The position numbers and the translations under genes were made by a program. Of a DNA stretch of 64,000 nt, positions 1 through 64,000 are shown one piece after another (positions within the stretch are counted from its first letter, which is position 1; the number at the start of each line of letters is the position of its first letter). The DNA is from Anaerolineae bacterium (GTDB lineage: Bacteria; Chloroflexota; Anaerolineae; Aggregatilineales; Ch27), in the NCBI GenBank assembly GCA_013178165.1, contig JABLXG010000015.1, forward strand, positions 62,001-126,000. The letters are read 5' to 3'. The notes beneath the pieces were generated by a model. It saw nothing but the letters and a program-made list of their open reading frames with translations, was not told the DNA's origin and ran no database searches.

Positions 1-267
1 ATGCAGGAAGGCGACCTGCTGCTCAGCCTGCCCAGGGGTAGCTTTGAACGACCGGGCGAGGTGTACCTGGCCCGTGGCGACGCCAGCGTGTTCGTGCCGG
101 ATGACATCGGCCTGGCGGTGATGGCCAATGGCAAAACGCCGCGCTTCGCCGAAGGCGAGTACCTGTTTGACCCCAGCAGCGGCGCTTACCTTTCCCGCCG
201 GTTTGACGATTACGACCGGCAGATCACGCTCAACCTGAACATCGGCGGCGTCATCGACCTGCAATAA
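1..267 (+). CDS. C-terminal part of an unrecognised protein, cut by the window edge
   Basis: The frame is open from the first base and ends at a TAA. The ATG at base 1 is probably internal, since no upstream sequence or ribosome site can be seen. The 88 visible residues are acidic to neutral, with no membrane segment, no cysteine and no motif I recognise. They contain short beta-like stretches (for example QITLNLNIGGVIDL at the end). I cannot assign a function. It is followed by about 280 bases without a clear gene. Confidence 0.5.
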   Translation: MQEGDLLLSLPRGSFERPGEVYLARGDASVFVPDDIGLAVMANGKTPRFAEGEYLFDPSSGAYLSRRFDDYDRQITLNLNIGGVIDLQ

Positions 268-545
268 GGCCGGGCTGCCCGCCAGGGTAACAGACAACAC
301 CGCTAACGCGCGGCAAGCGTAGGGCAATCGTTAGCCGCACCGTCTTGAATCCTCTCCCGAATCGTCCGATACTGAGATCAGGAAAGCGCAATCCCTGCGC
401 CCCAGGGTGGCGAACCGGCCCCGGCTACAGGGGTTGTTCCGGCCAATGGCGGATAGAAGAGGAGGGGATGTGGCCGGGCTGCCCCGCTTTTCCCCGGAGC
501 CTGTTCAAACCCGGAACCGGGAAACATCTTAAGGAGGGTTAAGTC

Positions 546-815
546 ATGTCTGAGAAGGGCAAACATGTCCATGCCTCTGCTGCCCGCCCGTACAGCATTT
601 CGACGACCGTCCGTGATCTGCTGCAGCGCCGTCGGCCTCAGTTCTGGCGGCAGAACCAGCGCCTCCTTGGCTCTCCCCGGCGCTACTGGTTACGCGCTCA
701 GCGCGCTTACTGCCGCAACCTGATCCGGGGCGATCTGGTCGCTCACCGCCGCATGTTCGGCGTCAGCCACAAGCACGTCCAGCCCGGTCAGACACCGCCT
801 GAGCAGCAGGGCTAG
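546..815 (+). CDS. small basic protein of unknown function (89 aa)
   Basis: A strong Shine-Dalgarno (AAGGAGGG at 531-538) lies seven bases before the ATG, and a GC-rich hairpin with a T-run follows 50 bases after the stop. The stretch therefore looks like a self-contained transcription unit. The protein is very basic, with RRR, PRR and HRR clusters in its middle, three tryptophan/tyrosine-rich patches and a proline/glutamine-rich tail (PGQTPPEQQG). It has no membrane segment or signal peptide. Such composition fits a nucleic-acid-binding small protein, but that is inference; I recognise no family. A competing frame on the other strand (690-1109) has no ribosome site. Confidence 0.5.
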   Translation: MSEKGKHVHASAARPYSISTTVRDLLQRRRPQFWRQNQRLLGSPRRYWLRAQRAYCRNLIRGDLVAHRRMFGVSHKHVQPGQTPPEQQG

Positions 816-865
816 TTCCCACCAGTGCCCGGCCTGAGCGCGGGCAAGAACATCAAAATCGAGCC

Positions 866-899
866 GCCGCGCGCCAACCGGACGCGCGGCGATATTTTT
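866..899 (+). terminator. intrinsic terminator after the small basic gene
   Basis: GCCGCGCG (866-873) pairs perfectly with CGCGCGGC (883-890) around a nine-base loop, and GATATTTTT follows with five T's at 895-899. It sits 50 bases after the stop of the 546-815 gene and before the glyQS promoter. Confidence 0.7.
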
Positions 900-1035
900 G
901 CCCGGCGCCATTCCCGCCGGCCTCCTGATCACCCGGTTACTCGGCCTCTTCTGGCGCTTGCCGCGCCGCCGGCGGAATCGCTGGCGGACTTTGCCCGCGC
1001 CGTGTTCAAGGCCGTACGCCAGTCGCTCTGCCTGT

Positions 1036-1043
1036 GCTATAAT
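1036..1043 (+). promoter_or_regulatory. extended -10 promoter for glyQS
   Basis: TGCTATAAT (the TG at 1035-1036, TATAAT at 1038-1043) is a perfect extended -10. No good -35 hexamer is seen 16-18 bases upstream. The predicted start near 1050 would give a leader of about 58 bases. Confidence 0.6.
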
Positions 1044-1107
1044 TCCCCCGCGCGGCTCCCCTCCCGGCTCAGGCCGCCCTGTGATCCCGTAGATCGAGGT
1101 TACCGAC

Positions 1108-4104
1108 ATGGCGTCGCTCTCCTTTCAAGATGTCATCATGAAGCTTCACCGGTTCTGGGCTGACCAGGGCTGTGTGCTGTGGCAACCGTACAACATCCAG
1201 CTTGGCGCGGGCACCGGCAACCCGGCCACACTGCTGCGCGTGCTCGGCCCGGAGCCGTGGAATGTGGCCTATGTGGAGCCGTCCGTCCGCCCGGATGACG
1301 GCCGCTACGCCGAGAACCCCAACCGGATGCAGTACTTCTACCAGTATCAGGTGATCCTCAAGCCCGATCCCGGCAACCCCCAGGAGCTGTACCTGCAATC
1401 GCTGGCCGCGCTGGGCATCAACCCCCGCGAGCACGACATCCGCTTTGTGGAAGACAACTGGGAATCCCCGGCGCTGGGCGCCTGGGGGCTGGGCTGGGAA
1501 GTCTGGCTGGACGGCCAGGAAATCACCCAGTTCACTTACTTCCAGCAGGCCGGCGGGATCAACCTGGAGCCGGTTTCGGTGGAGATCACCTATGGCCTGG
1601 AGCGCATCGCCCTGGCCCTGCAGGACAAGGATCAGGTCTGGGATATTGAGTGGCTGCCGGGCATCAGGCTCTCCTATGGCGATATTTTCCGCCGCCAGGA
1701 AGTCGAGCATTGCACCTACTATTTTGAGGTCGCCGATGTGGAAGGCCTCAAGCAGACCTATGACGTCTACGAGCGGGAGAGTGCGCGGGCGCTGGAGCGC
1801 GGGCTGGTCATCCCGGCCTATGACTACGTGCTCAAGTGCTCCCACCTGTTCAACGTACTGGACGCACGCGGTGCGATCGGCGTGACCGAACGGGCCAAAT
1901 TCTTCCACCGCATGCGCAATATGACCCGCAGGGTGGCCCAGGCCTTTGCCGAGCAGCGCCAGGCGATGGAATACCCCCTGTTGAACAATGGCTGGATGGG
2001 GCCAGCCCAGGCCGCGCCAGCCGCCCTGCCGGAGTCATTGCCCGCGGAAGCCGCTGATTTCCTGCTGGAGATCGGTGTGGAGGAACTGCCCGCCGGAGAT
2101 GTTGCCGACGTACTGGCCCAGCTGGAACAGGCCGCGCCGGCACTCTTTGACTCCCTGCGCCTGAGCCACGACACGCTCAAGGTCTACGCCACGCCGCGCC
2201 GCCTGGTGGTCTACGCCCACCGCCTGGCCCCGCGCCAGCCCGATCTGGAGGCGGAAGTCAAGGGGCCGCCCGCCCGCGCCGCCTTCGACGCTGCTGGCAA
2301 CCCCACCAAAGCTGCCATCGGTTTTGCCCGCAGCAAGGGCGTTGACCCGGCTGATCTGCGCCGGGCCAGCATCGACGGCGGCGAGTATGTGGTCGCCCGC
2401 GTGCGGGAGCCGGGCCGCCACGCTATCGAAGTGCTGGCGGAGGCACTGCCGGGTTTCATCGCTGGGATCAAGTTCGGCAAGTCAATGCGCTGGAATGCCA
2501 GCGGCGTCAGCTTCAGCCGCCCGATCCGCTGGCTGGTGGCGCTCTTCGGGGGGACGGTGATTCCGTTTAACTACGCCGGGCTGGCCAGCGGCAACGTGAC
2601 GCGCGGCCTGCGTCCCTATGACTCGCCGGAGGCGATCGTCAGTGACGCCGCCGGGTACTTCAGGGCGCTGGCCAGCCAGGGTATCATCCTCGATACTGCT
2701 GAACGGCAGACGCTGATCATGGAGCAGGCTCGCCGCCTGGCGGCGGAAGTCGGCGGGCGAATCCCCGCTGATGCCGACCTGCTGGCCGAGATCGCCAACC
2801 TGGTGGAGCGTCCGACTGCACTGCGTGGCGCGTTCGACCCGGCGCACCTCCGGCTCCCGCGCGAGGTGCTGGTTACCGTCATGCGCAAGCACCAGCGTTA
2901 CTTCGCCGTGGAAGATGAGGCAGGCCAGTTGCTGCCATACTTCATCGCCGTGCGCAATGGTGACCGCGAGCATCTGGACAAGGTCATCCACGGCAATGAA
3001 CATGTCTTGCGCGCCCGCTTCGCCGACGCCGCTTATTTCTACGCCAAAGATACGGCCAGGCCGCTGGCCGATTACCTGCCCCGCCTGGGCACGCTGACCT
3101 TCCAGGAGAAGCTGGGCAGCATGCTGGAGAAGAACAACCGTGTAGCCGCTCTGGTCCCGGTGATGGCCGATCTGCTGGGTCTGAGCGCGGCAGACCGCGA
3201 GATCGCCGCCCGCGCAGCGACCCTGGCCAAGGCGGACCTGGCGACTCAGATGGTCGTGGAGATGACCTCCCTGCAGGGCGTCATGGGCCGCATCTACGCC
3301 CTGGCCGGCGGCGAGCCGCGCCCGGTGGCGGAGGCGATCTTTGAGCACTGGCTGCCGCGCGGCGCGGGCGACCGTCTGCCGGAGACTCCAGCGGGAATCG
3401 CCCTGGCCCTGCTGGATCGGCTGGATTCGCTGGCGGGGCTGTTCGCGGCAGGGCTGGCTCCCCGTGCCACTGCCGATCCGTACGGCCTGCGCCGGGCGGC
3501 GCTGGGTGTTGTCCAGATTCTGATCGAGCGCGGCATCGACCTTGATCTGGCCGACGCGCTACGACCGGTCGCCGCTGCTCAGCCGATCCCCGTGGATGAG
3601 GAGACGATCGCCGCCGTGTTGGACTTCATCGCCGGGCGGCTGCGTGTCTACCTGCAGGGTGACGAGCGCGGCGCACATCTGATCGAAGCCGTGCTGGCTG
3701 AACAAAGCCGTAACCCTTACCGCGCTGCGCTGGGCGTTGGCGAACTGGCGCTGTGGACGGCCCGCTCCGACTGGGCATCGATCCTGGACAGCTTCGCCCG
3801 CTGCGTGCGCATCACCCGCGACCAGCCGCGCTACAGTCTGAACCCCGACCTGCTACGGGAGGAAGCCGAGATCGCGCTCTTTGAGGCTTACGAAGCCGCC
3901 GCCGCGCTGCTTGGCCCGCGCGACAACGTCGGCGCGATGCTGACCGCTTTTGAGACCATGATCCCGGCGGTAACCCGCTTCTTCACTGAGGTACTGGTCA
4001 TGGATGAAGATCCGGCGCTGCGGCAGAACCGCCTGGCGTTGCTGCAGGCCATTGCCGGGCTGGCGGCGGGCCGCGCGGACTTCAGCCAGTTGCAGGGGTT
4101 CTAG
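1108..4104 (+). CDS. glyQS: fused alpha-beta glycyl-tRNA synthetase
   Basis: This 998-residue protein joins both subunits of the bacterial tetrameric glycyl-tRNA synthetase, which charges tRNA-Gly with glycine in the cytoplasm. Residues 1 to about 298 are the alpha (catalytic, class II) subunit, starting [18 protein letters not shown] and including the [15 protein letters not shown] and [11 protein letters not shown] segments. A short Ala/Pro-rich linker (about 299-316) leads to the beta subunit, beginning [12 protein letters not shown] at 317. Beta carries the HD-like and tRNA-binding parts and ends in an anticodon-binding region. The length equals alpha (about 300) plus beta (about 690). 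Fused forms are known in Chlamydia and some other bacteria; most bacteria keep glyQ and glyS separate. The start is the first ATG of a good alpha-subunit N-terminus. Confidence 0.96.
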
Positions 4105-4132
4105 GCAGGCATACGGACAAGGGAGGATGTTG

Positions 4133-4158
4133 CAGGGGCGCCGCATGCGGCGCCCCTG
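4133..4158. terminator. 26-bp perfect palindrome between convergent genes
   Basis: CAGGGGCGCCGCA and its exact reverse complement abut without a spacer, so either strand can fold a very stable hairpin. It lies between the stop of glyQS (4104) and the stop of the minus-strand ZIP gene (4192), as expected of a bidirectional terminator. There is no T-run on either side. Confidence 0.6.
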
Positions 4159-4191
4159 ATATGTCACTGCACAAAAAGCGCCCCGTCCCCC

Positions 4192-5007
4192 TTAGCCCAG
4201 GGCCACGTCCAATACCATCATCACCACGAAGCCCAGGATGGTGCCCATCGTGCCGATGTCGCCGTACCCGGCGCAATGCGATTCCGGGATCACTTCCTCG
4301 ACCACAACAAAGATCATCGCCCCCGCGGCGAAGGCCAGCGCGTACGGCAGCAGCGGGCGCATCAACAGCACCGCCGCCGCGCCCAGCAAGCCGGCCAGCG
4401 GCTCCACAACGGCAGAAAGCTGCCCGTACCAGAAGCTCCTCCGGCGGCTCATGCCCTCCCCGCGCAGCGGCAGCGATACCGCCGCCCCTTCCGGGAAATT
4501 CTGGATCCCCACACCGATGGCCAGCGCTACTGCGCCCGCCAGGGTCGCGGAGGGCAGCCCGGCTGCCGCCGCGCCGAAGGCTACGCCGATCGCCAGCCCT
4601 TCCGGGATGTTGTGAAGCGTGATCGCCAATACCAGCAGCACCGAGCGCTGCCAGTTTGTCTTGATCCCTTCAGCTTTGTCGATTCCCAAGCCCAGGTGCA
4701 GGTGCGGCAGCACCAGGTCAATACCGCGCAGGAAGACCGCGCCTCCCAGAAAGCCCACCGTTGCCGGGAGCCAGGCCGGCACACCTTCCAGTTGTTCGGA
4801 GATTTCAATGGCCGGGGCCAGCAGCGACCAGTAGCTGGCCGCCACCATCACCCCCGCCGCAAAACCAAGCATCCAGGCCAGCACCTTGCGGTTGAAATCC
4901 TGGGTAAAAAACACTAACCCCGCCCCGGCGGCCGTCAGCCCCCAGGTGAACAGCGTTGCCAGCAGCGCCTGCATGGTCGGCGGAAGGCCGTAGAGCACAT
5001 CAAGCAT
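4192..5007 (-). CDS. ZIP-family (GufA/ZupT-like) divalent metal transporter
   Basis: The 271-residue membrane protein has about eight hydrophobic segments and the two ZIP metal-site signatures, HNIPEG in the fourth helix and QNFPEG in the fifth. A histidine-containing loop (LPHLHLGLG) precedes them. ZIP proteins carry Zn, Fe or Mn into the cytoplasm, and the two-motif arrangement matches the GufA/ZupT branch. The start has an AAGGAG sequence at a good distance. The gene stands alone, convergent with glyQS. An inverted repeat TTAGG-N4-CCTAA lies 61 bases upstream, which suggests metal-responsive repression by a DtxR/MntR-type regulator (inference). The substrate cannot be told from sequence. 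Confidence 0.9.
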
Positions 5008-5067
5008 CGTTGGATTCTCCTTGCATAGTCCGTGAACAAATCATCTGCAACGGCCCGCACATAAAAA

Positions 5068-5081
5068 TTAGGCTTCCCTAA
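5068..5081. promoter_or_regulatory. DtxR/MntR-like operator upstream of the ZIP gene
   Basis: TTAGG-CTTC-CCTAA is a perfect inverted repeat with 5-base arms and a 4-base spacer, set in an AT-rich stretch that is unusual here. It has the same geometry as the core of the DtxR/IdeR box (TTAGG-TTAG-CCTAA). It lies in the divergent region, 61 bases before the ZIP start and 97 bases before the gene at 5178. Confidence 0.5.
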
Positions 5082-5177
5082 ATCTAACAGCATCGGTCAG
5101 AAAATGCCAGTGGTTGCCGCCCCTGAAAGCGCACATTATACTGTCCTGCAGGATGCCGAGACAGGCGGGAAGAAACC

Positions 5178-6914
5178 ATGCTCAACCTGGAACAGACTCT
5201 GCGGACGTACGATCCGGTCATGCTGGGGGTGATCGCCGACCGCTGGGATGTCGACCTGGAAACACGTAGCGTGACCGATATCCTCAAGCTGTTGCTGAAA
5301 ACGATGCTCAACCCTGAGGCAGCAGCGACGACGTGGGATCGGCTGGATGACGCTCAACGCGGTGCGTTGCAGGCCCTGCTGGGGGCGGGCGGCGCGATGC
5401 CGGCCCGCATGTTCTTCCGCCTGTATGGGGAGATTCGGGAGATGGGGCCGGGCCGGCTGGAACGGGAGAAGCCCTACCTGGAACCGGCCAGCATCACCGA
5501 GGCGCTCTTTTACCGCGGGTTGATCGCCCGCGGCTATGAGGAGGCTGCTGCTGGCCCGCAGGCTGTGATCTACATTCCGACCGATCTGGCGCGGGTCCTG
5601 CCCGCCCACCGCACCGGCTTTGACCTCAGCACGGAAGACGCGGAAGACGAATTGCCGGCTGAAGAGGACGAAGAGGACGCGCTTGCCGCCAGCCAGCCGG
5701 AGGAGATCATCCCCGCCGATACGGCGCTGGTCGATGATCTGGCCACGCTGCTGGCTTACCTGCAGGTAGCCGCTGTCAGCCCGCGTGAGGATGGCGCCCT
5801 TCCGGAAGCGCACATCGACACGCTCAACACGTTCCTGCTCAAGCGGGAAGCCGGTCGGCTGGATTTTCTGCTGGGGCTGGCCCGCGCGATGGGGCTGGTC
5901 GGCCCGCGCGATGGTCTGCTCAAGCCGATCAGCGTCAACGCTCGCCGCTGGCTGGAAGCGCCGCGTAGCGAGCAGGTGCGCCTGCTGGCCACCGCCTGGC
6001 GGGAAACGGTGGACTACAACGACCTGAACCATACACCCGGCCTGATTGTGGAATCGGCCGGCAACGACCCCCGCCTGGCTCGCGCCGTGATCGCCGAGGT
6101 GCTGGCCGCTCTGCCCGCTGACGCCTGGTGGATCGTCGATGGGGTGGTTGAGGAAATCCGGGCGAATCGAATGGACTTCCAGCGCCCCGGCGGCGACTAC
6201 GATAGCTGGTACATCCGCGCCGCCGCTGACGGCAGTTACCTGGGCGGTTTTGATCACTGGGATGCGGTAGAAGGAGCCATGTTGCGCTTCATCCTGACCG
6301 GCCCGCTGCACTGGCTGGGCCTGGCCGATCGCGGGCGGCACGCCGGGCGCGCCCTGGGCCGTCTCAACGCCTATGGCCGAGCTTTCGTCAGCGGCGGCAA
6401 ATGGCCTGCCCTGCCTGACCCGGAAGTTGCGCCAGTTCTGCACGACGACGGTACCCTGGAAGTCTCCCGTCGTCTGAGCCGCTATGACCGCTTTCAGATC
6501 GCCCGCTTCACCGAATGGCTGAGCGCTGGCGAGCCATACCGCTACCGCCTGTCAGCGGCGGGGCTGCGCCGCGCCGCCATCCAGGAGATTGAGCCGCGCC
6601 ATGTGCGCGCCTTTCTCAGCCGCGCTCTGGGCAGCGATAGCCTGCCGGCCAGTGTCGACGCCCTGCTGACGCGCTGGGCGCAGTCCGCTGAGGCCGATGT
6701 CACCATCGAGACGCTGACGGTGCTGCGCACCACTTCCCCTCAGGCGCTGGACACCATCCTGGAAGAGCCATCGCTGCGCCGCTACCTGGGGGCGCGGCTG
6801 GGGCCGGAGGCGGTGGTTGTCCGCCCCGGCCAGGCGGTGGCCCTGCAGAATGCGCTGGCGGCCTTTGGCCTGCTGGCAGAAGTGATCGGGCCGGAAGGCG
6901 ACGAGAAGGCCTGA
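5178..6914 (+). CDS. protein with XPB/Ssl2 helicase N-terminal-like domains, function unknown
   Basis: The 578-residue soluble protein is rich in Leu, Ala and Arg. Its first 150 residues resemble the helicase-associated (XPB/Ssl2 N-terminal, Helicase_C_3-like) domain. The pattern is a helix-rich start, an LGAGGAMPARMFFRLYGE segment, LEPASITEALFYRGLIARG, then a V/I-Y-I-P strand. An acidic loop (about 150-175, EDAEDELPAEEDEEDALA) follows. The last 150 residues return to the same fold, with a winged-helix-like RWAQSAEADVTIETLTVLR and RPGQAVALQNALAAFGLL. No helicase Walker motifs are present, so it would be a stand-alone accessory domain. The family match is from memory of pattern only. Its stop overlaps the next ATG by one base, so the two genes are probably coupled. 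Confidence 0.55.
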   Translation: MLNLEQTLRTYDPVMLGVIADRWDVDLETRSVTDILKLLLKTMLNPEAAATTWDRLDDAQRGALQALLGAGGAMPARMFFRLYGEIREMGPGRLEREKPYLEPASITEALFYRGLIARGYEEAAAGPQAVIYIPTDLARVLPAHRTGFDLSTEDAEDELPAEEDEEDALAASQPEEIIPADTALVDDLATLLAYLQVAAVSPREDGALPEAHIDTLNTFLLKREAGRLDFLLGLARAMGLVGPRDGLLKPISVNARRWLEAPRSEQVRLLATAWRETVDYNDLNHTPGLIVESAGNDPRLARAVIAEVLAALPADAWWIVDGVVEEIRANRMDFQRPGGDYDSWYIRAAADGSYLGGFDHWDAVEGAMLRFILTGPLHWLGLADRGRHAGRALGRLNAYGRAFVSGGKWPALPDPEVAPVLHDDGTLEVSRRLSRYDRFQIARFTEWLSAGEPYRYRLSAAGLRRAAIQEIEPRHVRAFLSRALGSDSLPASVDALLTRWAQSAEADVTIETLTVLRTTSPQALDTILEEPSLRRYLGARLGPEAVVVRPGQAVALQNALAAFGLLAEVIGPEGDEKA

Positions 6915-7414
6915 TGGCCGGGGATGCCGCTACCATGAGCGCTTCAACGCTACGCACTCGCCCGCCTGCCACGCTGATCCGCGCCTTCGCTGCCACTTTT
7001 CCAGCGCGCCAGGCAGCAGTGATGACAACCGGCCCCGGCGGGACGGTCTGGGTCGCCGCCGCGCCGAACGGCAGCGACCTGCTGCATCTGGCCGCGCCGG
7101 AGCTGGACGCCCACCTGGCCTTCCGCCTGAGCCGGCCGGGGGCGCCCGCCTGCCGCCACGATGTGATCGGCGTCCCATTGCCGCCCTGGGGCCTGTACGT
7201 CGGCGCGGTTGGGTGGGCCTGGGCCGCGCAGGGGCACACCGTGCCCGGCCTGGACGCGGTGGTGCTCAGCGAGCAGGGGGTGGGGCCGGGGTTTGTCTGG
7301 GAAACCGGGCTGGCCTTTGCCGCCGCCTGGCAGGACCTGGGCGGCTGGCCGCTGCCGCCGGGCGGTCTGCTTGGCCTGATGAGCCGCCTGGGCGGGTTCT
7401 TCCGGGACGGCTGA
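6914..7414 (+). CDS. short, decayed galactokinase-like (GHMP) protein
   Basis: The ATG overlaps the previous stop (ATGA-type coupling). The 166-residue protein follows the layout of the N-terminal half of galactokinases. LIRAFAATFP near the start corresponds to the usual helix, TGPGGTVWVAAAPN sits where the substrate loop APGRVNLIGEHTD should be, and WGLYVGAVGWAWAAQGH-VPGLDAVVLSEQGVGPGF matches the segment that leads into the ATP loop. The catalytic signatures are gone: no GEHTDYNGG, and VWET replaces the GLSSSA loop. The protein stops where the family would continue for over 200 more residues. A regulatory or vestigial role is possible; catalysis is unlikely. The similarity is by eye and moderate. 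Confidence 0.45.
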   Translation: MAGDAATMSASTLRTRPPATLIRAFAATFPARQAAVMTTGPGGTVWVAAAPNGSDLLHLAAPELDAHLAFRLSRPGAPACRHDVIGVPLPPWGLYVGAVGWAWAAQGHTVPGLDAVVLSEQGVGPGFVWETGLAFAAAWQDLGGWPLPPGGLLGLMSRLGGFFRDG

Positions 7415-7506
7415 GGGGCCACATTGCCCTGCAATCGAGCCTGCAGGCAGCCACCATCAGTGCTGAGTTGCGCCATAAAGCAGGCAACGGGCCTCCTGCC
7501 ACCCGG

Positions 7507-7571
7507 CCACCTGGCTTTCCTTCTCCTGTCTCCTGATGTCTCCTGCTTCCTCTGGCCTCCCGGGCCCCTTA
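7507..7571 (+). repeat. pyrimidine-rich TCCTG-type repeat tract
   Basis: This non-coding tract repeats CTCCTG, TTCCT and GGCCTCC units in one orientation. Similar tracts occur at 20928-20947, 23420-23466 and 33709-33770, each upstream of the promoter of a plus-strand gene. Here it precedes the slyD promoter. Confidence 0.4.
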
Positions 7572-7620
7572 CTTTTCGCCTGCGCCCCCAAAAGTCTCCC
7601 TATCCAAGCTGCGTTTCTGC

Positions 7621-7628
7621 GCTATAAT
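7621..7628 (+). promoter_or_regulatory. promoter (-10) for slyD
   Basis: CGCTATAAT (7620-7628) contains a perfect TATAAT at 7623-7628, about 77 bases before the chosen start. No -35 is evident. Confidence 0.55.
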
Positions 7629-7704
7629 TCTCAGGCTATATCGCATGGGCGCGCTTTCCCCGCCGGGAACGCAGTCCCAGTCTGTGGGGAAAGGAGATTA
7701 CCCA

Positions 7705-8199
7705 ATGGCCCCCAACAAAATTCAGGATGGTCTGGTTGTCAGCGTGCAGTACACGTTGAAGCTGGACGACGGTGAAATCATCGACGAGTCTACCGCGGAC
7801 GATCCGTTGCTGTACCTGCATGGCGCAGACAACATCATCCCCGGCCTAGAACGCGCCCTGACCGGCATGGCCGTCAACGAGACCAAGCATGTGACGGTCG
7901 CCCCTGCTGACGCTTATGGCGAGTACGACGAAGACGCGCTCGAATCCTTCCCGCTGGGTTTCTTCCCGGAGGACCTGGAGCTGGAGCCGGGCCTGATGCT
8001 CGACATGAGCGATGAAAACGGCAATCTTTTTGAGGCAACCATCGTCGACGTCAATGACGACGAAGTCCTGGTCGACTTCAACCACCCGCTGGCAGGCGAA
8101 ACGCTGCACTTCGACGTCAAGGTGCTGGCCCTGCGGGAAGCCACGCCGGAAGAACTGGCGCATGGCCACCCGCACCTGCCTGGCATGCACGCCCACTAA
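7705..8199 (+). CDS. slyD: SlyD-type FKBP peptidyl-prolyl cis-trans isomerase
   Basis: The 164-residue protein begins with the FKBP core (VQYTLKLDDGEIIDES), has the insert-in-flap arrangement typical of SlyD (AYGEYDEDALESFPLGFF), and returns to the FKBP fold with VDFNHPLAGETLHFDVKVL, the family's most recognisable stretch. It ends in a short His-rich tail (HGHPHLPGMHAH) that may bind nickel or other metals, as in SlyD. It would act as a cytoplasmic folding helper and possibly a metal chaperone. The start at 7705 is preferred over the frame's first codon at 7645 because GGAAAGGAG lies eight bases upstream. Confidence 0.92.
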   Translation: MAPNKIQDGLVVSVQYTLKLDDGEIIDESTADDPLLYLHGADNIIPGLERALTGMAVNETKHVTVAPADAYGEYDEDALESFPLGFFPEDLELEPGLMLDMSDENGNLFEATIVDVNDDEVLVDFNHPLAGETLHFDVKVLALREATPEELAHGHPHLPGMHAH

Positions 8200-8223
8200 A
8201 GTCGCCGGGCAGCCGCCCGGCAC

Positions 8224-8253
8224 AAAAAAGGGGCGCCACGTGCGCCCCTTTTT
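8224..8253. terminator. bidirectional intrinsic terminator
   Basis: GGGGCGC (8230-8236) pairs with GCGCCCC (8242-8248). Six A's precede the stem and five T's follow it, so it works for slyD on the plus strand and for the convergent M20 peptidase gene on the minus strand. Confidence 0.85.
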
Positions 8254-8255
8254 CA

Positions 8256-9650
8256 TTACCCCCGCACCGCCGTCTCTGCCACCAGGTTGTGGAAGAAATG
8301 GATCGCGGTGGCGATCCCCCGCTCGAAGTAGTCCAGCAGCATGTATTCGTTAGGGGCATGGACGCCTTCGCCCGTGCCGTAGCCCAGCGAGGTCAGCGGC
8401 ATACCCAGTTCCCGCTGGAACATGCCCATGATCGGCACGGAACCGCCCGCGCGGATCAACCGCGCCCGCTTGCCCCAGGTGGCTTCATAAGCGCGCTGGA
8501 TGGCTTCCACCTGTGGCCCATCGAACATCATCGTCACCGGCCAGCCCAGCGGCCCGGTCTGCACGTCGATGCTGACCGTCGGCGTGGCAAAGCTGCGGAC
8601 GTAGTCCACAAACTTTTGCTGCACATCAGCGGGGTCCTGGTCGGCCACCAGGCGCATGGTGACCTTGAAGCCGCCGCGTGCCGGGATCACGGTCTTGGAG
8701 CCGGGCCCCTGGTAGCCGCCCCAGATGCCGTTCACGTCCAGCGTTGGCAGGGCGGTCGCCCGCACACTAAAGCTGCCCAGCGGCTCCGCCCAGAAGGTTT
8801 GCAGACCGGTGTCTTTGCGGGCCATTTCCACAAAATCCGGCTCGTACGAAGCCAGCATGGACAGCTCTTCCGGCGGCAGGGGACGTACATTGTCGTAGAA
8901 GCCGGGGACGGTCACCCGCCCGCTGTCATCATGCAATGCGCCGATGATCCGGCCTACCACATGCAGGGGGTTGTGCACCACGCCGCCGTATAGCCCGGAG
9001 TGCAGGTCGCGGGCCGGGCCGGTGACGGTCACTTCCGCCTCAATGATCCCCCGCGCAGCATACATGATCGTGGGGTCGTCCGGGCGGGAACCGCCATCCG
9101 AAACCAGCATGAAGTCGGCGCGGAGCAGGTCGCGGTGTTCACGGATGAACGGCTCCATACTTGGCGAGCCGATCTCCTCCTCACCCTCGAAGAACACCTT
9201 GACGTTGACCGGCAGCTGTCCTTCCGCAGCCAGCATGGCCTCAAACGCCTTGAGGTTGACCCATACGCCACATTTGTCATCGATTACGCCGCGCGCATAC
9301 AGCCTGCCATCACGGATGGATGGTTCAAAGGGCGGCGTCACCCATTCGTCCAGCGGGTCGACCGGCTGCACGTCGTAATGGGCGTACACCAGCACCGTCG
9401 GGCGGTCAGGGCCAGCCTCCAGCCATTCCCCGTAGACGACCGGGCTGCCGCCGGTAGGATAAGCGCGGGTGTTCCTGAAGCCCAGCCGGGCCAGTTCCGC
9501 CACCACCCAGTCGGCGCAACGCTCCAGATCCGCCCGGTAGGCCGGATCAGTGCTGACCGAGGGGATACGCAAGAAGTCCAAGAAGCCATCCAAAAAGCGC
9601 TCGCGGTGGGCGCGCGCGTAGTCCATGGCCTGTTGCCGTGGGTCTGTCAT
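8256..9650 (-). CDS. M20-family metallopeptidase (dipeptidase-like)
   Basis: The 464-residue protein has the M20 zinc-site pattern: VLVYAHYDVQPVDP with the first His and Asp, DDKCGVWVNLKAF with the bridging Asp, and FEGEEEIGSPS with the catalytic Glu-Glu pair. A dimerisation domain lies in the middle. Members hydrolyse dipeptides or related amide bonds in the cytoplasm, and this length and the PRQQAMDYARAHRERFLDGFLDFL start match the dipeptidase subgroup. The start at 9650 has GGAGAG just upstream; the longer frame to 9761 crosses a hairpin and lacks a ribosome site. The substrate cannot be read from sequence. Confidence 0.9.
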   Translation of the reverse strand: MTDPRQQAMDYARAHRERFLDGFLDFLRIPSVSTDPAYRADLERCADWVVAELARLGFRNTRAYPTGGSPVVYGEWLEAGPDRPTVLVYAHYDVQPVDPLDEWVTPPFEPSIRDGRLYARGVIDDKCGVWVNLKAFEAMLAAEGQLPVNVKVFFEGEEEIGSPSMEPFIREHRDLLRADFMLVSDGGSRPDDPTIMYAARGIIEAEVTVTGPARDLHSGLYGGVVHNPLHVVGRIIGALHDDSGRVTVPGFYDNVRPLPPEELSMLASYEPDFVEMARKDTGLQTFWAEPLGSFSVRATALPTLDVNGIWGGYQGPGSKTVIPARGGFKVTMRLVADQDPADVQQKFVDYVRSFATPTVSIDVQTGPLGWPVTMMFDGPQVEAIQRAYEATWGKRARLIRAGGSVPIMGMFQRELGMPLTSLGYGTGEGVHAPNEYMLLDYFERGIATAIHFFHNLVAETAVRG

Positions 9651-9684
9651 CACTGTTCTCTCCTTAATGCATAACTGCTTCGCA

Positions 9685-9727
9685 CCCGGCGGATGGCGCC
9701 ATCCACAGGATGGCATCATCCGCCGGG
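9685..9727. terminator. long imperfect hairpin between two minus-strand genes
   Basis: Twenty bases (9685-9704, CCCGGCGGATGGCGCCATCC) pair with 9708-9727 with only two mismatches and a three-base loop. It sits just after the stop of the lipoprotein gene (9734) and before the M20 start, so it probably ends or attenuates the upstream transcript. There is no T-run. Confidence 0.55.
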
Positions 9728-9733
9728 GCCTGA

Positions 9734-11197
9734 TCACTCGCCTGTGTAGCGCACCTGCCACACGTGCCCATAGATGTAATCCGCCACGACCAGCGACCCA
9801 TCCGGGGCAACGGCCACATCCGCCGGGCGGATCAGGCCGGTCACAAAGGCGCTGACCTGGGCCGCCCGGGTGTTGGGGACATTACGCACGCGGATGACCC
9901 GCTGTGCGCCCTCCACACCGTTCCACAGGGCCACAAACAGGTTGTCGTAGTATTCAGGTGGGAAGGCCCCGCTATGATAGGCAACAATCCCGCGCGGGCT
10001 GGAATCGGGGGGCAGGGTCACCCAGTCCGGCACCGGGGTCAGGTCAGGAGGAATGACCGGGCATTCCAGGCAGCCGCGCTCCCGCCAGTACGGCCAGCCA
10101 TGATGCCCGCCCTGCTCCAGGCGAACCAGCCGGTCACCGATGCCAATGATCAGCCCGGTGTCGGTCACGAACAGCCGCCCATCGGCGGTGAAAGTCAGGT
10201 CGATCGGGTCGCGGAAGCCGCGCCCCAGCACCTCGACCGTGCTCCCATCCGGCGGCAGGCGCAGGATCGCCCCTTCCCAGGGGGTGGGCGTGGCGTACAG
10301 CTCCGGCAGGTGGGGGGCGGCCTCGCTATGGTCAGTCAGCGCCCCGGCTGCCAGAACCAGGTAGCCGTCCGGCCCGAAGGCGATGCCATTGGGTTGACCA
10401 TTGATGATCGTGTAGCAGCAGGGCAGATCATCGCGCAGCAGCCGCGGCGTACCGTCCGGCTCCAGGCTCCACAGCGCCCCGCCGCCATCCGCCCGCGTCC
10501 GGGCTGTGTAGTAGAGGATATCTGTGCCGGGACGGAAGGCCAGCCCTCCCGGCGAGATCAGGCCGTCCAGAATCGTCGCGCTCGCGCCGGTGGCCGGGTC
10601 GAGCGCGACCAGCGCACCTGCCTGTGCCCCATCGGTGATCACCAGTGCATAGAGCCGTCCGTCCGGGCCAAAGGCAATGCTCAACGGCTGGCCGGGCAAC
10701 TGCCCCAGATGACTGAGCACGAAGCCCGGCGGGACGGCGATCCGCTGCAGAAAGCCGTCGATATCGTCCTCACAGGGGAAGTCGCCGCAACTCCACCCGG
10801 CGGTGGGACTCAGCGGCGCTTCGACGGTCGCCCGCACGGCGGGCTGAACCGCCAGTGTGGGCACGGGCGTCAGCGTGATCAGGCCGGGGGTAGGCGTCGG
10901 CGTGCTGGAGGGCGTCAGACTCGGCGTTGGCGTGAAGCTGGCCGTCGGCGTGAAGGTGGCCGTTGGCGTAGGAGTCAGGCTGGGCGTGATCGTCGGCGTG
11001 GCGGTCGGGGTGGCGGTCGGCGGCAGGCCGCCGCCGGTGATGCGCGTGGGCGTGACACTGCCCGCCGCCAGCGGCGTGATGGCCGGGGCTGCCCCGCTGC
11101 CCAGATCGCAGGCCAGGGCGGCCAGCGTCAGCAGGCTCAGCGCCACAAAGACGCGGCTCAGCCCGGCAACCGGATCGCTGCAGAATCTCGTTCGCAT
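9734..11197 (-). CDS. lipoprotein with glucose/sorbosone dehydrogenase-like beta-propeller
   Basis: The 487-residue protein begins with a signal segment ending in ALAC (Cys30), a plausible but slightly off-consensus lipobox. It then has a Thr/Pro-rich linker of TPTATPT-type repeats (about 45-110). From about 140 the sequence is a beta-propeller of the soluble glucose/sorbosone dehydrogenase family: IAFGPDGRLYALVITDG, GLAFRPGTDILYYTAR, FTADGRLFVTDTG and VAPDGSLVVADY recur as blade strands. Members oxidise sugars with PQQ, but many bacterial relatives have no proven activity. The protein would sit on the outer face of the membrane. It is followed at 11209 by dtd, 11 bases away, so the two are probably co-transcribed. 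Confidence 0.8.
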   Translation of the reverse strand: MRTRFCSDPVAGLSRVFVALSLLTLAALACDLGSGAAPAITPLAAGSVTPTRITGGGLPPTATPTATPTITPSLTPTPTATFTPTASFTPTPSLTPSSTPTPTPGLITLTPVPTLAVQPAVRATVEAPLSPTAGWSCGDFPCEDDIDGFLQRIAVPPGFVLSHLGQLPGQPLSIAFGPDGRLYALVITDGAQAGALVALDPATGASATILDGLISPGGLAFRPGTDILYYTARTRADGGGALWSLEPDGTPRLLRDDLPCCYTIINGQPNGIAFGPDGYLVLAAGALTDHSEAAPHLPELYATPTPWEGAILRLPPDGSTVEVLGRGFRDPIDLTFTADGRLFVTDTGLIIGIGDRLVRLEQGGHHGWPYWRERGCLECPVIPPDLTPVPDWVTLPPDSSPRGIVAYHSGAFPPEYYDNLFVALWNGVEGAQRVIRVRNVPNTRAAQVSAFVTGLIRPADVAVAPDGSLVVADYIYGHVWQVRYTGE

Positions 11198-11208
11198 CCC
11201 TGCTGTCC

Positions 11209-11658
11209 CTACAATGTGTCTGTGTCGAGGATGATCGTCACCGGCCCCTGGTTGACGATCTCGACGGTCATCAGCGCGCCAAAGACACCGTGTTCCACCC
11301 GCGTCACGCCGTACTCCTGCAACTTGCGGGCGTAGGCCAGCACCAGCGGTTCGGCCTGCTCCGGGCGGGCAGCATCGACGAAGGCCGGGCGGCGGCCCTT
11401 GCGGGCATCGGCGTACAGCGTGAACTGGGAGATCACCAGGACGCCGCCGCCTATATCCAGCACCGAGCGGTTGAGCTTGCCCTCGTCGTCCTCAAAGACG
11501 CGCAGATGGGCCGTTTTGCGGGCCAGCAGATCGGCCTGCTGCTCGGTGTCGGTATGGGTGACGCCCACCAGGGCGACAAAGCCCTGATCCACCGCGCCGA
11601 CAACCCGCCCGTCCACCGTGACCGATCCCCGCGTCACCCGTTGCAACACCACGCGCAT
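11209..11658 (-). CDS. dtd: D-aminoacyl-tRNA deacylase
   Basis: The 149-residue protein is a standard-length DTD, which removes D-amino acids (and glycine mischarged on tRNA-Ala) from tRNA. It starts [17 protein letters not shown], has the active-site [15 protein letters not shown] segment with the SQxT motif, and the second motif NQGPVTI near the C-terminus (GP cross-subunit motif). The start at 11658 was chosen from the family N-terminus; the longer frame reaches 11901 with no supporting similarity. A TGCTACAAT element on the minus strand lies about 42 bases upstream. Confidence 0.95.
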
Positions 11659-11699
11659 CGCGCTGCTCCTCTCCTGTTGCCTGCGTTTCCAGCGGGGCG

Positions 11700-11708
11700 A
11701 TTGTAGCA
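11700..11708 (-). promoter_or_regulatory. extended -10 for dtd
   Basis: Read on the minus strand this is TGCTACAAT, the same 9-mer as in the dnaA promoter. It ends 41 bases before the dtd ATG. Confidence 0.5.
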
Positions 11709-11854
11709 CACCGCAGCAGCTCTCCGGCAGAGCTAATGTGTACGGTGCTCCCCGGTTTGAAAAGAGGCCGGGGATGGTGTTAAATAAATCGGGGGATGCG
11801 GCCCACAGGTTCGCCCCCTGATCGTGCATCCAGCGCGTGAAGTGAGGGAACGCT

Positions 11855-12265
11855 ATGGCCCAGGAATACCGGAGCGAGAAACTGGAGCATGTCCTGCGCA
11901 AGATTCATCTGGTGCTCCGGGGAGGCGTCAAGGCATCGGTGATCGTCGATGTCAGCGGGCTGCTGATGGCCTCCTTTCCTCCCGGCCTGGCCGACGCCGC
12001 TGATGCTCCAACCAGCAGCCCTCAGGTGGCAGCCATGGCTGCTACCCTGATCGGCCTGGCAGAAACCACACTGGAACGCCTGGCGCAGGGCAGGCTGGAT
12101 CGTATCCTTATGGAAGGGCAAAACGGCTTGATGCTGGTCTACCCGGCGGGCCGGGTCGCCGCCATTGCCATCCTGCTGGAGAAGGATGCCCGCCTGGACC
12201 ATGCCTTCTTCGCTGCCAGCAAGGCGGCCCGCGAAGTGCTGGAAGTCCTCAATCTGCAGCCATAG
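11855..12265 (+). CDS. roadblock/LC7-domain protein
   Basis: The 136-residue single-domain protein has the roadblock pattern: a helix ([16 protein letters not shown]), the strand pair [17 protein letters not shown], a long helix around [18 protein letters not shown], and the strands [25 protein letters not shown]. Bacterial roadblock proteins usually pair with small GTPases of the MglA/Ras type or with regulatory kinases and act as adaptors or GTPase activators. No GTPase gene is adjacent here. The gene is transcribed alone, divergent from dtd and convergent with the FHA gene. Confidence 0.85.
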
Positions 12266-12293
12266 CGCCACTCTCCCGCCCGTCGATCAAAAA

Positions 12294-12323
12294 ACGCCCC
12301 GCCCATGACCTGCGGCGGGGCGT
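12294..12323 (-). terminator. intrinsic terminator of the FHA gene
   Basis: ACGCCCCGCC (12294-12303) pairs perfectly with GGCGGGGCGT (12314-12323). Six A's at 12289-12294 become a T-run on the minus strand, so it ends the FHA transcript; it may also stop the convergent roadblock gene. Confidence 0.8.
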
Positions 12324-12341
12324 GTGGTGATTTGCCAGCGT

Positions 12342-13103
12342 TCAGGCGTCACCCTGCTTCTTATCATCGGGAGCAGGCGGAACATCCTCGGATGGCGGCT
12401 CCACAGCGCGGGTAGTCGGCTGGCCTGGTTCGCTGCGGCGCAGAGGGGGCATCGAATCGAGCAGTTCCTGCAGCGCCGGGCCGGTGATCGTCTCGATCAG
12501 GTTGTTGTTTTCGGCGGCGGGCGCACCGGTGGTTTGGGGCGGCTCCTCAGGGGTTGTGTCGGCGGAGTGATTGGGAAGCTCCCCCAGGACCCCCGGCGGA
12601 GGCTGGAAGATGATGCGGATCACCATCTGCCCCAGCCGCAGCCGGTCGCCGTCGCGCAGGCGATACGGCTGATGCGGGTTGAGCCGCTGACCGTTGAGGA
12701 AAGAGCCATTGCTGCTGCCCAGGTCCCAGACATCCAGGTGCTCATCATCGGTCAGGCGCAGCGCCGCATGGCGGCGGCTGACGCCCATCCGGTAACCGGC
12801 GTAAGGTGTCAGATCAACATCGGGCATGGCGCCTGTGGCCGGGTCGCGGCGGCCAAAGATCACCTGCTGGCCAGGGCGGATTATTAACGGCTCCGGCGCT
12901 CCCTCGATCTCAAAGCGCAACTGCGAGCCTGCCGGAAAGTGGTCGCTCCCCGCGCTGATGATCGGCTCGCTCACGGCGACATCCGTCTCGCCAAACGAGC
13001 GGGTGGCCCCGGCAGCGGCCGTATTTTCCAGGCTGGTGCCGCAGTTCTCACAGAAGACCACACCGGATCGATTAAGGTGCCCGCAGTTTGCGCAAACTAG
13101 CAT
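12342..13103 (-). CDS. zinc-ribbon plus FHA-domain protein
   Basis: The 253-residue protein starts with a four-cysteine ribbon (CANCGHLNRSGVVFCENCG). It then has an FHA domain at roughly residues 75-165, with GRRDP, SRRHAAL and DLGSSNGSFLNGQRL, which contain the conserved Gly-Arg, Ser-Arg-Arg-His and Asn residues that bind phosphothreonine. The C-terminal 80 residues are Pro/Glu-rich and probably disordered. It would read signals from Ser/Thr kinases such as the one at 37670. The start at 13103 is chosen because the ribbon begins there; a longer frame adds an unlikely 14 residues. A minus-strand TATAAT lies at 13169-13174. Confidence 0.88.
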   Translation of the reverse strand: MLVCANCGHLNRSGVVFCENCGTSLENTAAAGATRSFGETDVAVSEPIISAGSDHFPAGSQLRFEIEGAPEPLIIRPGQQVIFGRRDPATGAMPDVDLTPYAGYRMGVSRRHAALRLTDDEHLDVWDLGSSNGSFLNGQRLNPHQPYRLRDGDRLRLGQMVIRIIFQPPPGVLGELPNHSADTTPEEPPQTTGAPAAENNNLIETITGPALQELLDSMPPLRRSEPGQPTTRAVEPPSEDVPPAPDDKKQGDA

Positions 13104-13168
13104 GGGTCTGGCTCTTTTCAGGGTACGCGGCATGCCGCAGTACATTAAACGCTACCTACTACTCTTAT

Positions 13169-13174
13169 ATTATA
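13169..13174 (-). promoter_or_regulatory. -10 element for the FHA gene
   Basis: The minus strand reads CACTATAATATAAG, a perfect TATAAT in an AT-rich pocket 66 bases before the FHA start. There is no clear -35. Confidence 0.5.
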
Positions 13175-13281
13175 GTGCAATTACCCCTACAGACGATATG
13201 CTACCCGCCCGCAGGCGGAAGGGCCGCACCGGTTGGCAGTCCCGCTGCCCGTGGGGGGGGGAACTGTGTAAGGGCCTGCGC

Positions 13282-14253
13282 CTACTGCGACCAGTCGGTC
13301 GGGGTGCGATCCCAGCGGTGGGCGCGCAGCTTCTCGATCAACCCGGCGGGTAAACCCGCGCCGTCGCTGGCGGCGATGTTGGCTTCCACGTGATGCAACT
13401 TGCGCATACCGGGGATGACCGTGCTGACTGTCGGGTTGGAGAGGATGAAGCGCAGGGCCATCTCCGCCATGGTCATCCCCGGCGGGATCAGCGGACGCAG
13501 AGCCTCCGCCCGGTCGACCGAGGCGTTGAGGTTTTCCGGCACAAAGTACGTATTGCGCCAGTCGCCTTCCGGCCAGCGGGTGTCTTTGGTCAACGTGCCG
13601 GTGAGCGTGCCTTCATCGAAAGGCACGCGGGCGATGATGGCGATGTCCAGTTCCTGCGCCAGCGGGAACAGGTGATCCTCCGGCGCCTGATCAAAGATGT
13701 TGTAGATCACCTGCACGGCGTCGATCAGGCCGGTTTTGAGCGTTTCCAGAACGTTATCCGGCTCCCACCGGTTGACGCTGACTCCCATCGATGTGATCAA
13801 TCCCTCGCGCTTGAGATCGTCGACGGCGTTCTGCCAGCTCTCGTCATTGGCCCAGGCATCTTCCCAGACATGGAACTGCATCAGGTCGATCCGTTCCACA
13901 CCCAGGTTGGCCAGGCTCTTTTCCGTATACTCGCGGATGTAATCGGGTGGGAAGACGTCCATCAGCTTGAAATGCGACCTGGACGGCCAGATGCGATTCT
14001 TGGGCGGAATCTTGGTGGCGACATACAGCCGCTTCTCTGGGTAGGCGCGCACAAGCTGACCCAACAGGCGCTCACTGTGGCCCTCGCCGTAGCCCCAGGC
14101 GGTGTCAAAGAAGTTGCAGCCCAGCTCAACCGACCGGTGCAGCGATTGCATGGTCTCTTCATCGTCGGAGCCGGTCCAGCCGGCCAGGCCCCACATCCCG
14201 TACCCAACCTCGCTGACCTGCCAGCCCAGGCGGCCAAATCTGCGGTACTGCAT
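13282..14253 (-). CDS. aldo/keto reductase
   Basis: The 323-residue protein is a (beta/alpha)8 NADPH-dependent oxidoreductase. It begins MQYRRFGRLGWQVSEVGYG and has the catalytic tetrad in FFDTAWGYGEGHSE (Asp, Tyr), VATKIPPKN (Lys) and MQFHVWED (His). The C-terminal region has the cofactor site ILSNPTVSTVIPGMR. It belongs to the broad aldo/keto reductase family that uses aldehydes, ketones or sugars; the substrate is not predictable. GGGGAGGAG lies a few bases before the ATG at 14253, and the longer frame to 14628 is not supported. A CGGTATACT element on the minus strand lies 43 bases upstream. Confidence 0.92.
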   Translation of the reverse strand: MQYRRFGRLGWQVSEVGYGMWGLAGWTGSDDEETMQSLHRSVELGCNFFDTAWGYGEGHSERLLGQLVRAYPEKRLYVATKIPPKNRIWPSRSHFKLMDVFPPDYIREYTEKSLANLGVERIDLMQFHVWEDAWANDESWQNAVDDLKREGLITSMGVSVNRWEPDNVLETLKTGLIDAVQVIYNIFDQAPEDHLFPLAQELDIAIIARVPFDEGTLTGTLTKDTRWPEGDWRNTYFVPENLNASVDRAEALRPLIPPGMTMAEMALRFILSNPTVSTVIPGMRKLHHVEANIAASDGAGLPAGLIEKLRAHRWDRTPTDWSQ

Positions 14254-14296
14254 GGTCGTCTCCTCCCCACTGTCTGCCGTTCGATGGTTTACCCAG

Positions 14297-14305
14297 AGTA
14301 TACCG
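14297..14305 (-). promoter_or_regulatory. -10 element for the aldo/keto reductase gene
   Basis: Minus-strand CGGTATACT, 43 bases upstream of the ATG, fits the window-wide [T/C]G[C/G]TAnnnT pattern. Confidence 0.45.
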
Positions 14306-14414
14306 TGATCTGCCGGGCTGGCGGGCTGGCGCGGTGGTGCGCGGCACCATACCACGGGCGACTTCCTGACCCCGACGGCCGGCTGGCATCTTTGCCGCCT
14401 GCGCCGGGCAGCGG

Positions 14415-14420
14415 TATAGT
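14415..14420 (+). promoter_or_regulatory. -10 element for the DUF2723-like membrane gene
   Basis: CGGTATAGT ends 37 bases before the ATG at 14458. No -35 is apparent. Confidence 0.4.
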
Positions 14421-14457
14421 CCCCGACGTTTGGGATCGGTTGTGCTGAGGTTTGCTG

Positions 14458-16374
14458 ATGACCCGCCGTGCGCTTTCCGGCGGCTGGCTGCCGTTTCTGG
14501 CGGCGCTGGCCGGCCTGCTGATCGTCTACCTGCCCACCGTGCAGCCCATCCCGGCCGGGTCCGGGCATTACACCATGCTGGACACGGGCGAAACGCAGAT
14601 CGTGCTCAACGTCTGGGGCACGCTGCACGCCACCGGCTACCCGCTGTATGTCATGACGGGCAGCGCCCTGGTGGCAGCGCTGCGGCTGGCCGGCGTCGGA
14701 CCGGCGACAGCGCCGGCGCTGGTCTCTCTACTGTGGGGGGTGCTGGCGCTGGCCGTTTTCTACGCCCTGCTGCGCCACCTGACCGGGCGGACGTGGGCGT
14801 CCGCCGTCGTCATTGTGCTGTTCGGCCTGATGCGCACAGTCTGGATTCACCAGGTCATCGCCGAAGTCTACTCGTTCGGTTTGTTGATCCTGGTCGGGTT
14901 GCTGGCGCTGGCCCTGTGGCGCGCGCCTGTTCGGGGGCGCATCCTGGGGCTGGCCCTGCTGGGTGGGATCGGCGTCGGGCATCACCGCGCTCTGGCCTTC
15001 ACCGCACCAGCCCTGATTGTTGCTGCCTGGCCGTCGCTCTGGCGCGGCGATTCCGGCGGCACCTCTCCCGCGTCGTGGCGCGCCGGAATCGCCCGGCTGG
15101 CGCAGCTGGCGGTGGCTGGCCTGCCGCTGGCTGCAGCGGGCGTCTTCCTGCCGTACCTTTACCTGTGGGCGCGGGCCAGGGCGGGCGCAGCCTGGGTCTA
15201 TGGCGATCCATCGACGCTAGCCGGGCTGTGGGCGCAGTTCAGCGGGGAAGAAGCCGGGCGGTACATCGGCCTGCCGGGGACATGGGACGCGCTGCAGGCC
15301 AACCTGGCGCTGGTCAACAGCGTGCTGCTGACCGATCTGACACTGCCGGGTTTGCTGGCCGGGCTGGCCGGGTTGATCGTTGCCCTGTGGGAGCCGCACC
15401 AACGCCGGGCGGCGGTCGCCCTGTTGCTCAATGCGGCGGTGCCATATACCTTTCACGTCCTGTTTTACCAGGACGTGCTCTCCGCGCTGATCCTGCCGAT
15501 ACTGGTCTCGGCGGCAGGCGGCTGGCTGTTGCTGGCTGACCGTCTGCTGCGCCTGGCCGGGGAGCGCCCAGCGGGCCGGGCACGGCTGATCCCGGTCGGT
15601 TTGCTGGCGGTGGCGGTGCTGGCGGCAGGATTCTTGCTGGGGACAAACGGCCCGTTCATCGCCGGGCTGGTGAGCGATCCCGCTGGGCTGAAAGCCATCG
15701 CCACCGCGGCAGGCACGCCGCCCGGCGCGACACTGATGATCCCCTGGGGGGTGCAGTACTTTGCCGTCAGGTTCGCCCAGGATGTCGACCCGGCGCTGGC
15801 GCCCGGCCTGCGCAATGTGCCGATCGTCGATCACCGTACCGACTTACTGGCGCTGGCGCGGGATGGGATACTGGTCGTCCCGGCGGAGACGCTGTGGAAT
15901 CAGCCGCCGGCCTGGTGGGAGGCGCGGCTGGGCCAGCTGCCGGTCGCCCAGGCCGCCGCCCCGGGGCTGGTGCAGATCGGCCTGACGCCGGGGCGCATCG
16001 CCGACCCGCCGGATTCCTTTGGTCCTGCTGCTGAACGGATCACCTGCGCCGCCGGTCGGGTGATCCTGGAAGTGATGTGGTACACGCCGGAGACGCCTGC
16101 CGAAGACCTGAGCGTGTTTGTCCATGCCCTGGACGCAAACGGGACGATCCTCGCCCAGGCTGACCAGATTGCGCCGGTGTATGGCTGGCGGCCGCTGACC
16201 ACCTGGCGGGCGGGCGAGGCCGTGCGCGATGTCTACGCCCTGGACGCCGACCCGGCGACTGTGCGCCGGGTGCGTTACGGCCTGTACCGGATCACCGCCG
16301 CCGGCTTTGAGAATGTCTACACATACACGGTTGAGGTGAACTGCCCGCCAGAGGAAGCGGGTCTGCGTTTTTGA
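14458..16374 (+). CDS. polytopic membrane protein, DUF2723 / O-mannosyltransferase-like
   Basis: The 638-residue protein has about ten hydrophobic segments in the first 420 residues and an extracytoplasmic C-terminal domain. Near the N-terminus, after the first helix, it carries DTGETQIVLNVWGTLHATGYPLY. The acidic DxGE and the GYPLY pattern are typical of DUF2723 proteins, distant relatives of GT-C protein O-mannosyltransferases that use lipid-linked sugars. A glycosyl-transfer role at the membrane is inference. The C-terminal part has a beta-sandwich look (SVFVHALDANGTILAQADQ). ATG 14458 is favoured over the TTG two codons earlier, with a weak CTGAGG upstream. Confidence 0.75.
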   Translation: MTRRALSGGWLPFLAALAGLLIVYLPTVQPIPAGSGHYTMLDTGETQIVLNVWGTLHATGYPLYVMTGSALVAALRLAGVGPATAPALVSLLWGVLALAVFYALLRHLTGRTWASAVVIVLFGLMRTVWIHQVIAEVYSFGLLILVGLLALALWRAPVRGRILGLALLGGIGVGHHRALAFTAPALIVAAWPSLWRGDSGGTSPASWRAGIARLAQLAVAGLPLAAAGVFLPYLYLWARARAGAAWVYGDPSTLAGLWAQFSGEEAGRYIGLPGTWDALQANLALVNSVLLTDLTLPGLLAGLAGLIVALWEPHQRRAAVALLLNAAVPYTFHVLFYQDVLSALILPILVSAAGGWLLLADRLLRLAGERPAGRARLIPVGLLAVAVLAAGFLLGTNGPFIAGLVSDPAGLKAIATAAGTPPGATLMIPWGVQYFAVRFAQDVDPALAPGLRNVPIVDHRTDLLALARDGILVVPAETLWNQPPAWWEARLGQLPVAQAAAPGLVQIGLTPGRIADPPDSFGPAAERITCAAGRVILEVMWYTPETPAEDLSVFVHALDANGTILAQADQIAPVYGWRPLTTWRAGEAVRDVYALDADPATVRRVRYGLYRITAAGFENVYTYTVEVNCPPEEAGLRF

Positions 16375-16451
16375 GTGTTGACCCGGCGCGCCGGGTTCTG
16401 AGCAGCCCTGTTCCAGGAGGCAGGTCAGGCCCGGATTTCGCGGGCAGGCGG

Positions 16452-16457
16452 TATGAT
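16452..16457 (+). promoter_or_regulatory. -10 element for the GH1 gene
   Basis: CGGTATGAT (16449-16457) lies 56 bases before the GH1 start, directly after a small GC hairpin that may end the upstream gene. Confidence 0.4.
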
Positions 16458-16513
16458 CGGCGTTGATCTGCGCCTGTGTTGAGGGCACTGCTGTGATCGG
16501 AAGGTGGAGGGGT

Positions 16514-17872
16514 ATGCGCGACAGGCTGCAAGCCGAACTACACTTCCCGCCGGGCTTCCTGTGGGGCACGGCGACCGCCGCCCATCAGGTGGAGGGCGGC
16601 AACCGCAACAACTGGTCCGCCTGGGAAGCCCTGGGCGGGGGACGCATCTTCGGGGATCACGTCAGCGGGCAGGCCTGCGACTGGTGGAATGGCCGCGCTG
16701 AGGAAGACTTCGCCCGCGCTGCATCCCTGCATAATAACGCCCTGCGCCTGTCGGTCGAATGGAGCCGCATTGAACCGGAGCCGGGCCGCTGGGATACAGC
16801 AGCGCTGGAGCGCTACCGGGCCATGCTCGATGACCTGCACGCCAGAGGGCTGGAGCCGATGGTGACGCTCCACCACTTTACCAACCCGCTGTGGCTGGAA
16901 GCGCGCGGAGCATGGCTGGATGAGGAGACTCCGCGCCTGTTCGCCCGCTTCGCAACGAAAGTAGCGGAAGCGTTCGGTGAGCGGGTGACACTGTGGTGCA
17001 CGATCAACGAGCCGGTGGTCTACGCTACGGAGGGTTACCTGATCGGTGAGTGGCCGCCCGGCCACCGCAGCCTGGATGAAACCTTCCGGGTGGTTGCACA
17101 ACTGGTGCGTGGCCATGCCGCCGCCTACCGGGCGATCAAGGCCGTCCGGCCAGCGGCGCAGATCGGCTTTGCCAAACATCAGATGACGGTCGCGCCCGGC
17201 ACGCTGCTGATCGGGCATCTCGGCGCCGCGCTGATCCACTACCTGTTCAACGAGGCGATCTTCGGGCCGTTCAACGGCCGGCGGCTCAACTTCCTGGTGC
17301 GCTCATTCAGCATCCCTGAGGCGCGCGGGACACTGGACTGGATCGGGCTGCAGTACTACGCTGCCCAGCACATCTATCTGAGCAGGTCGTCTGACACCCC
17401 TTTGCCGGGGATCGAGATGCGTACGCCGGAAGGCCGGCCCCGCGGCCCGCGGGACTGGGGGGAACTGGCCCCGGAACAGATTCTGCCGCGCCTCAAGCAC
17501 CTCTATCGCCTTGTCCGCCGGCCACTCTACGTGACTGAGGCGGGCGTCCCTGATCCTGACGATAGCATCCGGCCCGCCTACCTGGCCCGCACGCTGCGCG
17601 CCGTGTGGCAGGCCTGCATGCACAACTACCCGGTGCGGGGCTTCTTCTTCTGGAGCCTGGTGGATAATTTCGAGTGGGCAGAGGGCTACGACCCGCGCTA
17701 CCGCTTTGGTCTGTACGGGGTAGACTTTCAGACGCAAGAACGGACGGAACGCCGCAGCGCCCGGCTGTACCGGGCTGTGTGCGCAGCTAACGCCCTGACC
17801 GCCGCCATCGTCCGCGAACATGCGCCGGAAGCGTTCGACGCCATCTTTCCCACCCCGCAGCCGGTGGCATGA
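16514..17872 (+). CDS. glycoside hydrolase family 1 beta-glycosidase
   Basis: The 452-residue protein is a (beta/alpha)8 enzyme of GH1. It has the family N-terminal signature (FPPGFLWGTATAAHQVEGG), the acid/base Glu166 in CTINEP and the nucleophile Glu342 in YVTEAG, and ends with the FFFWSLVDNFEWAEGY substrate-site segment. It would cleave beta-linked glucosides or galactosides in the cytoplasm, since there is no signal peptide. The start at 16514 has GGTGGAGGGG just before it and matches the family N-terminus; an earlier in-frame codon at 16463 is not supported. Sequence alone does not give sugar specificity. Confidence 0.95.
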   Translation: MRDRLQAELHFPPGFLWGTATAAHQVEGGNRNNWSAWEALGGGRIFGDHVSGQACDWWNGRAEEDFARAASLHNNALRLSVEWSRIEPEPGRWDTAALERYRAMLDDLHARGLEPMVTLHHFTNPLWLEARGAWLDEETPRLFARFATKVAEAFGERVTLWCTINEPVVYATEGYLIGEWPPGHRSLDETFRVVAQLVRGHAAAYRAIKAVRPAAQIGFAKHQMTVAPGTLLIGHLGAALIHYLFNEAIFGPFNGRRLNFLVRSFSIPEARGTLDWIGLQYYAAQHIYLSRSSDTPLPGIEMRTPEGRPRGPRDWGELAPEQILPRLKHLYRLVRRPLYVTEAGVPDPDDSIRPAYLARTLRAVWQACMHNYPVRGFFFWSLVDNFEWAEGYDPRYRFGLYGVDFQTQERTERRSARLYRAVCAANALTAAIVREHAPEAFDAIFPTPQPVA

Positions 17873-17915
17873 GCCGATGACAATACAGATTCACTGTTGC
17901 AGAGGAGGCTAAACC

Positions 17916-18221
17916 ATGGACGTAGAACTGCTACACTTTGACGGCTGCCCCTCCTGGCAGTCAGCCCTGGAAGAACTACGCGCCGCGCTGGCCGAGCTGG
18001 CGATCCAGGCGGAAGTGAGGCTGGTGCGCGTAGAAACTGACGAACAGGCTCAGACGACCCGTTTTGTGGGATCGCCCACGATTCGGGTCAACGGCGCTGA
18101 TTTGTTCCCGGTGGGGCACACCCAGTACGCGCTGGGGTGCCGCGTTTATGCCACGCCGGGAGGACTACGCGGCTGGCCGGATCGGGCCATGATCGCGGCG
18201 GCGCTGCGCGAGATTCGCTAG
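17916..18221 (+). CDS. thioredoxin-fold small protein with one active-site cysteine
   Basis: The 101-residue protein starts VELLHFDGCPSW, a thioredoxin-like strand and active-site loop, and later has VGSPTIRVNG with the cis-proline. It resembles small thioredoxin-like proteins often found near mercury or arsenic resistance genes. Only the first Cys of the CxxC is present (CPSW); a second Cys occurs at LGCRVY. A monothiol role or a metal-binding role is possible (inference). GAGGAGG lies upstream of the ATG. It is 43 bases after the GH1 gene and may share its transcript. Confidence 0.7.
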   Translation: MDVELLHFDGCPSWQSALEELRAALAELAIQAEVRLVRVETDEQAQTTRFVGSPTIRVNGADLFPVGHTQYALGCRVYATPGGLRGWPDRAMIAAALREIR

Positions 18222-18283
18222 TTGCCAGTGATCCGAGCCGGCGCCTGCCCCCTGAATTTCAACTGCTCTACCCTGGCAATCTA

Positions 18284-18292
18284 TGCTATAGT
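18284..18292 (+). promoter_or_regulatory. extended -10 for the FBP aldolase/phosphatase leader
   Basis: TGCTATAGT (18284-18292) lies about 136 bases upstream of the ATG. A transcript from about 18299 would carry the terminator-like leader described at 18345-18398. Confidence 0.5.
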
Positions 18293-18344
18293 GAGATAGA
18301 GCAGTAACGTAGCGGTAGAGAACATCATAGATAGCTGGTAGCTG

Positions 18345-18398
18345 CCGAAGGCGTCGTTGCATCTGCAGGGGGCCTTCGGTTTTTGTTTTCCCGGCAGC
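18345..18398 (+). promoter_or_regulatory. terminator-bearing leader, possible attenuator
   Basis: CCGAAGGC (18345-18352) pairs with GCCTTCGG (18372-18379), followed by TTTTTGTTTT (18380-18389): a good intrinsic terminator, but placed between the promoter and the FBP aldolase/phosphatase gene. An overlapping alternative pairs GCTGCCG (18341-18347) with CGGCAGC (18392-18398), beyond the T-run. Two exclusive folds of this sort suggest transcription attenuation, or a short RNA ending here. Confidence 0.5.
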
Positions 18399-18428
18399 AG
18401 GCATTAGCCGGGGAGAAGGAGACAGGCA

Positions 18429-19529
18429 ATGGACCGCATCACGTTGAGTGTGATCAAGGCTGATGTTGGCGGTTACGTGGGGCACTCGGCCATGCACAGC
18501 GAATTGATCGCCGAGGCCACCCGGCAGCTTGAGGGGGCGCGGCGCGACGGGCTGATCGTCGATTTTCACGTGACCGCCTGCGGCGATGACCTGGAGCTGA
18601 TTATGACTCACAGCCGGGGCGTCGATGATGAGACCATCCATCACAGGGCATGGGATGTATTTGAGGCGTGTACAGCGGTGGCCCGACGTTTGAAACTATA
18701 TGGTGCGGGGCAGGACCTGCTGGCAGACGCTTTTTCCGGCAACGTGAAAGGCATGGGGCCTGGCGTAGCCGAGATGACGTTTGAGGAGCGCCCATCCGAG
18801 CCGGTGATCATCTTCATGGCGGATAAAACCTCCGCCGGAGCGTGGAATCTGCCACTATGCAAGATGTTTGCCGATCCCTTCAACACCGCCGGATTGGTTA
18901 TCGCGCCGCCGCTGCATGATGGCTTCCGTTTTGAAGTGCATGATGTCAAGCAGAACAAGCGAATCTTCTTTGACACACCGGCGGAATATTACGATCTGTT
19001 GGTGTTCATTGGTGCGGCGGGTCGCTATATGGTCAAGGCAGTCTACGGCCGGAACGGCGAGATCGGCGCGGTGTCTTCCACCCAGCGGCTGGCGCTGATC
19101 GCCGGCAAATACGTTGGCAAAGATGACCCGGTGTGCATCGTTCGCGGGCAGGGTCAGTTCCCGGCAATCGGCGAAATTCTGGAACCGTTTACGCTGCCGC
19201 ATATCGTGGAAGGCTGGATGCGTGGCTCGCACTATGGCCCACTGATGCCCGTCCCGCTGCGCAATGCTACACCGAGTCGCTTTGATGGGCCGCCGCGTGT
19301 GGTAGCGCTGGGGTTCCAGCTGGCGGAAGGCCGCCTGATCGGGCCGCGGGATATGTTCGATGATCCTGGCTTCGATGAGGCACGGCGGGCATGTAATGTC
19401 CTGGCTGACCAGTTGCGCCAGCACGGGCCGTTTGAGCCGCACCGACTGCCGATGGACGAGATGGAGTATACGACGCTGCCGCAGGTGCGGGAGAAGTTGC
19501 AGGCGCGGTGGGAGGAATTGCCCGCCTGA
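18429..19529 (+). CDS. fbp: fructose-1,6-bisphosphate aldolase/phosphatase (bifunctional, archaeal type)
   Basis: The 366-residue protein is the bifunctional gluconeogenic enzyme that condenses triose phosphates to fructose bisphosphate and then removes the 1-phosphate. It begins with TLSVIKADVGGYVGHSAMH and contains the DDLELIMTHSRG, GAGQDLLADAFSGNVKGMGPG, FMADKTSAGAWNLPLCKMFADPFNTAGLVI and MRGSHYGPLMPV segments that make up the two active sites and Mg ligands. Length matches the family (about 365-400). The family is best known from archaea and deep-branching thermophilic bacteria and is a sign of gluconeogenic carbon flow. GGAGAAGGAGAC precedes the ATG. It has a long leader with a terminator-like hairpin. 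Confidence 0.95.
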   Translation: MDRITLSVIKADVGGYVGHSAMHSELIAEATRQLEGARRDGLIVDFHVTACGDDLELIMTHSRGVDDETIHHRAWDVFEACTAVARRLKLYGAGQDLLADAFSGNVKGMGPGVAEMTFEERPSEPVIIFMADKTSAGAWNLPLCKMFADPFNTAGLVIAPPLHDGFRFEVHDVKQNKRIFFDTPAEYYDLLVFIGAAGRYMVKAVYGRNGEIGAVSSTQRLALIAGKYVGKDDPVCIVRGQGQFPAIGEILEPFTLPHIVEGWMRGSHYGPLMPVPLRNATPSRFDGPPRVVALGFQLAEGRLIGPRDMFDDPGFDEARRACNVLADQLRQHGPFEPHRLPMDEMEYTTLPQVREKLQARWEELPA

Positions 19530-19560
19530 AAGTCCTCAAGCCAGAACGCGCTCGTCGCTA

Positions 19561-20400
19561 TCAGCGGTAGCGTTCACGGCGGGCGAGAATCTGCTCGACA
19601 CAGGCCGGTGGCACGGGCTGACGCCCCAGCCGGATCGTGCCATCGGCTTCCGGGCGGTGGAAATCGCTACCGCCGGTCATGATCAGGCCGTAGCGGCGGG
19701 CGGCTACCCACGCGTCCCGCGTGAAGGTCGGGCTGTGATCGGGGTAATAGACTTCCAGGCCATCCAGCCCGGCATCAACCCAGCTGCCAAGCCGGGCGGC
19801 GTAATCCCGGACGCGAACCGGATGGGCCAGTACGGCTACACCCCCCGCCGCATGAATCAGGGCGATGGCCTCCTCGATGGGCAATGGGAGATGGGGGACA
19901 TACGCCGGCCCACCATTCCCGATGTAGCGATCGAACGCTTCCTGTATGGTGTGGACATGCCCGGCTTCCAGCAGGGCCTGGGCGATGTGCGGGCGGGCGA
20001 CCGCCCCACCCGCGGCCAGGGTATAGACACGCTCCAGGGAGATCGGTGCGCCCAGCGCGGCCAGGCGGGCGGCGATTTGTTCGGCACGATCGCGGCGCGC
20101 CGAACGTAGCAGGCGCAGCCGCGCTTCAAAGGTGCCATCGGCAGGGTCCACGCCGTAACCCAGCAGATCGATCGCTTCCCCGTCTGGCTGCATCGTGGAA
20201 AGTTCCACCCCCGCCAGAACCAGCAGGGGGCTGCCTGCGGCGGCTTCCAGCGCCTCCGGCAGACCGGCAGTGGTATCGTGATCGGTCAGGGCGATGGCGT
20301 CGAGGCGGTGGCGCAAAGCCAGGACAACAACCTCCGATGGCCGGAATTCGCCATCGGAGGCGGTACTGTGGACGTGTAGATCAATGCGGTTGAGGGGCAT
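19561..20400 (-). CDS. PHP-domain phosphoesterase
   Basis: The 279-residue protein has the PHP metal-binding motifs in order: DLHVHSTASDG, LTDHDTTAGL, AGVELS, ARPHIAQALLEAG, LAHPVR and the closing GSDFHRPE. These ligate the two or three metals that hydrolyse phosphoesters. The layout matches the family that includes bacterial 3',5'-nucleoside bisphosphate phosphatase (TrpH/RnmA-like) and histidinol-phosphatase relatives. It acts in the cytoplasm. It lies 35 bases after spoVS in the same orientation and is probably transcribed with it. Confidence 0.88.
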   Translation of the reverse strand: MPLNRIDLHVHSTASDGEFRPSEVVVLALRHRLDAIALTDHDTTAGLPEALEAAAGSPLLVLAGVELSTMQPDGEAIDLLGYGVDPADGTFEARLRLLRSARRDRAEQIAARLAALGAPISLERVYTLAAGGAVARPHIAQALLEAGHVHTIQEAFDRYIGNGGPAYVPHLPLPIEEAIALIHAAGGVAVLAHPVRVRDYAARLGSWVDAGLDGLEVYYPDHSPTFTRDAWVAARRYGLIMTGGSDFHRPEADGTIRLGRQPVPPACVEQILARRERYR

Positions 20401-20435
20401 GGCGGGACACGCAACCAGCTACAGCGACGCGCCGC

Positions 20436-20747
20436 CTAGCGTGTCTCAACAACCATACGGATGGCGGTACGCTCCTGCCCGTCGATAGAGGTCTCGGTAA
20501 AGTACGGCACAAAGACCACGTCGATGCCGTCTTCAGCCAGATACCCGCGGGCGATGGCCATGGCTTTGACGGCCTGATTGACCGCCCCGGCGCCGATGGC
20601 CTGCACCTCAGCGCGGCTATGCTCCCGGATCACCCCGGCGATGGCGCCGGCGACCGCTGTCGAACGCGAACGGGCGGAGACTTTGATTACGTCAACCTGC
20701 GAATGTTCCATGGGAGGGGCGGACGAGTCTGATGCAGGGGTTTGCAT
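20436..20747 (-). CDS. spoVS: SpoVS-family protein
   Basis: The 103-residue protein has a 17-residue variable start and then the conserved SpoVS core: IKVSARSRSTAVAGAIAG, VQAIGAGAVNQAVKAMAIARGYL, GIDVVFVPYFTE and ERTAIRMVV. SpoVS is a small Alba-like protein needed for late sporulation in Bacillus and present in many non-sporulating bacteria, where its role is unclear; nucleic-acid binding is suggested by its fold. AAGGAAG lies at a fitting distance before the ATG. It is divergent from dnaA. Confidence 0.93.
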   Translation of the reverse strand: MQTPASDSSAPPMEHSQVDVIKVSARSRSTAVAGAIAGVIREHSRAEVQAIGAGAVNQAVKAMAIARGYLAEDGIDVVFVPYFTETSIDGQERTAIRMVVETR

Positions 20748-20798
20748 GGCTGGCTTCCTTGTGCAAGAAATGGCTCGCGAGAGGTTGAATGTAAGCTT

Positions 20799-20826
20799 AT
20801 TGTACTGGAATTCACAGGTTGTTCAA
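20799..20826 (-). promoter_or_regulatory. promoter for spoVS
   Basis: Minus strand: TTGAAC (20821-20826), a 16-base spacer, then TACAAT (20799-20804). The leader would be about 45 bases. Confidence 0.65.
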
Positions 20827-20950
20827 CGCGATTTACCCGAAGACGTGACAAACGGCCACTTTACTATACGACGATAGTCCCCCCTGCAACAGGCCCCGGT
20901 TCCCATATGACTAATAGGGCAGCCTGCGCCTCCCGGTCTCCTGGCGTTGG

Positions 20951-20979
20951 TTGAGGGGGTGGAGACTCTCTGCTACAAT
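20951..20979 (+). promoter_or_regulatory. promoter for dnaA
   Basis: TTGAGG (20951-20956), a 17-base spacer ending in TGC, then TACAAT (20974-20979). This is one of the few promoters here with a recognisable -35. The predicted leader is about 215 bases. Confidence 0.65.
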
Positions 20980-21034
20980 GAAAAATGCACCAGCGCCGCA
21001 GGGACACCAATGCAGCGATCGTCTGGCCGCCCGA

Positions 21035-21073
21035 CCGGGCGCCAGAACCCGGCTCCGGGAGGGGGGCGCCCGG
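21035..21073 (+). promoter_or_regulatory. large hairpin in the dnaA leader
   Basis: CCGGGCGCC (21035-21043) pairs perfectly with GGCGCCCGG (21065-21073); the enclosed 21 bases contain a second small stem (CCCGG/CCGGG). No T-run follows, so it is not a terminator. It may influence dnaA mRNA stability or translation. Confidence 0.45.
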
Positions 21074-21199
21074 CGTTCTATTGCCGCAACCACGTTGCCG
21101 ATGTATTTCACCTGCAGGTTGGCTCGCATTTGCGCCGCAGTTGCGCCGGGAACTGGCCGTGAGGCGGGGTAGCGGAGAAAATTTGAGGCAGGGGGCAGC

Positions 21200-22558
21200 A
21201 TGAGCAAAGCGACCATGACCGCCCAGGACGCCTGGCAGGCCACCCTGGGGCAGCTTGAACTACAGCTCAACCGGGCGACATTTGAGACCTGGGTCAAAGG
21301 CGCCCGGTTGCTGGCCTATGAGGACGGCTCGTTCATCATCAGCGTCCGCAATGCGTATGTCAAATCGTGGCTGGAAAAGCGGCTCTACAGCTCGATCCGC
21401 CGCACGCTGGCCGATCTGTTTGGGCGCTCGGTTGAGGTGCGCTTTGTGGTCTACGACCCGCTGGAAGAGCCGGTCGATCTGGGGCCGCTGTGGCCCGAAG
21501 ACGAGCCGGAGGTGGGCGCCGCCGCCGGCGAACAGCCCTACGAAACCAACCTCAACCCGCGCTATGTCTTCGAATCCTTTGTCGTCGGCAGCAGCAACCA
21601 GCTGGCCCACGCTGCGGCGATGGCCGTGGCCGATCATCCCGGCAGCGCCTACAACCCGCTGTTCATCTACGGCGATGTCGGGCTGGGCAAGACCCACCTG
21701 CTGCACGCCATTGGCAACGCCTGCCGTGCGCGTGGGTTGCGCGCCCTCTACACCTCCTCCGAACAGTTCACCAACGAACTGATCGATTCCATCCGCGCCC
21801 AGAACACCGCCGCCTTCCGCAACCGCTACCGCATGGTGGATGTCCTGCTGGTGGACGACATCCAGTTCATTGCTGGTAAGGACAGCACGCAGGAGGAGTT
21901 CTTCCACACCTTCAACGCCCTGCACAGCGCCAATAGCCAGATCGTGCTGGCCAGCGATCGCCGCCCGCGAGCGATGGCCACACTGGAAGAACGGCTGCGT
22001 TCTCGCTTCGAATGGGGCCTGATCGTCGACATTCAGCCACCCGATCTGGAGATGCGCATCGCTATCCTCAACGACAAGGCCGAACAGCAGGGCGTTCACC
22101 TGCCGGAGGCGCTGGCCGAGCTGATCGCCAACCAGGTGCGGGGCAACATCCGCGAGCTGGAAGGCGTGCTGACCCAGATTCTGGCTCAGGCGCGCCTGGC
22201 GCATGTCCCGCTTTCCGATGAACTGGCCCGCCGTGTCCTGCGCGAGTTCCGCGCCCCGCGCCGCGTCCATACCGTTGACACAGTGCTGGAGGTGACCGCG
22301 GCCTTTCACAACCTGACGGTGGAGGACCTGATCGGCCCTCGCCGCACCAAGAAGATCGCCATCGCCCGCCAGCAGGCCATGTACCTGGCGCGGGAAGCCA
22401 CGGAAGCCTCCCTGCCACAGATCGGGGCGATCATGGGCGGGCGCGATCACACCACCGTCATGCACGGCTGCGCCAAGATCGCCGAACTCCTGGAATCGGA
22501 TGAGGAGATGCGGCAGGAGATCAAGCAGCTTCGCCTGCGTTTATTCGAGGGCGACTGA
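21200..22558 (+). CDS. dnaA: chromosomal replication initiator DnaA
   Basis: The 452-residue protein has all DnaA domains. Domain I (about 10-85) has LNRATFETWVKGA, and domain II is short. AAA+ domain III has Walker A GDVGLGKTH at 158-166, Walker B LLVDDIQF with Asp219/Asp220, and the sensor segment RLRSRFEWGLIVDI. Domain IV has the DNA-binding signature around ARQQAMYLAREATEASLPQIGAIMGGRDHTTVMHGCAKI. It binds ATP and DnaA boxes to open oriC. The start has AGGCAGGGGG upstream. There is no dnaN, recF or gyrB next to it, unlike the classical arrangement. Confidence 0.98.
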   Translation: MSKATMTAQDAWQATLGQLELQLNRATFETWVKGARLLAYEDGSFIISVRNAYVKSWLEKRLYSSIRRTLADLFGRSVEVRFVVYDPLEEPVDLGPLWPEDEPEVGAAAGEQPYETNLNPRYVFESFVVGSSNQLAHAAAMAVADHPGSAYNPLFIYGDVGLGKTHLLHAIGNACRARGLRALYTSSEQFTNELIDSIRAQNTAAFRNRYRMVDVLLVDDIQFIAGKDSTQEEFFHTFNALHSANSQIVLASDRRPRAMATLEERLRSRFEWGLIVDIQPPDLEMRIAILNDKAEQQGVHLPEALAELIANQVRGNIRELEGVLTQILAQARLAHVPLSDELARRVLREFRAPRRVHTVDTVLEVTAAFHNLTVEDLIGPRRTKKIAIARQQAMYLAREATEASLPQIGAIMGGRDHTTVMHGCAKIAELLESDEEMRQEIKQLRLRLFEGD

Positions 22559-22568
22559 TCGCCGGGAA

Positions 22569-22590
22569 CCGCCCGCCGCTAGCCGGGCGG
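22569..22590. terminator. hairpin between convergent dnaA and phosphoesterase genes
   Basis: CCGCCCG (22569-22575) pairs with CGGGCGG (22584-22590) around eight bases. It overlaps the end of the minus-strand gene and follows the dnaA stop by ten bases. There is no T-run. Confidence 0.45.
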
Positions 22591-23346
22591 GCCAGCGCGC
22601 CGCAGCCGTTCGATGGTAAAGTCGCGGGCCGGGCTATCGCTGTTCTGCAGGGCAGCGATGGTCGCCTCTATGTCGTAAGCCACCCGGCGAATGTCTACCT
22701 GCGCCACACCATCGGCGAAAGTCACCAGAGCGTAAGAGGCTCGCTGGTCGCCGTCAAACGGCATGCCGACGCTGCCGGGGTTGACAAAGCGCCATGTCCC
22801 CAGGTCGCGATCCATCGAGCGGTGGGTATGCCCGCCGAAGGCCAGCCGTCCCTCACGGTCGAGCAGGGCGTCCAGCAACAGATCATCGGGCGTGTAGGGC
22901 AACAGCACCATCTCGTCATCGCCCGGCCCGGCATGAAAGCCCACTACCGGCCCGTAGCCGGGGATGTCCAGGGCCAGGTCTGTGCCCAGGCGATCCAGGT
23001 ATTCGGCAGCTTCGCCGTCGAGTTGCTGGGCCGTCCAGCCAAAAGCGGCGTCGCGGCCCATCATCTGCCGGACATGCGCGGCCCAGGTAGCGGCGGTAGG
23101 GCGCTCGGCGTGGGGACGCGCCCCCGTGGTAACGTAGCGGTCAGTATTGCCCCGGATGACCTTGGTCCGCTCCGCCGGCAGGCCGCGGATGACAGCCAGA
23201 CATTCGGCTGGCTGCGGGCCAAAGGCGACCAGATCGCCCAGTATCCAGGTCAGGTCAGCGCCACCAGCGGCCTGTAGGTCGGCCAGCACCGCCTCCAGAG
23301 CGGCCAGATTCCCGTGAATATCTGAAAGCACAGCCAGGCGCATCAT
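22579..23346 (-). CDS. calcineurin-like metallophosphoesterase
   Basis: The 255-residue protein starts MMRLAVLSDIHGNLAALEAVL and has the metal-site motifs DIHGN, GDLVAFGP, IRGNTDRY, FHAGPGDD and GGHTHRSM, ending with FVNPGSVGMPFDGD. These define the class of bacterial phosphodiesterase-like metallophosphoesterases (YfcE/YmdB-like). Substrates range from nucleotides to phospholipids and cannot be fixed from sequence. The start at 23346 is chosen for an AGGAG six bases upstream; the first codon of the frame at 23382 is not needed. A second, shorter relative is encoded at 41954. Confidence 0.88.
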   Translation of the reverse strand: MMRLAVLSDIHGNLAALEAVLADLQAAGGADLTWILGDLVAFGPQPAECLAVIRGLPAERTKVIRGNTDRYVTTGARPHAERPTAATWAAHVRQMMGRDAAFGWTAQQLDGEAAEYLDRLGTDLALDIPGYGPVVGFHAGPGDDEMVLLPYTPDDLLLDALLDREGRLAFGGHTHRSMDRDLGTWRFVNPGSVGMPFDGDQRASYALVTFADGVAQVDIRRVAYDIEATIAALQNSDSPARDFTIERLRRAGPPG

Positions 23347-23390
23347 GATCGGCTCCTGTGACTCCTGTGAGTTACCCGGCAACAGGGGCG

Positions 23391-23399
23391 ATTATACCC
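23391..23399 (-). promoter_or_regulatory. -10 element for the metallophosphoesterase gene
   Basis: The minus strand reads GGGTATAAT, 44 bases before the ATG. Confidence 0.5.
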
Positions 23400-23419
23400 G
23401 AAACTGGCAGGTCGCATCG

Positions 23420-23466
23420 GCTGCCGGGTCTCCTGGCTTCCTGGCCTCGTGGCCCCCCCCGGCCAC
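23420..23466 (+). repeat. pyrimidine-rich TCCTGG repeat tract
   Basis: GGTCTCCTGGCTTCCTGGCC and a following C-run, in the same orientation as the tracts at 7507, 20928 and 33709. The 10-mer GGTCTCCTGG (23427-23436) recurs exactly at 20935. Confidence 0.4.
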
Positions 23467-23505
23467 CTGCAGGGTTGCTCGCCGCTTTTGCCGGATTTTG
23501 CGCTG

Positions 23506-23514
23506 TGCTATACT
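23506..23514 (+). promoter_or_regulatory. extended -10 for the 23.5-31 kb gene cluster
   Basis: TGCTATACT ends nine bases before the ATG at 23524, so the transcript would be leaderless or nearly so. No Shine-Dalgarno is present between the two. Confidence 0.55.
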
Positions 23515-23523
23515 GATCGCGAT

Positions 23524-23838
23524 ATGAGGAACGAAACTGACCGCGCTGTATGGCGCAAACGCTGGGAAAACCGCCTGGCTGTCTGGGGGGAGCGGTTGCG
23601 CGCCTGGGGGCTGGAGGGGCTGGTGGCGGCGTTGCTGGAGGCTGCCGAGCCGCTTGGCCCGCTGGGAGCGCAGGCGCTGTACGTGGCTCAGCCTGCCCTG
23701 GGTGTCTTTCTCCCGGCGGAGTCGGTTGGGCGCTGGGCGCGCGCGCTGGAGGACCCGGCCACGCTGGCCTGGCTGCGCGCCGGTCTGACCGCGGCGAATC
23801 CGGATGAGGAAGGGCCGTCTGATGGACCCGCTGACTAG
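23524..23838 (+). CDS. small protein of unknown function heading the membrane gene cluster
   Basis: The 104-residue protein is helical and charged (RNETDRAVWRKRWENRLAVWGERL), then Leu/Ala/Pro-rich. It has no membrane helix or recognisable domain. It overlaps the start of the next gene by 17 bases, which points to translational coupling. A -10 element (TGCTATACT) sits nine bases before the ATG and no ribosome site is visible, as for a leaderless message. The alternative in-frame start at 23449 lies upstream of that promoter. I do not recognise it. Confidence 0.6.
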   Translation: MRNETDRAVWRKRWENRLAVWGERLRAWGLEGLVAALLEAAEPLGPLGAQALYVAQPALGVFLPAESVGRWARALEDPATLAWLRAGLTAANPDEEGPSDGPAD

Positions 23839-24682
23839 TATCTTTACCCTGCTGGTGCTACTGGTCACCTTCGTGCTGATCACGGTGGTCGCCCAGTTCC
23901 TGCGGCGGCAGCGGCGATTGCGCCTGGCGCTGCGGCCTATCGCCGCTTACCGATCGATGCCGATCCTGGTCAGCGAGGCGGTAGAAAGCGAGCGCCCGGT
24001 GCACATCTCTTTTGGCGGCAGTGGGCTGGGGCTGGAATCGACGATCTCGGCGCTGGCTGTCGCTGATCTGATGTACCCGCTGGTGGAGCGCGCCTCCGTC
24101 GCCCGCCAGACGCCGCTGATCACGCTGAGTGATCCGACGGCGCTGGGCCTGGCCCAGGGCACGCTGATCCGCGCCTATCGCCGCCGGGAGACGCTCGGCG
24201 CTTACCGCAGCCCTGCCGTGCGCTGGTACCCGCAGGGGCCGCGCTCGCTGGCCTTCGCGGCGGGTGTTGGCGGGGCGCTGGCTGATGAAGACGCTAACAT
24301 GAGCGTGGTGGGCGGGCGCTTTGGCCCGGAGATCGCCTTCATCGGGGAGGCCGCCTACCGCTATGATCAGACCTTTTTCGCCCAGAGCGACGATCTGGAC
24401 GGCCAGGCCATCGCCTGGGTGATGGCCGGGCGGCCCCTGCTGGGCGAGGAGTTGTATGTCGCCGGGGCGTACCTCCCGGCCAGGCCATCGGCCCTGCATC
24501 TGAGCCAGTTGCTGGCCATGGATGGCCTGCGCCTGCTGGTTGTGGTCGCCATTTTGCTGGTGGCGGCGTTCACCGCTATCCGGGAATACTTTGTCCAGAT
24601 CGCCATCGGGCTGGGCCTGATTATCCTGCTGATCGGCGTCTACTACGGGCTGATGTTCCTGCGCGCGCGGAGGAGGGCCTGA
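23822..24682 (+). CDS. membrane protein of unknown function (DUF6754-like)
   Basis: The 286-residue protein has one N-terminal membrane helix (SIFTLLVLLVTFVLITVVAQFL), a soluble middle domain of about 190 residues, and two C-terminal helices. The middle domain has ISFGGSGLGLESTISALAVADLMYPLVERASVARQ, followed by PLITLSDPTALGLAQGTLIRAYRRR and a FIGEAAYRYDQTFFAQSDDLDGQAIAWVMAGRPLLGEELYVAGAYL core. I associate this pattern with DUF6754 proteins found mainly in Chloroflexota; no function is known to me. The start at 23822 overlaps the previous gene. It is followed by a second membrane protein three bases later. Confidence 0.65.
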   Translation: MDPLTSIFTLLVLLVTFVLITVVAQFLRRQRRLRLALRPIAAYRSMPILVSEAVESERPVHISFGGSGLGLESTISALAVADLMYPLVERASVARQTPLITLSDPTALGLAQGTLIRAYRRRETLGAYRSPAVRWYPQGPRSLAFAAGVGGALADEDANMSVVGGRFGPEIAFIGEAAYRYDQTFFAQSDDLDGQAIAWVMAGRPLLGEELYVAGAYLPARPSALHLSQLLAMDGLRLLVVVAILLVAAFTAIREYFVQIAIGLGLIILLIGVYYGLMFLRARRRA

Positions 24683-24685
24683 GCG

Positions 24686-25312
24686 ATGCGGCGAGTACTG
24701 GCGGTGCTGGCTTCCAGCCTGGTGCTGGCGCTCGGTCTGATCACGCTCTGGGGCCTGTTCCCCGGTTCGCCGGTCGCGCCGGTAGCCGCCGCGCTGATCC
24801 AGCTGGTAGTGATCGTCAGCGCGGTAGCGGTGCTGGTGGGTGTCCTGAACCTGCTATGGGTGCATCTGCAGCGCGTCATTAACGGCGATCCCGGCTGGCC
24901 GTACAGCCTGGTGCTGTTTCTCGCTGCCCTGATCGTGATTGTGCTGGTCACGGTGGAACGGCTGGGTCTGGTGGCCGGTGAGCAACTGAGCGGTTTTCTG
25001 TTCAGCGCGGTGCAGGTCTCAGTGGAAAGTGCGCTGGCCGGGCTGCTGGCGTTTTTCCTGGTTTTTGCCGCAGCGCGTTTGCTCCGTCACCGTGTCACCT
25101 GGGCAGCCGTGCTCTTTGTCATCACCCTGTTGATCGTTCTGCTCGGCTGGGTGGGGCTGCCCGCCCTGGGCCTCGTAAACGACCTGAGCGCCTGGATCCG
25201 CAATGTACCCGCCGTCGCCGGGGCGCGCGGCCTGCTGATCGGTATCGCCCTGGGTGCTGCCGCGACCGGCGTTCGGGTACTGCTGGGGCAAGACCCCAGC
25301 TATCGGGAGTAA
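24686..25312 (+). CDS. six-helix membrane protein of unknown function
   Basis: The 208-residue protein is almost entirely hydrophobic, with about six helices and short loops (for example ALIQLVVIVSAVAVLVGVL and WAAVLFVITLLIVLLGWVG). The few charged residues sit at helix ends (LQRVINGDPGW, AARLLRHRV). No transporter or enzyme signature is visible. GGAGGAGG lies nine bases before the ATG. The position between two other envelope-linked genes of the cluster suggests a shared membrane complex; that is inference. Confidence 0.65.
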   Translation: MRRVLAVLASSLVLALGLITLWGLFPGSPVAPVAAALIQLVVIVSAVAVLVGVLNLLWVHLQRVINGDPGWPYSLVLFLAALIVIVLVTVERLGLVAGEQLSGFLFSAVQVSVESALAGLLAFFLVFAAARLLRHRVTWAAVLFVITLLIVLLGWVGLPALGLVNDLSAWIRNVPAVAGARGLLIGIALGAAATGVRVLLGQDPSYRE

Positions 25313-25318
25313 ACGGCT

Positions 25319-28300
25319 ATGACCGACGACCGGCCTATCCCCCCGGAAGATGAGGGCCTGCCGGAATGGCTGCGGGGCTTTGACCTGCCGCCGGATGACG
25401 ACCGGCCGGCTGGACCACCCCCACAGCGGCCCGTCGATTCCCTGGATTTCCTGCGCGATGTCGGCGGCGAACCCCAGCCCGGCATCCGCGATACCGCGAC
25501 CATGAAGCCAGTTTCTTCCGGCGCGCCCCCCGCCAAACCGGGACGCAAGCAAATCCTGGAAGAAAATGATGACCTGCCCACGGTAGAGGAACTGCGCGGC
25601 ATCACCGCCACCCTGCCCTGGATGCGCGACCTGCTGGGCCTGGAACCGCCCCCGGAACCTGCGCCTGCCGGGGAGCTCCCCCCCAGTCCTCCTGAACCTG
25701 CCGCCGACGAACTGGACTGGATGGCCTTTGAAGCGGAGGCTGAACAGGGTGCGCCCGGCGCGCTGCCGGACTGGCTGGCCGGGGCCGAGCTGGACATGGA
25801 ACAACCGCCATCTGAAGAGCCGCCGGCTCCACCACGGCCACGGGCTGAACTGCCCGACTGGCTGGCCGGGATGGAGGAGGAAATTCTGCCGCTGGAACCC
25901 GGCCAGGCCGCCATCCCCACCGGAAAGCCAGAAGCGCCCCCGGCCTGGGCGATAGAACAACCCGCCATGCCGCCTGTCGAGGACAGCGACCTTTCCTACG
26001 AGGAATGGGAACGGCTGCAGGAAGAAGCCGGGCGTGAGCCAACCGAGGCTGAAAAGCTGGCTGAGGAAGTGCCCGAATGGTTCGAAGCCATTGCCGAAGG
26101 CGAACTGCCCCCGGCGGAACAGCCCCCCGCTGCCGCCGAGGCCGCCGGACCGGAGTTCATGCCGGACTGGTACTTGGGCCTGGAAGAACAGGAGCAGGCG
26201 CAAAAGCCGGCGTGGTTCTCCGCAATCGACTATTCGCCGGATGCGCTGACCGCTGAGCCGGTCATCCCGGAAAAGGCCCCCGAACCGGAGCCATCGCTGG
26301 AGGACATCCCCGACTGGTTCGCCGAGGCTGAGGCTCCGGCAACACCGCCCGAACCAGGGCCGGAAGTACCCGCGTCGGCGGAGATACCCGACTGGTTCGC
26401 CGAGGCTGAGGCTCCGGCGGCGCCACCCGCGCCGGAGCCGGAAGCACCCTCCGAAGAGGAGGTGCCCGACTGGTTCGCCCAGGCTGAAGGTCTGCCCACG
26501 CCGGAGGCGCCCGCCGCGGCAGAGGTGCCCGACTGGTTCGCCGAAATCGGGCTGACGCCCTCCCAGGAGGCGGATTGGATGGCCGATCTGCAGGCCGCCG
26601 CGCCGGAGGAAGAGCAGGCCACCCCACCGCCGCCCGCCGGAGAACCGGCCCCGCCGGAAACACCAGTGCCAGAAGCTGAGGCGCCCCGCCCGGTGCACAT
26701 CACCGAGCCGCCTGCCTGGCTGGGCGACCTGCCGTTTGAGCTTGAGCGTGCCCCCGCTGAGGCGGAAGCGCCACCACCGCAGCCCCCTGCTGAGCCGGTC
26801 GAAGAATTCATGCAGCTGATCGAGGAGAAGCTGGGTGAGGTGGAAGCGCCTGCCCCGCTGGCCACCGGCCAGGACGCATTGGTGCCGCTGGAGCAGGCCG
26901 AGTTCGACCTGGATGAACTGTTTGCCGTGGCGGAGTTGCCGCCGGAAGAAGAAGCCGTTGAGCAGGCACCTCCGCCAGGGGCAGAAATCACGGCGACACA
27001 ACTCCCGGATTGGCTGGCTGGCGTGCAGGTTGGCGGATTCTCCGCCGTCCGCCAGGTTATGGATGTTGGCGAGACCCCGCTCGAGGAACTGAGCGAGCGC
27101 CTGCGCGCCCTGCGCGAGCACACCCTGGCCGCGGCTGAGGCCGCGCCGCCGCCTTCCCCGGCCCCGACCACACCTGCGCTGGATGGAATCACCGACGGCC
27201 TGGCCCCGGCGACCGTCTTTGACAATATGGCTGGCCGGGAAATGATCCTGGAAACCCGGCTGGATGAGCGCCAGGCAGCGCGTGTGGCGACGCTGTCCAG
27301 CCTGCTGGGGGTGGGTGAAGAAGCTGTTGCCCGTGACGCCGAAGGCCGGCCGGTCACCCTCACCGGCGCCCAGCAGGCCGTACGCATCGCGGAGGCGGCC
27401 AGGCGCGCCCGTGCCCGCAGCCGGGTCAAACCTGCCCGCGTGCTGGTCACGCTGGCGCTGCTGGCGGCGCTGGTGCTGCCCTTCCTGGTCGATGTTTCCG
27501 CGCTGCTACCGCTGCCGCCGGCAGCACTCGACCCGGCCAGCCACGGGACGCTCGACGCAGCGATCGAGGAACTGGACGAGCGCTCACAGGTGCTGGTCGG
27601 TTTTGAGTACGGTCCGACCGCCGCCGGGGAGATGGACGCCCTGACCAGGGCGCTGCTGACCCATGTGTTGCTCCGGGGGGCCAGACCGGTGATCGTCAGC
27701 ACCAATCCGGCGGGCGTGCTGCAAGCCCGCAATGTGCTGGCTGACCTGGCCGCTGATCCCTTCATCCTGGCCCGGCGAGGCCGCACTGCCGCCCTGACCA
27801 TGCCGGATGATTACGTGATCCTGTCCTACCTGCCGGGCGGGGTGGTCGGCCTGCGCGCCCTGACTGCCACCAGTACCGACGCCAGCGCCCTGGATCGCGG
27901 CCTGTTTGCCGTCGATCTGGAAGGCCGTCCGACCGGCCTGGACATCCGCTTCCTGCAGACGGCGTTTGACCTGGCGCTGGTCTTTGGCGAACGCGGCGAA
28001 GATGTCCGCCTGTGGGTGGAACAGGTCGGCGCGGCGGTCAAGCTGCCGCTGGGCGCGGCGGTCGCCGCCGGGGCGGAGCCGGTGGCCCGCCCGTACCTGA
28101 CTTCCGGCCAGTTGATCGGCCTGCTGGCCGGTTACCGCGACGCCTACAGCTACGACGCCGTGCTGCGTTCGGCCCTGGCCCAGGCGGGCGGTGAGGCCCC
28201 CGGCGGGCGGTTGACCACCGGCACGCCCGTGCCCAGCCCAACTCCCAGCCCCACGCCGACGCAGCGCGTCACCGCCACACCAACATCCACGCCTGCTGAC

Positions 28301-28576
28301 GAAGACCTGACGGCCACCGCCCTGGCTTCCGGCACGCCAACTGTGATCCCCAGCGCCACACCCCGCGTGATCATCACCGCTACGCCGGTTCCCACGCAGG
28401 TGCGGCCTGCCGTCGAATCACAGGCGCCAACGCCTATCCCGCCGCCGCCCGCGCCGCCGGAACGTGACACGCGCTGGTACAGCATGACGCTCGGTGTGCT
28501 GGCCGCCGGAGGGCTGATCGGCCTGGGGGCGCTGGTCAACTTCGCTCAGTGGATACGCCGGAGGCGAGAGCCGTGA
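25319..28576 (+). CDS. large protein with repeated P-x-W-[LFY] motifs and two membrane helices
   Basis: This 1085-residue protein has a Pro/Glu/Ala-rich cytoplasm-like part of about 700 residues carrying at least twelve copies of P-[DEA]-W-[LFY], starting at residues 15, 150, 179, 252, 282, 297, 331, 357, 383, 404, 465 and 563. Several are near identical (PDWFAEAEAPA). It then has a membrane helix near residue 705, an ordered domain of about 270 residues (LDERSQVLVGFEYGPTAAGEMDAL, then VVGLRALTATSTDAS), a Thr/Pro-rich stretch and a final helix. Acidic linkers with regularly spaced tryptophan motifs look like docking sites for a partner. No enzyme motif was found. It overlaps the next gene by four bases if that starts at GTG 28573. 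Confidence 0.7.
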   Translation: MTDDRPIPPEDEGLPEWLRGFDLPPDDDRPAGPPPQRPVDSLDFLRDVGGEPQPGIRDTATMKPVSSGAPPAKPGRKQILEENDDLPTVEELRGITATLPWMRDLLGLEPPPEPAPAGELPPSPPEPAADELDWMAFEAEAEQGAPGALPDWLAGAELDMEQPPSEEPPAPPRPRAELPDWLAGMEEEILPLEPGQAAIPTGKPEAPPAWAIEQPAMPPVEDSDLSYEEWERLQEEAGREPTEAEKLAEEVPEWFEAIAEGELPPAEQPPAAAEAAGPEFMPDWYLGLEEQEQAQKPAWFSAIDYSPDALTAEPVIPEKAPEPEPSLEDIPDWFAEAEAPATPPEPGPEVPASAEIPDWFAEAEAPAAPPAPEPEAPSEEEVPDWFAQAEGLPTPEAPAAAEVPDWFAEIGLTPSQEADWMADLQAAAPEEEQATPPPPAGEPAPPETPVPEAEAPRPVHITEPPAWLGDLPFELERAPAEAEAPPPQPPAEPVEEFMQLIEEKLGEVEAPAPLATGQDALVPLEQAEFDLDELFAVAELPPEEEAVEQAPPPGAEITATQLPDWLAGVQVGGFSAVRQVMDVGETPLEELSERLRALREHTLAAAEAAPPPSPAPTTPALDGITDGLAPATVFDNMAGREMILETRLDERQAARVATLSSLLGVGEEAVARDAEGRPVTLTGAQQAVRIAEAARRARARSRVKPARVLVTLALLAALVLPFLVDVSALLPLPPAALDPASHGTLDAAIEELDERSQVLVGFEYGPTAAGEMDALTRALLTHVLLRGARPVIVSTNPAGVLQARNVLADLAADPFILARRGRTAALTMPDDYVILSYLPGGVVGLRALTATSTDASALDRGLFAVDLEGRPTGLDIRFLQTAFDLALVFGERGEDVRLWVEQVGAAVKLPLGAAVAAGAEPVARPYLTSGQLIGLLAGYRDAYSYDAVLRSALAQAGGEAPGGRLTTGTPVPSPTPSPTPTQRVTATPTSTPADEDLTATALASGTPTVIPSATPRVIITATPVPTQVRPAVESQAPTPIPPPPAPPERDTRWYSMTLGVLAAGGLIGLGALVNFAQWIRRRREP

Positions 28577-29223
28577 CGCCACAAGCGCTTGACGCCATCG
28601 GGGTCTGGGTGGGGTTCATCCTGACCCTGCTGATCTTCAGCTACCTGCTGACCGACAACTTCCTGTACCGGCTGACGGTTTATCTGTTCGTGGGGGTGGC
28701 GGCGGCCTATACCGGCGTGGTTGCCGTGGAAGGCGTGCTGTTGCCCTGGCTGCGCGGGACGTTGCTGGCCCCCGCGCCGCAAACCGGGCAGATTGTGCTG
28801 GGCCTGATTCCCCTGCTGGTCGGCGGCCTGCTCCTGCTCAAAGCCATCCCGGCCCTGGCCCCGCTGGGCAACCTGGGCCTGGCCTTCCTGATCGGCATCG
28901 GCACAGCGGTGGCGCTGATCGGCACGATCAGCGGCACGCTGATCCCGCTGGTCTACAGCAGCGGCGCGGCCATCGGCGATGATTTCATCAACGGCCTGAT
29001 CCTCATCCTGGGCACGATCACCACCCTGCTGTACTTCCAATACCTGTCTGTTAAGACACCGGAAGGGGAGGTGGTGCGACCTCTGCCAGTGCGGGTGGCT
29101 GGCGGCATTGGCCAGATTTTCCTGATCGTGACCTTCGCTTCGCTCTATGCCGGCGCGATCCTCTCCAGTCTGACCATCGTCAGCGAGCGGATCGCCTTCC
29201 TGCTGGCGCGTGTGCTGGGCTGA
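28573..29223 (+). CDS. polytopic membrane protein of unknown function
   Basis: The 216-residue protein has about six or seven hydrophobic helices with very few charged residues. Examples are WVGFILTLLIFSYLLTDNF, VLGLIPLLVGGLLLLKAI and LAFLIGIGTAVALIGTI. It has no signature I recognise. I prefer the GTG start at 28573, which overlaps the previous stop (GTGA) and has GGAG at a good distance. The ATG at 28549 has no ribosome site, but cannot be excluded. It precedes the MutL-like gene by 12 bases. Confidence 0.65.
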   Translation: MTPQALDAIGVWVGFILTLLIFSYLLTDNFLYRLTVYLFVGVAAAYTGVVAVEGVLLPWLRGTLLAPAPQTGQIVLGLIPLLVGGLLLLKAIPALAPLGNLGLAFLIGIGTAVALIGTISGTLIPLVYSSGAAIGDDFINGLILILGTITTLLYFQYLSVKTPEGEVVRPLPVRVAGGIGQIFLIVTFASLYAGAILSSLTIVSERIAFLLARVLG

Positions 29224-29235
29224 GTGGTGTGAGCC

Positions 29236-31347
29236 ATGGCTGGGACGAGCGACCTTAAATCGATCATCGCGGTGGATTTCGGCAGCGTCAACACACGGGC
29301 AGTGCTGATCGACCTGGTGGACGGCGTGTACCGTCTGGTGGCCCGCACCGTGACGCGCACCACCGCCGACGATCCGCTGCGCGACGTGGCGGTGGGTCTG
29401 TTCCGCGCCCTGGCGGCCATGGAGGAGCAAACCGGGCGCCGTTTGCTTGATGCAGGGCAGCAATTGCTGACCCCGGAAACCCGCGATGGCGCCGGGGTTG
29501 ACGCCCTCTTGGCGACAGCCAGCGTGGGGCAGCCGCTGCGCGTGGTGGTCGCCGGCCTGATGCCGGATGTCAGCGTGGCCAGCGCCCTGCGTGTACTGGC
29601 CGGATCGTATGTCACTGTTGTCGATACGCTCTCGCTGGCGGATGTCCGCACAGAAGAGCAGCAGATCAACGCCATGCTGGCCCACAAGCCAGACATGATC
29701 TTTATTGTCGGCGGCACAGACGCCGGGGCGGAGGAGCCGATTCTCGATCTGGTCAGGGTCGTGCGCAGCGCGGTACAGATCGCCGCCCCCCGGCCAATGG
29801 TGCTCTACGCCGGCAACCGCGCCGCCCAGGATCAGGTGAAAGCCCTGCTGGAGGGGCTGTGCACGCTGGAAGTCGCCGATAATGTGCGGCCTACCCTGGA
29901 GGAAGAAACGCTCGGCGGCGCACAGCAGGGGCTGGCTGTGCTCTACGACCGTTTCAAGATGGCAAGCGGCGGCGGTTTTGACGAGGTGAGTAAGCTCAGC
30001 AGGGTCGGTGTGCTGCCCACCGCCCAGAGCCTGACCAATATCGTGCGTTACCTGGGCGAGGTAGCCGCCCGCGACCGGCGCAACCCGGCCCAGGGGGTGC
30101 TGGCGGTTGATGTTGGCAGCGCCACCACCACAGCGGCAGCTTCCATCCAGCGCCAGCCGTATATCAACATCCGCACCGATATCGGCATCGGCCACAGCGC
30201 CGCTACACTGCTCGACTTCACCACGCCGGGCAACCTGCGCCGCTGGCTGACCTGGGACGCCTCTGATTCTGAGATTGTCTCTTACCTGCACAACAAAGCC
30301 CTGCGCCCGGCCACCGTGCCCCAGACCACCCGCGAGCTTGAGCTGGAATACGCCGCTACGCGGGAGGCGATCCGCGTGGTGGTTGAGCAGGCCCGCGCAT
30401 CCTGGAAGATCGGCCCGCCGATGCCCGTCCTGCGCCCGATCATCGGCGGTGGGGCGGTGCTGGCCAACACGCCGCACCCCGGTCTGGCCGCCCTGCTCCT
30501 GCTGGATGCCATCCAGCCGGTCGGCGTGACCGAGCTATGGCAGGACCCGGTCGGCCTGATCCCGGCGATGGGCGCGCTGGCTTACCTCAAGCCAGAAGCG
30601 GTCGTGCAGATGATCGACGAAGGCGATCTGATCCGCCTCGGCTCGGTGGCCTGCATGGAAGGGGAAGTGCGGCGCTTCGGACGCGGCGGCATGCGGGTGA
30701 CCATCCGACTGGCGGATGGCCAGGTGGTGCGCCGCGATATCGCCGCCGGTACGATCTGGACTTATCCGTTGCCGCCCGGCCAGACGGCAGCCGTCGACAT
30801 CAGCGTGACACGCGGCCTGACCATCGGCGGGCGTGGGCGCATCCGCCTGCAGATGAACGGCGGTGCTGCCGGCCTGATCTTCGATGCACGCGGCCGTCCG
30901 CTGCCGCTGCCGCGCGATGCTGAGGCGCGGGCGCAGCTTTACCCGCGCTGGGCCGCCGGTACGCGGGGCGTCATCCCGCGCCGCGCCGACGAAGTCGATG
31001 AGTCGCAGGTGGGGCGGGACGAACTGGATCGCGTCGCCCTGCAGCTGGAAGCGGAAGTGGCCGTCACCGGGCCGGAGGAAGAAGATCTGCTGGAAGTCTC
31101 CGATGCCCCCATCCGGCCTGCCCGGCGCCGCCTGTTTGGCTTCCTGCGGCGGCGATCAGCCCTGGCGGTGGAGGACGCGCTTGAGGAGGAAGAGGCGGAG
31201 GGTGCACCAGCTGGCCGGGCAGCCCAGGCAGGGCCGAACGGCGATGGGCAACTGACGCCGGGTTCGCCCTCGACCAAACCGTTCATCGACGATGAGGAAT
31301 TACGCACTGAGTTACGTGGGGCAAAGGGTCGCCGCCAGCGCCGTTGA
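29236..31347 (+). CDS. MutL/GlmL-family actin-fold ATPase
   Basis: The 703-residue protein begins IIAVDFGSVNTRAVLIDLVDG, the phosphate-1 loop of the actin/Hsp70 fold, and repeats the motif as AVDVGSATTT at about 291-299. A glycine-rich PIIGGGAVLANTPHPG segment follows. This layout matches the MutL/GlmL family, usually encoded beside glutamate mutase or ornithine aminomutase subunits and thought to protect or reactivate those B12 enzymes. No mutase gene is in this window; the neighbours are membrane proteins. The last 180 residues extend beyond the ATPase core, with an acidic, Arg-rich tail (RPARRRLFGFLRRRS). The real partner here is unknown. Confidence 0.85.
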   Translation: MAGTSDLKSIIAVDFGSVNTRAVLIDLVDGVYRLVARTVTRTTADDPLRDVAVGLFRALAAMEEQTGRRLLDAGQQLLTPETRDGAGVDALLATASVGQPLRVVVAGLMPDVSVASALRVLAGSYVTVVDTLSLADVRTEEQQINAMLAHKPDMIFIVGGTDAGAEEPILDLVRVVRSAVQIAAPRPMVLYAGNRAAQDQVKALLEGLCTLEVADNVRPTLEEETLGGAQQGLAVLYDRFKMASGGGFDEVSKLSRVGVLPTAQSLTNIVRYLGEVAARDRRNPAQGVLAVDVGSATTTAAASIQRQPYINIRTDIGIGHSAATLLDFTTPGNLRRWLTWDASDSEIVSYLHNKALRPATVPQTTRELELEYAATREAIRVVVEQARASWKIGPPMPVLRPIIGGGAVLANTPHPGLAALLLLDAIQPVGVTELWQDPVGLIPAMGALAYLKPEAVVQMIDEGDLIRLGSVACMEGEVRRFGRGGMRVTIRLADGQVVRRDIAAGTIWTYPLPPGQTAAVDISVTRGLTIGGRGRIRLQMNGGAAGLIFDARGRPLPLPRDAEARAQLYPRWAAGTRGVIPRRADEVDESQVGRDELDRVALQLEAEVAVTGPEEEDLLEVSDAPIRPARRRLFGFLRRRSALAVEDALEEEEAEGAPAGRAAQAGPNGDGQLTPGSPSTKPFIDDEELRTELRGAKGRRQRR

Positions 31348-31373
31348 GTGAGAGCGCGGGCGGTTGCCGATCT

Positions 31374-31420
31374 GCCCGCCACGGTCGGGAGGTCTATGGC
31401 GGGCCGGGCTTTGCTTTTTT
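31374..31420 (+). terminator. hairpin with T-run between the MutL-like and KOW-like genes
   Basis: GCCCGCCA (31374-31381) pairs perfectly with TGGCGGGC (31397-31404); a T-run TTTTTT occupies 31415-31420, about ten bases beyond the stem. It suggests at least partial termination inside the cluster and a separate start for the next gene. Confidence 0.55.
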
Positions 31421-31491
31421 GGGCCTTCGGGCTTTAAATAGGGATACCCGGCGCACCATACTGGCGACGAGAGCCAAAGAGTCAGCGGATT

Positions 31492-32568
31492 ATGGCTACT
31501 TACTACCCGGATCAGACGACCATCCTGCCCATGACGACCATCCGCCGGGAGCGCACGCTACCGCCGGATGTCATCGGCGAGGTGACGGTACAGCTTGATG
31601 CGTTTGTCAGCGCCGTGGATGTCGTCGCGCGCGGCACACGCGCCAGCCGTTACCTGGTGATCGACCTGCGGAACGCGCTCGGCGTGGACGACCCGGCTGC
31701 TATCGCGGCCAGGCTACACGTCCGGGCCGATCAGGTCATCCGCAAAGGCGATATCCTGGCCGGGGACAAAAAGAACCGCCGCACGCTCCTGCGCGCCCCG
31801 GTGACCGGCAGGGTGCACAGTGTGGTGGATGGCCGGCTGGTGCTAAAGACCGGCCTGAGCGAGGTTATTGTGCGAGCTGGCTTCCGGGGCGTGGTGACTT
31901 CCGTCCGACCGCGCGGTGTGTTGCTGGAGACAACCGGCGGGCTGGTGCAGGGGGTATGGGGCAACGGGCGCAGCTGCCTGGGCGCGCTCAAGATGGCTCC
32001 GCGCGGCGGGCTGGGGGTGCTGGAAATAGAGGAAATCACGCCCGACTGGCGGGGAGCGATCGTTGTCAGCCCGCAGCCGCTGGACCGCCTGGCTCTGGCC
32101 AAGGCAGAGGCGCAGACCCTGGGGGCGGTCATTGCGCCCTCCATGCCAGCGGACTTGCGCCCGGTCGCGCTAAAGCTCAAAATCCCTATAATGTTGACTG
32201 AGGGCTTTGGCTCGGAACCGATGAACCGGCTGGCTCAGGAGGTGCTGGAATCCTACGCTGGCATGCAGGCGTCGCTCAGCGCCCATGAGCCAAACCGCTG
32301 GTCGCCGGATCGACCGGAGGTGATCATCCCGGCGCAAGCCGATCTCAGACCGCCTCCGCCGGCCCGCGACGAGCCGCTCCGTCCCGGCGCGGAGGTGCGC
32401 ATCATCCGCCAGCCCTATGCCGGGACGATTGGCCGGGTCCGCAGCCTGCCGCGGGTCCCGCAGCGCATTGAGAACGGCCTGCGCCTGCCGGTGGCGGAAG
32501 TCCTCCTGCCCAGTGGGCGGACGGTGACAGTCCCGCTGGTTAACCTGGAACTGTTTGGTCGGGGTTAA
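31492..32568 (+). CDS. barrel-sandwich and KOW-like domain protein of unknown function
   Basis: The 358-residue protein has an N-terminal region with a barrel-sandwich-hybrid pattern (VIRKGDILAGDKKNRRTLLRAPVTGRVHSVVDG), like biotinyl/lipoyl or RnfC-type modules, and repeats of short beta strands. A Pro-rich linker leads to a C-terminal KOW-like segment: GAEVRIIRQPYAGTIGRVRSLP, then VAEVLLPSGRTVTVPLVNLELF. It has no membrane helix. The KOW motif is found in NusG and ribosomal L24, where it binds RNA or protein. It lies after the MutL-like gene, separated by a terminator-like hairpin. I do not know its function. Confidence 0.7.
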   Translation: MATYYPDQTTILPMTTIRRERTLPPDVIGEVTVQLDAFVSAVDVVARGTRASRYLVIDLRNALGVDDPAAIAARLHVRADQVIRKGDILAGDKKNRRTLLRAPVTGRVHSVVDGRLVLKTGLSEVIVRAGFRGVVTSVRPRGVLLETTGGLVQGVWGNGRSCLGALKMAPRGGLGVLEIEEITPDWRGAIVVSPQPLDRLALAKAEAQTLGAVIAPSMPADLRPVALKLKIPIMLTEGFGSEPMNRLAQEVLESYAGMQASLSAHEPNRWSPDRPEVIIPAQADLRPPPPARDEPLRPGAEVRIIRQPYAGTIGRVRSLPRVPQRIENGLRLPVAEVLLPSGRTVTVPLVNLELFGRG

Positions 32569-32618
32569 GCCCCTGCGTTCTGGGGGTTTTCATCCCCCGC
32601 ACAGTGAAGGAGAGAGCA

Positions 32619-33422
32619 ATGAGCGATAGGGATGAGCTGTTCAGGGATGACTCCTTCGACGAAGAACCCTTTGGCGATGAAGATTTCTGGCCAGAAGAAG
32701 AGGAAGAGGCCGGAGAAGGCGATCTGCGCTCCGAACTGGGGGATGAAAGCCGCGATGTGCCGGAGTTCGGCGAGGAACTGGAAGAGGAAGAAGGCCGCCG
32801 CCCGACCATCCTGGGGTTGAACCGCACTTTTGTCATTATCGGCGCAATCATCGCTCTGATCGTGTGCCTGGGAATTGGCGCGCTGCTGATCTACATCCAG
32901 GCGACCGCTGGCCCGACGGACATCGAACTGACGGTCACGGCTGTCTACGCCACCAACACCTTTGTCGCCTACGCCCTGGAACTGACTGAGACGCAGAACG
33001 CTGTCAACGCCTACCTGACAGCCACCGCCGACGCCTGGACAGATACGCCCACGCCAACGCCGACCTTCACCGCCACGCCCAGCCCTTCGCCAACGGTGGA
33101 GCTGGCCACCCAGGTGCCGATCTTCATGACGCCCACCCCTGATCTCTCCGCCGGTGGGCTGAGCGCCAGCGCGATCGAGTTGACCGCTACGGCGCTGGCG
33201 GCCATCCTGCGCGGCGGCACGCCTACGCCGGAGGGAGGCGTGAGCGTCCCCGGGTTTGTGACAGTGACGCCCGGGCCGCTGGCGACTGCGCTGCCCAGCA
33301 CCGGCCTGTTTGACGACGCTATTGCCGGCGGGCAGGGCATCAACGGTCTGCTCACGGCGGCGCTGGCCGCCCTGGGGCTGGGCGCGGTGATCGTCGTGGT
33401 CCGTCGTCTGCGGGCGCAGTAA
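32619..33422 (+). CDS. acidic membrane protein with a C-terminal LPSTG sorting-like signal
   Basis: The 267-residue protein begins with about 60 strongly acidic residues (Asp/Glu runs), then a membrane helix at 71-94. An extracytoplasmic Thr/Pro-rich stretch follows (TPTPTPTFTATPSPSPTVEL). The last 45 residues have LPSTG (225-229), a hydrophobic helix and a basic tail (VRRLRAQ), the three parts of a sortase cell-wall sorting signal. GAAGGAGAG lies just before the ATG at 32619; the frame opens five codons earlier. No sortase gene is in the window. The coding end contains the first unit of a 16-bp tandem repeat. Confidence 0.75.
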   Translation: MSDRDELFRDDSFDEEPFGDEDFWPEEEEEAGEGDLRSELGDESRDVPEFGEELEEEEGRRPTILGLNRTFVIIGAIIALIVCLGIGALLIYIQATAGPTDIELTVTAVYATNTFVAYALELTETQNAVNAYLTATADAWTDTPTPTPTFTATPSPSPTVELATQVPIFMTPTPDLSAGGLSASAIELTATALAAILRGGTPTPEGGVSVPGFVTVTPGPLATALPSTGLFDDAIAGGQGINGLLTAALAALGLGAVIVVVRRLRAQ

Positions 33423-33532
33423 GCCGCGGGCGCAGCAAGCCGCGGGCGCAGCAAGCTGCGGACGCAGCAAGCCGCGGACGCAGCAAGCCGCGGACGCAGC
33501 AAGCTGCGGATGCAGCAAGCTGCGGGCGCGCG
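33409..33532 (+). repeat. 16-bp tandem repeat, about eight units
   Basis: The unit is GCAGCAAGCYGCGGRC, with aag at 33421, 33437, 33453, 33469, 33485, 33501 and 33517, exactly 16 bases apart. It begins with a partial copy inside the last codons of the preceding gene. Units differ at two or three positions. Each unit with GCAGCAAGCTGC is itself a small inverted repeat. Confidence 0.85.
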
Positions 33533-33708
33533 GGATGGCAACCATCGTCGACCCGGTCCCAGTCGGCGGGGACTGTCCACGATAGGAGGATCGCAGGGCC
33601 GGGCGCCCCCGCCCGGCCTTGTTATCTGTCCGGCGCGGCGATCTCTGTCTGACACGTGTATACAGGGCGTCTGCGATCGGGCCGCTCCCGGCACGCAGGT
33701 TCGCTGCC

Positions 33709-33770
33709 CCCGGTCTGGCTTCCCGGCCTCCTGGTCTCCTGACCGCCTGGCGTCTTCTCCTGCCGGGCAG
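33709..33770 (+). repeat. pyrimidine-rich TCCTGG repeat tract
   Basis: GGTCTGGCTTCCCGGCCTCC and CTGGTCTCCTGACCGCCTGG units, again about 20-90 bases upstream of a plus-strand -10 element, as at 7507, 20928 and 23420. Confidence 0.4.
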
Positions 33771-33789
33771 ACCCCGCCCATTATTTTTC

Positions 33790-33798
33790 TGCTAAAAT
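33790..33798 (+). promoter_or_regulatory. extended -10 for the winged-helix ATPase gene
   Basis: TGCTAAAAT ends 52 bases before the ATG at 33851. There is no -35. Confidence 0.5.
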
Positions 33799-33850
33799 CT
33801 CTCCTGTGGACGCTCACGGAGGGCTTCCCCATCGCCAGGCGAGAAACGCT

Positions 33851-35224
33851 ATGGACACTGCCGGGGTTTCCGAGCTGTACCGCGATGATGATTTGCGCGC
33901 TGTGCTGCGCCTGCTTGCCAGCGGCCACTGCGTCGCCGTGGTGGGGATGAGCAACTTTGGCAAGTCGACTCTACTGCGCGCCCTGCAATCCCCCGCCGCC
34001 GCCGAGCATTACCGGGAACTGACGGGCACATCCGCACTGTTCGTTTATGTCGACTGCAACCGGATGCTGGAGCTTTCGCCGCGCGGCTTCTTTGAGGCCA
34101 CGCTGCGGGCAGTGCTGGAAACGCTGCCGCCGGAGGACGAGGCCCTGCGAGCTATCATCCAGACGCACTACGAGATCATCGTCCAGCCGCCCAATGACTT
34201 TGCCGCTCCGCTGGCTTTCAATAATGCCCTGGTAAGCCTGGTAGAGGAAGCGGCGCGGCGGGTTGTCCTGCTGCTGGACGAGTTCGACGAAGTCCTGACC
34301 GGCATTGAGCCACGCATCCTGTTGAACCTACGCGCCCTGCGCGATCGCTACGGGGCTGATCTCAGCTATGTGATCGCCTCCGTTATCCTGCCCACCTACG
34401 GCCCGGACGACGATCATGTGGCCGAGTTCGCCGAGTTGTTCGCCGCCGGGCGCCATTACCTCGGCCCGCTCTCGCTGGAGCACACGCGGCGGATGGCCGC
34501 CGAGTTGTTCACCGCCGCCAACGATCATCTGGATGACGCCGAAGCTGAGTTTGTAGAACGCCAGGCAGGCGGTCACCCCGGCCTGATCCAGGCAGTTGTG
34601 CGGGTGCTGTTGCAGGTGGAAAGCGGTGCGCCGCAGCTTTACCAGCGCCAGGCTTTTGCCCTGGCGACCGAGATGCTGGAATCCGACCGCCAGACGATCA
34701 ACGAACTGAACCGGTTGTGGCGGCAGCTTAGCGGTGAAGAGCAGCAGGCGTTGATCGAGGCAGTGACGGCAGGGCGCTTTTCGCCGGAGACGGTGCGCAC
34801 CCTGGCCCAGCGCGGCCTGATCGACCCCGCCCAGATCGATCAGCAGACCCCCCGCCTGCTGGGAGAACTGTTCACTCGCTTTGTGCGCCGCAAAGCACTC
34901 ACGCGGACCGGGCGTCAGCGCGGCATCCGCGTTGACACCGATTCCGGCCAGGTGTGGGTGGACGGCGCGGCGGTCGAGACGCTGACCGATCTGGAGTACC
35001 GCCTGCTGCTGCTACTCTATGGGCGGCTGGACAAAATCTGCGACAAGTACCAGCTGGTCGAAGCCGTCTGGGGCGAGGAGTACATCGACGAGGTGGATGA
35101 CGTCCGCATCGAAAAGCTGGTCAGCCGCCTGCGCTCCAAGCTGGAGGCTCACCCCGGCGCGGCCCGCTACCTGGTCACAGTGCGCGGGCGCGGCTACCGG
35201 CTTTCCAGTGTCCCGCAGGAATAG
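33851..35224 (+). CDS. P-loop ATPase (AAA/STAND-like) with C-terminal winged-helix DNA-binding domain
   Basis: The 457-residue protein has a Walker A GMSNFGKST at 32-40 and a Walker B VVLLLDEFDEVL near 140, with the helical tail expected of the AAA/STAND ATPases that act as switches. From about 360 it has an OmpR/PhoB-type winged helix: RVDTDSGQVWVDGAAVETLT, LTDLEYRLLLLLYGRLDKICDKYQLVEAVWG and LVSRLRSKLE with VRGRGYRL at the end. It should therefore bind DNA under ATPase control, without any receiver domain. ATG 33851 fits the first helix; an upstream codon at 33806 is possible. The receiver-kinase gene follows 311 bases later. Confidence 0.85.
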   Translation: MDTAGVSELYRDDDLRAVLRLLASGHCVAVVGMSNFGKSTLLRALQSPAAAEHYRELTGTSALFVYVDCNRMLELSPRGFFEATLRAVLETLPPEDEALRAIIQTHYEIIVQPPNDFAAPLAFNNALVSLVEEAARRVVLLLDEFDEVLTGIEPRILLNLRALRDRYGADLSYVIASVILPTYGPDDDHVAEFAELFAAGRHYLGPLSLEHTRRMAAELFTAANDHLDDAEAEFVERQAGGHPGLIQAVVRVLLQVESGAPQLYQRQAFALATEMLESDRQTINELNRLWRQLSGEEQQALIEAVTAGRFSPETVRTLAQRGLIDPAQIDQQTPRLLGELFTRFVRRKALTRTGRQRGIRVDTDSGQVWVDGAAVETLTDLEYRLLLLLYGRLDKICDKYQLVEAVWGEEYIDEVDDVRIEKLVSRLRSKLEAHPGAARYLVTVRGRGYRLSSVPQE

Positions 35225-35535
35225 CCTGGCCGGTACAACATGTGTCTCTCATGAGCTGCCTGGTCCGCCAGTTGTGAAAAAATCATTTAAAAACCCTTAA
35301 AAGAGGGCCAGGTGGGGATGGATTGGTGCTATACTACCTTAAGCTAAATCCGGCTTAACAACGCGGGCAGCTTAGCTGTCTCGCCCCCAATTTCATCAAA
35401 CTACAATGGCGCACGAGTGTGGTAGAATGGTAACGTCAACATACAATACTCAATGCGCGATCCCCTTGAAGAAAACGGCAACAGGCCAGCCATTGAACGG
35501 CAGGCCCATTGTGCATGGTTAAGGAGGAGGGCCTG
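35225..35535. other. non-coding region with two promoter-like elements
   Basis: The stretch is AT-richer than its surroundings. It contains TGCTATACT (35327-35335) followed at the expected start point by the inverted repeat TTAAGC-N8-GCTTAA (35339-35358), and a second element TGGTAGAAT (35420-35428) 107 bases before the next ATG. The palindrome at the start site is a candidate operator. I see no gene. Confidence 0.5.
35339..35358. promoter_or_regulatory. inverted repeat at a predicted transcription start
   Basis: TTAAGC and GCTTAA flank eight bases, immediately downstream of TGCTATACT. The position fits a repressor site. Confidence 0.4.
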
Positions 35536-36669
35536 ATGGCTGGACGCCAAGCGACATTGCTGGTCGTGGAAGATGATATTCATCTGCTGCAGGGCATCCG
35601 CGATATTCTGGAAATCGAGGGGTACCAGGTTGTAACAGCCTCCAGCGGCGTTGAAGGGCTGGAAGTGTTGCATAGCATGCCCAAGCCGCCGGATCTGATC
35701 ATCTCCGACATTATGATGCCGCGTATGGACGGCTACCAGTTTTTTGAAGCGGTTCGAGCTTCGGAAGAATGGCTGGATATCCCGTTCGTGTTCCTGACTG
35801 CCAAAGGCGAAAAGCATGATGTGCGGCTGGGCAAGCGCCTGGGCGCGGATGACTACGTGATCAAGCCAATGGACCCGGAAGACCTGCTGGTGGTGGTCGA
35901 GTCCAAGCTCAAGCGCACCGCCGAGATCAAGGATCGCTACGACAGCCAGGTATCCAACATCAAGCACAACATCCTGACCATTCTCAACCATGAGTTCCGC
36001 ACCCCACTGACGTACATGGTAGCCTACGCCGATATGCTCAACACCGATGCCGAGCATCTGACGGGGGAAGAGCTGCGTGCTTTTCTGCGGGGGGTCAACA
36101 GCGGCGCCGACCGCTTCCGCCGCCTGGTGGAAAATTTCATCGCCCTGGTAGAACTGGAGACGGGCGAAGCCCGCAATAACTTTGAATGGCGCCGGCAACC
36201 CGTAACTGATGTGCGTCCGCTGTGCAGCGATGTGATCGAGATGTCTCGCCCCGCCGCGGAGGAGCGCCATGTCGAACTGACTGCTCAGGTCCCGGAGCGC
36301 GTGCCGGAATTCTCCGCGGACTATGAGTATTTACGGGCGGCGCTGGCCCAGCTCCTTGACAACGCGATCAAATTCTCCGATAAGCCCAACCCGCGTGTGG
36401 AACTGCGCGTCGAGTCCGACTCCTCCAGCGTGCGCTTTGCCGTACAGGACTGGGGGCGCGGCATCGAAGCCGCCGAGTTTGAGCGCATCTGGCAGCCGTT
36501 CTACCAGATCGAACGCGCTCAGTACGAAGATCAGGGCGCCGGTTCCGGGCTGGCGATCGTGCGCGGCATTGTCGAGTTGCACGGCGGGCGGGTGGACCTG
36601 CAAAGCACCTTCGGGCAGGGCAGCACCTTTACGATCATCCTGCCGCGCACGGCCCCCGACCCGACCTGA
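35536..36669 (+). CDS. receiver domain-histidine kinase (REC-HisKA-HATPase)
   Basis: The 377-residue soluble protein has an N-terminal receiver (VVEDD at 10-14, phospho-acceptor Asp58 in SDIMMPRMDG, Thr88, Lys110) and then a histidine kinase. His152 lies in NHEFRTPL, the N box is QLLDNAIKFS, and the ATP lid boxes are DWGRGIEAAEFERIW and GSGLAIVRGIVELHGG. No membrane segment is present, so the signal must come by phosphotransfer to the receiver or by binding partners. Placing the receiver before the kinase is common in response-linked hybrid kinases. AAGGAGGAGG lies eight bases before the ATG at 35536. Confidence 0.93.
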   Translation: MAGRQATLLVVEDDIHLLQGIRDILEIEGYQVVTASSGVEGLEVLHSMPKPPDLIISDIMMPRMDGYQFFEAVRASEEWLDIPFVFLTAKGEKHDVRLGKRLGADDYVIKPMDPEDLLVVVESKLKRTAEIKDRYDSQVSNIKHNILTILNHEFRTPLTYMVAYADMLNTDAEHLTGEELRAFLRGVNSGADRFRRLVENFIALVELETGEARNNFEWRRQPVTDVRPLCSDVIEMSRPAAEERHVELTAQVPERVPEFSADYEYLRAALAQLLDNAIKFSDKPNPRVELRVESDSSSVRFAVQDWGRGIEAAEFERIWQPFYQIERAQYEDQGAGSGLAIVRGIVELHGGRVDLQSTFGQGSTFTIILPRTAPDPT

Positions 36670-36736
36670 GACGCGCGCCCGGCCCGGATCGTCAGCCTGC
36701 TGTCCGACTGCTGTCAGTGTCTAACTGGCGCGCCTG

Positions 36737-36745
36737 TGCTAAGAT
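36737..36745 (+). promoter_or_regulatory. extended -10 for pspA
   Basis: TGCTAAGAT ends 41 bases before the pspA start; the leader also holds an AAGGAGG site at 36771-36777. Confidence 0.5.
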
Positions 36746-36786
36746 AAAAGGCAAACTGGGGCACAAGCTTAAGGAGGCCGTCGCTC

Positions 36787-37488
36787 ATGGCGCAGTCTTT
36801 GCTGGACAAAGTGCAGACCCTCATTTCGGCTAACCTGCATGGCCTGGTTGACGCCGCGCTGGAAAAGAACTCGATCAAGGTGATGGACGAGTACATCCGG
36901 CAGGCCGAGCGTAACCTGGATTCGCTGGAGGATTCGGCGGCCACCGTTGGCGGGACGGTACGCACGCTCAAGCGCAAGCACGAGGAATTCGCCGCCGCCG
37001 CCGAAAAGCTCGACCGCGATATCGACGCCCTGCTGATCAGGGGGAAGAACGAACTGGCTGCTGCTGCTCAGGCGGACCTCAACACCAAGCAACAGCTGGC
37101 CCAGGAATACTACGAGCAGTGGCAGCAGCAGGAAGAGCAGTACCGCAAGATGATGGATATGAAGCTCAAGCTGGAGGCCAAGCTCACGACCATCAAACAG
37201 GAACGTGAGCAGGTCATCGCCCTGCTTGAGCTGGCCGAGGCCAAGCGTATCACCACCAAGACGATCAAGAGCCTGGACGACCTGGCCGGCCAGGGCGATG
37301 AAGACGTTTCCCGCGTGGTCGACGCCATCCGCAGCCGCCTGGACCGGGAGGACGCCAAGCTGGCCATGGCGACCGGCCGCCTGAGCGAGCAGATCGAAGA
37401 AGCTGTCGGCTTCAGCGAGGTGGAGCAGCAGCTTGAGGAACGCCGTCGCCGCCTGAACCTCGGCGGTGGCGAGAGCAGCGGGCAATAA
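36787..37488 (+). CDS. pspA: PspA/IM30 (ESCRT-III-like) membrane-stress protein
   Basis: The 233-residue protein is a long coiled coil of the PspA/Vipp1 family. It begins SLLDKVQTLISANLHGLVDAALEKN and has the typical MDEYIRQAERNLDSLEDSAATVGGTVRTLKRK segment, then helix after helix of Glu, Gln, Lys and Leu. It oligomerises on the inner face of the membrane and stabilises it under stress. AAGGAGG is well placed before the ATG. It precedes a Ser/Thr kinase, a coiled-coil membrane protein and nfeD, a neighbourhood often seen for PspA-linked systems. Confidence 0.9.
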   Translation: MAQSLLDKVQTLISANLHGLVDAALEKNSIKVMDEYIRQAERNLDSLEDSAATVGGTVRTLKRKHEEFAAAAEKLDRDIDALLIRGKNELAAAAQADLNTKQQLAQEYYEQWQQQEEQYRKMMDMKLKLEAKLTTIKQEREQVIALLELAEAKRITTKTIKSLDDLAGQGDEDVSRVVDAIRSRLDREDAKLAMATGRLSEQIEEAVGFSEVEQQLEERRRRLNLGGGESSGQ

Positions 37489-37520
37489 GAACGTCGCGGC
37501 TGCCACCAGCTATCATTGGG

Positions 37521-37581
37521 GCGAGGTCGCCGGGGGAGCGCGATCATCCGATCAGTTCTTCCGGCCTGGCCTCGCTCTTTT
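37521..37581 (+). terminator. intrinsic terminator after pspA
   Basis: GCGAGG (37521-37526) pairs with CCTCGC (37570-37575), GCCGG (37529-37533) with CCGGC (37561-37565), and TCTTTT follows (37576-37581). The loop is long and holds an extra GATCATCCGATC repeat. Confidence 0.5.
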
Positions 37582-37669
37582 AATCGAACAATCCGGCGCT
37601 GCACGGCAACGCGGTAGACCATAGCGGCGCCAGAGGGCATGGCGGCGCGATCGCAGGAGGGGGGCGGCG

Positions 37670-39865
37670 ATGAGCGACCTCATTGGAAAACGCATCGGAG
37701 ACTACCGCATCCTGGACATTCTGGGGCATGGCGGGATGGCCGATGTCTACTACGGCCTGGACCCCGCCAATAACCCGGTTGCGGTCAAGATCATGCATCC
37801 CCGGATGGCGCATGACCAGCAGTTCATCACCCGCTTCCGGCGCGAGATTCGCGTTACCCGCGCCCTCCAGCACCCGCATATCGTCCGGGTCTACGGCAGC
37901 GGGGTACACGAGGCAATTCCTTACCTGGTCATGGAGTATGTGAGCGGCGGGACGCTCAGCCAGTTGCTGGATCAGGGCGCGCTCCCGCTCACCGAGGCAG
38001 CCCGCCTGCTGGCGCAACTGGCTGACGCGCTGGATTATGCCTGCCACAGGGGCGTGATCCACCGGGATGTCAAACCTCAGAACGTGCTGATGGCGTCCCC
38101 GACCGAGGCCAAGCTCTCCGACTTCGGGCTGGCCAAAATCGCCGGCGACCAGGGCGGAGCCACAGTCAGCAGCACCGCGATGGGCACAGCCCGCTATATG
38201 GCCCCGGAGCAGTTCACCGACGCAAAAAAGGTGGATCATCGCGCTGACCTCTACGCCCTGGGCGTGATCCTCTTTCAGATGCTCTCCGGCCATTGTCCTT
38301 TTGAAGCGACCAGCGCCCCCGAACTGATGCATCAGCACATTACCGCATCGGTGCCCTCCGTGCGGGAGTATGCGCCCGGCCTGCCGCTGCAGATCGACAA
38401 TCTGCTTCGCAAAGCTCTGGCCAAGCATCCGGATGACCGCTTTCAATCCGGCAAGGAAATGGTCGCTGCCTTTCAGGCCATTCTGGACAGGCAGACGGCC
38501 GAGATCGCCCTGCCGGAAGACCTGAAGGATCAGACTATGCCGGCACTGGAAGCCTCTGGCGTTCCGCTGCCAACCATGCCCCCGGACGTAGAGGATGCCG
38601 AGGAAGAGCTGGCGCCGTACCTGCGCAAGATGCAACCGGCGCATCAGGCGCTGTTCCAGCGGGCGCTGCAGGCCTACAGCCGTGGCGACAACATCATCGC
38701 CCTGGCCCTGCTGCGGGAGATTCTGGAAGCCGATGAGCGGGCAGCGGCGGCCTGGGTGCTGCGCAGTTATGTGGAAGCCAACTGGTACGATCAGGTGCAA
38801 TGCGCCCGCAACGCGCTGGCGGTTGCCCCTGATATGGTTGACGCCAGGCTCCGCCTTCAGCAGCTTGAGGCGCAGGAAATCAGGGTCACCTTTGGCCGGA
38901 CTCACAGTGACATCCCGGCCGTCAGCCTGCAACTGACCGCACCCGAACCGCAGGCATCAGCGGACAACGACCCACTGGATAACCTCTACCAGTGCCCGTA
39001 CTGCGGCGTGGTCAACGATCCGCCCCGCCAGCGCTGCAGCAGTTGCCGCCGCAGCCTGATGCGCCCTGTACCGCCTGAGCGTAAGCCTACTCCCGCGCTG
39101 CTGACTGCTGGATCGCTGGCCTTTGGTCAGTTTGTCATGATCCTGTTCCAGTGGCTGCCAGCCCTGTTCTGGACCTGGTATGAGGGCCTGGAAGACGGCT
39201 CCCGGCTGAAGTGGAGCGCGGAGCAAATCTTCGCCACCGATGCATCGCACATGTTCGCCGGGGATTTCTACCGTGTACTGACGCCCGATCTCTTCGAGTT
39301 CATCCTGGTTACCAGCCTGATCCGCGCCGGGCTGGTGCTGCTGGTGGCCCTGGGGTTGCGGCTACGGCTGGTGTGGAGCTTCTACCTGGGCCTGCTGGTC
39401 TTTATCGCCGAGATCGGCTGGGGGATGCTGGGCTTCGCCCGCGCCTGGACCGGCTCGATTCCCGGCGTGGGCGGGGCATTGCTGGCGGTGGGCATGCTGT
39501 TCACGCTCAGCCGGGCAGCGCCGAATTTCATCGGCACAGCGGAGCGCTACCTGGTCAAACCCGACGCCAAACTGCCCAGCGGGCAGGCATACTGGCAACT
39601 TGGACGCGAGTATGAACGTAAAGGGATGTGGGCGATGGCTGTGGCCCACTACCGGGCAGCCGCCGCGACCTTTCCGCGGCGCCCTGAATTCTATAAGTCG
39701 CTGGCCATCGGGTATAATCAATTAGGTCGGCTGGATCGGGCCTGGGCTGCCCTAGAAGAAGCCCGTATCCTTGCCCCCACCGATGAGGAGATCCCGGCCC
39801 TGATGCAACGCCTGATGGCCAAGCATACCCAGGGAGGGACACAGGGAGTTATCCATGAGCGATGA
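37670..39865 (+). CDS. Ser/Thr protein kinase with zinc ribbon, membrane domain and TPR-like tail
   Basis: The 731-residue protein has an N-terminal Hanks-type kinase: glycine loop GHGGMADVY at 19-27, Lys40, catalytic HRD at 131-133, Asn138 and DFG from Asp151, then APEQ and GVILFQMLSG. A linker and a TPR-like section follow (about 320-420). Next come a four-Cys zinc ribbon (Cys442 onward, CPYCGVVN...CSSCRRS), about four membrane helices (475-640) and a final TPR-like repeat (AYWQLGREYERKGMWAMAVAHYRAAA). The kinase and zinc ribbon should be cytoplasmic. GCAGGAGGGGGG precedes the ATG. Its end overlaps the next gene by 11 bases. Targets may include FHA proteins such as the one at 12342. Confidence 0.93.
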   Translation: MSDLIGKRIGDYRILDILGHGGMADVYYGLDPANNPVAVKIMHPRMAHDQQFITRFRREIRVTRALQHPHIVRVYGSGVHEAIPYLVMEYVSGGTLSQLLDQGALPLTEAARLLAQLADALDYACHRGVIHRDVKPQNVLMASPTEAKLSDFGLAKIAGDQGGATVSSTAMGTARYMAPEQFTDAKKVDHRADLYALGVILFQMLSGHCPFEATSAPELMHQHITASVPSVREYAPGLPLQIDNLLRKALAKHPDDRFQSGKEMVAAFQAILDRQTAEIALPEDLKDQTMPALEASGVPLPTMPPDVEDAEEELAPYLRKMQPAHQALFQRALQAYSRGDNIIALALLREILEADERAAAAWVLRSYVEANWYDQVQCARNALAVAPDMVDARLRLQQLEAQEIRVTFGRTHSDIPAVSLQLTAPEPQASADNDPLDNLYQCPYCGVVNDPPRQRCSSCRRSLMRPVPPERKPTPALLTAGSLAFGQFVMILFQWLPALFWTWYEGLEDGSRLKWSAEQIFATDASHMFAGDFYRVLTPDLFEFILVTSLIRAGLVLLVALGLRLRLVWSFYLGLLVFIAEIGWGMLGFARAWTGSIPGVGGALLAVGMLFTLSRAAPNFIGTAERYLVKPDAKLPSGQAYWQLGREYERKGMWAMAVAHYRAAAATFPRRPEFYKSLAIGYNQLGRLDRAWAALEEARILAPTDEEIPALMQRLMAKHTQGGTQGVIHER

Positions 39866-40691
39866 GCTAACCCCGCGCGAACGCCTGCGCGAACGCGCCA
39901 GGAAAACCGTCTGGGCGGACGCTTTCTTCCGCTGGGAGAGCGCGGTCACCATCGCGCTGACCATGTTGCTGGCTTTTTTCGTCCCCCAGCTCCCGGCCCC
40001 CTTTGAGTGGTGGCAATGGTGGTACTGGCTCCTGGCCGGGCTGGTCGTCGAGGCCGGGCTGGTGCTGGCCCATGTGACCGATCCGCAATCGGCCCAGGCC
40101 GCGGTGGCCCGCCTGTTCCGCCGCGAGCACGACCCGCGCGACATCCGCACCCGCACGGCCCGCCAGCAACTTCAGAAGGCGCTGGATTACCGTGACCGTA
40201 TCGCCGACCTGGTGGCCCAGCAATCCGGGGCGCTGCAGATGAGCCTGCAACAGACGCTCGATGACGTGGACGAGTGGATCGCCCAGGTCTACCGCCTGGC
40301 CCGGCGTATGGATAGCTTCGCCGCCGATTCCCTGCTGGAGCGCGACCGGCGCAATGTGCCGAACGAACTGCGCGCCCTGCGCCGACGCCTGGAGACGGAA
40401 GAATCGCCCACCGTGCGCCAGGAACTGGAAGACGCCATCCGGCTCAAGGAGCAGCAACTGGCCAACCTCAAAGCCGTTGAGGATAACATGAAGCGGGCCG
40501 GACTCCAGCTTGATAACACGCTGGCCGCGCTGGGCACGCTTTACGCTCAGGTACAGGTCATCGACTCCAAAGACATGGACAGCGCCCGCGCCCGGCGGCT
40601 GCGCGACGAAATTCACGACGAGGTGGCCGAACTGCAGGATACCATCCTGGCCATGGACGAGGTGTATTCCACCGGACGGCTGCGCGAATGA
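39855..40691 (+). CDS. membrane protein with two helices and a long coiled coil
   Basis: The 278-residue protein starts with a basic segment (RERLRERARKTVW), has two membrane helices at about 30-48 and 56-75, then a charged coiled-coil domain of 180 residues (HDPRDIRTRTARQQLQKALDYRDRIADLV, then RALRRRLETEESPTVRQELEDAIRLKEQQL). No catalytic motif is seen. It begins inside the end of the kinase gene with GGGAG at a fitting distance, so it is translationally coupled. It may link the kinase to PspA or NfeD at the membrane (inference). Confidence 0.7.
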   Translation: MSDELTPRERLRERARKTVWADAFFRWESAVTIALTMLLAFFVPQLPAPFEWWQWWYWLLAGLVVEAGLVLAHVTDPQSAQAAVARLFRREHDPRDIRTRTARQQLQKALDYRDRIADLVAQQSGALQMSLQQTLDDVDEWIAQVYRLARRMDSFAADSLLERDRRNVPNELRALRRRLETEESPTVRQELEDAIRLKEQQLANLKAVEDNMKRAGLQLDNTLAALGTLYAQVQVIDSKDMDSARARRLRDEIHDEVAELQDTILAMDEVYSTGRLRE

Positions 40692-40730
40692 GCGTCCTGC
40701 GCTCATCCGCCGCGCTGAGAGGAGGTGGGC

Positions 40731-41402
40731 ATGGAATCGCTGTTGCCGCCCGCTTTGCTGGACCCTAACCTGCTGTACCTGATGCTGGTGGCCGCGGCCT
40801 GGATCGCGGTGCTGGCCCTGCTTGTGCCCGGCACCGGGATTATTGAGGCGCTGGTGATCGTCGGGCTGCTCTTCGGGCTGGGCGGGCTGCTGACGATCGG
40901 CGCGGGCTGGCCGGCCCTGGTGTTGCTGCTGATCGCATCCGGCCTGTACGCGCTGGCGATCCTGAGCCAGTTCATGGCTGCCCGCGAACCGGCCCAGCGA
41001 CCCTGGCTGCCAGTTTCCTCGTGGACGGTGGCGCTGGTGGCCACTGCCGTGCAGGTCGGCGCCGGGCTGCTGCTGATTGCCAGCCTGCCGGGCCTGGCCT
41101 GGTGGCTGGTGGTAGCGCTGGCGCTGGGATCGCTGGCCATCTACCGCTGGATGCTGCTACCGACGGTCAATGCCCTGCGCCCGCCGCCGCAGACCGGCGT
41201 TGAAGCCCTGGTCGGCACCAAGGCGGAGGTGCGCTCTGCGCCGAGTGCGCCGGGCAAGCCCTGGATGGTCTACCTGAATGGCGAGCTGTGGCAGGCGGTT
41301 TCCGCCGATGAGCTGACCATTGGCGAGACGGTAGAGGTCATCGCCCGCGAAGGGATGCGCCTGACCGTCCGGCGGATGGCGCCGCCCGGCGACAACCGCT
41401 AA
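40731..41402 (+). CDS. NfeD-family membrane protein
   Basis: The 223-residue protein has about four or five membrane helices, starting LLYLMLVAAAWIAVLALLVPGTGIIEALVIVGLLFG, whose VPGTGIIE motif is typical of NfeD proteins. A C-terminal OB-fold follows: LVGTKAEVRSAPSAP, GKPWMVYLNGELWQAVSA and EVIAREGMRLTVRRM. NfeD proteins usually pair with flotillin/stomatin proteases or PspA in membrane maintenance. The ATG at 40731 sits five bases after GGAGG; the frame's earlier GTG at 40725 overlaps that site. No flotillin gene is present in the window. Confidence 0.8.
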   Translation: MESLLPPALLDPNLLYLMLVAAAWIAVLALLVPGTGIIEALVIVGLLFGLGGLLTIGAGWPALVLLLIASGLYALAILSQFMAAREPAQRPWLPVSSWTVALVATAVQVGAGLLLIASLPGLAWWLVVALALGSLAIYRWMLLPTVNALRPPPQTGVEALVGTKAEVRSAPSAPGKPWMVYLNGELWQAVSADELTIGETVEVIAREGMRLTVRRMAPPGDNR

Positions 41403-41432
41403 CGAGGGCTTACCGCACTGCCCGGAAGGATC

Positions 41433-41918
41433 ATGACTGAACCTGAGACTGTGCCTCCGCCGGAACTCGACGGGTACCGGCTGGCCTTTGCCTCGCCCCG
41501 CGATCTGCGGGCCATCCGCCGCCTGGAACAGATCATCTTCCCCGGCGAGGCTTACGGCTACTTCGACCTGCTGATGCTGCTGCTCGCTCCCGGCATGATC
41601 AACCTCAAGATCGTGGCCCCTGACGGCGAGCTGGTCGGGTTTGTCTCCGGCGGGCGGTTGTTCCGCGTAGGCCGGACGTGGATCATGACGATCGGCGTCC
41701 ATCCGGCGCACCAGGGGCGCGGACTGGGGCGCTGGCTGCTGGCGGCCTGCGAGTCGCTGCTGCCCGACCGCACGATCTACCTGACCGTCCGCGCCGACAA
41801 CGCCCGCGCTCTGGCACTGTACCGGCGCAACGGTTACCGTGAGGTCGGCGTCAAGCCCGGCTACTACGCCGGGGGACAACCCGGTATTGAGATGCGCAAG
41901 GATCGCCCGCCACGCTGA
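41433..41918 (+). CDS. GNAT-family N-acetyltransferase (RimI-like)
   Basis: The 161-residue protein has the acetyl-CoA binding pattern of the GNAT fold: MTIGVHPAHQGRGLGRWLLAACE with the GxGxG-type loop, and the closing strand-helix pair TVRADNARALALYRRNGY. It resembles RimI-type acetyltransferases that modify protein N-termini or small amines; the target is unknown. It lies 30 bases after nfeD and is probably in the same transcript. It is convergent with a phosphoesterase gene. Confidence 0.88.
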   Translation: MTEPETVPPPELDGYRLAFASPRDLRAIRRLEQIIFPGEAYGYFDLLMLLLAPGMINLKIVAPDGELVGFVSGGRLFRVGRTWIMTIGVHPAHQGRGLGRWLLAACESLLPDRTIYLTVRADNARALALYRRNGYREVGVKPGYYAGGQPGIEMRKDRPPR

Positions 41919-41953
41919 TCGTGGTGACCGGCGTGGGCTGGCTCAGGACAGTG

Positions 41954-42448
41954 TCAGGTTTCCTCAGGCACAGGGATGAAACGCAGCCGATCGGCGGCGG
42001 TATCCAGCACGGCCACTGAGCGCCCTTCGCGTCGCGTCCCGCCCAGTGCGCCGGGGTTGATCACCCGCGTCGCGCCCAGGCGCTCGTCGCGGTGCAGGTG
42101 GGTATGGCCGTGAATGACGTAGCGGTAAGCGCCCGACTGGATCGCCCGTTCCAGGCCGTCATGGCCGTGCAGCAGGGCGATCGGATAGCCATCGACGACC
42201 AGGTTGACGGCTGGCCGGGGCGGGGCGCAGCCGATCTGGCTGGCGGCGGCTTCCAGCTCAGCTACCGCCCTGTCCATGTTGCCCAGCACAAAGGTGGCCT
42301 CCCACCCGGCGAAGAGCAGCACGATCTCACCGCCGGTGATGTCGCCACAGTGCAGCAGGCGGGTGACGCCTTCCTGGCGGAAGATCGCCAGGGCAGCCCG
42401 CGTGGTGGCAGCGTTGTTGTGTGTATCGGAAAGCAGGCCGATCAGCAT
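41954..42448 (-). CDS. YfcE/MJ0936-type metallophosphoesterase
   Basis: The 164-residue protein has all five motifs of the small calcineurin-like phosphodiesterases: GLLSDTHNN, HCGDITGG, LGNMDRA, LLHGHDG and IHGHTHLHRDE, ending with INPGALGG. It is shorter than the protein at 22579 and matches the YfcE/MJ0936 group, active on small phosphodiesters. A GGAGGAGCG site precedes the ATG. It is the last gene of a minus-strand set that runs tsaD, lipoprotein, peptidase, phosphoesterase with gaps of 20-29 bases. Confidence 0.92.
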   Translation of the reverse strand: MLIGLLSDTHNNAATTRAALAIFRQEGVTRLLHCGDITGGEIVLLFAGWEATFVLGNMDRAVAELEAAASQIGCAPPRPAVNLVVDGYPIALLHGHDGLERAIQSGAYRYVIHGHTHLHRDERLGATRVINPGALGGTRREGRSVAVLDTAADRLRFIPVPEET

Positions 42449-42477
42449 GGGGCGCTCCTCCAGCGTTGCGGCGAGGG

Positions 42478-44397
42478 CTAACCGTCAACCCGCGTCAGGG
42501 TAATCGTGAAGTAGCCCGGTTCGGTGGTCAGCGGCGCGATCGGGCTGATGATCAGCGTTGCTTCCCCCGCCGGGCCGCCAACATCAAATTCCCAGGCGCC
42601 GTGCGCCCCATCGCCGGGCATCGCCAGACGCGTCACGGCGGTTTGCTGCCCGCGCGTCACCAGTTGCACGATCCATTCCTGCGGCAGGATGTTGTCGATG
42701 TAAAGCCAGCCCTCGGATTCCCAGCCGCCCGGCCCGGCCTCAAAATCGTCGAAGTAGCCGATCTCCGGGATGCGCACATCGTCGATGACCATCCCGGTTG
42801 TGTTGACCGACTCATCCGTGATCAATTCGAAGCGCAACAGCACCTCCTGACCGGCGAAGGGCGTCAGGTCAACCCTTTCCCGGAGCCAGATGGGTGTGGC
42901 GTCGCCGCTGGTGTAACCACTATCGCCGGTGTAGGCCGGGCCATAGGCGTTGCCATGCGGGTCGGCAGTCGTGGTGTACAGGCCGGGGAGCGGCGTCCAT
43001 GTTGCCCCGTCATCAACGGAGACCATCACGTAGGCATAATCCCACAGGTGCTCGATATCGTACCAGGTTTGGAATTCCAGCGTGGCCCGGCTGACACCGC
43101 GCAGGTCAAAGCGGCGGGTCAGGCGGGAATCAGTGGTATCCCCCCGGTTGGAGTACCACATCCGCGCCCCGCTGAATGGCCCCGTCGGCACCAGCCGGAC
43201 GGTTTCCGCCCCGCTGAAGTCCAGGCGCAGCCGTCCGGGGCCGGTGTGCTGGAGGGCGATGTAGCAGGCGCTGTATTGTGGGGCGCTGCGGGTCAGGGTG
43301 GCCGGGTAGGCGGTGATTGTCTCCTGAACCTGCGCCGCGCCGAGCGCCCTGCTCAGCCGCGTGTAACCATAGCGGGTATCCCCGCTACCGTTGAGCAGAT
43401 TGGCAACCGTCCAGTCGGCAAAGAGCACCGTGCTGGTCAGCGGCTGGCCGGTCGCCGGATCGCGCGCACTCAGCGTCTGCAGGGCGGCGTCCACACCGGC
43501 CATGCCGTTGGCTTGCTGCGCGACCAGCAGGCGTGTTCCGGCTTCCCCGAAGCGTTCGTAAAAATACGCGGCAAACAGGAATGCCGCGCCATAATGCGGG
43601 AGGGTAGACTCGTTCTCCGGCCAGGTAGTCAGCTGGACGCCCGGATCACGCAGGAACTGCGGCGCAAAGCCGGTCTGATCCAGACCGGCCAGCAGCGCGG
43701 CCAGCTCCGCCGAACCCTCGTCCAGCCAGGCGTCTTCATTGGCGTCGTTGTTCCAGTGGATCATATGCTGGAATTCGTGAGCCAACACGGCGTCGTAGTA
43801 GCCCGTGCCGATCGCCTGGCGCATGGTATCCAGGTTGACAAAGACCATCTCGCGCTCGTTGCTACCGGGTTTGATCTCCGCCGGGTACAGGCTCTCCGCA
43901 CTGAAATAGGCGGCGGTGCCCGCCCCCAGGTTGGCGGCGTGCAGGATGTGCAGGCGCGGGTCGCCGTCCACGCCGGGGCTGGCTTCCTGGCCGAATATCG
44001 TGCGCAGCAACGGGTAGGTGTGCGTGCTGAACACGTCGGCGGAACGTTCCAGCGCCGCCTGGTCAACTTCTGCGCCGTTCTCCACCCACATGTAGACTAC
44101 GTCGGTTACGTAGCGCAGCGTCGCTTTGACCCGGAACTTCTCGTCGGTCTCAACGTTATCCGCCCAGAAGAGCGCCACATCCCCCACCTGCCAGCGCTGG
44201 ACGGGCGCGGCGGGCGGCGCGGGGAGACTCTCCACGCCGCGCAGCCGCCGGGCCAGGTCCAGCGGATCGCGGATGGGCAGCGGCGTGGTCAGCACCTGCT
44301 CCAGCGTGGAGAGCGCGGCAGGCGATCCCTGCGCGGCCAGCGGCGCAGGCAGCAGGAGGAGCAGCAGCAACAGGTAGAGCAGGGGCAAACGGTGCAT
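42478..44397 (-). CDS. secreted metalloprotease, immune inhibitor A-like (M6-like)
   Basis: The 639-residue protein has a signal peptide (a Leu-run ending LAAQG) and a catalytic domain whose zinc site is HEFQHMIHW (HExxH) followed by DEGSAEL, which would give the third ligand. Earlier it has THTYPLLRTIFGQEASPGVDGDPRLHIL, a feature of these secreted peptidases. The C-terminal 300 residues are two beta-rich modules with RRFDLRGVSRATLEFQTWYDIEHLWDYAYVMVS, like the MAM-type modules of immune inhibitor A. It would degrade proteins outside the cell. It lies within the tsaD operon. Confidence 0.8.
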   Translation of the reverse strand: MHRLPLLYLLLLLLLLPAPLAAQGSPAALSTLEQVLTTPLPIRDPLDLARRLRGVESLPAPPAAPVQRWQVGDVALFWADNVETDEKFRVKATLRYVTDVVYMWVENGAEVDQAALERSADVFSTHTYPLLRTIFGQEASPGVDGDPRLHILHAANLGAGTAAYFSAESLYPAEIKPGSNEREMVFVNLDTMRQAIGTGYYDAVLAHEFQHMIHWNNDANEDAWLDEGSAELAALLAGLDQTGFAPQFLRDPGVQLTTWPENESTLPHYGAAFLFAAYFYERFGEAGTRLLVAQQANGMAGVDAALQTLSARDPATGQPLTSTVLFADWTVANLLNGSGDTRYGYTRLSRALGAAQVQETITAYPATLTRSAPQYSACYIALQHTGPGRLRLDFSGAETVRLVPTGPFSGARMWYSNRGDTTDSRLTRRFDLRGVSRATLEFQTWYDIEHLWDYAYVMVSVDDGATWTPLPGLYTTTADPHGNAYGPAYTGDSGYTSGDATPIWLRERVDLTPFAGQEVLLRFELITDESVNTTGMVIDDVRIPEIGYFDDFEAGPGGWESEGWLYIDNILPQEWIVQLVTRGQQTAVTRLAMPGDGAHGAWEFDVGGPAGEATLIISPIAPLTTEPGYFTITLTRVDG

Positions 44398-44424
44398 AGG
44401 TGCCCTGTTGGTGCGCCAAGTGCT

Positions 44425-45210
44425 TTACGGCGCGGTCTGTGTCGGCAGTGGATGCCAGGCGATTGAGTCCAGGATGGTTTGCAGGGCGGGCATAGCCGGG
44501 TTGAGGCCACTTAGCGGCTCGGTGTAGATGTAAAAAGCGTAATTACCACCCTGCACCTGCAGGCTGGCGAACCAGCCCGCTGTGTCTGGCTCGCCGTGGC
44601 AGCCCAGCGCCTGGAAATACGTCCCTACGGCGTCATCGCGCCCGCCCACGCTGAAATTCCGCGCCAGGTCCAGCCCCACATTGCAGGACGGGTCCAGCAA
44701 CGCCCCGCGCAAAAAGCGCACGCCGTCCGCCCAGGGGTCGGGCACGGGATTGGGGCTGATGCTGGGAAAGCCCCACAGCACGACGATCCAGCCGGTAATC
44801 TCCGCATGGTCGGGAATCGGGCCGGTGTAAACTGCCACCGGCACGTTCCCCCCTGCCACGCCGCCGCGCACAGGCAGCAGCCCGGTGCCCGTCTGCCAGC
44901 CCTCCGGCAGGGTGATATCGAACGGCGGCGGTGCGGTATCTGCGACGCTTGCTAACGTGGCGTAAGGGGTGGGCGGGGCAGCAGCGTCGGTGGGTGTCAC
45001 GGTGGGCAAAGGCGTGCGAGGGATGGTGGTCGGCGATGGCGTGGGCGTCGGCCAGGGGGTGGCCGTATCAGTGGGCATGGGCGTTAGCGTCGGAGTCGCG
45101 GTGGGGGCCGGGGCAGGAGTGCACCCGGCCACCAGCACGATCAGCAGGCTGGCCAGAGCCAGCCATGCGAAGGTCGCAGACATCCCGGTGTTCAGGGCCG
45201 TGCGCATCAT
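44425..45210 (-). CDS. lipoprotein with Thr/Pro-rich linker, unknown function
   Basis: The 261-residue protein has a clear lipobox, LVAGC with Cys30. A linker of about 60 residues is rich in Thr and Pro (TPTLTPMPTDTATPWPTPTPSPT). It is followed by a globular domain with FDITLPEGWQTGTGLLPVRGG, WIVVLWGFPSISPN and AFYIYTEPLSGLNPAMPALQTILDSI. This domain looks like those in other Chloroflexota surface lipoproteins, but I recognise no function. It should be anchored at the outer side of the membrane. It is 20 bases after tsaD and 27 before the peptidase gene. Confidence 0.8.
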   Translation of the reverse strand: MMRTALNTGMSATFAWLALASLLIVLVAGCTPAPAPTATPTLTPMPTDTATPWPTPTPSPTTIPRTPLPTVTPTDAAAPPTPYATLASVADTAPPPFDITLPEGWQTGTGLLPVRGGVAGGNVPVAVYTGPIPDHAEITGWIVVLWGFPSISPNPVPDPWADGVRFLRGALLDPSCNVGLDLARNFSVGGRDDAVGTYFQALGCHGEPDTAGWFASLQVQGGNYAFYIYTEPLSGLNPAMPALQTILDSIAWHPLPTQTAP

Positions 45211-45230
45211 CGGTTCAGAACCACAAACGG

Positions 45231-46310
45231 TCAGGCTGGCGACGCAGCCGGCGACATCGGCTTAAGACTGATCAGCGGCCACATCGGTTGCACATCCATA
45301 TCCAGGCTGTCACGCTGGCCCTGGATGAACCGGAAGTATCCTGCCGTGGCGATCATGGCCGCGTTGTCGGTACACAGGTGCAGGGGCGGGTAGTAGACCG
45401 GCAGTTCCGCCTGGCGGCGCACCGTCTCCCGCAGCGCCCGGTTGGCGCTGACTCCGCCGGCCAGCAGGACGGCGGTCGCGCCAAACTCCCTGGCCGCCCG
45501 GACGGTCTTTTCCACCAGCGCGTCGACAACCGCCTGCTGGAAGCTGGCGGCCATGTCGTTGATGCGAATATCGCGCCGTAGCGGGGCCTCGCGCTCTTCA
45601 ACGCGCTGATGCGGCAGGGCGCCGCCCGCCTGGACGGTCGCTTCCCGCAGGACGGCGGTCTTCAGCCCGCTGAAGCTGAAGTCATAGGGTGCGTCGGTGC
45701 GGGCCTTGGGGAAGTCGTAAGCATGCGGGTTGCCACCCTCCGCCGCCTTCTGGATGGCCGGGCCGCCGGGATAACCCAGCCGCAGCAGGCGAGCGACCTT
45801 GTCAAAGGCCTCCCCGGCGGCATCGTCCTGGGTACCGCCCAGGTGCTCGTACTGGCCGTGATCGCGGACCAGCACCAGCTCGGAATGCCCGCCGGAAACG
45901 ATCAGAACTACCACCGGGAAGGTGATCTGCTCCGCGGCTTCGGTCAGCCACAGGGAGTAAATGTGTCCTTCCAGGTGGTTCACGCCAACCAGCGGCAGCC
46001 CCTGCCCGAAGGCCAGCCCCTTGGCGAAGTTGACGCCGACGAGCAGGCTGCCGGCCAGGCCGGGGCCGCGCGTCACGGCGATGGCGTCGAGGGCGTCGTA
46101 GCCAACGGCGGCCTCCTCCATCGCCTGGCGGACAACCGCGCCGATGACCTCGATATGGGCGCGGGAAGCGACCTCCGGAAAGACGCCACCATACGGCGCA
46201 TGCAGGGCAACCTGGGAGGCGACCACGTTGGAGAGGATGTGCCGCCCATCGCGGACGACGGCGGCGGCGGTTTCGTCGCAGCTGGTTTCGATGCCCAGGA
46301 TAAGCGTCAT
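45231..46310 (-). CDS. tsaD: tRNA N6-adenosine threonylcarbamoyltransferase TsaD
   Basis: The 359-residue protein transfers threonylcarbamoyl to A37 of tRNAs that read ANN codons, in the TsaB-TsaD-TsaE system. It begins ILGIETSCDETAAAVV and has the ASRAHIEVIGAVV, VNHLEGHIYSLWL and VLIVSGGHSELVLV segments with the iron/metal site. The DDAAGEAFDKVARLL and GGVSANRALRE actin-fold motifs follow. The start at 46310 is set by the family N-terminus, with a GAGGATC site before it; the frame continues to 46436 without support. It heads the operon that includes a lipoprotein and a secreted peptidase. Confidence 0.97.
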   Translation of the reverse strand: MTLILGIETSCDETAAAVVRDGRHILSNVVASQVALHAPYGGVFPEVASRAHIEVIGAVVRQAMEEAAVGYDALDAIAVTRGPGLAGSLLVGVNFAKGLAFGQGLPLVGVNHLEGHIYSLWLTEAAEQITFPVVVLIVSGGHSELVLVRDHGQYEHLGGTQDDAAGEAFDKVARLLRLGYPGGPAIQKAAEGGNPHAYDFPKARTDAPYDFSFSGLKTAVLREATVQAGGALPHQRVEEREAPLRRDIRINDMAASFQQAVVDALVEKTVRAAREFGATAVLLAGGVSANRALRETVRRQAELPVYYPPLHLCTDNAAMIATAGYFRFIQGQRDSLDMDVQPMWPLISLKPMSPAASPA

Positions 46311-46367
46311 AGGGTGATCCTCGCTCAAGCGGCCAGAGGGCTGGCCGGGTCGATCTGCTGGCGGTGA

Positions 46368-46376
46368 ATGATACCG
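46368..46376 (-). promoter_or_regulatory. -10 element for tsaD
   Basis: Minus-strand CGGTATCAT, 57 bases before the tsaD ATG. Confidence 0.4.
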
Positions 46377-46423
46377 CATTTTCGGGCGGAAGGAGAGACC
46401 AACGAGGACATGGATATCCGCTG

Positions 46424-46684
46424 CTGTGGGCGGCACGCCTGCAGCCGGTCGCGTTGCCGGGGATGGAGGCCGTCAGTGGCACAGAGCCGGTCGAAAGGGG
46501 TCTGAGCGCGATCGAAACGGCGGGTGAGTTGGGCGGGCTGGCCGCTGGGGGCCGGGCGATAGGTCTTTTCAGCCAGGTGTAGCACGGGCTGGAAGAAGTT
46601 GTAGTAGAGCTACATGGCGTCATACACCTGATTGAGCAGGCTGGTCTGGGCGACGGTGTCGAGACGGTCATAGCCATCCCCCAT
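46424..46684 (-). pseudogene. C-terminal remnant of an integrase-type (DDE) transposase
   Basis: In one minus-strand frame the sequence reads GYDRLDTVAQTSLLNQVYDAM, a TAG stop (46610-46612), then LYYNFFQPVLHLAEK and later RRFDRAQTPFDRLCATDGL. This is the usual ending of integrase-core transposases, where RLDTPAQVALLN and YxNFFQPV patterns are typical (family match from memory). The catalytic part is missing: the upstream side is replaced by the amidase gene start. It is therefore the last 85 or so codons of an old insertion, with one internal stop. Confidence 0.7.
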
Positions 46685-46686
46685 CG

Positions 46687-46698
46687 GTAACATGTTAC
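46687..46698. repeat. 12-bp perfect palindrome
   Basis: GTAACATGTTAC is self-complementary and lies at the junction between the transposase remnant and the amidase promoter. It could be an operator or a leftover of the element's end. Confidence 0.35.
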
Positions 46699-46716
46699 GT
46701 GAGTGAATATGCCTGC

Positions 46717-46746
46717 TTGCGGATGGCAGGCCAGGGCTGGTATGAT
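46717..46746 (+). promoter_or_regulatory. promoter of the amidase gene
   Basis: TTGCGG (46717-46722), an 18-base spacer ending in TGG, and TATGAT (46741-46746). The ATG at 46755 is only eight bases further, so the message would be leaderless. Confidence 0.55.
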
Positions 46747-46754
46747 CCGCGCTC

Positions 46755-48068
46755 ATGAGCGACGAACCCATCCAGCCCCCCACGCCCGGTGATCCCCGGC
46801 CCGCTGGTGGGCCAGACGAAATTCCGGACTGGCTGCGGCGCATCCGCGACCGGCGGGTAGCCGAAGCCGCGGCGCGCCGGGCGCGCGCGGCAGCACCCCC
46901 GCCACCGACGCCATCCCCTGATGCCGGTGCAGTGGCGGACACCCCCGCGCCAGCGGAAGGCATCCCGGCCTGGCTACAGGATGCCAGCGCCCGGCCAGAA
47001 GAAGCCGCCGGAGAAGCCGGCCCGGCCTGGCTGGAGGCAGCGCTGATGCAGAAAGCGACGGGCCAGGGGCCGCAGCCGGTCTCCCTTCAAGCGTCGGATG
47101 AGCCTGTTGCAGCGCCTGCTATGCAGGCGGCGCCCGTCGTACAGGCGACCGCTGTAATAGGGGGACCAGCGACCATCCAGGAAGACCCCGCCGCTGCCCG
47201 CGCTCGCCGCCGCCGGGAGCGCCGGGCCAGGGCGCGCCATGCCAGCCCGCTGCTCAACATGATCCAGTCGCTGATGGTTGTCGCTGCTGCCGCTGCTCTG
47301 ATCGCCACCATTTTCACGTTCTGGACTCCGGCCAGCTTCCTGAGCGATGAAACACGGGAAGGTCTGCGCCCGGCTTACGCTACCCTCAGCGCCCAATCGC
47401 CGCCAACGCCGATCCCGACGCCGATCTGGATGCGGCGCATCGGCATCGTTAGCGGGCACTGGGGGCCGCACCCCAGCACCGGCCGCAGCGATCCCGGCGC
47501 AGTCTGCCCGGATGGCCTGACCGAGGCTGAAGTCAACCGCAACGTCGCCCAGCTTGTCGTCCAGGCCCTCAGCCGGCGGGGCTATGACGTTGACCTGCTG
47601 GACGAATGGGACCCGCGCCTGGACGGCTACCAGGCCTCGGTGCTGCTGTCCATCCACGCCGACTCCTGCCATCAGTTCACCCTGCCTGGTGCGACCGGCT
47701 TCAAGGTCGCCCCGCCCGCTTCTCGCACATCCGCCCGCGCCGATGACCTGCGCCTGCGCGATTGCCTGCTCCAGCGGTACCAGGCGGTCACCAATATGCC
47801 CGTGCATCCCAGCATCACCCGTGACATGACCGAGTACCATAGTTTCAACGAGATTTCCGAGGTCACCCCGGCGGGGATTATCGAACTGGGCTTTCTGTAC
47901 GAGGATCGCGATTTGCTAGAAAACCGGCCTGATCTGCTGGCGGAGGGAATCGTCCAGGGGTTGCTGTGCTTCCTGGAGCAGACTGTGCCCACGCCATTGC
48001 CGGAACTTACCCCCTGGCCGACGCTCGAATCGACGCCTACGCCCCTGCCTTCGCCCGGCCTGTCTTGA
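46755..48068 (+). CDS. N-acetylmuramoyl-L-alanine amidase (Amidase_3) with P-x-W-L motifs
   Basis: The 437-residue protein has a cytoplasmic N-terminal part with PDWL (24-27), PAWL (71-74) and PAWL (90-93), then a membrane helix near 175-195 (MIQSLMVVAAAAALIATIFTF). A Pro-rich linker follows, then the amidase domain from about 228. His235 (SGHWG), Glu257 (TEAEVN), His301 (SIHADS) and the Glu of GIIELGFLYE form the zinc and catalytic site of Amidase_3. It would cut the stem peptide from peptidoglycan outside the membrane. The P-x-W-L motifs are those of the large protein at 25319. No ribosome site precedes the ATG. Confidence 0.9.
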   Translation: MSDEPIQPPTPGDPRPAGGPDEIPDWLRRIRDRRVAEAAARRARAAAPPPPTPSPDAGAVADTPAPAEGIPAWLQDASARPEEAAGEAGPAWLEAALMQKATGQGPQPVSLQASDEPVAAPAMQAAPVVQATAVIGGPATIQEDPAAARARRRRERRARARHASPLLNMIQSLMVVAAAAALIATIFTFWTPASFLSDETREGLRPAYATLSAQSPPTPIPTPIWMRRIGIVSGHWGPHPSTGRSDPGAVCPDGLTEAEVNRNVAQLVVQALSRRGYDVDLLDEWDPRLDGYQASVLLSIHADSCHQFTLPGATGFKVAPPASRTSARADDLRLRDCLLQRYQAVTNMPVHPSITRDMTEYHSFNEISEVTPAGIIELGFLYEDRDLLENRPDLLAEGIVQGLLCFLEQTVPTPLPELTPWPTLESTPTPLPSPGLS

Positions 48069-48099
48069 GCGGCAAACGAGCTGTTAAGGAGAGTGGGCT

Positions 48100-48441
48100 G
48101 TGGACTGCGAACTGGTGATGTATACCCGCAACTGGGGCTGCTATTACGTCAGCGTCGCCCGCGCTCTGCTGGCCCGCCATGGCATCCCCTGCCGGGAGAT
48201 CGACATCGACGCTGACCCGGCGGCGCGTGAGTGGCTGCTGCAGAATGTAGGCTACCTCTCCGTCCCGACGCTGGTCATCGCTGCGCCAGGACAGACGACT
48301 CCCGTTGCTCCGGCCCTGCCGCTGGCCCCCGGCCAGAGTCCGCGGGGCGTGGATCGCGGCACGATCCTGACCGAGCCAAGCGCCGAGCAACTCACCGCCT
48401 GGCTGGTCAGGCACGGCCTGCTGGCGGCAGATGCGGTTTGA
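48100..48441 (+). CDS. glutaredoxin-like protein lacking CxxC
   Basis: The 113-residue protein starts at GTG with AAGGAGAG seven bases upstream. It has the glutaredoxin/mycoredoxin pattern VMYTRNWGCYYVSVARALLARHGIPCREIDIDADP and the cis-proline GYLSVPTLVI. Only one cysteine is present in the active-site loop (WGCYY), so it would be a monothiol form or a non-redox relative. The insert after the cis-proline is longer than usual. It lies 31 bases after the amidase gene, probably in the same transcript. Confidence 0.75.
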   Translation: MDCELVMYTRNWGCYYVSVARALLARHGIPCREIDIDADPAAREWLLQNVGYLSVPTLVIAAPGQTTPVAPALPLAPGQSPRGVDRGTILTEPSAEQLTAWLVRHGLLAADAV

Positions 48442-48745
48442 GCCGCGCTGGCCCCGGCGAGACTTTTAACAATCCGATAAGAACCACATGCCACAAGTCT
48501 ATTAAGATATCGTTTAGGCCATGCTGATCCGGTCAGACTCATTGATTCAGCAGGCATTGTGTGCTACAGTAAAGTAAGGATTTATTAACATTACAGATCG
48601 CACGCTGGCGGCAGGCAGGGGGGCCTAACAGCCTGCCCGGCGCAACTATCCTTTCGGTTGCTGGAATAGTTGGTAGCGAATTTATCGACCTGGCGTTTAT
48701 CCGCATGAGCGATTGGCCCGGATTGTTGACCAGGGAGACTGCGCG
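48442..48745. other. AT-rich intergenic region
   Basis: It contains the kinase promoter (48542-48570) and AT-rich stretches such as AAGTCTATTAAGATATCG. The leader is about 165 bases. I see no open frame with a ribosome site and no clear hairpin. Confidence 0.5.
48542..48570 (+). promoter_or_regulatory. promoter of the multi-GAF kinase gene
   Basis: TTGATT (48542-48547), a 17-base spacer ending TGC, and TACAGT (48565-48570). Confidence 0.55.
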
Positions 48746-51700
48746 ATGGACATGACCGCCTCGACAGTTTCCCTGAAGCTATCGCGTGAGGCGTTTCGCT
48801 GGTCGTACCTGGCGCTGGTCCTGCTGGGTCTGGGCCTGGCGCTATGGCTGACCTTCCTGGGGGATGAAGCGCCCGCAGCCATGTTTGACCGCCTGTTGTG
48901 GGCGGTCTATCTGATCACGTTCGTGCTGTACGCCCTCAACCCTCTTTCGGTGGAAGGCGCCCCGGCGAGCGATGTGCTGGGGTTGTTACTGCCCCTGCTG
49001 GCTGCCTACCTGACCTTCAACCTGACTTCGGCTGTCCTGTTGCTGATCGCGGGGATGCTCATCGCCAGCACAATCCAGTACGTCCACCTCAGCGATGGGC
49101 TGGTCTATACCGTCCTGCGGGGGAAGCGCCGCTTTCTGCGGCAACGTATCCTGCCCCAGCTGGCGGCGGTAGGGATGGGGCTGCTGGGCGGCGCGGCGGC
49201 TTACGCGATCATCGGGGGCAGCCAGCCGCTGGTGAGCCTGCAGGAGACTGACCTGCCGCGTCTGACCGTCCTGCTGGGGGTGGCGCTAGGGCTGCGCAGC
49301 CAGATCATGCATCTGCCGTTCATGCGGGGGGAGCGGCAGCTGGATAGCATCTATCCGCTTTATGTCCGCGTATACTGGGTTACCCTAGACTTGCTGCTAA
49401 CCATCCCGGCGGTGGTTATGGCCATACTCTACTACCAGGCCAGCCGGACGATCGTCAGCCTCAGCCTGTTGCCGGTCATTCTGGGCGCGCTGGGGCTGCG
49501 CGCCCTGACTCTTTCCCGCAGTGCGCTGTACCGCCGTATTGATGAACTGAGCATCCTCAACATCGTCAGCAAGGCGCTGACCACCGCCACCACGCCGCTG
49601 ATGCTCTTCGAATCCCTTTATCAGCAGGTCAACCGCCTGATCGACGCGCCGATCTTTTATATCGCTGTGCCCGATACCGGTCAGCAGCGCATCAGCTTCC
49701 CACTGGTGGTGGAAAACTACCGGCGCACTCACTGGCCGGATCGCCCCTGGAGCGAGGGGCCGATCGAGGCAATCATCCAGCGGCGCGCCGCCCTGCTATC
49801 GCCGGATGGTGGGGACCCCCTGCTGCGCACCGGCGACGGGCCGCCCTGCCGCGCTTATCTGGGCGTACCGATCCAGTTGCATGACACCGTTTACGGCGTG
49901 CTGGCTGTTCAGCATCCCACCGTGACCGGGGCTTACACGCTGGCGGAGCAGAACGTGCTGGAGACGATCGCTTCACAGGCTGCCAGCGCCCTGCGCAACC
50001 TGTACCTGCGCAGCGAGGCCCAGAAGTTCACCGATGGCCTGCTGGCGGTCAACCACGTGTCCAATGTGGTCAACGCCAGCCTCAACAGCGAGGTGATCCT
50101 GCGGGAAGTGTGCAGTGTGGCCTGCGACGTGAGCGGCGGCTCCGGCGCGGCGATCTTCCTCAAAGGGCCGGGGACCGCCTCTTACCACATCGCTCACAGC
50201 GTTGGCCTGCCGGATGGTGTGGAGGCGGCGCTCAGCGGTTCGCTCAGCCACACAAACGGTTGGGATGCTTTGCTCTCCTGGCCCCGCGTGGCCAGCATCA
50301 CCGATCTGCACACCGATGCCCGCGCGGCCTGGCTGGCGCCTTCCCTGGCCGGAACACCGCTGCACAGCATGACAGTGGTGCCGTTCATCTCCATCCGCAA
50401 CCAGATCAACGGCAAGACACTCACGCCCGTTCAGGATGCGCTGGGCTTTGTGGCGATCTTCTTTGACCGGCCTCACACGCCCGACGAGAACCAGCGCTAC
50501 CTGCTGCAGATGGTTGCCAATCAGGCCGCCATCGCCATCGAAAACAGCCGGCTCTTTGAAGAAACCCGGCGCAATGTCCAGCGGCTGGCTTACCTGGTTG
50601 AGACAGCCCGTGTCTTTTCGGAAAGCCTGGCCCTGGAAAAGGTCACCGAATCGGTGGTGATCTGGACGGTCGAAGTGCTGGACGTCGACACAGCCATACT
50701 GACACTGTGGAACCGCGAGGAAGACTGTCTGGTCGTGCAGGCCCATGCCAGCCAACGGGATATGAACTTCGCGCCGCCGCCCGCCTTACTCTGCCCCCTG
50801 AGTGCCAACCCGGAGATTGGCGAAACGCTGCAGAGTCGCTGGTCGCGGGCGTTTACAGCTGGCGATCCTACCCTCAGCCCGGCTCTGCATGAGGTCTTTG
50901 CCCAGTCCGGTTTGCAGACGTTGATCTTCATCCCGCTGGCTGTACGGGATGACGCCCTGGGGGCGTTGATCCTGGGCAGGGTCGAACGATCCCCGCTGAG
51001 CAGCGACGACATCAGCCTGGCGGAAGCGATCGCCATTCAGGTAGCCACCGCCGTGGAAAACGCCCGCTTCCACCAGCTAACCGAAGCCGAATTGAGCAAC
51101 CGTGTCCTGGAGATCAATGTGCTGCAGAATGTGCTGCGGCACATTTCCGTCAGCACCGATGAAGTCTCGATCATCCGGGAAGTGCTGGATGCGGCCTATA
51201 CGGTTACCCGCGCCGATCTGTTGGGCTGCGCCCTGATCGAGCCAGGGGGAATCCCGCTCAACGCTGGCAAGGCTGGAGCCGGGTCAGACCGTCCGCTCAG
51301 CCTGTACTGGCGGCTGGCCAACGGCAACGGTCTGCAACACCGCCAGTACACCGAGATCAGCCGGGGCGTGGTTGCTGAAGTGTTGCACACACGGGAACCG
51401 TTGCTGGTCGACGATGTGAGCCGGGCACCGCATTACTGGCTGCCGGAGGGGACGCTTGGCTTTGCCTCAGAACTCTGCGTGCCTATCCTGCACCAGGATC
51501 AAGCCCTGGGGGTGATCAATCTGGAAAGCCGCCAGGTGGGCCACTTTACGGAGGCGCACCTGCGCTTCCTGCAGAATCTGGCTGGGCACGCCGCCATCGC
51601 CCTGAACCGCGCCCGGCTGCTGGCCAGCAACCAGCGCCAGATCGAGGTTCTGGAAGCGATCCGCGTGTTATCGCTGGACCTGCTACAGGCCGCTGACCTG

Positions 51701-53701
51701 GACACCGTGCTGACGCGGGTCTGCAATGTCGCGCTGAGTATCCTCAACGGCGTCAACATTCACATTTACTTTTACGACCCGGCAACGGACAAGCTGACCT
51801 TCGCCGCCAGCCTGTGGCATGACGGCCGCCGTAACATCGAGATCGCTCACCCGCGCCCTGACGGCCTGACTTACCGTGCCCTGCGCGCCGGGCATTCCAT
51901 CATCAGCGATGATTTTGAACGCTTCCCTGGCGTCCCGACCCAGCGGCTGGGGATTTTCCCACTGGTGCACCAGGGCCAGCCGGTCGGCGTGCTCAACGCT
52001 GCCGTTCGGCACCCGGACGATCTGGGCGAGGGCGAAGTCCGGGCCATGGAACTGCTGACCAACCAGGCTGCCAGCGCCATCGAGCGCGTGCGGCTCTTTG
52101 AAAGCCGCCAGCGCCAGATCGAAATCCTGGATTCCCTGCGCCGCAATTCGGTCGCTCTGCTCAACGCCACCAACCTGGCCCAGGTGCTGGACGTGATTTG
52201 CCAGACCGCCCTGCTGATGGTCGACGCGGAGAAGGTCTACCTCTACTTCTACGATCGAGAGACCGACCGCCTGACCTTTGGCGCCAGCCTGTACCGCGAT
52301 GGTCGCCGTAACCTGGAGGACTATCCCCCGCGTCCGGACGGCGTGACCCACCGCACCGCCGTCACAGGCCGTTCCCAGCACCTGAGCCTGGATCAGATTT
52401 ACGTGCGCGACCCCAGCAGCCCGATCACGGCCCTGCAGAGCGTCCCGCTCAAGCACGGCGACCAGGTCATCGGTGTGCTCAATGTGGCCGTGCGCGACAT
52501 CCAGCAACTGGGCGCTGACGAAGCCAGTGCGCTGGAGCTGCTGGCCAACCAGGGAGCGGCAGCCATCCTCAACGCCCGCCTGTACGAAGAAATCCGCAAG
52601 GCGCGCGATCATATGGCTGTGATCCTGGGCGCGACCCGGGATGGCCTGTTGCTGGTTGACCGGGACGGCCTGTTGCTGCACGCTAACCCGGCGGCGGAGC
52701 GTCTGCTGGGCGCGGAACTGCGGCCTTACCTGGGCAAGCATCTGCTCCGCGCCCTGCGGCAGCCAGCCCTCCACGACCTGCCACGGGAGGACTTCCGCCA
52801 TCCCGACGGCATCAAGGCTATCTGGCGCTCCCTGCGCAGCGATCCACAGCGGCCCACCCTGCGCCACGCCCAGATCACGCTCCACGGCCAGACGATCTAC
52901 CTGGAGGAGGAAAGTATCCCCGTGCTGGCGGAAGATGGCACGGTAGCCGGGCGACTATTCGTCTGGCGGGATATCAGCGCCCAGGTGCAACTGGAACGGG
53001 GCCGCGAAGAACTGACCCATACCATCGTGCACGACCTGCGCAGCCCGCTTTCCTCGATCAAGGGCGGTCTGAGCGTGCTGCGCGACATGATCGCCGAAGA
53101 TGAAACGCTGAACCGCGATGAGGCGCTGGAAGTCATCAGTATCGCCGAGGGGGGCGCGGAAGGGCTGCTGGCGCTGGTCAACAGCCTGCTGGATGTCGCC
53201 CACCTGGAAAGCGGTGAGATGCCCCTCACCCTCACTTCCGCCTCCCTGCACGAGCCGGTAGAACGGGCTGTGCGGGTGTTGGAGATGCTAGCCAAAGAAG
53301 AGGACATCCAGATCGAGCGAGAATTGCCGGAAGATCTGCCCCTGCTGTTCATGGACAGCGGCAAAATCACCCGTGTGTTCACCAACCTGATCGACAACGC
53401 CCTGCACTACACGCCACACGGCGGACGCGTGATCATCCGGGCGGAATATCAGCCGGAAGAGGGTGTCATCCTGGCGACGGTGGAGGATAGCGGGCCGGGC
53501 GTCCCGCCGGAAGTGCGCGGGCGCATCTTCGAGCGGTACGCTACTGGCCTTTCTGGCATCCCGCAACGCCAGCATCGCGGTCTGGGGCTGGGGCTGACCT
53601 TCTGCAAGATGGCGGTGGAAGCGCATGGCGGTCGTATCTGGGTGGACGATAGTCGCCTGGGCGGTGCAGCTTTCCGTTTCACGCTGCCGCTTGTCCACTA
53701 G
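48746..53701 (+). CDS. very large membrane histidine kinase with six GAF-like domains
   Basis: The 1651-residue protein begins with about seven membrane helices (to residue 260). A chain of six GAF-like domains follows, starting near residues 280, 440, 620, 790, 960 and 1120. Next are a PAS-like domain (AVILGATRDGLLLVDRDGLLLHANPAAERLLG), a HisKA with His1429 in VHDLRSPLSSIKGGLSVLRD, and an HATPase with NLIDNALHYTPHGG, DSGPGVPPEVRGRIFERY and GLGLGLTFCKMAVEAHGG. The fifth and sixth GAF domains are very alike (IYFYDPATDKLTFAASL versus LYFYDRETDRLTFGASL), so they arose by duplication. ATG 48746 has AGGGAG upstream. The signals are unknown and no cognate regulator is adjacent. Confidence 0.93.
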   Translation: MDMTASTVSLKLSREAFRWSYLALVLLGLGLALWLTFLGDEAPAAMFDRLLWAVYLITFVLYALNPLSVEGAPASDVLGLLLPLLAAYLTFNLTSAVLLLIAGMLIASTIQYVHLSDGLVYTVLRGKRRFLRQRILPQLAAVGMGLLGGAAAYAIIGGSQPLVSLQETDLPRLTVLLGVALGLRSQIMHLPFMRGERQLDSIYPLYVRVYWVTLDLLLTIPAVVMAILYYQASRTIVSLSLLPVILGALGLRALTLSRSALYRRIDELSILNIVSKALTTATTPLMLFESLYQQVNRLIDAPIFYIAVPDTGQQRISFPLVVENYRRTHWPDRPWSEGPIEAIIQRRAALLSPDGGDPLLRTGDGPPCRAYLGVPIQLHDTVYGVLAVQHPTVTGAYTLAEQNVLETIASQAASALRNLYLRSEAQKFTDGLLAVNHVSNVVNASLNSEVILREVCSVACDVSGGSGAAIFLKGPGTASYHIAHSVGLPDGVEAALSGSLSHTNGWDALLSWPRVASITDLHTDARAAWLAPSLAGTPLHSMTVVPFISIRNQINGKTLTPVQDALGFVAIFFDRPHTPDENQRYLLQMVANQAAIAIENSRLFEETRRNVQRLAYLVETARVFSESLALEKVTESVVIWTVEVLDVDTAILTLWNREEDCLVVQAHASQRDMNFAPPPALLCPLSANPEIGETLQSRWSRAFTAGDPTLSPALHEVFAQSGLQTLIFIPLAVRDDALGALILGRVERSPLSSDDISLAEAIAIQVATAVENARFHQLTEAELSNRVLEINVLQNVLRHISVSTDEVSIIREVLDAAYTVTRADLLGCALIEPGGIPLNAGKAGAGSDRPLSLYWRLANGNGLQHRQYTEISRGVVAEVLHTREPLLVDDVSRAPHYWLPEGTLGFASELCVPILHQDQALGVINLESRQVGHFTEAHLRFLQNLAGHAAIALNRARLLASNQRQIEVLEAIRVLSLDLLQAADLDTVLTRVCNVALSILNGVNIHIYFYDPATDKLTFAASLWHDGRRNIEIAHPRPDGLTYRALRAGHSIISDDFERFPGVPTQRLGIFPLVHQGQPVGVLNAAVRHPDDLGEGEVRAMELLTNQAASAIERVRLFESRQRQIEILDSLRRNSVALLNATNLAQVLDVICQTALLMVDAEKVYLYFYDRETDRLTFGASLYRDGRRNLEDYPPRPDGVTHRTAVTGRSQHLSLDQIYVRDPSSPITALQSVPLKHGDQVIGVLNVAVRDIQQLGADEASALELLANQGAAAILNARLYEEIRKARDHMAVILGATRDGLLLVDRDGLLLHANPAAERLLGAELRPYLGKHLLRALRQPALHDLPREDFRHPDGIKAIWRSLRSDPQRPTLRHAQITLHGQTIYLEEESIPVLAEDGTVAGRLFVWRDISAQVQLERGREELTHTIVHDLRSPLSSIKGGLSVLRDMIAEDETLNRDEALEVISIAEGGAEGLLALVNSLLDVAHLESGEMPLTLTSASLHEPVERAVRVLEMLAKEEDIQIERELPEDLPLLFMDSGKITRVFTNLIDNALHYTPHGGRVIIRAEYQPEEGVILATVEDSGPGVPPEVRGRIFERYATGLSGIPQRQHRGLGLGLTFCKMAVEAHGGRIWVDDSRLGGAAFRFTLPLVH

Positions 53702-53801
53702 CGCTCCGGGCTGCTCGCGTTGTTCAGCAGGCGCGCGCTACAGACAGGGCTACGGATGGCGCGGATTGCCGTTCTCTCCGCCCACCCGTGCGAATCGTGC
53801 G

Positions 53802-54518
53802 CTAGGCTTCCGGCGGCCACGACCAAGCCAGGATCGCCTCCGCCAGGGCGAAATCTTCCGGTGCGTCGATCTCCACGGCGGTCAGCGGATGCATGACGTA
53901 ACAGGTGATGCGCCCGCCCAGGCGGTTATGCTCTTCTCGCAACACCCGGGGCCGCATGACGTAGATCGAGCCATTTTCCATGCACAACCCTGAGGCGTAC
54001 TCCTGGCGGCGGGGACGGCGGCGATAGTCGTAGTTGTAGGGTTGCGGGCGGCCGTCCTCCCCGACCCGCCACAGGAAGCGGCTGAACGGCACCACCGAAA
54101 GCAACGAATCCGCCCCGCTCTCCAGCAGCGTTTCCACTGCCCGGTCGATGTCGCCGGGCAAACGCAGCGGCGAGGTGCACTGTAACAACACCACCAGATC
54201 AGGTGTGTAACCCCCGGCAGCCTGCAAGGTATCCAGGACGTGCAACAGCGCCGATTCGGTTGTGGCAGTATCGCCGCTGATCGCCGCCGGGCGCCAGATC
54301 ACCTCCGCGCCGTTCTGCCGGGCAATCGCGCCAATCTCGGCGTCATCGGTGGAAACGACAAGCCGGGTGATAGAACGGGCGGCCAGAGCGTGAGCGATAG
54401 TATGCGCCAGCAGCGGGCGCCCGGCCAGCGGGTGGATGTTCTTGCGTGGCACACCGCGCGATCCACCCCGCGCCGGGATAATAGCCAGGATATGTTCGGG
54501 CCGGGCAGAGGTGGTCAT
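53802..54518 (-). CDS. CMP-sugar (acylneuraminate-like) cytidylyltransferase
   Basis: The 238-residue protein starts LAIIPARGGSRGVPRKNIHPLAGRPLLAHTI, the nucleotide-binding loop of the NeuA/KdsB-type cytidylyltransferases, and has VLLQCTSPLRLPGDIDRAV, SVVPFSRFLWRV and ENGSIYVMRP in order. Such enzymes activate sialic acid-like or other sugar acids with CTP for surface polysaccharides. The exact sugar is not predictable. Its ATG overlaps the stop of the CBS gene by four bases (ATGA), so the two are translated together. The next genes towards the window end are also for surface glycans. Confidence 0.88.
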   Translation of the reverse strand: MTTSARPEHILAIIPARGGSRGVPRKNIHPLAGRPLLAHTIAHALAARSITRLVVSTDDAEIGAIARQNGAEVIWRPAAISGDTATTESALLHVLDTLQAAGGYTPDLVVLLQCTSPLRLPGDIDRAVETLLESGADSLLSVVPFSRFLWRVGEDGRPQPYNYDYRRRPRRQEYASGLCMENGSIYVMRPRVLREEHNRLGGRITCYVMHPLTAVEIDAPEDFALAEAILAWSWPPEA

Positions 54519-55114
54519 GGGGCAGTCGCGTCCGGTGAGTTCGGGCTGGCGGCGGCAGTGAGCGCTTCCTCAAAGGCGCGTAACAGGTCAGTCTCGGTCA
54601 CGATCCCGATCAGCTTCCCGGCGTCATCCAGGACAGGCAGACCGCCGATCTTGCGCGTGCGCATCAGGCGGGCCGCTTCGTACAGAGGCGTTTCCGGGCG
54701 GACGGTGACCGGATCGGGCGTCATGCAGACATCCACCAGCACCTGGTTGAGCAGCATCTCGTCCTGCCAGCGCTCATGCAGGACAAACGGCGAGTTGAGC
54801 GCCTGGCGGATATCCCGGTCGGTGATGATCCCGACCAGCCGCTCGTGCGCGTCCAGGACCGGCAGGCGGCGGTAGCGGCCCCGGCGGAAGCGTTCCACCG
54901 CTGCCCGCAGGTTATCCCCCAGGTGGAGCACATCCGGGTTGGCGGTCATCACATCGGCCACCACCAGGGCGCAGGCGTCCTGCCGGCGCAGGACGGCGCG
55001 GATGCGTCCCTCGGCGTCGCGGCGGGCACGCAGGGCCTCCAGCGTCTCCTGCAAGCGGGCGTTCTCCGTCCACAGTCGCTCGATCTCAGCCTGCAACTCC
55101 CGCTCGATGGACAT
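54515..55114 (-). CDS. coiled-coil protein with a CBS domain pair
   Basis: The 199-residue protein has an N-terminal coiled coil (RELQAEIERLWTENARLQETLEALRARRD) and two CBS domains: VADVMTANPDVLHLGDNLRAAV...RRLPVLDAHERLVGIITDRDIRQAL and VCMTPDPVTVRPETPLYEAARLM...GGLPVLDDAGKLIGIVTETDLLRAF. CBS pairs bind adenine nucleotides and regulate partners. It precedes and overlaps the cytidylyltransferase gene. The same pairing is seen in sugar-nucleotide clusters where CBS and cytidylyltransferase (or nucleotidyltransferase) domains go together. ATG 55114 has a GAGG at a good distance; the GTG at 55123 would overlap it. Confidence 0.9.
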   Translation of the reverse strand: MSIERELQAEIERLWTENARLQETLEALRARRDAEGRIRAVLRRQDACALVVADVMTANPDVLHLGDNLRAAVERFRRGRYRRLPVLDAHERLVGIITDRDIRQALNSPFVLHERWQDEMLLNQVLVDVCMTPDPVTVRPETPLYEAARLMRTRKIGGLPVLDDAGKLIGIVTETDLLRAFEEALTAAASPNSPDATAP

Positions 55115-55156
55115 GCCGCGCACCTCGCTCGTTGTACCGTCTGCCGAACCACCCGA

Positions 55157-55165
55157 ATCATACCA
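55157..55165 (-). promoter_or_regulatory. -10 for the CBS-cytidylyltransferase pair
   Basis: Minus-strand TGGTATGAT, 42 bases before the ATG. Confidence 0.45.
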
Positions 55166-55201
55166 CAGGCCCGGCGGACCGCGCCCGGCAGGCCGGCGAT
55201 G

Positions 55202-55210
55202 TGGTAGAAT
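55202..55210 (+). promoter_or_regulatory. -10 for the GT4 gene
   Basis: TGGTAGAAT, 28 bases before the ATG; the same 9-mer is found at 35420-35428 upstream of the receiver-kinase gene. Confidence 0.45.
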
Positions 55211-55238
55211 ATGCCCCGCACTTCAGGCAGGTGACCGA

Positions 55239-56441
55239 ATGATGACGACCGCTTCTCCATCCTCAATGACCGCTGGTCGCCGTGCGGCCCCGCGCCCCAC
55301 GCCGATCCTGTTCGTTTCCAGCTATACCGGCCTCGGCGGCGGCGAGACCAGCCTGTATGAGATGGTGCGCTGCCTGGACGCTGGACGCTGGACGCCGCAC
55401 CTGCTGGTCCCCGGCGAAGGGCAATTCCCGGCGCTGTGGCGATCGCAGGGCTGGCCGGTGCACATCCTCCGCTGGCGACCAGCGATGCCGCTGTTCGTCC
55501 CGGCGCTGTGGGCACGCCTGCCGGTCGTCAAGCAGATCGAAGCCCTGATCCGCCGGGAGCGAATCGCCGTCGTCCGCCCGGAGTATCACAGCATCCCGCT
55601 GGTTGCTCCAGCCTGCCGCCGGGCGGGTGTCCCCTGGGTGTGGATGATCCACGGTCGCTGGACACATCCCCGCCCCTGGCAGCGCGGGCTGTTCCGCCAG
55701 GCGGCCCATCTCTTCGCCGATTCCGGCTGGAGCAAGGCGGGGTTTCTGGGGGAACCGCCGTTCATGCCGCCGGAACGGGTGGAGGTGCGCCATCTGGGGG
55801 TGGATGTCGATCGCTTCAACCCGGCAGTCGATGGTCGCGCGGTACGCGCGGCGCTGGGCATCCCGCCGGACGCGCCGGTGATCACCATCCTGGGGCGCTT
55901 CCAGCCGATCAAGGGACATCTCAACTTCCTGGGCATGGCGGCCCGTATCGCGCCGGAATTCCCGCAGGCGCGCTTTTTGATCGTGGGCGACAACGTGCTC
56001 GATGGCGCAGTCGGCGACCGGCACAAGGCGGCGATCCTGGCCGCGGTGGAAAGCAACCCCGACCTCAAACGAAGCGTGATCTTCACTGGCTTCAGCGATG
56101 ATCTCGTCCCTACCCTGCGGGCCAGCGACATCCTGGTTTGTGCCTCGGACTTTGAGTCGTTCGGGATGGCCCACCTGGAGGCGATGGCCTGCGCGGTGCC
56201 GGTGGTCAGCACCAATGTCGGTGGCCCGGCGGAAACCGTGCTCGATGGCCAGACGGGTCTGCTCGTCCCCCCGCGCGATCCGGAGGCGCTGGCGGCGGCA
56301 GTGTGGCGGCTGCTGATCGATCCGGACCTGCGGGCGCGGATGGGGGCCGCCGGGCGGGCGCATGTGCTGGCCCGGCTGGATGTGCGTCACTACGCCGCCC
56401 GCTTTGAGGAAGTGCTGGCGGCGGTAGCCGGTTTCACATGA
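55239..56441 (+). CDS. glycosyltransferase family 4
   Basis: The 400-residue protein is a retaining GT-B transferase. It begins PILFVSSYTGLGGGETSLYEMV, has the linker HLGVDVDRFNP, the nucleotide-sugar segment ITILGRFQPIKGHLNFLGMAARI, and the donor-site motif SDFESFGMAHLEAMACAVPVVSTNVGGPAETV with its Glu-x7-Glu pair. It would add a sugar to a lipid- or polymer-linked glycan on the cytoplasmic face. The start at 55239 follows an AGGTGA site; a second ATG is the next codon. The long upstream frame (from 54939) is not supported. It is next to the CBS/cytidylyltransferase pair, divergent. Confidence 0.92.
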   Translation: MMTTASPSSMTAGRRAAPRPTPILFVSSYTGLGGGETSLYEMVRCLDAGRWTPHLLVPGEGQFPALWRSQGWPVHILRWRPAMPLFVPALWARLPVVKQIEALIRRERIAVVRPEYHSIPLVAPACRRAGVPWVWMIHGRWTHPRPWQRGLFRQAAHLFADSGWSKAGFLGEPPFMPPERVEVRHLGVDVDRFNPAVDGRAVRAALGIPPDAPVITILGRFQPIKGHLNFLGMAARIAPEFPQARFLIVGDNVLDGAVGDRHKAAILAAVESNPDLKRSVIFTGFSDDLVPTLRASDILVCASDFESFGMAHLEAMACAVPVVSTNVGGPAETVLDGQTGLLVPPRDPEALAAAVWRLLIDPDLRARMGAAGRAHVLARLDVRHYAARFEEVLAAVAGFT

Positions 56442-56524
56442 TCGGCCAGACGGGGGTAAACGATGGTCTAAGCCCCTCACTTCAGGCCCCTCAGTCGCCG
56501 CCGTACCGCCGCGAACTTTTCCCC

Positions 56525-57478
56525 CTATAGCACCGGGTTCAGCACAAAGTGCACGCTGAACAGCACGATCGTGATCACCGTATAGATCATCAGGGTATTG
56601 TTGATCGTCCGTTTTTCCTCTTCCGGCGTGTCGGCGCGGGCATAAAGGGGGATGATGAACGGCGGCGGCAGGATCAGGAGCGTGAACAGGGCGATCTCAA
56701 AGCCGCGTTCCAGCTCCAGCAGGCCCCGGATCAGAAAGCGATTCAGCAGGAAAGCCAGCGGCAACAGAATCGCCAGCCGTGTGGCGATCACCGGCAGGGT
56801 CTGCCGGATGCCGGCGACATCCAGCCTGATCCCGTAGCCGATGATGATCAGGATCAGCGGCACCACAAGATGGCTCAGGAAGCTGAGCGTTGCCATGATC
56901 CCGCCGGTGATGGCGGTTGTGGCCAGGAATGTCTGTGCACCTAGCAGGTTAAAGGCCAGCCCGGCCAGAATCGCGATCACCACCGGCGAGCGGAGAAACG
57001 CCCGCACCACCTGCCCCGGCCCGCTCAACCCATCCCGCCGCATCAGGAGTAGCGCCAGAAACACAAACCAGATGAAGATCTCATGACCAAGATCGATGAT
57101 GGCGATATAGCCGATATTTTCCAGGCCATAGGCGCTGCCGAACAGGCTCACCCCTAGCATGCCATATTCAAAGCCCGTCATTAGAAAGGGGAAGTACGCC
57201 CGCCCACCGCCCGGCCCCGCCCTGAGCAGCAGCCCCAGTCCGTAGAGCAGCAGGCACAGCAGGAAGATGGCAAGGAAGGTGACGAGATAGGTGAGCTTCA
57301 GCTCAATGTTGAGGAAGGACATGAACAACACGGCGGGCAGGGCGATGTTGACCGCGATCTTGCGCAGGTCGTCAATGGCCTGATCGGTCAGGAACCGGCT
57401 GCGCCGGATCCAGTAGCCCAGTCCGAGCAGCAGCAGAATCGGCAACACCCGGTTGAGGATATCGGTTGTCTGGCTCAT
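56525..57478 (-). CDS. AEC-family (auxin efflux carrier-like) transporter
   Basis: The 317-residue protein has about ten membrane helices in two halves. It begins NRVLPILLLLGLGYWIRRSRFL, a typical AEC start, and has RKIAVNIALPAVLFMSF (helix 2-3 with the AxxxxLPAxxF pattern) and FEYGMLGVSLFGSAYGLENIGYIAIIDLG in the first half. AEC members export or import organic acids or amino acids such as malonate; the substrate is not known. ATG 57478 follows an AGGTAGAG site; a longer frame to 57499 is unsupported. It is convergent with the GT4 gene. Confidence 0.85.
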   Translation of the reverse strand: MSQTTDILNRVLPILLLLGLGYWIRRSRFLTDQAIDDLRKIAVNIALPAVLFMSFLNIELKLTYLVTFLAIFLLCLLLYGLGLLLRAGPGGGRAYFPFLMTGFEYGMLGVSLFGSAYGLENIGYIAIIDLGHEIFIWFVFLALLLMRRDGLSGPGQVVRAFLRSPVVIAILAGLAFNLLGAQTFLATTAITGGIMATLSFLSHLVVPLILIIIGYGIRLDVAGIRQTLPVIATRLAILLPLAFLLNRFLIRGLLELERGFEIALFTLLILPPPFIIPLYARADTPEEEKRTINNTLMIYTVITIVLFSVHFVLNPVL

Positions 57479-57787
57479 CGTCTCTACCTGTGTGACCAAC
57501 AGATGGCCGGCGGCGAGGGAAGCTCCAGTGGGTCAGCGGAGCTTTGCCGCCGATTGTACTGCGGCGTGCGCAGCAGGAAAATGCGCTGCAGCAGGGAGAT
57601 GCCTGGCCGTAAGGGGTCAGGAACAGGGAAGGCTTCCCAGCCTCCCGATTCATCCCGGAACGGCTGACAGATTCAGCCTCTCCCCCTGCCATTTTACAGG
57701 TTGCCAGCCGCCAGGAGTCATCGCTATAGTATCCGCCACGCGATTTTGCCCAGGAGTGATCCCATCACTACTTCAGGAGCGCCCTGC
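57479..57787. other. divergent intergenic region (309 bases)
   Basis: It holds a minus-strand CAGTACAAT (57553-57561) that may serve the AEC gene and a plus-strand promoter (57701-57730) for the aminotransferase gene. Apart from GC-rich short repeats I see no gene. Confidence 0.5.
57701..57730 (+). promoter_or_regulatory. promoter of the class V aminotransferase gene
   Basis: TTGCCA (57701-57706), an 18-base spacer, TATAGT (57725-57730). The leader would be about 50 bases. Confidence 0.55.
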
Positions 57788-59221
57788 ATGACGACTCTTG
57801 CCGCGCCGGTCCGGAACGCCCGCTGTCTGACCATTGACACTGTCCGCGAGAACATCGTCGGCATTGATGCACAGGTCCCCCTGCTGGACGGCACAACACG
57901 CCCCTATGTCAACTTTGATAACGCCGCCAGCACCCCCGCCCTGCGCCCGGTGCTGGACAAGGTCAACGAATTCATGACCTGGTATTCCAGCGTCCACCGC
58001 GGCAGCGGCTTCAAGAGCCAGGTGGCCACGGAAGCCTATGAGGCCGCCCACGCGATCGCCTTGCGCTTTGTCGGCGCGGACCCGGCTACCCACACGGCCA
58101 TCTTCGGCAAGAACAGCACGGAAGCGCTCAACAAGCTGGCCAACCGCTTCCCCTTTCAGCCGGGCGACGTAGTGCTGACCACGCTGATGGAACACCATTC
58201 CAACGATCTGCCCTGGCGCAAGGTGGCCCATGTGGAGCATGTCCTGCCGGACTCCAGCGGGGCGCTGGACGAGGCTCACTTTGACCGGCTGCTGGAACGC
58301 TACGCCGGGCGGGTGAAGCTGGTGGCGGTGACCGGGGCCTCTAATGTGACCGGTTACATCAACCCCATTCATCGCCTCGCCGAGAAAGCGCACGCTGCCG
58401 GGGCGCAAATCCTGGTGGATGTGGCCCAGCTGGCCCCGCACCGGGCGGTGGAGATGCGCCCGCTGGACGATCCCGGCCATCTGGATTATGTGGTGCTTTC
58501 CGCCCACAAGATGTACGCGCCGTTCGGCACTGGCGCCCTGATCGGGCGGCGGGATACCTTCCTGGAAGGCGATCCGGATATGGTCGGCGGCGGCGTGGTC
58601 GACATTGTGACGGTCAATTCCGTCAAGTGGGCCGGTCTGCCCGATCGGGAAGAAGCCGGCAGCCCCAATGTCGTCGGCGCGGTAGCCATGGCCCAGGCCA
58701 TGTTGTGCCTGGAAGCGATCGGCATGGACGCTCTGGCCGAACATGAGGCCGTCCTGACAGCGCGCCTGCTGGAACGGCTGGGCCGCATCCCCGGCGTGCG
58801 TGTCTTTGGCATCACCGATCCCGCCCGCGCCCGTGACAAGGTTGGGGTGGTGCCCTTCATCGTGGAAGGGATGAGCCACTACCTGGTGGCGGCCATTCTC
58901 AGCGCGGAAGGCGGGATCGGCGTGCGCAATGGCTGCTTCTGCGCCCATCCGTACCTGTTGCACCTGCTGGGCGTGGACGAGCAGCAGGCGGCCTCCTACC
59001 AGCAGGAGATCCACAACGGCGTCAAGGCACACCTGCCCGGTCTGGTGCGGGCCAGCTTTGGCTGCTACAACAACGAAGCGGAAGTCGACTGGTTCGCGGA
59101 GATGCTGGAGCGTATTGTGCGCGGCGACTACCGGGGCCGTTACGTGCAGGACCCGGCCAGCGGCGCTTACTGGCCGGAAGGCTTCGCCCCCCGGCTGGAG
59201 GCATACTTCCACCTGGGATGA
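57788..59221 (+). CDS. class V aminotransferase, cysteine desulfurase-like
   Basis: The 477-residue PLP protein has YVNFDNAASTPALRPVLDKV at the start, HHSNDLPWRKVAHVEHVLPD, the pyridoxal Asp-containing VDVAQLAPHRAVEMR, and Lys241 in LSAHKMYAPFGTGALIG, which forms the Schiff base. Two cysteines (Cys383, Cys385, NGCFCAHP) sit where the SufS/CsdA catalytic Cys belongs. It is longer than typical SufS (about 410) because of extra segments at both ends. No iron-sulfur assembly partner is adjacent, so a desulfurase role is likely by similarity but the pathway is unknown. AGGAG lies eight bases before the ATG. Confidence 0.85.
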   Translation: MTTLAAPVRNARCLTIDTVRENIVGIDAQVPLLDGTTRPYVNFDNAASTPALRPVLDKVNEFMTWYSSVHRGSGFKSQVATEAYEAAHAIALRFVGADPATHTAIFGKNSTEALNKLANRFPFQPGDVVLTTLMEHHSNDLPWRKVAHVEHVLPDSSGALDEAHFDRLLERYAGRVKLVAVTGASNVTGYINPIHRLAEKAHAAGAQILVDVAQLAPHRAVEMRPLDDPGHLDYVVLSAHKMYAPFGTGALIGRRDTFLEGDPDMVGGGVVDIVTVNSVKWAGLPDREEAGSPNVVGAVAMAQAMLCLEAIGMDALAEHEAVLTARLLERLGRIPGVRVFGITDPARARDKVGVVPFIVEGMSHYLVAAILSAEGGIGVRNGCFCAHPYLLHLLGVDEQQAASYQQEIHNGVKAHLPGLVRASFGCYNNEAEVDWFAEMLERIVRGDYRGRYVQDPASGAYWPEGFAPRLEAYFHLG

Positions 59222-59237
59222 TGGTGAGGCGATGCGC

Positions 59238-61133
59238 TCACCGTTCCCGCCCGCGTACGATCACCTGGCCCAGCAGCAGGCGGTCGGATTGCCGTCCGTT
59301 CGGGCGCGTGACCGGCAGGCGGACGCCCGTCCGCCAGTCGTAGACCATCAACATGGCCCGGTATTCCCCCGGCAGCAGATCGCCGGTCGGCAGGATGACC
59401 TGCTGGCAGGCACAACGATCCAGCGGCAGTCCAACATCCACCTGGGCGGCCAGATCGCCCGCGCTATCGTACAGGTGCACCGCCAGCGAGTAAGTGTAGG
59501 GCGGCACGTCTTCGCCCTGCCGCCACCCGATCAGCAACGTGTGATCGCCGCCGACCACCGGCGGCAGTGGAGCGAGATGGGTCAGGGCGATGTCGTCGCC
59601 AAAGCGGACGATCGGCGGGGCTGCTTCTGCCGCACAGCAACAGGCCGGGGCGCGGGCATATAGCTCCAGCGATAGGCCCGGCCGATCCACCGCCCGCCGG
59701 CACAGGCCGAAATCCGCCGCCAGCGCCGCCTGCACGGCGTCCAGCGCGGCGGCGTAAGGATCGGGCTGCGAGCGGTGTTCCAGGGCCAGCCAGGCGCGGG
59801 TGGTCTGGCCCAGGAAGCTGGCCGCCGCCACGCTAAAATCCTCCCCTTCGCCGGGCGCGTAGGTCAGCCAGTCGGTATACAGCTTGTGCAGCCCCAGATC
59901 GTGGATGTCGTACTCGATCACATCGGAGATCGGCCAGGTCGGTACGGGCGCATGATATACCAGCACATCCCCGGCGCGGGCCTCCGCCTGCAGGGTGCGG
60001 GTCAGATCACCCAGCGGCAGGTGCCGCCGGAAGAGATCGCCCCGGTCGTTGTTGTAGAACAGGATGTCGACCAGCGTGGAGTCGAGCGCGTACCAGACGC
60101 CGCTTACAATCCACGCGGCGGCGACAGCCAGGGCCAGCCAGCGACAGCGCGGCGCATGCCATAGCCGGTCGATCCCCAGACCGGCGATAAGCGCCAGCAG
60201 CGGCCAGAGCATCAGCAGGTAGCGCACATGGGTGATCAGCGGCGTGACGGCGTTGATCAGCAGGATCAACCCCAGCAGCGCCCCGGCCAGGAACCAGATC
60301 AGTCGCGCCCCGCGTGCCGGGTAGCCAATGGCCGCCCCGCCCGCCACCAGCGCCGGTAGAAACAGCCCATTGCTGAAGGCATAGGCCAGCATGAGCAGCG
60401 CCATAACGGCGGGCATGGCGATCGTCCGCCCGCCCATGTGCACTGTCTGCTCAACTCCGCGCTCCATCACGCTCAGCCAGGGCAGGAAGAGCAGCGCGCC
60501 CAGCAACGCCGGAATGGCTGTTCGCCGCCAGACGCCAGGCTGCCGTACAAAGAGTAGCTGGTAAAGGCCCAGGCTGAGGGGTAACAGCAGCGCCAGGTAG
60601 TGGGTATAGGCGGCCCCGGCGACCGCCAGCGCCAGCAGCGTCTGGGCAGCCCGACATGGACGCTCCCCGGCAGCCAGGATTCGCCAGTAGGCCAGCAGCA
60701 TTACCGTGGCGACCAGAACAACCAGTGTATACGTGCGCAGTTCATGCAGGTAGTGGGCAAAGAAAGCCGACGCACCCAGCGCCAGCGCAGCGCCCAGTGC
60801 GGCCACTGGAGAGGCCAGATCGCGGCCCAGACGGTAGATCGCCGCCACCGCCAGCACACCCGCCAGCAGGGAAAGCGTCCGGGTGGCCAGTGGAGTCCAC
60901 CCGACCAGCGTCCCCCACAGGTTGACCAGCAAATGGTAGCCAGGCGGGTTGTTCGGCTCGGTTGCCGCCGATTGCCGCCAGACATCTGCCAGGGAATAGG
61001 GGCCGTAGAAGCGCGCCCCGGCTTCCTGCAGGGTGAAGATCTCGTCGTACCACAGCGTATCGTTGAGCTGCACAGCGCCCAGCGCCGTGGTTAGCAAAAG
61101 CAGGAATACCACCAGCCAGCCAGTGCGGTTCAT
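59238..61133 (-). CDS. GT39/ArnT-like membrane glycosyltransferase
   Basis: The 631-residue protein has about twelve membrane helices and a C-terminal beta-rich domain. After the first helix comes DTLWYDEIFTLQEAG, the Asp-Glu loop used by GT-C enzymes of the PMT/ArnT family for metal and lipid-phosphate sugar binding. Later segments (LHELRTYTLVVLVATVMLLAYW) match the same family. It would move a sugar from a polyprenyl-phosphate donor onto a glycan or protein outside the membrane. ATG 61133 follows AGAGGATC; the frame's first 30 codons up to 61223 are not supported. It is convergent with the aminotransferase gene. Confidence 0.85.
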   Translation of the reverse strand: MNRTGWLVVFLLLLTTALGAVQLNDTLWYDEIFTLQEAGARFYGPYSLADVWRQSAATEPNNPPGYHLLVNLWGTLVGWTPLATRTLSLLAGVLAVAAIYRLGRDLASPVAALGAALALGASAFFAHYLHELRTYTLVVLVATVMLLAYWRILAAGERPCRAAQTLLALAVAGAAYTHYLALLLPLSLGLYQLLFVRQPGVWRRTAIPALLGALLFLPWLSVMERGVEQTVHMGGRTIAMPAVMALLMLAYAFSNGLFLPALVAGGAAIGYPARGARLIWFLAGALLGLILLINAVTPLITHVRYLLMLWPLLALIAGLGIDRLWHAPRCRWLALAVAAAWIVSGVWYALDSTLVDILFYNNDRGDLFRRHLPLGDLTRTLQAEARAGDVLVYHAPVPTWPISDVIEYDIHDLGLHKLYTDWLTYAPGEGEDFSVAAASFLGQTTRAWLALEHRSQPDPYAAALDAVQAALAADFGLCRRAVDRPGLSLELYARAPACCCAAEAAPPIVRFGDDIALTHLAPLPPVVGGDHTLLIGWRQGEDVPPYTYSLAVHLYDSAGDLAAQVDVGLPLDRCACQQVILPTGDLLPGEYRAMLMVYDWRTGVRLPVTRPNGRQSDRLLLGQVIVRGRER

Positions 61134-61213
61134 GATCCTCTGGCCCGATTGTCCTTCTCGTCGCCTCCCGGCGACCGTACATCTGGTCAGGAGGCATCGG
61201 GCGGGATATGACC

Positions 61214-61222
61214 ATCGTAGCA
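61214..61222 (-). promoter_or_regulatory. -10 for the GT39-like gene
   Basis: Minus-strand TGCTACGAT, about 80 bases before the ATG. Confidence 0.4.
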
Positions 61223-61288
61223 CGTCCTGCCAGGGAGGAATATGGCCCTTTGCGCCTAGCGCCGTCCAGCGCGGGCAGGGAAAAGCAC

Positions 61289-61312
61289 AGCGCCGGCGCG
61301 GGGGCCGGCGCT
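61289..61312 (-). terminator. intrinsic terminator of the UDP-sugar dehydrogenase gene
   Basis: AGCGCCGGC (61289-61297) pairs perfectly with GCCGGCGCT (61304-61312) around six bases. On the minus strand it is followed by GTGCTTTTCCC, a short T-run. Confidence 0.7.
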
Positions 61313-61346
61313 GAACTACAGGCTCAGGTCAGGTCGCTGGGGCGGT

Positions 61347-62657
61347 TTACAGGCTGACGACCCGCGCTTTGCCGCTGAAGCCTTTGGTGGCGTTGCGTGT
61401 GTCCACCACCAGCCGGGCGTTATCCAGAATCCACTGCCGGTCGTAGGCGCTGTGATCGGTCACCCAGACGACTGCGTCAGCCTTCGCCAGCCAGTCAGCG
61501 GTCAGCTCGACGCTCTGCAGCGCGCGACCATCGAGCTTGATCGAGGGGATATAGGGGTCGTGGTAGGTGACGGAAGCGCCCTTTTCCTCCAGCAGATGAA
61601 TCACGTCCAGCGCCGGGCTTTCCCGCACGTCGTCGATATCCTTCTTGTAGGCCACGCCCAGCACAGCGATCCGGCTGCCGCGCACCGCCTTGCCCTCGTC
61701 GTTGAGCGCACTGGCTACCTTATTGACCACGTAATAAGGCATCGAGGTATTGATCTCGCTGGCCAGCTCGATGAAGCGGGCGTTGTAATTGAGCGCCTTC
61801 AGCTTCCAGCTCAGATACAACGGATCGATCGGGATGCAGTGCCCGCCCAGGCCAGGGCCGGGATAGAAGGGCATGAAGCCGAACGGCTTGGTGGAGGCCG
61901 CTTCAATCACCTCCCAGACGTTGACGCCGAGCTTGTCGCACATGATCGCCATCTCGTTGACCAGGCCGATGTTCACCGCGCGGAAGGTATTCTCCAGCAG
62001 TTTGACCATCTCTGCCGTGCGGGGGGAAGAGACCGGCACGACCCGGTCGATAGCTTTGGTGTAGAGGGCGGCCACGATCTCGGTGCAGGCCGGGGTTACG
62101 CCGCCGACCACCTTGGGCGTGTTGCGGGTCTGGTAGACCCGGTTGCCGGGGTCGACCCGCTCCGGCGAGAAGGCGATAAACACATCCTCGCCCACCTTGA
62201 GGCCGGCCGGTTCCGTGAGTTGCGGGACGATGACCTCATCGGTGGTGCCAGGGTAGGTGGTGCTTTCCAGCACAACGATCATGTCGCGGTGCATAAACGG
62301 AGCCAGCGACTCCGTAGCCGCGTAGATGTAGGACATATCCGGGTCTTTGGTCTTGCGCAGCGGTGTCGGCACGCAGATCAGCACGGCGTCCATCTCACGC
62401 AGGGGGGCGTACTCAGTCGTGGCGCTCAGGCGGCCTTCCCGGACAAGAGCCGCCACCGTCTCGGTGGGCACATCCGGGATGTAGCTCTGCCCCCGGTTGA
62501 GCTGATCAACCTTCTTCGTTTGCGGGTCGACGCCCAGGACGCGGTAACCGGCCCGCCCGAATTCGACGGCCAGCGGCAGGCCGACATACCCCATGCCGAT
62601 CACGCCGATCCGGGCCGTGCGATCCTCGATGCGCTGCAAAAGAGCCTCGCGACTCAT
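61347..62657 (-). CDS. UDP-N-acetyl-D-mannosamine/glucosamine-type 6-dehydrogenase
   Basis: The 436-residue protein is an NAD-dependent UDP-sugar dehydrogenase that oxidises C6 of a UDP-HexNAc to the uronic acid. It has the NAD loop IGVIGMGYVGLPLAVEFGRAGY, the ESTTYPGTTDEVIVP and AFSPERVDPGN motifs, and the catalytic Cys274 in GPGLGGHCIPIDPLYLSW. The SPERVDPGN and GGHCIPIDP versions are those of the WecC/WbpA group acting on N-acetyl sugars rather than UDP-glucose. It starts with AAGGAG in place. The product feeds surface polysaccharide, in keeping with the flippase gene next upstream. Confidence 0.93.
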   Translation of the reverse strand: MSREALLQRIEDRTARIGVIGMGYVGLPLAVEFGRAGYRVLGVDPQTKKVDQLNRGQSYIPDVPTETVAALVREGRLSATTEYAPLREMDAVLICVPTPLRKTKDPDMSYIYAATESLAPFMHRDMIVVLESTTYPGTTDEVIVPQLTEPAGLKVGEDVFIAFSPERVDPGNRVYQTRNTPKVVGGVTPACTEIVAALYTKAIDRVVPVSSPRTAEMVKLLENTFRAVNIGLVNEMAIMCDKLGVNVWEVIEAASTKPFGFMPFYPGPGLGGHCIPIDPLYLSWKLKALNYNARFIELASEINTSMPYYVVNKVASALNDEGKAVRGSRIAVLGVAYKKDIDDVRESPALDVIHLLEEKGASVTYHDPYIPSIKLDGRALQSVELTADWLAKADAVVWVTDHSAYDRQWILDNARLVVDTRNATKGFSGKARVVSL

Positions 62658-62726
62658 ACGTGAACTCCTTGGAGAAAACCGGCGGGCCGGATTCGGAAGC
62701 TACGCTGGCCTGCCATGCTGGGGTCT

Positions 62727-62735
62727 AGTGTACCA
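62727..62735 (-). promoter_or_regulatory. -10 for the UDP-sugar dehydrogenase gene
   Basis: Minus-strand TGGTACACT, about 70 bases before the ATG. It lies between the flippase stop (62803) and the dehydrogenase. Confidence 0.4.
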
Positions 62736-62802
62736 TCCCGGCGGGCTGCGGTCACGGGTTGCAAGGCGGCCGTCAGGCAGGCGGTGGAAAACAGCGCCGC
62801 AA

Positions 62803-64000
62803 TCAGCGCCTGGCGGCCTGCTCTGCGGCCAGCCGTTGCAGGCGCGGCCAGATCAGGGCGATGGTCAGCCCGACAGACAGGCTATAGATCAGGACGATCG
62901 CCCACGCGCCGCCAACCTCGCCATAGCTGGCGACCAGCCAGAGGCCGGGTACAGCCATCACCAGCAGCGCTCCGATTTTGATCACCAGGATGCCGCGCAT
63001 AACGCGCAACGTGCGGTACAGCGGGCCAAACACGCCGCCGATCCCGGTCACCAGACCAAACAGGCACAACACCCGGATCACGGGGATGGCCGGGATGTAT
63101 TCCTCCCCCAGGATGGGCGCGACCAGCGGGGCCAGCAGGGCAAAGCCCCCGTACAACGCCACGGCGCTGGGGATCAGGTAGCGCAGCACACGGCGCACGT
63201 TGTCCACCAGGCGGATGTAGTCGCCCTGACCGGCCAGGGCCGGCAGGCGCGCCTCCAGGTTGGTCAGGATGCCGTTGAAGAGCAGATTCACGTAGCTGAG
63301 GGCGTGCAGTCCCAGCCGCAAAAAGCCCGCCGCTGCCGCCCCGCTGATCATCGCCAGCGCCTGCACCGGCAGCAGCGTGTACAGGGCAGCCACGTTCTTA
63401 TCCACGGCCAGCAGAAAGCCAAGGCGCCAGTGGGGGCGCGGTGAATTGCGGCGGGCGGCGCCGAGTACTTCGCCTACCGTTGGTAGCAATTCTGGACGCT
63501 GGCGCTGCAGGCGGCGGTAGAGGATCAGGCTACCGACGGCCTTGATGGCCGCGGTCGCCACCAGCGCCCCGATCACGCCCGCCGCGCCCCAGCCCAGCAG
63601 GACAACCACGATCTTGAGCACTGCCTCGATCAGGTTGGCCACGTTGTCCAGCAGGGTATAGCCGTGCATGATGCGCAGGGCCTGCAATACCAGCAACAGC
63701 AGGTTGTGCCAGGGCAGGAAGAACAATGTCAGCATGTAGACCAGCAGCAGATCGCTGATCAACGGGTTGATGGCCAGCAGCGGGCCGAAGAGGGCCGCTG
63801 CCAGCAACGCCAGGACAGCAACCGCCAGCGAGATTTGCGCAAAAAACGCCATCTGATCGCGGACGCGATCCCGGTCTCCGGCCCCGATCGCCTCCGCCAG
63901 ACGGGTGATCGTACTGGGGCCAAGGCCGGTCAGGTTGAAGGTCATCAGCAGGCCGTAGCTGTTGAGCACCAGCTGGTAGACACCGTAGGCTTCCCGCCCC
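62803..64000 (-). CDS. Wzx-like polysaccharide flippase, N-terminus cut by the window edge
   Basis: About 399 residues of a polytopic membrane protein are visible, with about ten or eleven hydrophobic helices. The frame stays open to base 64000. The upstream codons read GREAYGVYQLVLNSYGLL, the family's usual second stretch after the first helix, so only a few dozen residues are missing. Members of the MATE/MVF superfamily move lipid-linked oligosaccharide units across the inner membrane. The codon at 63967-63969 is GTG in the middle of the gene, not a start. The UDP-sugar dehydrogenase follows 145 bases downstream. Confidence 0.9.
   Translation of the reverse strand, partial: GREAYGVYQLVLNSYGLLMTFNLTGLGPSTITRLAEAIGAGDRDRVRDQMAFFAQISLAVAVLALLAAALFGPLLAINPLISDLLLVYMLTLFFLPWHNLLLLVLQALRIMHGYTLLDNVANLIEAVLKIVVVLLGWGAAGVIGALVATAAIKAVGSLILYRRLQRQRPELLPTVGEVLGAARRNSPRPHWRLGFLLAVDKNVAALYTLLPVQALAMISGAAAAGFLRLGLHALSYVNLLFNGILTNLEARLPALAGQGDYIRLVDNVRRVLRYLIPSAVALYGGFALLAPLVAPILGEEYIPAIPVIRVLCLFGLVTGIGGVFGPLYRTLRVMRGILVIKIGALLVMAVPGLWLVASYGEVGGAWAIVLIYSLSVGLTIALIWPRLQRLAAEQAARR

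Follow-up and report, generated by a model that had tools for sequence, protein, structure and literature searches.

A hairpin leader before an fbp gene of an Anaerolineae bacterium belongs to a conserved, attenuator-like RNA family

Introduction

Why should a terminator hairpin stand between the predicted promoter of a gene and its ribosome site? The question is raised by the leader of fbp in a stretch of 64,000 nucleotides from an Anaerolineae bacterium (contig JABLXG010000015.1); below, "the window" means this whole stretch. A preliminary description, made from the letters alone, had noted a perfect 8-bp stem followed by a T-run at this place. It read the layout as that of an attenuator or riboswitch controlling a gluconeogenic gene, or else as the end of a small RNA. 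The features needed in what follows are these:

18282-18292, plus strand: extended -10 element TATG-C-TATAGT, predicted from the sequence; -10-like hexamers are enriched in leaders of the family
18307-18392, plus strand: whole conserved RNA element, a covariance model match of 70.2 bits and the sole copy found in the window and its genome
18313-18318, plus strand: strand 2, the 5' half of P1 (CGGUAG), paired in 95.9% of 293 cells in 49 relatives, 17 of them doubly changed
18319-18341, plus strand: P1 loop of 23 nt, family consensus GAAAACA..AUA..UC with conserved A, C, T and A positions; likely the sensing part
18342-18347, plus strand: strand 3, the 3' half of P1 (CUGCCG), whose CCG at 18345-18347 also begins the terminator stem
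18345-18352, plus strand: 5' arm of the terminator, CCGAAGGC, paired in 96.2% of 343 cells, 50 doubly changed
18372-18379, plus strand: 3' arm of the terminator, GCCUUCGG (strand 4), placed by stem covariation and sequence
18380-18389, plus strand: T-run TTTTTGTTTT, directly 3' of the stem, read from the sequence
18392-18398, plus strand: CGGCAGC, the partner first proposed for strand 3, kept in 3 of 50 copies and not a conserved part of the family
18429-19529, plus strand: fbp, an archaeal-type FBP aldolase/phosphatase (FBPase_3; PF01950, E = 1e-179)

Results

A terminator in the fbp leader

The hairpin is present as first described: a perfect stem of 8 bp (CCGAAGGC/GCCTTCGG, 18345-18352 with 18372-18379), closing a loop of 19 nt and placed between the extended -10 (18282-18292) and the ribosome site of fbp. 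The stem is rich in G+C and runs directly into the T-run, which is the anatomy of an intrinsic terminator. When the 207-base intergenic region was shuffled 20000 times with its dinucleotides kept, a perfect 8-bp stem followed by at least 7 T in 10 bases arose in only 3 of the shuffles. By the same rule the 64-kb window contains two sites on its two strands, the fbp leader and 12285-12322 (minus strand). Compared with shuffles, the folding z-score is -4.1 for 18298-18428 and -3.5 for the hairpin alone. A consensus terminator scan of the locus, which accepts loops of 3-8 only, called no terminator; it missed this hairpin because the loop has 19 bases.

From the position of the extended -10, the transcript would be expected to start near 18299. 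No -35 is recognisable upstream of the -10, and a consensus promoter scan of the locus called no promoter. Among the related leaders described below, the best -10-like hexamer upstream of each copy has a mean score of 5.31 against 4.47 in shuffles (sd 0.08, n = 49), and its distance from the element varies.

An inverted repeat (CTGCTCTA...TAGAGCAG, 18263-18270 and 18297-18304) lies on both sides of the -10 of the fbp leader, and CTCTACC at this repeat could also pair with GGTAGAG of strand 2. The repeat is possibly an operator, or a relic of the strand 1 that is discussed further on.

The element recurs before other genes

Before any model was built, two homologous leaders came up when the 207-base gap was compared by BLAST with 151 genomes of the order, one upstream of an M23 peptidase gene (L084) and one, on the minus strand, upstream of a kelch-repeat gene (L085). 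Together with the fbp leader they have in common AGCGG(T/C)AG, a loop, TAGCTGCCGAA(A/G)G, a second loop, a complementary arm, T's and a ribosome site. Most other rows from this gap were coding or chance, and the BLAST matches to GCTGCCGAAGGC were mostly coding.

A covariance model built from three sequences (R1) had 27 matches in 22 genomes at E <= 0.1 when all 154 genomes of the order were searched. Most of these have the full layout, while at least two (L228, L225) lack it or have a degenerate 5' half. A second model (R2), built from 24 of the R1 matches, gave at least 59 rows in at least 36 genomes of the order and further rows in a class draw of 396. In a phylum draw of 400 genomes it gave at least 6 at E <= 0.01, the window's own genome being the sole strong one. 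A deeper search of 14 genomes at E <= 0.5 found up to 6 copies per genome, and one in the genome of the window.

From these searches 72 rows were tabulated, and the 50 with at least 35 bits were used. The family thus defined has at least 50 copies of at least 35 bits in at least 31 genomes (at least 27 of 154 in the order of the window, at least 4 elsewhere in the class); these counts are lower bounds, with up to 11 or 29 candidates scored per genome and 150 in the deep search of 14 genomes. Of the 50 copies, 21 lie inside an open frame of at least 150 codons, compared with 83% of random places; the comparison is blurred by the frequent lack of a stop between leader and gene.

R2 rows below about 32 bits are mixed, as Rfam identifies one of them (L275) as a c-di-GMP-I-GGC riboswitch and another (L316), under its gathering score, as a T-box. 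Both were picked up, at 25-32 bits, because their terminator half is similar; they show where the noise level of R2 lies, and also that known leaders in this range are within the reach of Rfam.

Two pattern searches were set aside. The pattern GTAGAGAACN{5,30}CTGCCG, run in 396 class genomes, was too strict and mostly hit coding DNA, as judged from the matched letters. A close variant run in viral contigs (74 stretches) also gave mostly coding matches, and the expected terminator did not follow those read by eye.

Two stems compete for one strand

The preliminary description had proposed that GCTGCCG (18341-18347) pairs with CGGCAGC (18392-18398) beyond the T-run and so disrupts the terminator. 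This stem is present in the window, but it is kept in just 3 of the 50 copies, and we reject it as the antiterminator. The conserved partner sits upstream: CGGTAG (18313-18318) pairs with CTGCCG (18342-18347) to form P1, which overlaps the terminator arm by CCG. Of the two stems that had been expected to be conserved in relatives, the terminator is kept and the proposed alternative is not.

In a MAFFT alignment of 49 rows, from which L253 was excluded as it aligned out of register, P1 is paired in 95.9% of 293 cells, with double changes in 4 of its 6 pairs (17 cells), and the terminator in 96.2% of 343 cells, with double changes in 5 of 7 pairs (50 cells); these percentages lean towards the structure, since the models that collected the sequences hold three inner P1 pairs and the terminator. 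Neither count of doubly changed cells was reached by any of 500 shuffles, the alignments being not fitted to structure, the shuffles ignoring relatedness and the related sequences not being independent. When the stems are slid as a control, pairing drops to 10-68% for P1 and 29-56% for the terminator. Unaided, RNAalifold recovers the terminator.

One column of the shared strand is informative for both stems. Column 69 is C in 41 of the 49 rows, U in 7 (hdrC leaders) and G in 1. All 7 rows with U have A as the terminator partner, and as the P1 partner 5 of them have A and 2 have G; this P1 pair (columns 32-69) is not among the pairs modelled in R1 or R2. If both pairings matter, a change from C to U should be followed by both partners, as it is here. 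The series is confined to one orthologous group of one genus and therefore represents one or two events.

The leader thus has a conserved alternative stem that excludes the terminator, as a transcription attenuator does, and the attenuator-like layout first suggested is borne out by a conserved family with compensatory changes in both stems. There are conserved bases outside the stems as well, and the P1 loop is 22-24 nt long in 42 of 46 copies. Across 45 copies P1 alone has a folding energy of about -4 to -13 kcal/mol and the terminator stretch one of about -8 to -23, and P1 is the weaker in all but L253.

Genes behind the element

An ORF of at least 70 residues starts within 300 nt after the element in 47 of 50 copies (the ORFs were picked by script, and some starts may be wrong); in the copy L264 the downstream ORF is not clear in the stretch examined. 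Pfam searches covered 40 of these 47 ORFs and fbp of the window. HdrC-like 4Fe-4S proteins follow 7 copies, six by Fer4 matches that we read as HdrC-like and one (L257) by eye. Secreted PAF-AH/PETase-like hydrolases follow 5, four by Pfam and one (L306) by eye. Other products include two of beta-lactamase fold, two further alpha/beta hydrolases (L250, L256), two kelch proteins, M23, C39 with LysM, papain-like and caspase-like proteins, a nucleoside hydrolase, an alcohol dehydrogenase, an acetoacetate decarboxylase-like protein and a cupin, among others. By a crude test, 22 downstream products have an N-terminal hydrophobic stretch. No common pathway stands out among the genes covered by Pfam.

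Two leaders, L253 and L310 (30.4 bits), precede a small CxxC protein, judged for L310 by eye from the first bases; the L253 protein has a weak, below-cutoff match to Anti-TRAP.

The link to fbp is not specific. In an R2 scan of 81 fbp sources the sole match was the window's own (70.2 bits), and 0 of the 80 other loci, taken from titled genome contigs and some with little or no upstream DNA, carry the element. As the family also precedes many unrelated genes, the tie to gluconeogenesis drawn in the preliminary description does not hold.

The gene itself is absent from all 60 other relatives examined in the same genus, family and order, which indicates that it was probably gained horizontally in the lineage of the window. 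In a class draw of 120 genomes, 30 have the gene, the window's own among them, and its closest titled relatives are from Anaerolineae, Desulfobacteria and others. Just downstream of fbp are a SpoVS gene (20436-20747, minus strand) and an ORF that looks dnaA-like by eye from its translation (21200-22558), and a replication origin may be near.

Discussion

How the leader may work

The element is conserved, it holds two overlapping stems with compensatory change, it has the anatomy of a terminator and it is positioned before genes. We consider it probable that the fbp leader belongs to a lineage-specific, uncatalogued family of cis-acting transcription attenuators, terminated by default, in which a ligand or a protein holds the antiterminator.

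RNA polymerase would start some 10-30 bases before strand 2. On emerging, strand 3 could pair with strand 2 to form P1, the antiterminator; once strand 4 has emerged, strand 3 could join it instead, giving an intrinsic terminator before the gene. A ligand or protein bound to the conserved loop of near-constant length would hold P1 and leave the gene ON. The default state is most likely OFF, since the terminator is the more stable fold; this default, and the presence and nature of a signal, are what we infer from the design.

What the signal might be can be stated only tentatively. One proposal, short of an even chance, is a new riboswitch class of one class-level lineage, in which a general signalling metabolite, bound by the P1 loop of 22-24 nt, turns on a scattered regulon: secreted hydrolases, HdrC-like redox proteins and, once gained horizontally, the FBP aldolase/phosphatase. 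A regulon without a single pathway is unusual for a metabolite riboswitch. Such a mixed regulon would suit a protein-controlled antiterminator of the BglG/LicT or ANTAR-like type, with the regulator on the P1 loop, and so would the geometry, a hairpin sharing a strand with the terminator. Such a device would be one form of the attenuator, so that our confidence in the two overlaps, and we hold it to be somewhat unlikely: none of 14 carrier genomes has a match to the BglG-type RNA-binding domain (CAT_RBD), with the control positive in 4 of 14 known genomes, and ANTAR is present in 4 of 14 carriers and absent from the genome of the window. A regulator of another kind acting on the P1 loop is possible.

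A further layer, compatible with the attenuator, would make it a three-way device of the trp type, where a strand 1 near the transcript start pairs with strand 2 and favours termination. In a free search of the 50 copies (bases -20 to +2 against strand 2) the mean best stem score is 13.99, compared with 10.48 (sd 0.31) for shuffled sequences and 9.13 for a control stretch, which is suggestive of such pairing in many copies; CCTTTG with CAAAGG in L289 is an example. However, the gain over swapped upstream stretches is small (13.07, sd 0.29, max 14.1), a fixed-column count of this pairing (P0) is not above shuffles (65.3%, 81 of 500), and strand 1 is missing between the -10 and strand 2 in the window's copy. 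No consistent ATG or GTG was found upstream of strand 2 in the 50 copies, which makes a translated leader peptide unlikely. We regard a three-way device of this type as less likely than not.

Two readings would take the switch away from the gene. The element could be a small RNA of about 90 bases, as the preliminary description had allowed, with the downstream genes as bystanders. It would have its own -10 and terminator, the genes behind it are diverse, and in 31 of the 50 copies no chosen start codon lies within 30 nt of the element (an ORF starts within this span in the other 19). However, P1 and the terminator exclude each other and each is conserved, the position is kept before like genes (HdrC-like proteins, PAF-AH-like hydrolases), and in several copies the T-run leads directly into the ribosome site. 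All this makes a small RNA unlikely. More improbable still is a plain terminator of the small upstream ORF (17916-18221) with no regulatory role. The hairpin does lie in a gap between two co-directional genes, but it begins 123 bases past the stop codon, with the -10 and the conserved 5' half in between; this 5' half has compensatory changes, and the same element precedes other genes in other genomes.

The attenuator family is an orphan regulatory RNA; its two-state design is clear, and the alignment at hand offers a starting point for tracing its signal. That one switch stands before fbp, secreted enzymes and HdrC-like proteins suggests that many genes of these poorly studied bacteria answer to a single signal, and the fbp leader hints at a newly gained gene placed behind a native switch.

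Comparison with known systems

The preliminary description had recognised no known riboswitch class, in agreement with the Rfam 15 covariance models, none of which matches the element, either in the window or in the other loci searched. In the literature on riboswitches, attenuators and antiterminators of Chloroflexi, Chloroflexota and Anaerolineae and on an FBP aldolase phosphatase riboswitch, judged mainly from listings and including PMC2864571 and few subscription papers, the element is not named. In kind the device is an attenuator leader; the RNA family itself is found nowhere in Rfam 15 or in the literature searched.

In a trp-type attenuator strands 2:3 and 3:4 are alternatives, alongside 1:2, and a leader peptide is translated. 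The 2:3 and 3:4 alternatives, possibly with 1:2, are found in this family too, while a leader peptide is not seen. With the RAT antiterminators of BglG/LicT the family has in common that one strand serves both the antiterminator hairpin and the terminator; CAT_RBD is missing from the 14 carriers, however, and the loop and length differ from those of RAT. The c-di-GMP-I-GGC riboswitch and the T-box of the same phylum (L275, L316) have similar terminators, and Rfam names those two but not the family.

Fluoride and preQ1-I type riboswitches are of the short intrinsic-terminator type, where the 3' strand of a small hairpin overlaps the 5' arm of the terminator. While the family differs from them in having no sequence match in Rfam 15 and a regulon of unrelated genes, its small aptamer-like hairpin also overlaps the 5' arm of the terminator by its 3' strand.

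Follow-up and report, generated by a model that had tools for sequence, protein, structure and literature searches.

The genomic region analysed here (hereinafter the window, i.e., the whole stretch of 64,000 nucleotides) encodes a large membrane protein, designated A, with multiple copies of the short motif P[DEA]W[LFY] in its N-terminal tail, and an amidase, designated B, that contains the same motif. A preliminary description of the sequence interpreted these copies as docking elements for a common cytoplasmic partner. The locus therefore raises the question of whether the motif is a product of composition or a functional element and, in the latter case, which proteins share it and which could receive it.

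Motifs of protein A and amidase B

An exact recount returned the same 12 copies in protein A (1085 aa) and three in the amidase (437 aa), at the residues originally reported. The features of protein A are as follows.

25319..28576, plus strand: protein A; acidic disordered cytoplasmic N-terminal tail with 12 motifs (approximately residues 1-590), helix, extracytoplasmic domain, second helix
25361..25372, plus strand: motif 1, core PEWL in LPEWLRGF, residue 15
25766..25777, plus strand: motif 2, PDWL in LPDWLAGA, residue 150
25853..25864, plus strand: motif 3, PDWL in LPDWLAGM, residue 179
26072..26083, plus strand: motif 4, PEWF in VPEWFEAI, residue 252
26162..26173, plus strand: motif 5, PDWY in MPDWYLGL, residue 282
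26207..26218, plus strand: motif 6, PAWF in KPAWFSAI, residue 297
26309..26320, plus strand: motif 7, PDWF in IPDWFAEA, residue 331
26387..26398, plus strand: motif 8, PDWF in IPDWFAEA, residue 357
26465..26476, plus strand: motif 9, PDWF in VPDWFAQA, residue 383
26528..26539, plus strand: motif 10, PDWF in VPDWFAEI, residue 404
26711..26722, plus strand: motif 11, PAWL in PPAWLGDL, residue 465
27005..27016, plus strand: motif 12, PDWL in LPDWLAGV, residue 563
27425..27487, plus strand: first membrane helix (approximately residues 703-723), with RARARSRVKPAR just before it (sequence, alignment, helix in a weak model)
27488..28486, plus strand: extracytoplasmic part, a family domain conserved across Chloroflexota followed by a Pro/Thr-rich stretch
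28487..28549, plus strand: second membrane helix (approximately residues 1057-1077; sequence, alignment)

The motif-bearing tail is the N-terminal part of the protein, ahead of the first membrane helix. The copies are mostly 21-135 residues apart, with one interval of 15, and degenerate versions (LPWM, LDWM, ADWM) also occur. The amidase features are listed below.

46755..48068, plus strand: amidase B; cytoplasmic tail with three motifs, then a helix (approximately 47256-47324) and an extracytoplasmic Amidase_3 domain (47445-47963)
46824..46835, plus strand: motif 1, PDWL in IPDWLRRI, residue 24; site conserved in five of the five family genomes
46965..46976, plus strand: motif 2, PAWL in IPAWLQDA, residue 71
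47022..47033, plus strand: motif 3, PAWL in GPAWLEAA, residue 90

The Amidase_3 domain (PF01520) was recognised with an E-value of 1.7e-10 and 41.7 bits (curated cut-off, 27). In both proteins a run of arginines precedes the membrane helix. By the positive-inside rule, the motifs are therefore cytoplasmic in A and in the amidase alike, an arrangement relative to the first helix that had been proposed from the beginning.

The copies are far too numerous to be explained by composition. Among 20,000 shuffles of residues 1-590 of protein A, the mean number of motifs was 0.14 and the maximum 3 (12 observed); shuffling of residues 1-150 of the amidase gave a mean of 0.006 and a maximum of 1 (3 observed). 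The preliminary description had itself named an equal motif frequency in P/A/E-rich proteins of the same genome as the outcome that would speak against it. Seven of 452 ORFs (about 0.57 Mb of this genome) contain a 150-aa segment with at least 42% P+A+E; a motif cluster is present in four of them, namely A, the amidase and two pieces of a TPR protein, designated CD, while the other three contain no copies at all. A scan of about 380 kb of this genome detected no comparable cluster. A scan of 3.1 Mb of loci yielded 197 ORFs with at least two motifs, all of them being A, CD, fragments of these, amidases of family f1, or a zinc-ribbon/transmembrane protein beside MutL; as these loci were fetched mostly around A, CD and the amidase, the scan is not a proteome-wide census. 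Taken together, the shuffles, the P/A/E-rich control and the two scans led us to reject an origin by chance or composition.

Consensus and conservation of the motif

From 218 copies in A tails and 811 in CD, the consensus [DE]-[LIV]-P-[DE]-W-L-[KRSA]-x-[LA] was derived. The real element is, accordingly, longer than P[DEA]W[LFY] and can be written as [DE]-[LIV]-P-[DE]-W-L-x-x-[LA]; its second position after the acidic-aliphatic pair, i.e., the residue following the proline, is often Ala in A tails outside class Anaerolineae. In the amidase and CD, identity within the motif cores is about 0.78 versus 0.39 for the remaining tail, a difference somewhat favoured by the alignment programs, which align on Trp. 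The motif thus forms a short conserved island amid diverging sequence, and it recurs in unrelated proteins (A, CD and amidase B) on the same side of the membrane, judging by the positive-inside rule; both properties are those looked for in a short linear docking motif.

Tandem duplication of DNA could, in principle, have spread such units as a functionless low-complexity repeat, and some proteins do have this appearance: one piece of CD in the window's genome (piece C) contains 12 similar copies, and protein A of genome G305 is built of SDVPAWLREEA units. In most proteins, however, both copies and linkers have diverged while the core stays, and a single consensus is found across unrelated families, on the cytosolic side in both membrane proteins, so that we regard mere repeat expansion as highly improbable. 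Another possibility is that the tryptophan motifs act as stickers having no dedicated receptor, with weak mutual contacts condensing A and CD. The number of copies, their acidic disordered linkers, the spacing of 15-135 residues and the highly variable copy number are all in line with self-association, but the motif is far more specific than stickers need to be (Pro is fixed, with an acidic residue before it, Leu after the Trp and Leu at +6), is scarcely found in other proteins rich in P/A/E, and is represented in the amidase by three copies, which are few for condensation. This makes self-association improbable in our opinion.

Protein A family and its operon

Protein A is encoded within a conserved gene cluster, the other members of which are listed below.

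23804..24682, plus strand: DUF6754 membrane protein (PF20539, synteny)
24686..25312, plus strand: membrane protein without an assigned family (synteny)
28549..29223, plus strand: membrane protein without an assigned family (synteny)
29236..31347, plus strand: MutL/GlmL-like protein (PF13941, synteny)
31492..32568, plus strand: NqrA N-terminal-like protein (just below the curated cut-off, synteny)

The gene order DUF6754, 24686, A, 28549, MutL-like, NqrA-like (23804-32568 of the window) is conserved across class Anaerolineae and largely kept in other Chloroflexota classes too. Protein A, including its outer domain, had no sequence match in Pfam, NCBIfam or PDB, and a comparison of the outer domain with DUF6754 gave no convincing relationship (hhalign probability 1.5%, E 0.035). 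A single-sequence AlphaFold2 model of A (pLDDT 44.8) was too poor for use, and no paper on DUF6754 was found in the literature searched. Of the 199 class genomes scanned, 117 gave a match to A, which in some cases was weak and fell outside the domain. Most of the retrieved orthologues from the class have 1-13 motif copies; the length and sequence of the tail vary between genomes, and the motif stays. In much of the class the N-terminus of A is a double zinc ribbon, which the window's protein lacks. A short protein adjoining MutL in family f96 (L301, 4213-4953, minus strand) combines two zinc ribbons with two motifs and a single membrane helix, and resembles A minus the outer domain.

TPR protein CD as the second carrier

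The sharing of the motif between A and the amidase, on which the preliminary description was centred, is present in the window but proved to be local. Motif-like sites of the amidase are kept over diverged linkers in all five genomes of the window's family, whereas none of 29 other amidase homologues, several of them from the same order, has the motif. Amidase N-tails from other genera of this order (L263-L266, L273) share a different, conserved cytoplasmic sequence, P-x-S-V-x-F-M-E-M-M-R-x-A-A, possibly another docking motif. The main second carrier of the motif lies outside the window: it is CD, found in every genome of the class that was examined for a second cluster.

CD consists of a TPR domain, a disordered motif-bearing tail and a short C-terminal TPR; the assignment (TPR_19, E 1.6e-18) is backed by a structural model and Foldseek. 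In most of the remaining class CD is a single protein, while in the window's order (L052, L092, L149) it is represented by two adjacent genes, C (N-terminal TPR) and D (C-terminal TPR). In the window's genome these are adjacent ORFs on contig C23 (L052, 2940-9189, minus strand), with 15 motif copies in one and four in the next. A scan of named genomes for the CD TPR gave 80 loci, all in records named as Chloroflexota, mostly Anaerolineae. The AlphaFold2 model of one CD protein, built from 51 aligned sequences, has confident TPRs at approximately residues 1-255 and at 676-759 (TPR pLDDT about 96) and a tail mostly below 50, in which most motifs are predicted as helices of 5-7 residues with local rises of pLDDT; no docking or interface could be read from this model. 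Foldseek retrieved only generic TPR superhelices, PEX5 among them. As for the genomic neighbours of CD, only housekeeping-type genes recur (named by eye, e.g., a likely thymidine phosphorylase and a nucleoside-diphosphate kinase), and they were discarded as partners.

Two further elements of the CD tails deserve mention. One is a second repeat, D-[DA]-x-AWLESLAAKQGA-x-PEEL, predicted to form a 17-residue helix (L205 CD, 432-456; L093; D of the window's genome, L052). The other is IPDFLRxAGW, a nearly invariant Phe version of the motif that occurs once per tail (L205 CD, residues 314-323) and is closely similar to the FtsZ tail.

Distribution across Chloroflexota and joint loss in A and CD

A strict DNA pattern, which misses the P-A-W-L form, occurs, by manual summation, about 5.5 times per genome of the class versus about 1.0 in the reversed control, and is near the control level in most other Chloroflexota. 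With a relaxed pattern, 13-22 copies were found in the A tails of eight genomes outside the class (families f65, f75, f101, f104 and f122), and wherever the neighbourhood was read these motif-bearing A proteins belong to the same operon. The motif in A therefore probably dates back to an ancestor of much of the phylum. By contrast, none of the five full-length CD proteins from outside the class contains the motif, although A has many copies in each of G349, G209, G253 and G261, genomes with such motif-free CD, as well as in G305; hence, the copies in CD are probably an addition of Anaerolineae.

Within the class, the states of A and CD agree in all 45 genomes compared: the motif is in both proteins in 26, in neither in 19, and no genome is mixed, three entries with split or incomplete frames having been set positive by hand (CD of G077, CD of G019 at L092, and A of G434 at L103). 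The 19 negative genomes include 14 with motif-free CD and five without CD. Five further motif-free A proteins come from genomes likewise having no CD match, which brings the class total to 24 genomes with motif-free A, CD being motif-free or absent in all of them. On the best tree of the A domain both traits change five times, together; as supported branches account for only two independent pairs, the concordance is not statistically significant. Outside the class it breaks down, as the motif-free CD proteins accompanied by motif-rich A show.

Six genomes of the class (G044, G049, G090, G051, G190 and G150) have motif-bearing A and no CD match; they are drafts, 82-93% complete. Close relatives of the first three have CD, whereas among the genomes sampled no relative of the last three does (families f43 and f51). 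G063 is a borderline case.

Possible function and candidate receptors

Several observations partly support the docking element, with its putative common cytoplasmic partner, of the preliminary description: the conserved islands over unalignable linkers, the common consensus in unrelated proteins, the restriction to few families, the joint loss and the predicted short helices. On balance we consider the motif likely to be a docking peptide in many copies that all bind a shared receptor in the cytosol, irrespective of which protein this is. Each copy would fold as a short amphipathic helix with Pro at the N-cap, one face formed by Trp, Leu and the Leu at +6, and an acidic rim, and would fit one binding site on the receptor. 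Protein A, as the ancestral, membrane-anchored carrier, could then serve as a high-avidity hub. CD would have gained the same tag in Anaerolineae and joined this hub, while the amidase, having acquired three copies in the window's family, would be brought to the same membrane site as A, coupling wall cutting outside the cell to an assembly inside it.

The leading candidate for the receptor, tentative as it is, is the N-terminal TPR domain of CD, which in this role would join A and CD to each other in a network bound to the membrane. The CD TPR accompanies the A motifs in most genomes, the six draft genomes of the class without a CD match standing apart. Conservation of 12 TPR positions falls from 92% in motif carriers to 30% in non-carriers, against 86% for another 40 conserved positions, most of them structural; the 12 were picked after the non-carriers had been seen, and eight of the nine non-carriers represent one family. 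Outside the class, genomes in which A has the motif retain 6-8 of the 12 positions (non-carriers, 1-6), but at the other 40 they retain fewer than the best-conserved non-carriers do. This conservation pattern supports a link between the TPR surface and the motif rather than binding as such. R44 and V78 of the domain occupy position 5 in the usual TPR numbering, and position 5 of a TPR lines the concave groove. The lack of a CD match in the sampled genomes of families f43 and f51, despite the motifs in A, speaks against CD as a required receptor. The MutL-like protein is disfavoured as a receptor, and the other operon genes are likewise weaker candidates, because they mostly persist in the motif-free family f38.

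The likeness of the motif to the FtsZ tail (DIPAFLR versus DVPAWLR) makes FtsA and SepF rival candidates. In this case the motif would imitate the C-terminal peptide of FtsZ, bind its receptors and thereby recruit all three carriers (A, CD and the amidase) to the site of division. FtsZ of the window's genome ends with MDIPTFLRKR, and an FtsA-like gene (named by eye) is located directly upstream; A proteins of other classes contain DDVPAWLRDAE and GDLPDWLRDIA, the amidase contains DEIPDWLRRIR, CD has its nearly invariant Phe copy, and an amidase as a client suits septal wall cutting. However, Trp replaces Phe in 92-96% of the copies, the residue after Pro is mostly acidic in Anaerolineae, and the copies are internal and repeated rather than single at a C-terminus. 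Nor does mimicry alone account for the loss of the motif in whole families, since FtsZ and FtsA are expected throughout. Mimicry of FtsZ thus appears to us rather unlikely, and membership of the motif in the FtsZ-tail family is rejected on account of its position, copy number and Trp.

Returning to the docking peptide with a TPR receptor, its fullest version is a membrane hub specific to the phylum, in which the operon would display up to about 20 copies of a new tryptophan docking helix on the cytoplasmic tail of A, read by a dedicated TPR receptor, and clients would join this multivalent assembly by acquiring the tag; in Anaerolineae the receptor would bear the same tag, and the amidase would be an example of a client. 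We put this version forward as doubtful.

Comparison with known systems and significance

The motif is real, conserved and multi-copy in a membrane system of Chloroflexota, where it is most likely a docking peptide. Our search of the literature, mostly open-access papers, returned none joining Chloroflexota and "short linear motif", and none of the papers listed treats PDWL or PAWLR as a protein motif, which suggests that, as a multi-copy docking peptide, it has not been previously described. As the motif is short and simple to search for, occurs in much of the phylum and is tied to a conserved operon, the partner can be looked for directly with synthetic peptides; a role could also be assigned to two protein families without a name in the libraries searched. 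Division and envelope biology of Chloroflexota are poorly known, and, should the amidase prove to be a real client, the motif would connect a scaffold inside the cell with cutting of the wall. Amidase B has the same catalytic domain as other Amidase_3 N-acetylmuramoyl-L-alanine amidases (PF01520), but of the homologues compared, those of the window's family alone have the motif-bearing cytosolic tail.

Among known peptides, the closest is the C-terminal one of FtsZ (DIPAFLR), with the common order of an acidic residue, Ile/Val/Leu, Pro, any residue, an aromatic one, Leu and often Arg. The E. coli FtsZ tail, DYLDIPAFLRKQAD, binds several division proteins, including ZipA, FtsA, MinC and ZapD (PMC4117426), and that of B. 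subtilis binds FtsA, EzrA and SepF (PMC12747378). Like the motif described here, this peptide is attached by a disordered linker, and it binds cytosolic partners. The D-I-P-x-F-L-R consensus matches our motif except for Trp in place of Phe, and CD even holds the F version, IPDFLR. The FtsZ peptide, however, is present in one copy at the C-terminus of the FtsZ core, while several internal copies occur here in proteins other than FtsZ.

In layout, CD resembles PEX5, in which a TPR domain is combined with a disordered region whose repeated Trp motifs dock on a partner. The motif itself differs, the fold match is only that of generic TPRs, and peroxisomes are not known in bacteria. Assemblies built by multivalent peptide tags are familiar from eukaryotes, with fewer descriptions from bacteria. 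Among known mechanisms, the closest is that of the pyrenoid linkers EPYC1 and CsLinker, largely disordered proteins with repeated short helices spaced to cross-link one partner (PMC11570498). Helices about 20-120 residues apart, as in such linkers, are matched here by the spacing in A and by the short motif helices predicted in the low-confidence tail of CD. Unlike the pyrenoid linkers, A is anchored in the membrane and its partner is not Rubisco; no relation in sequence is claimed.
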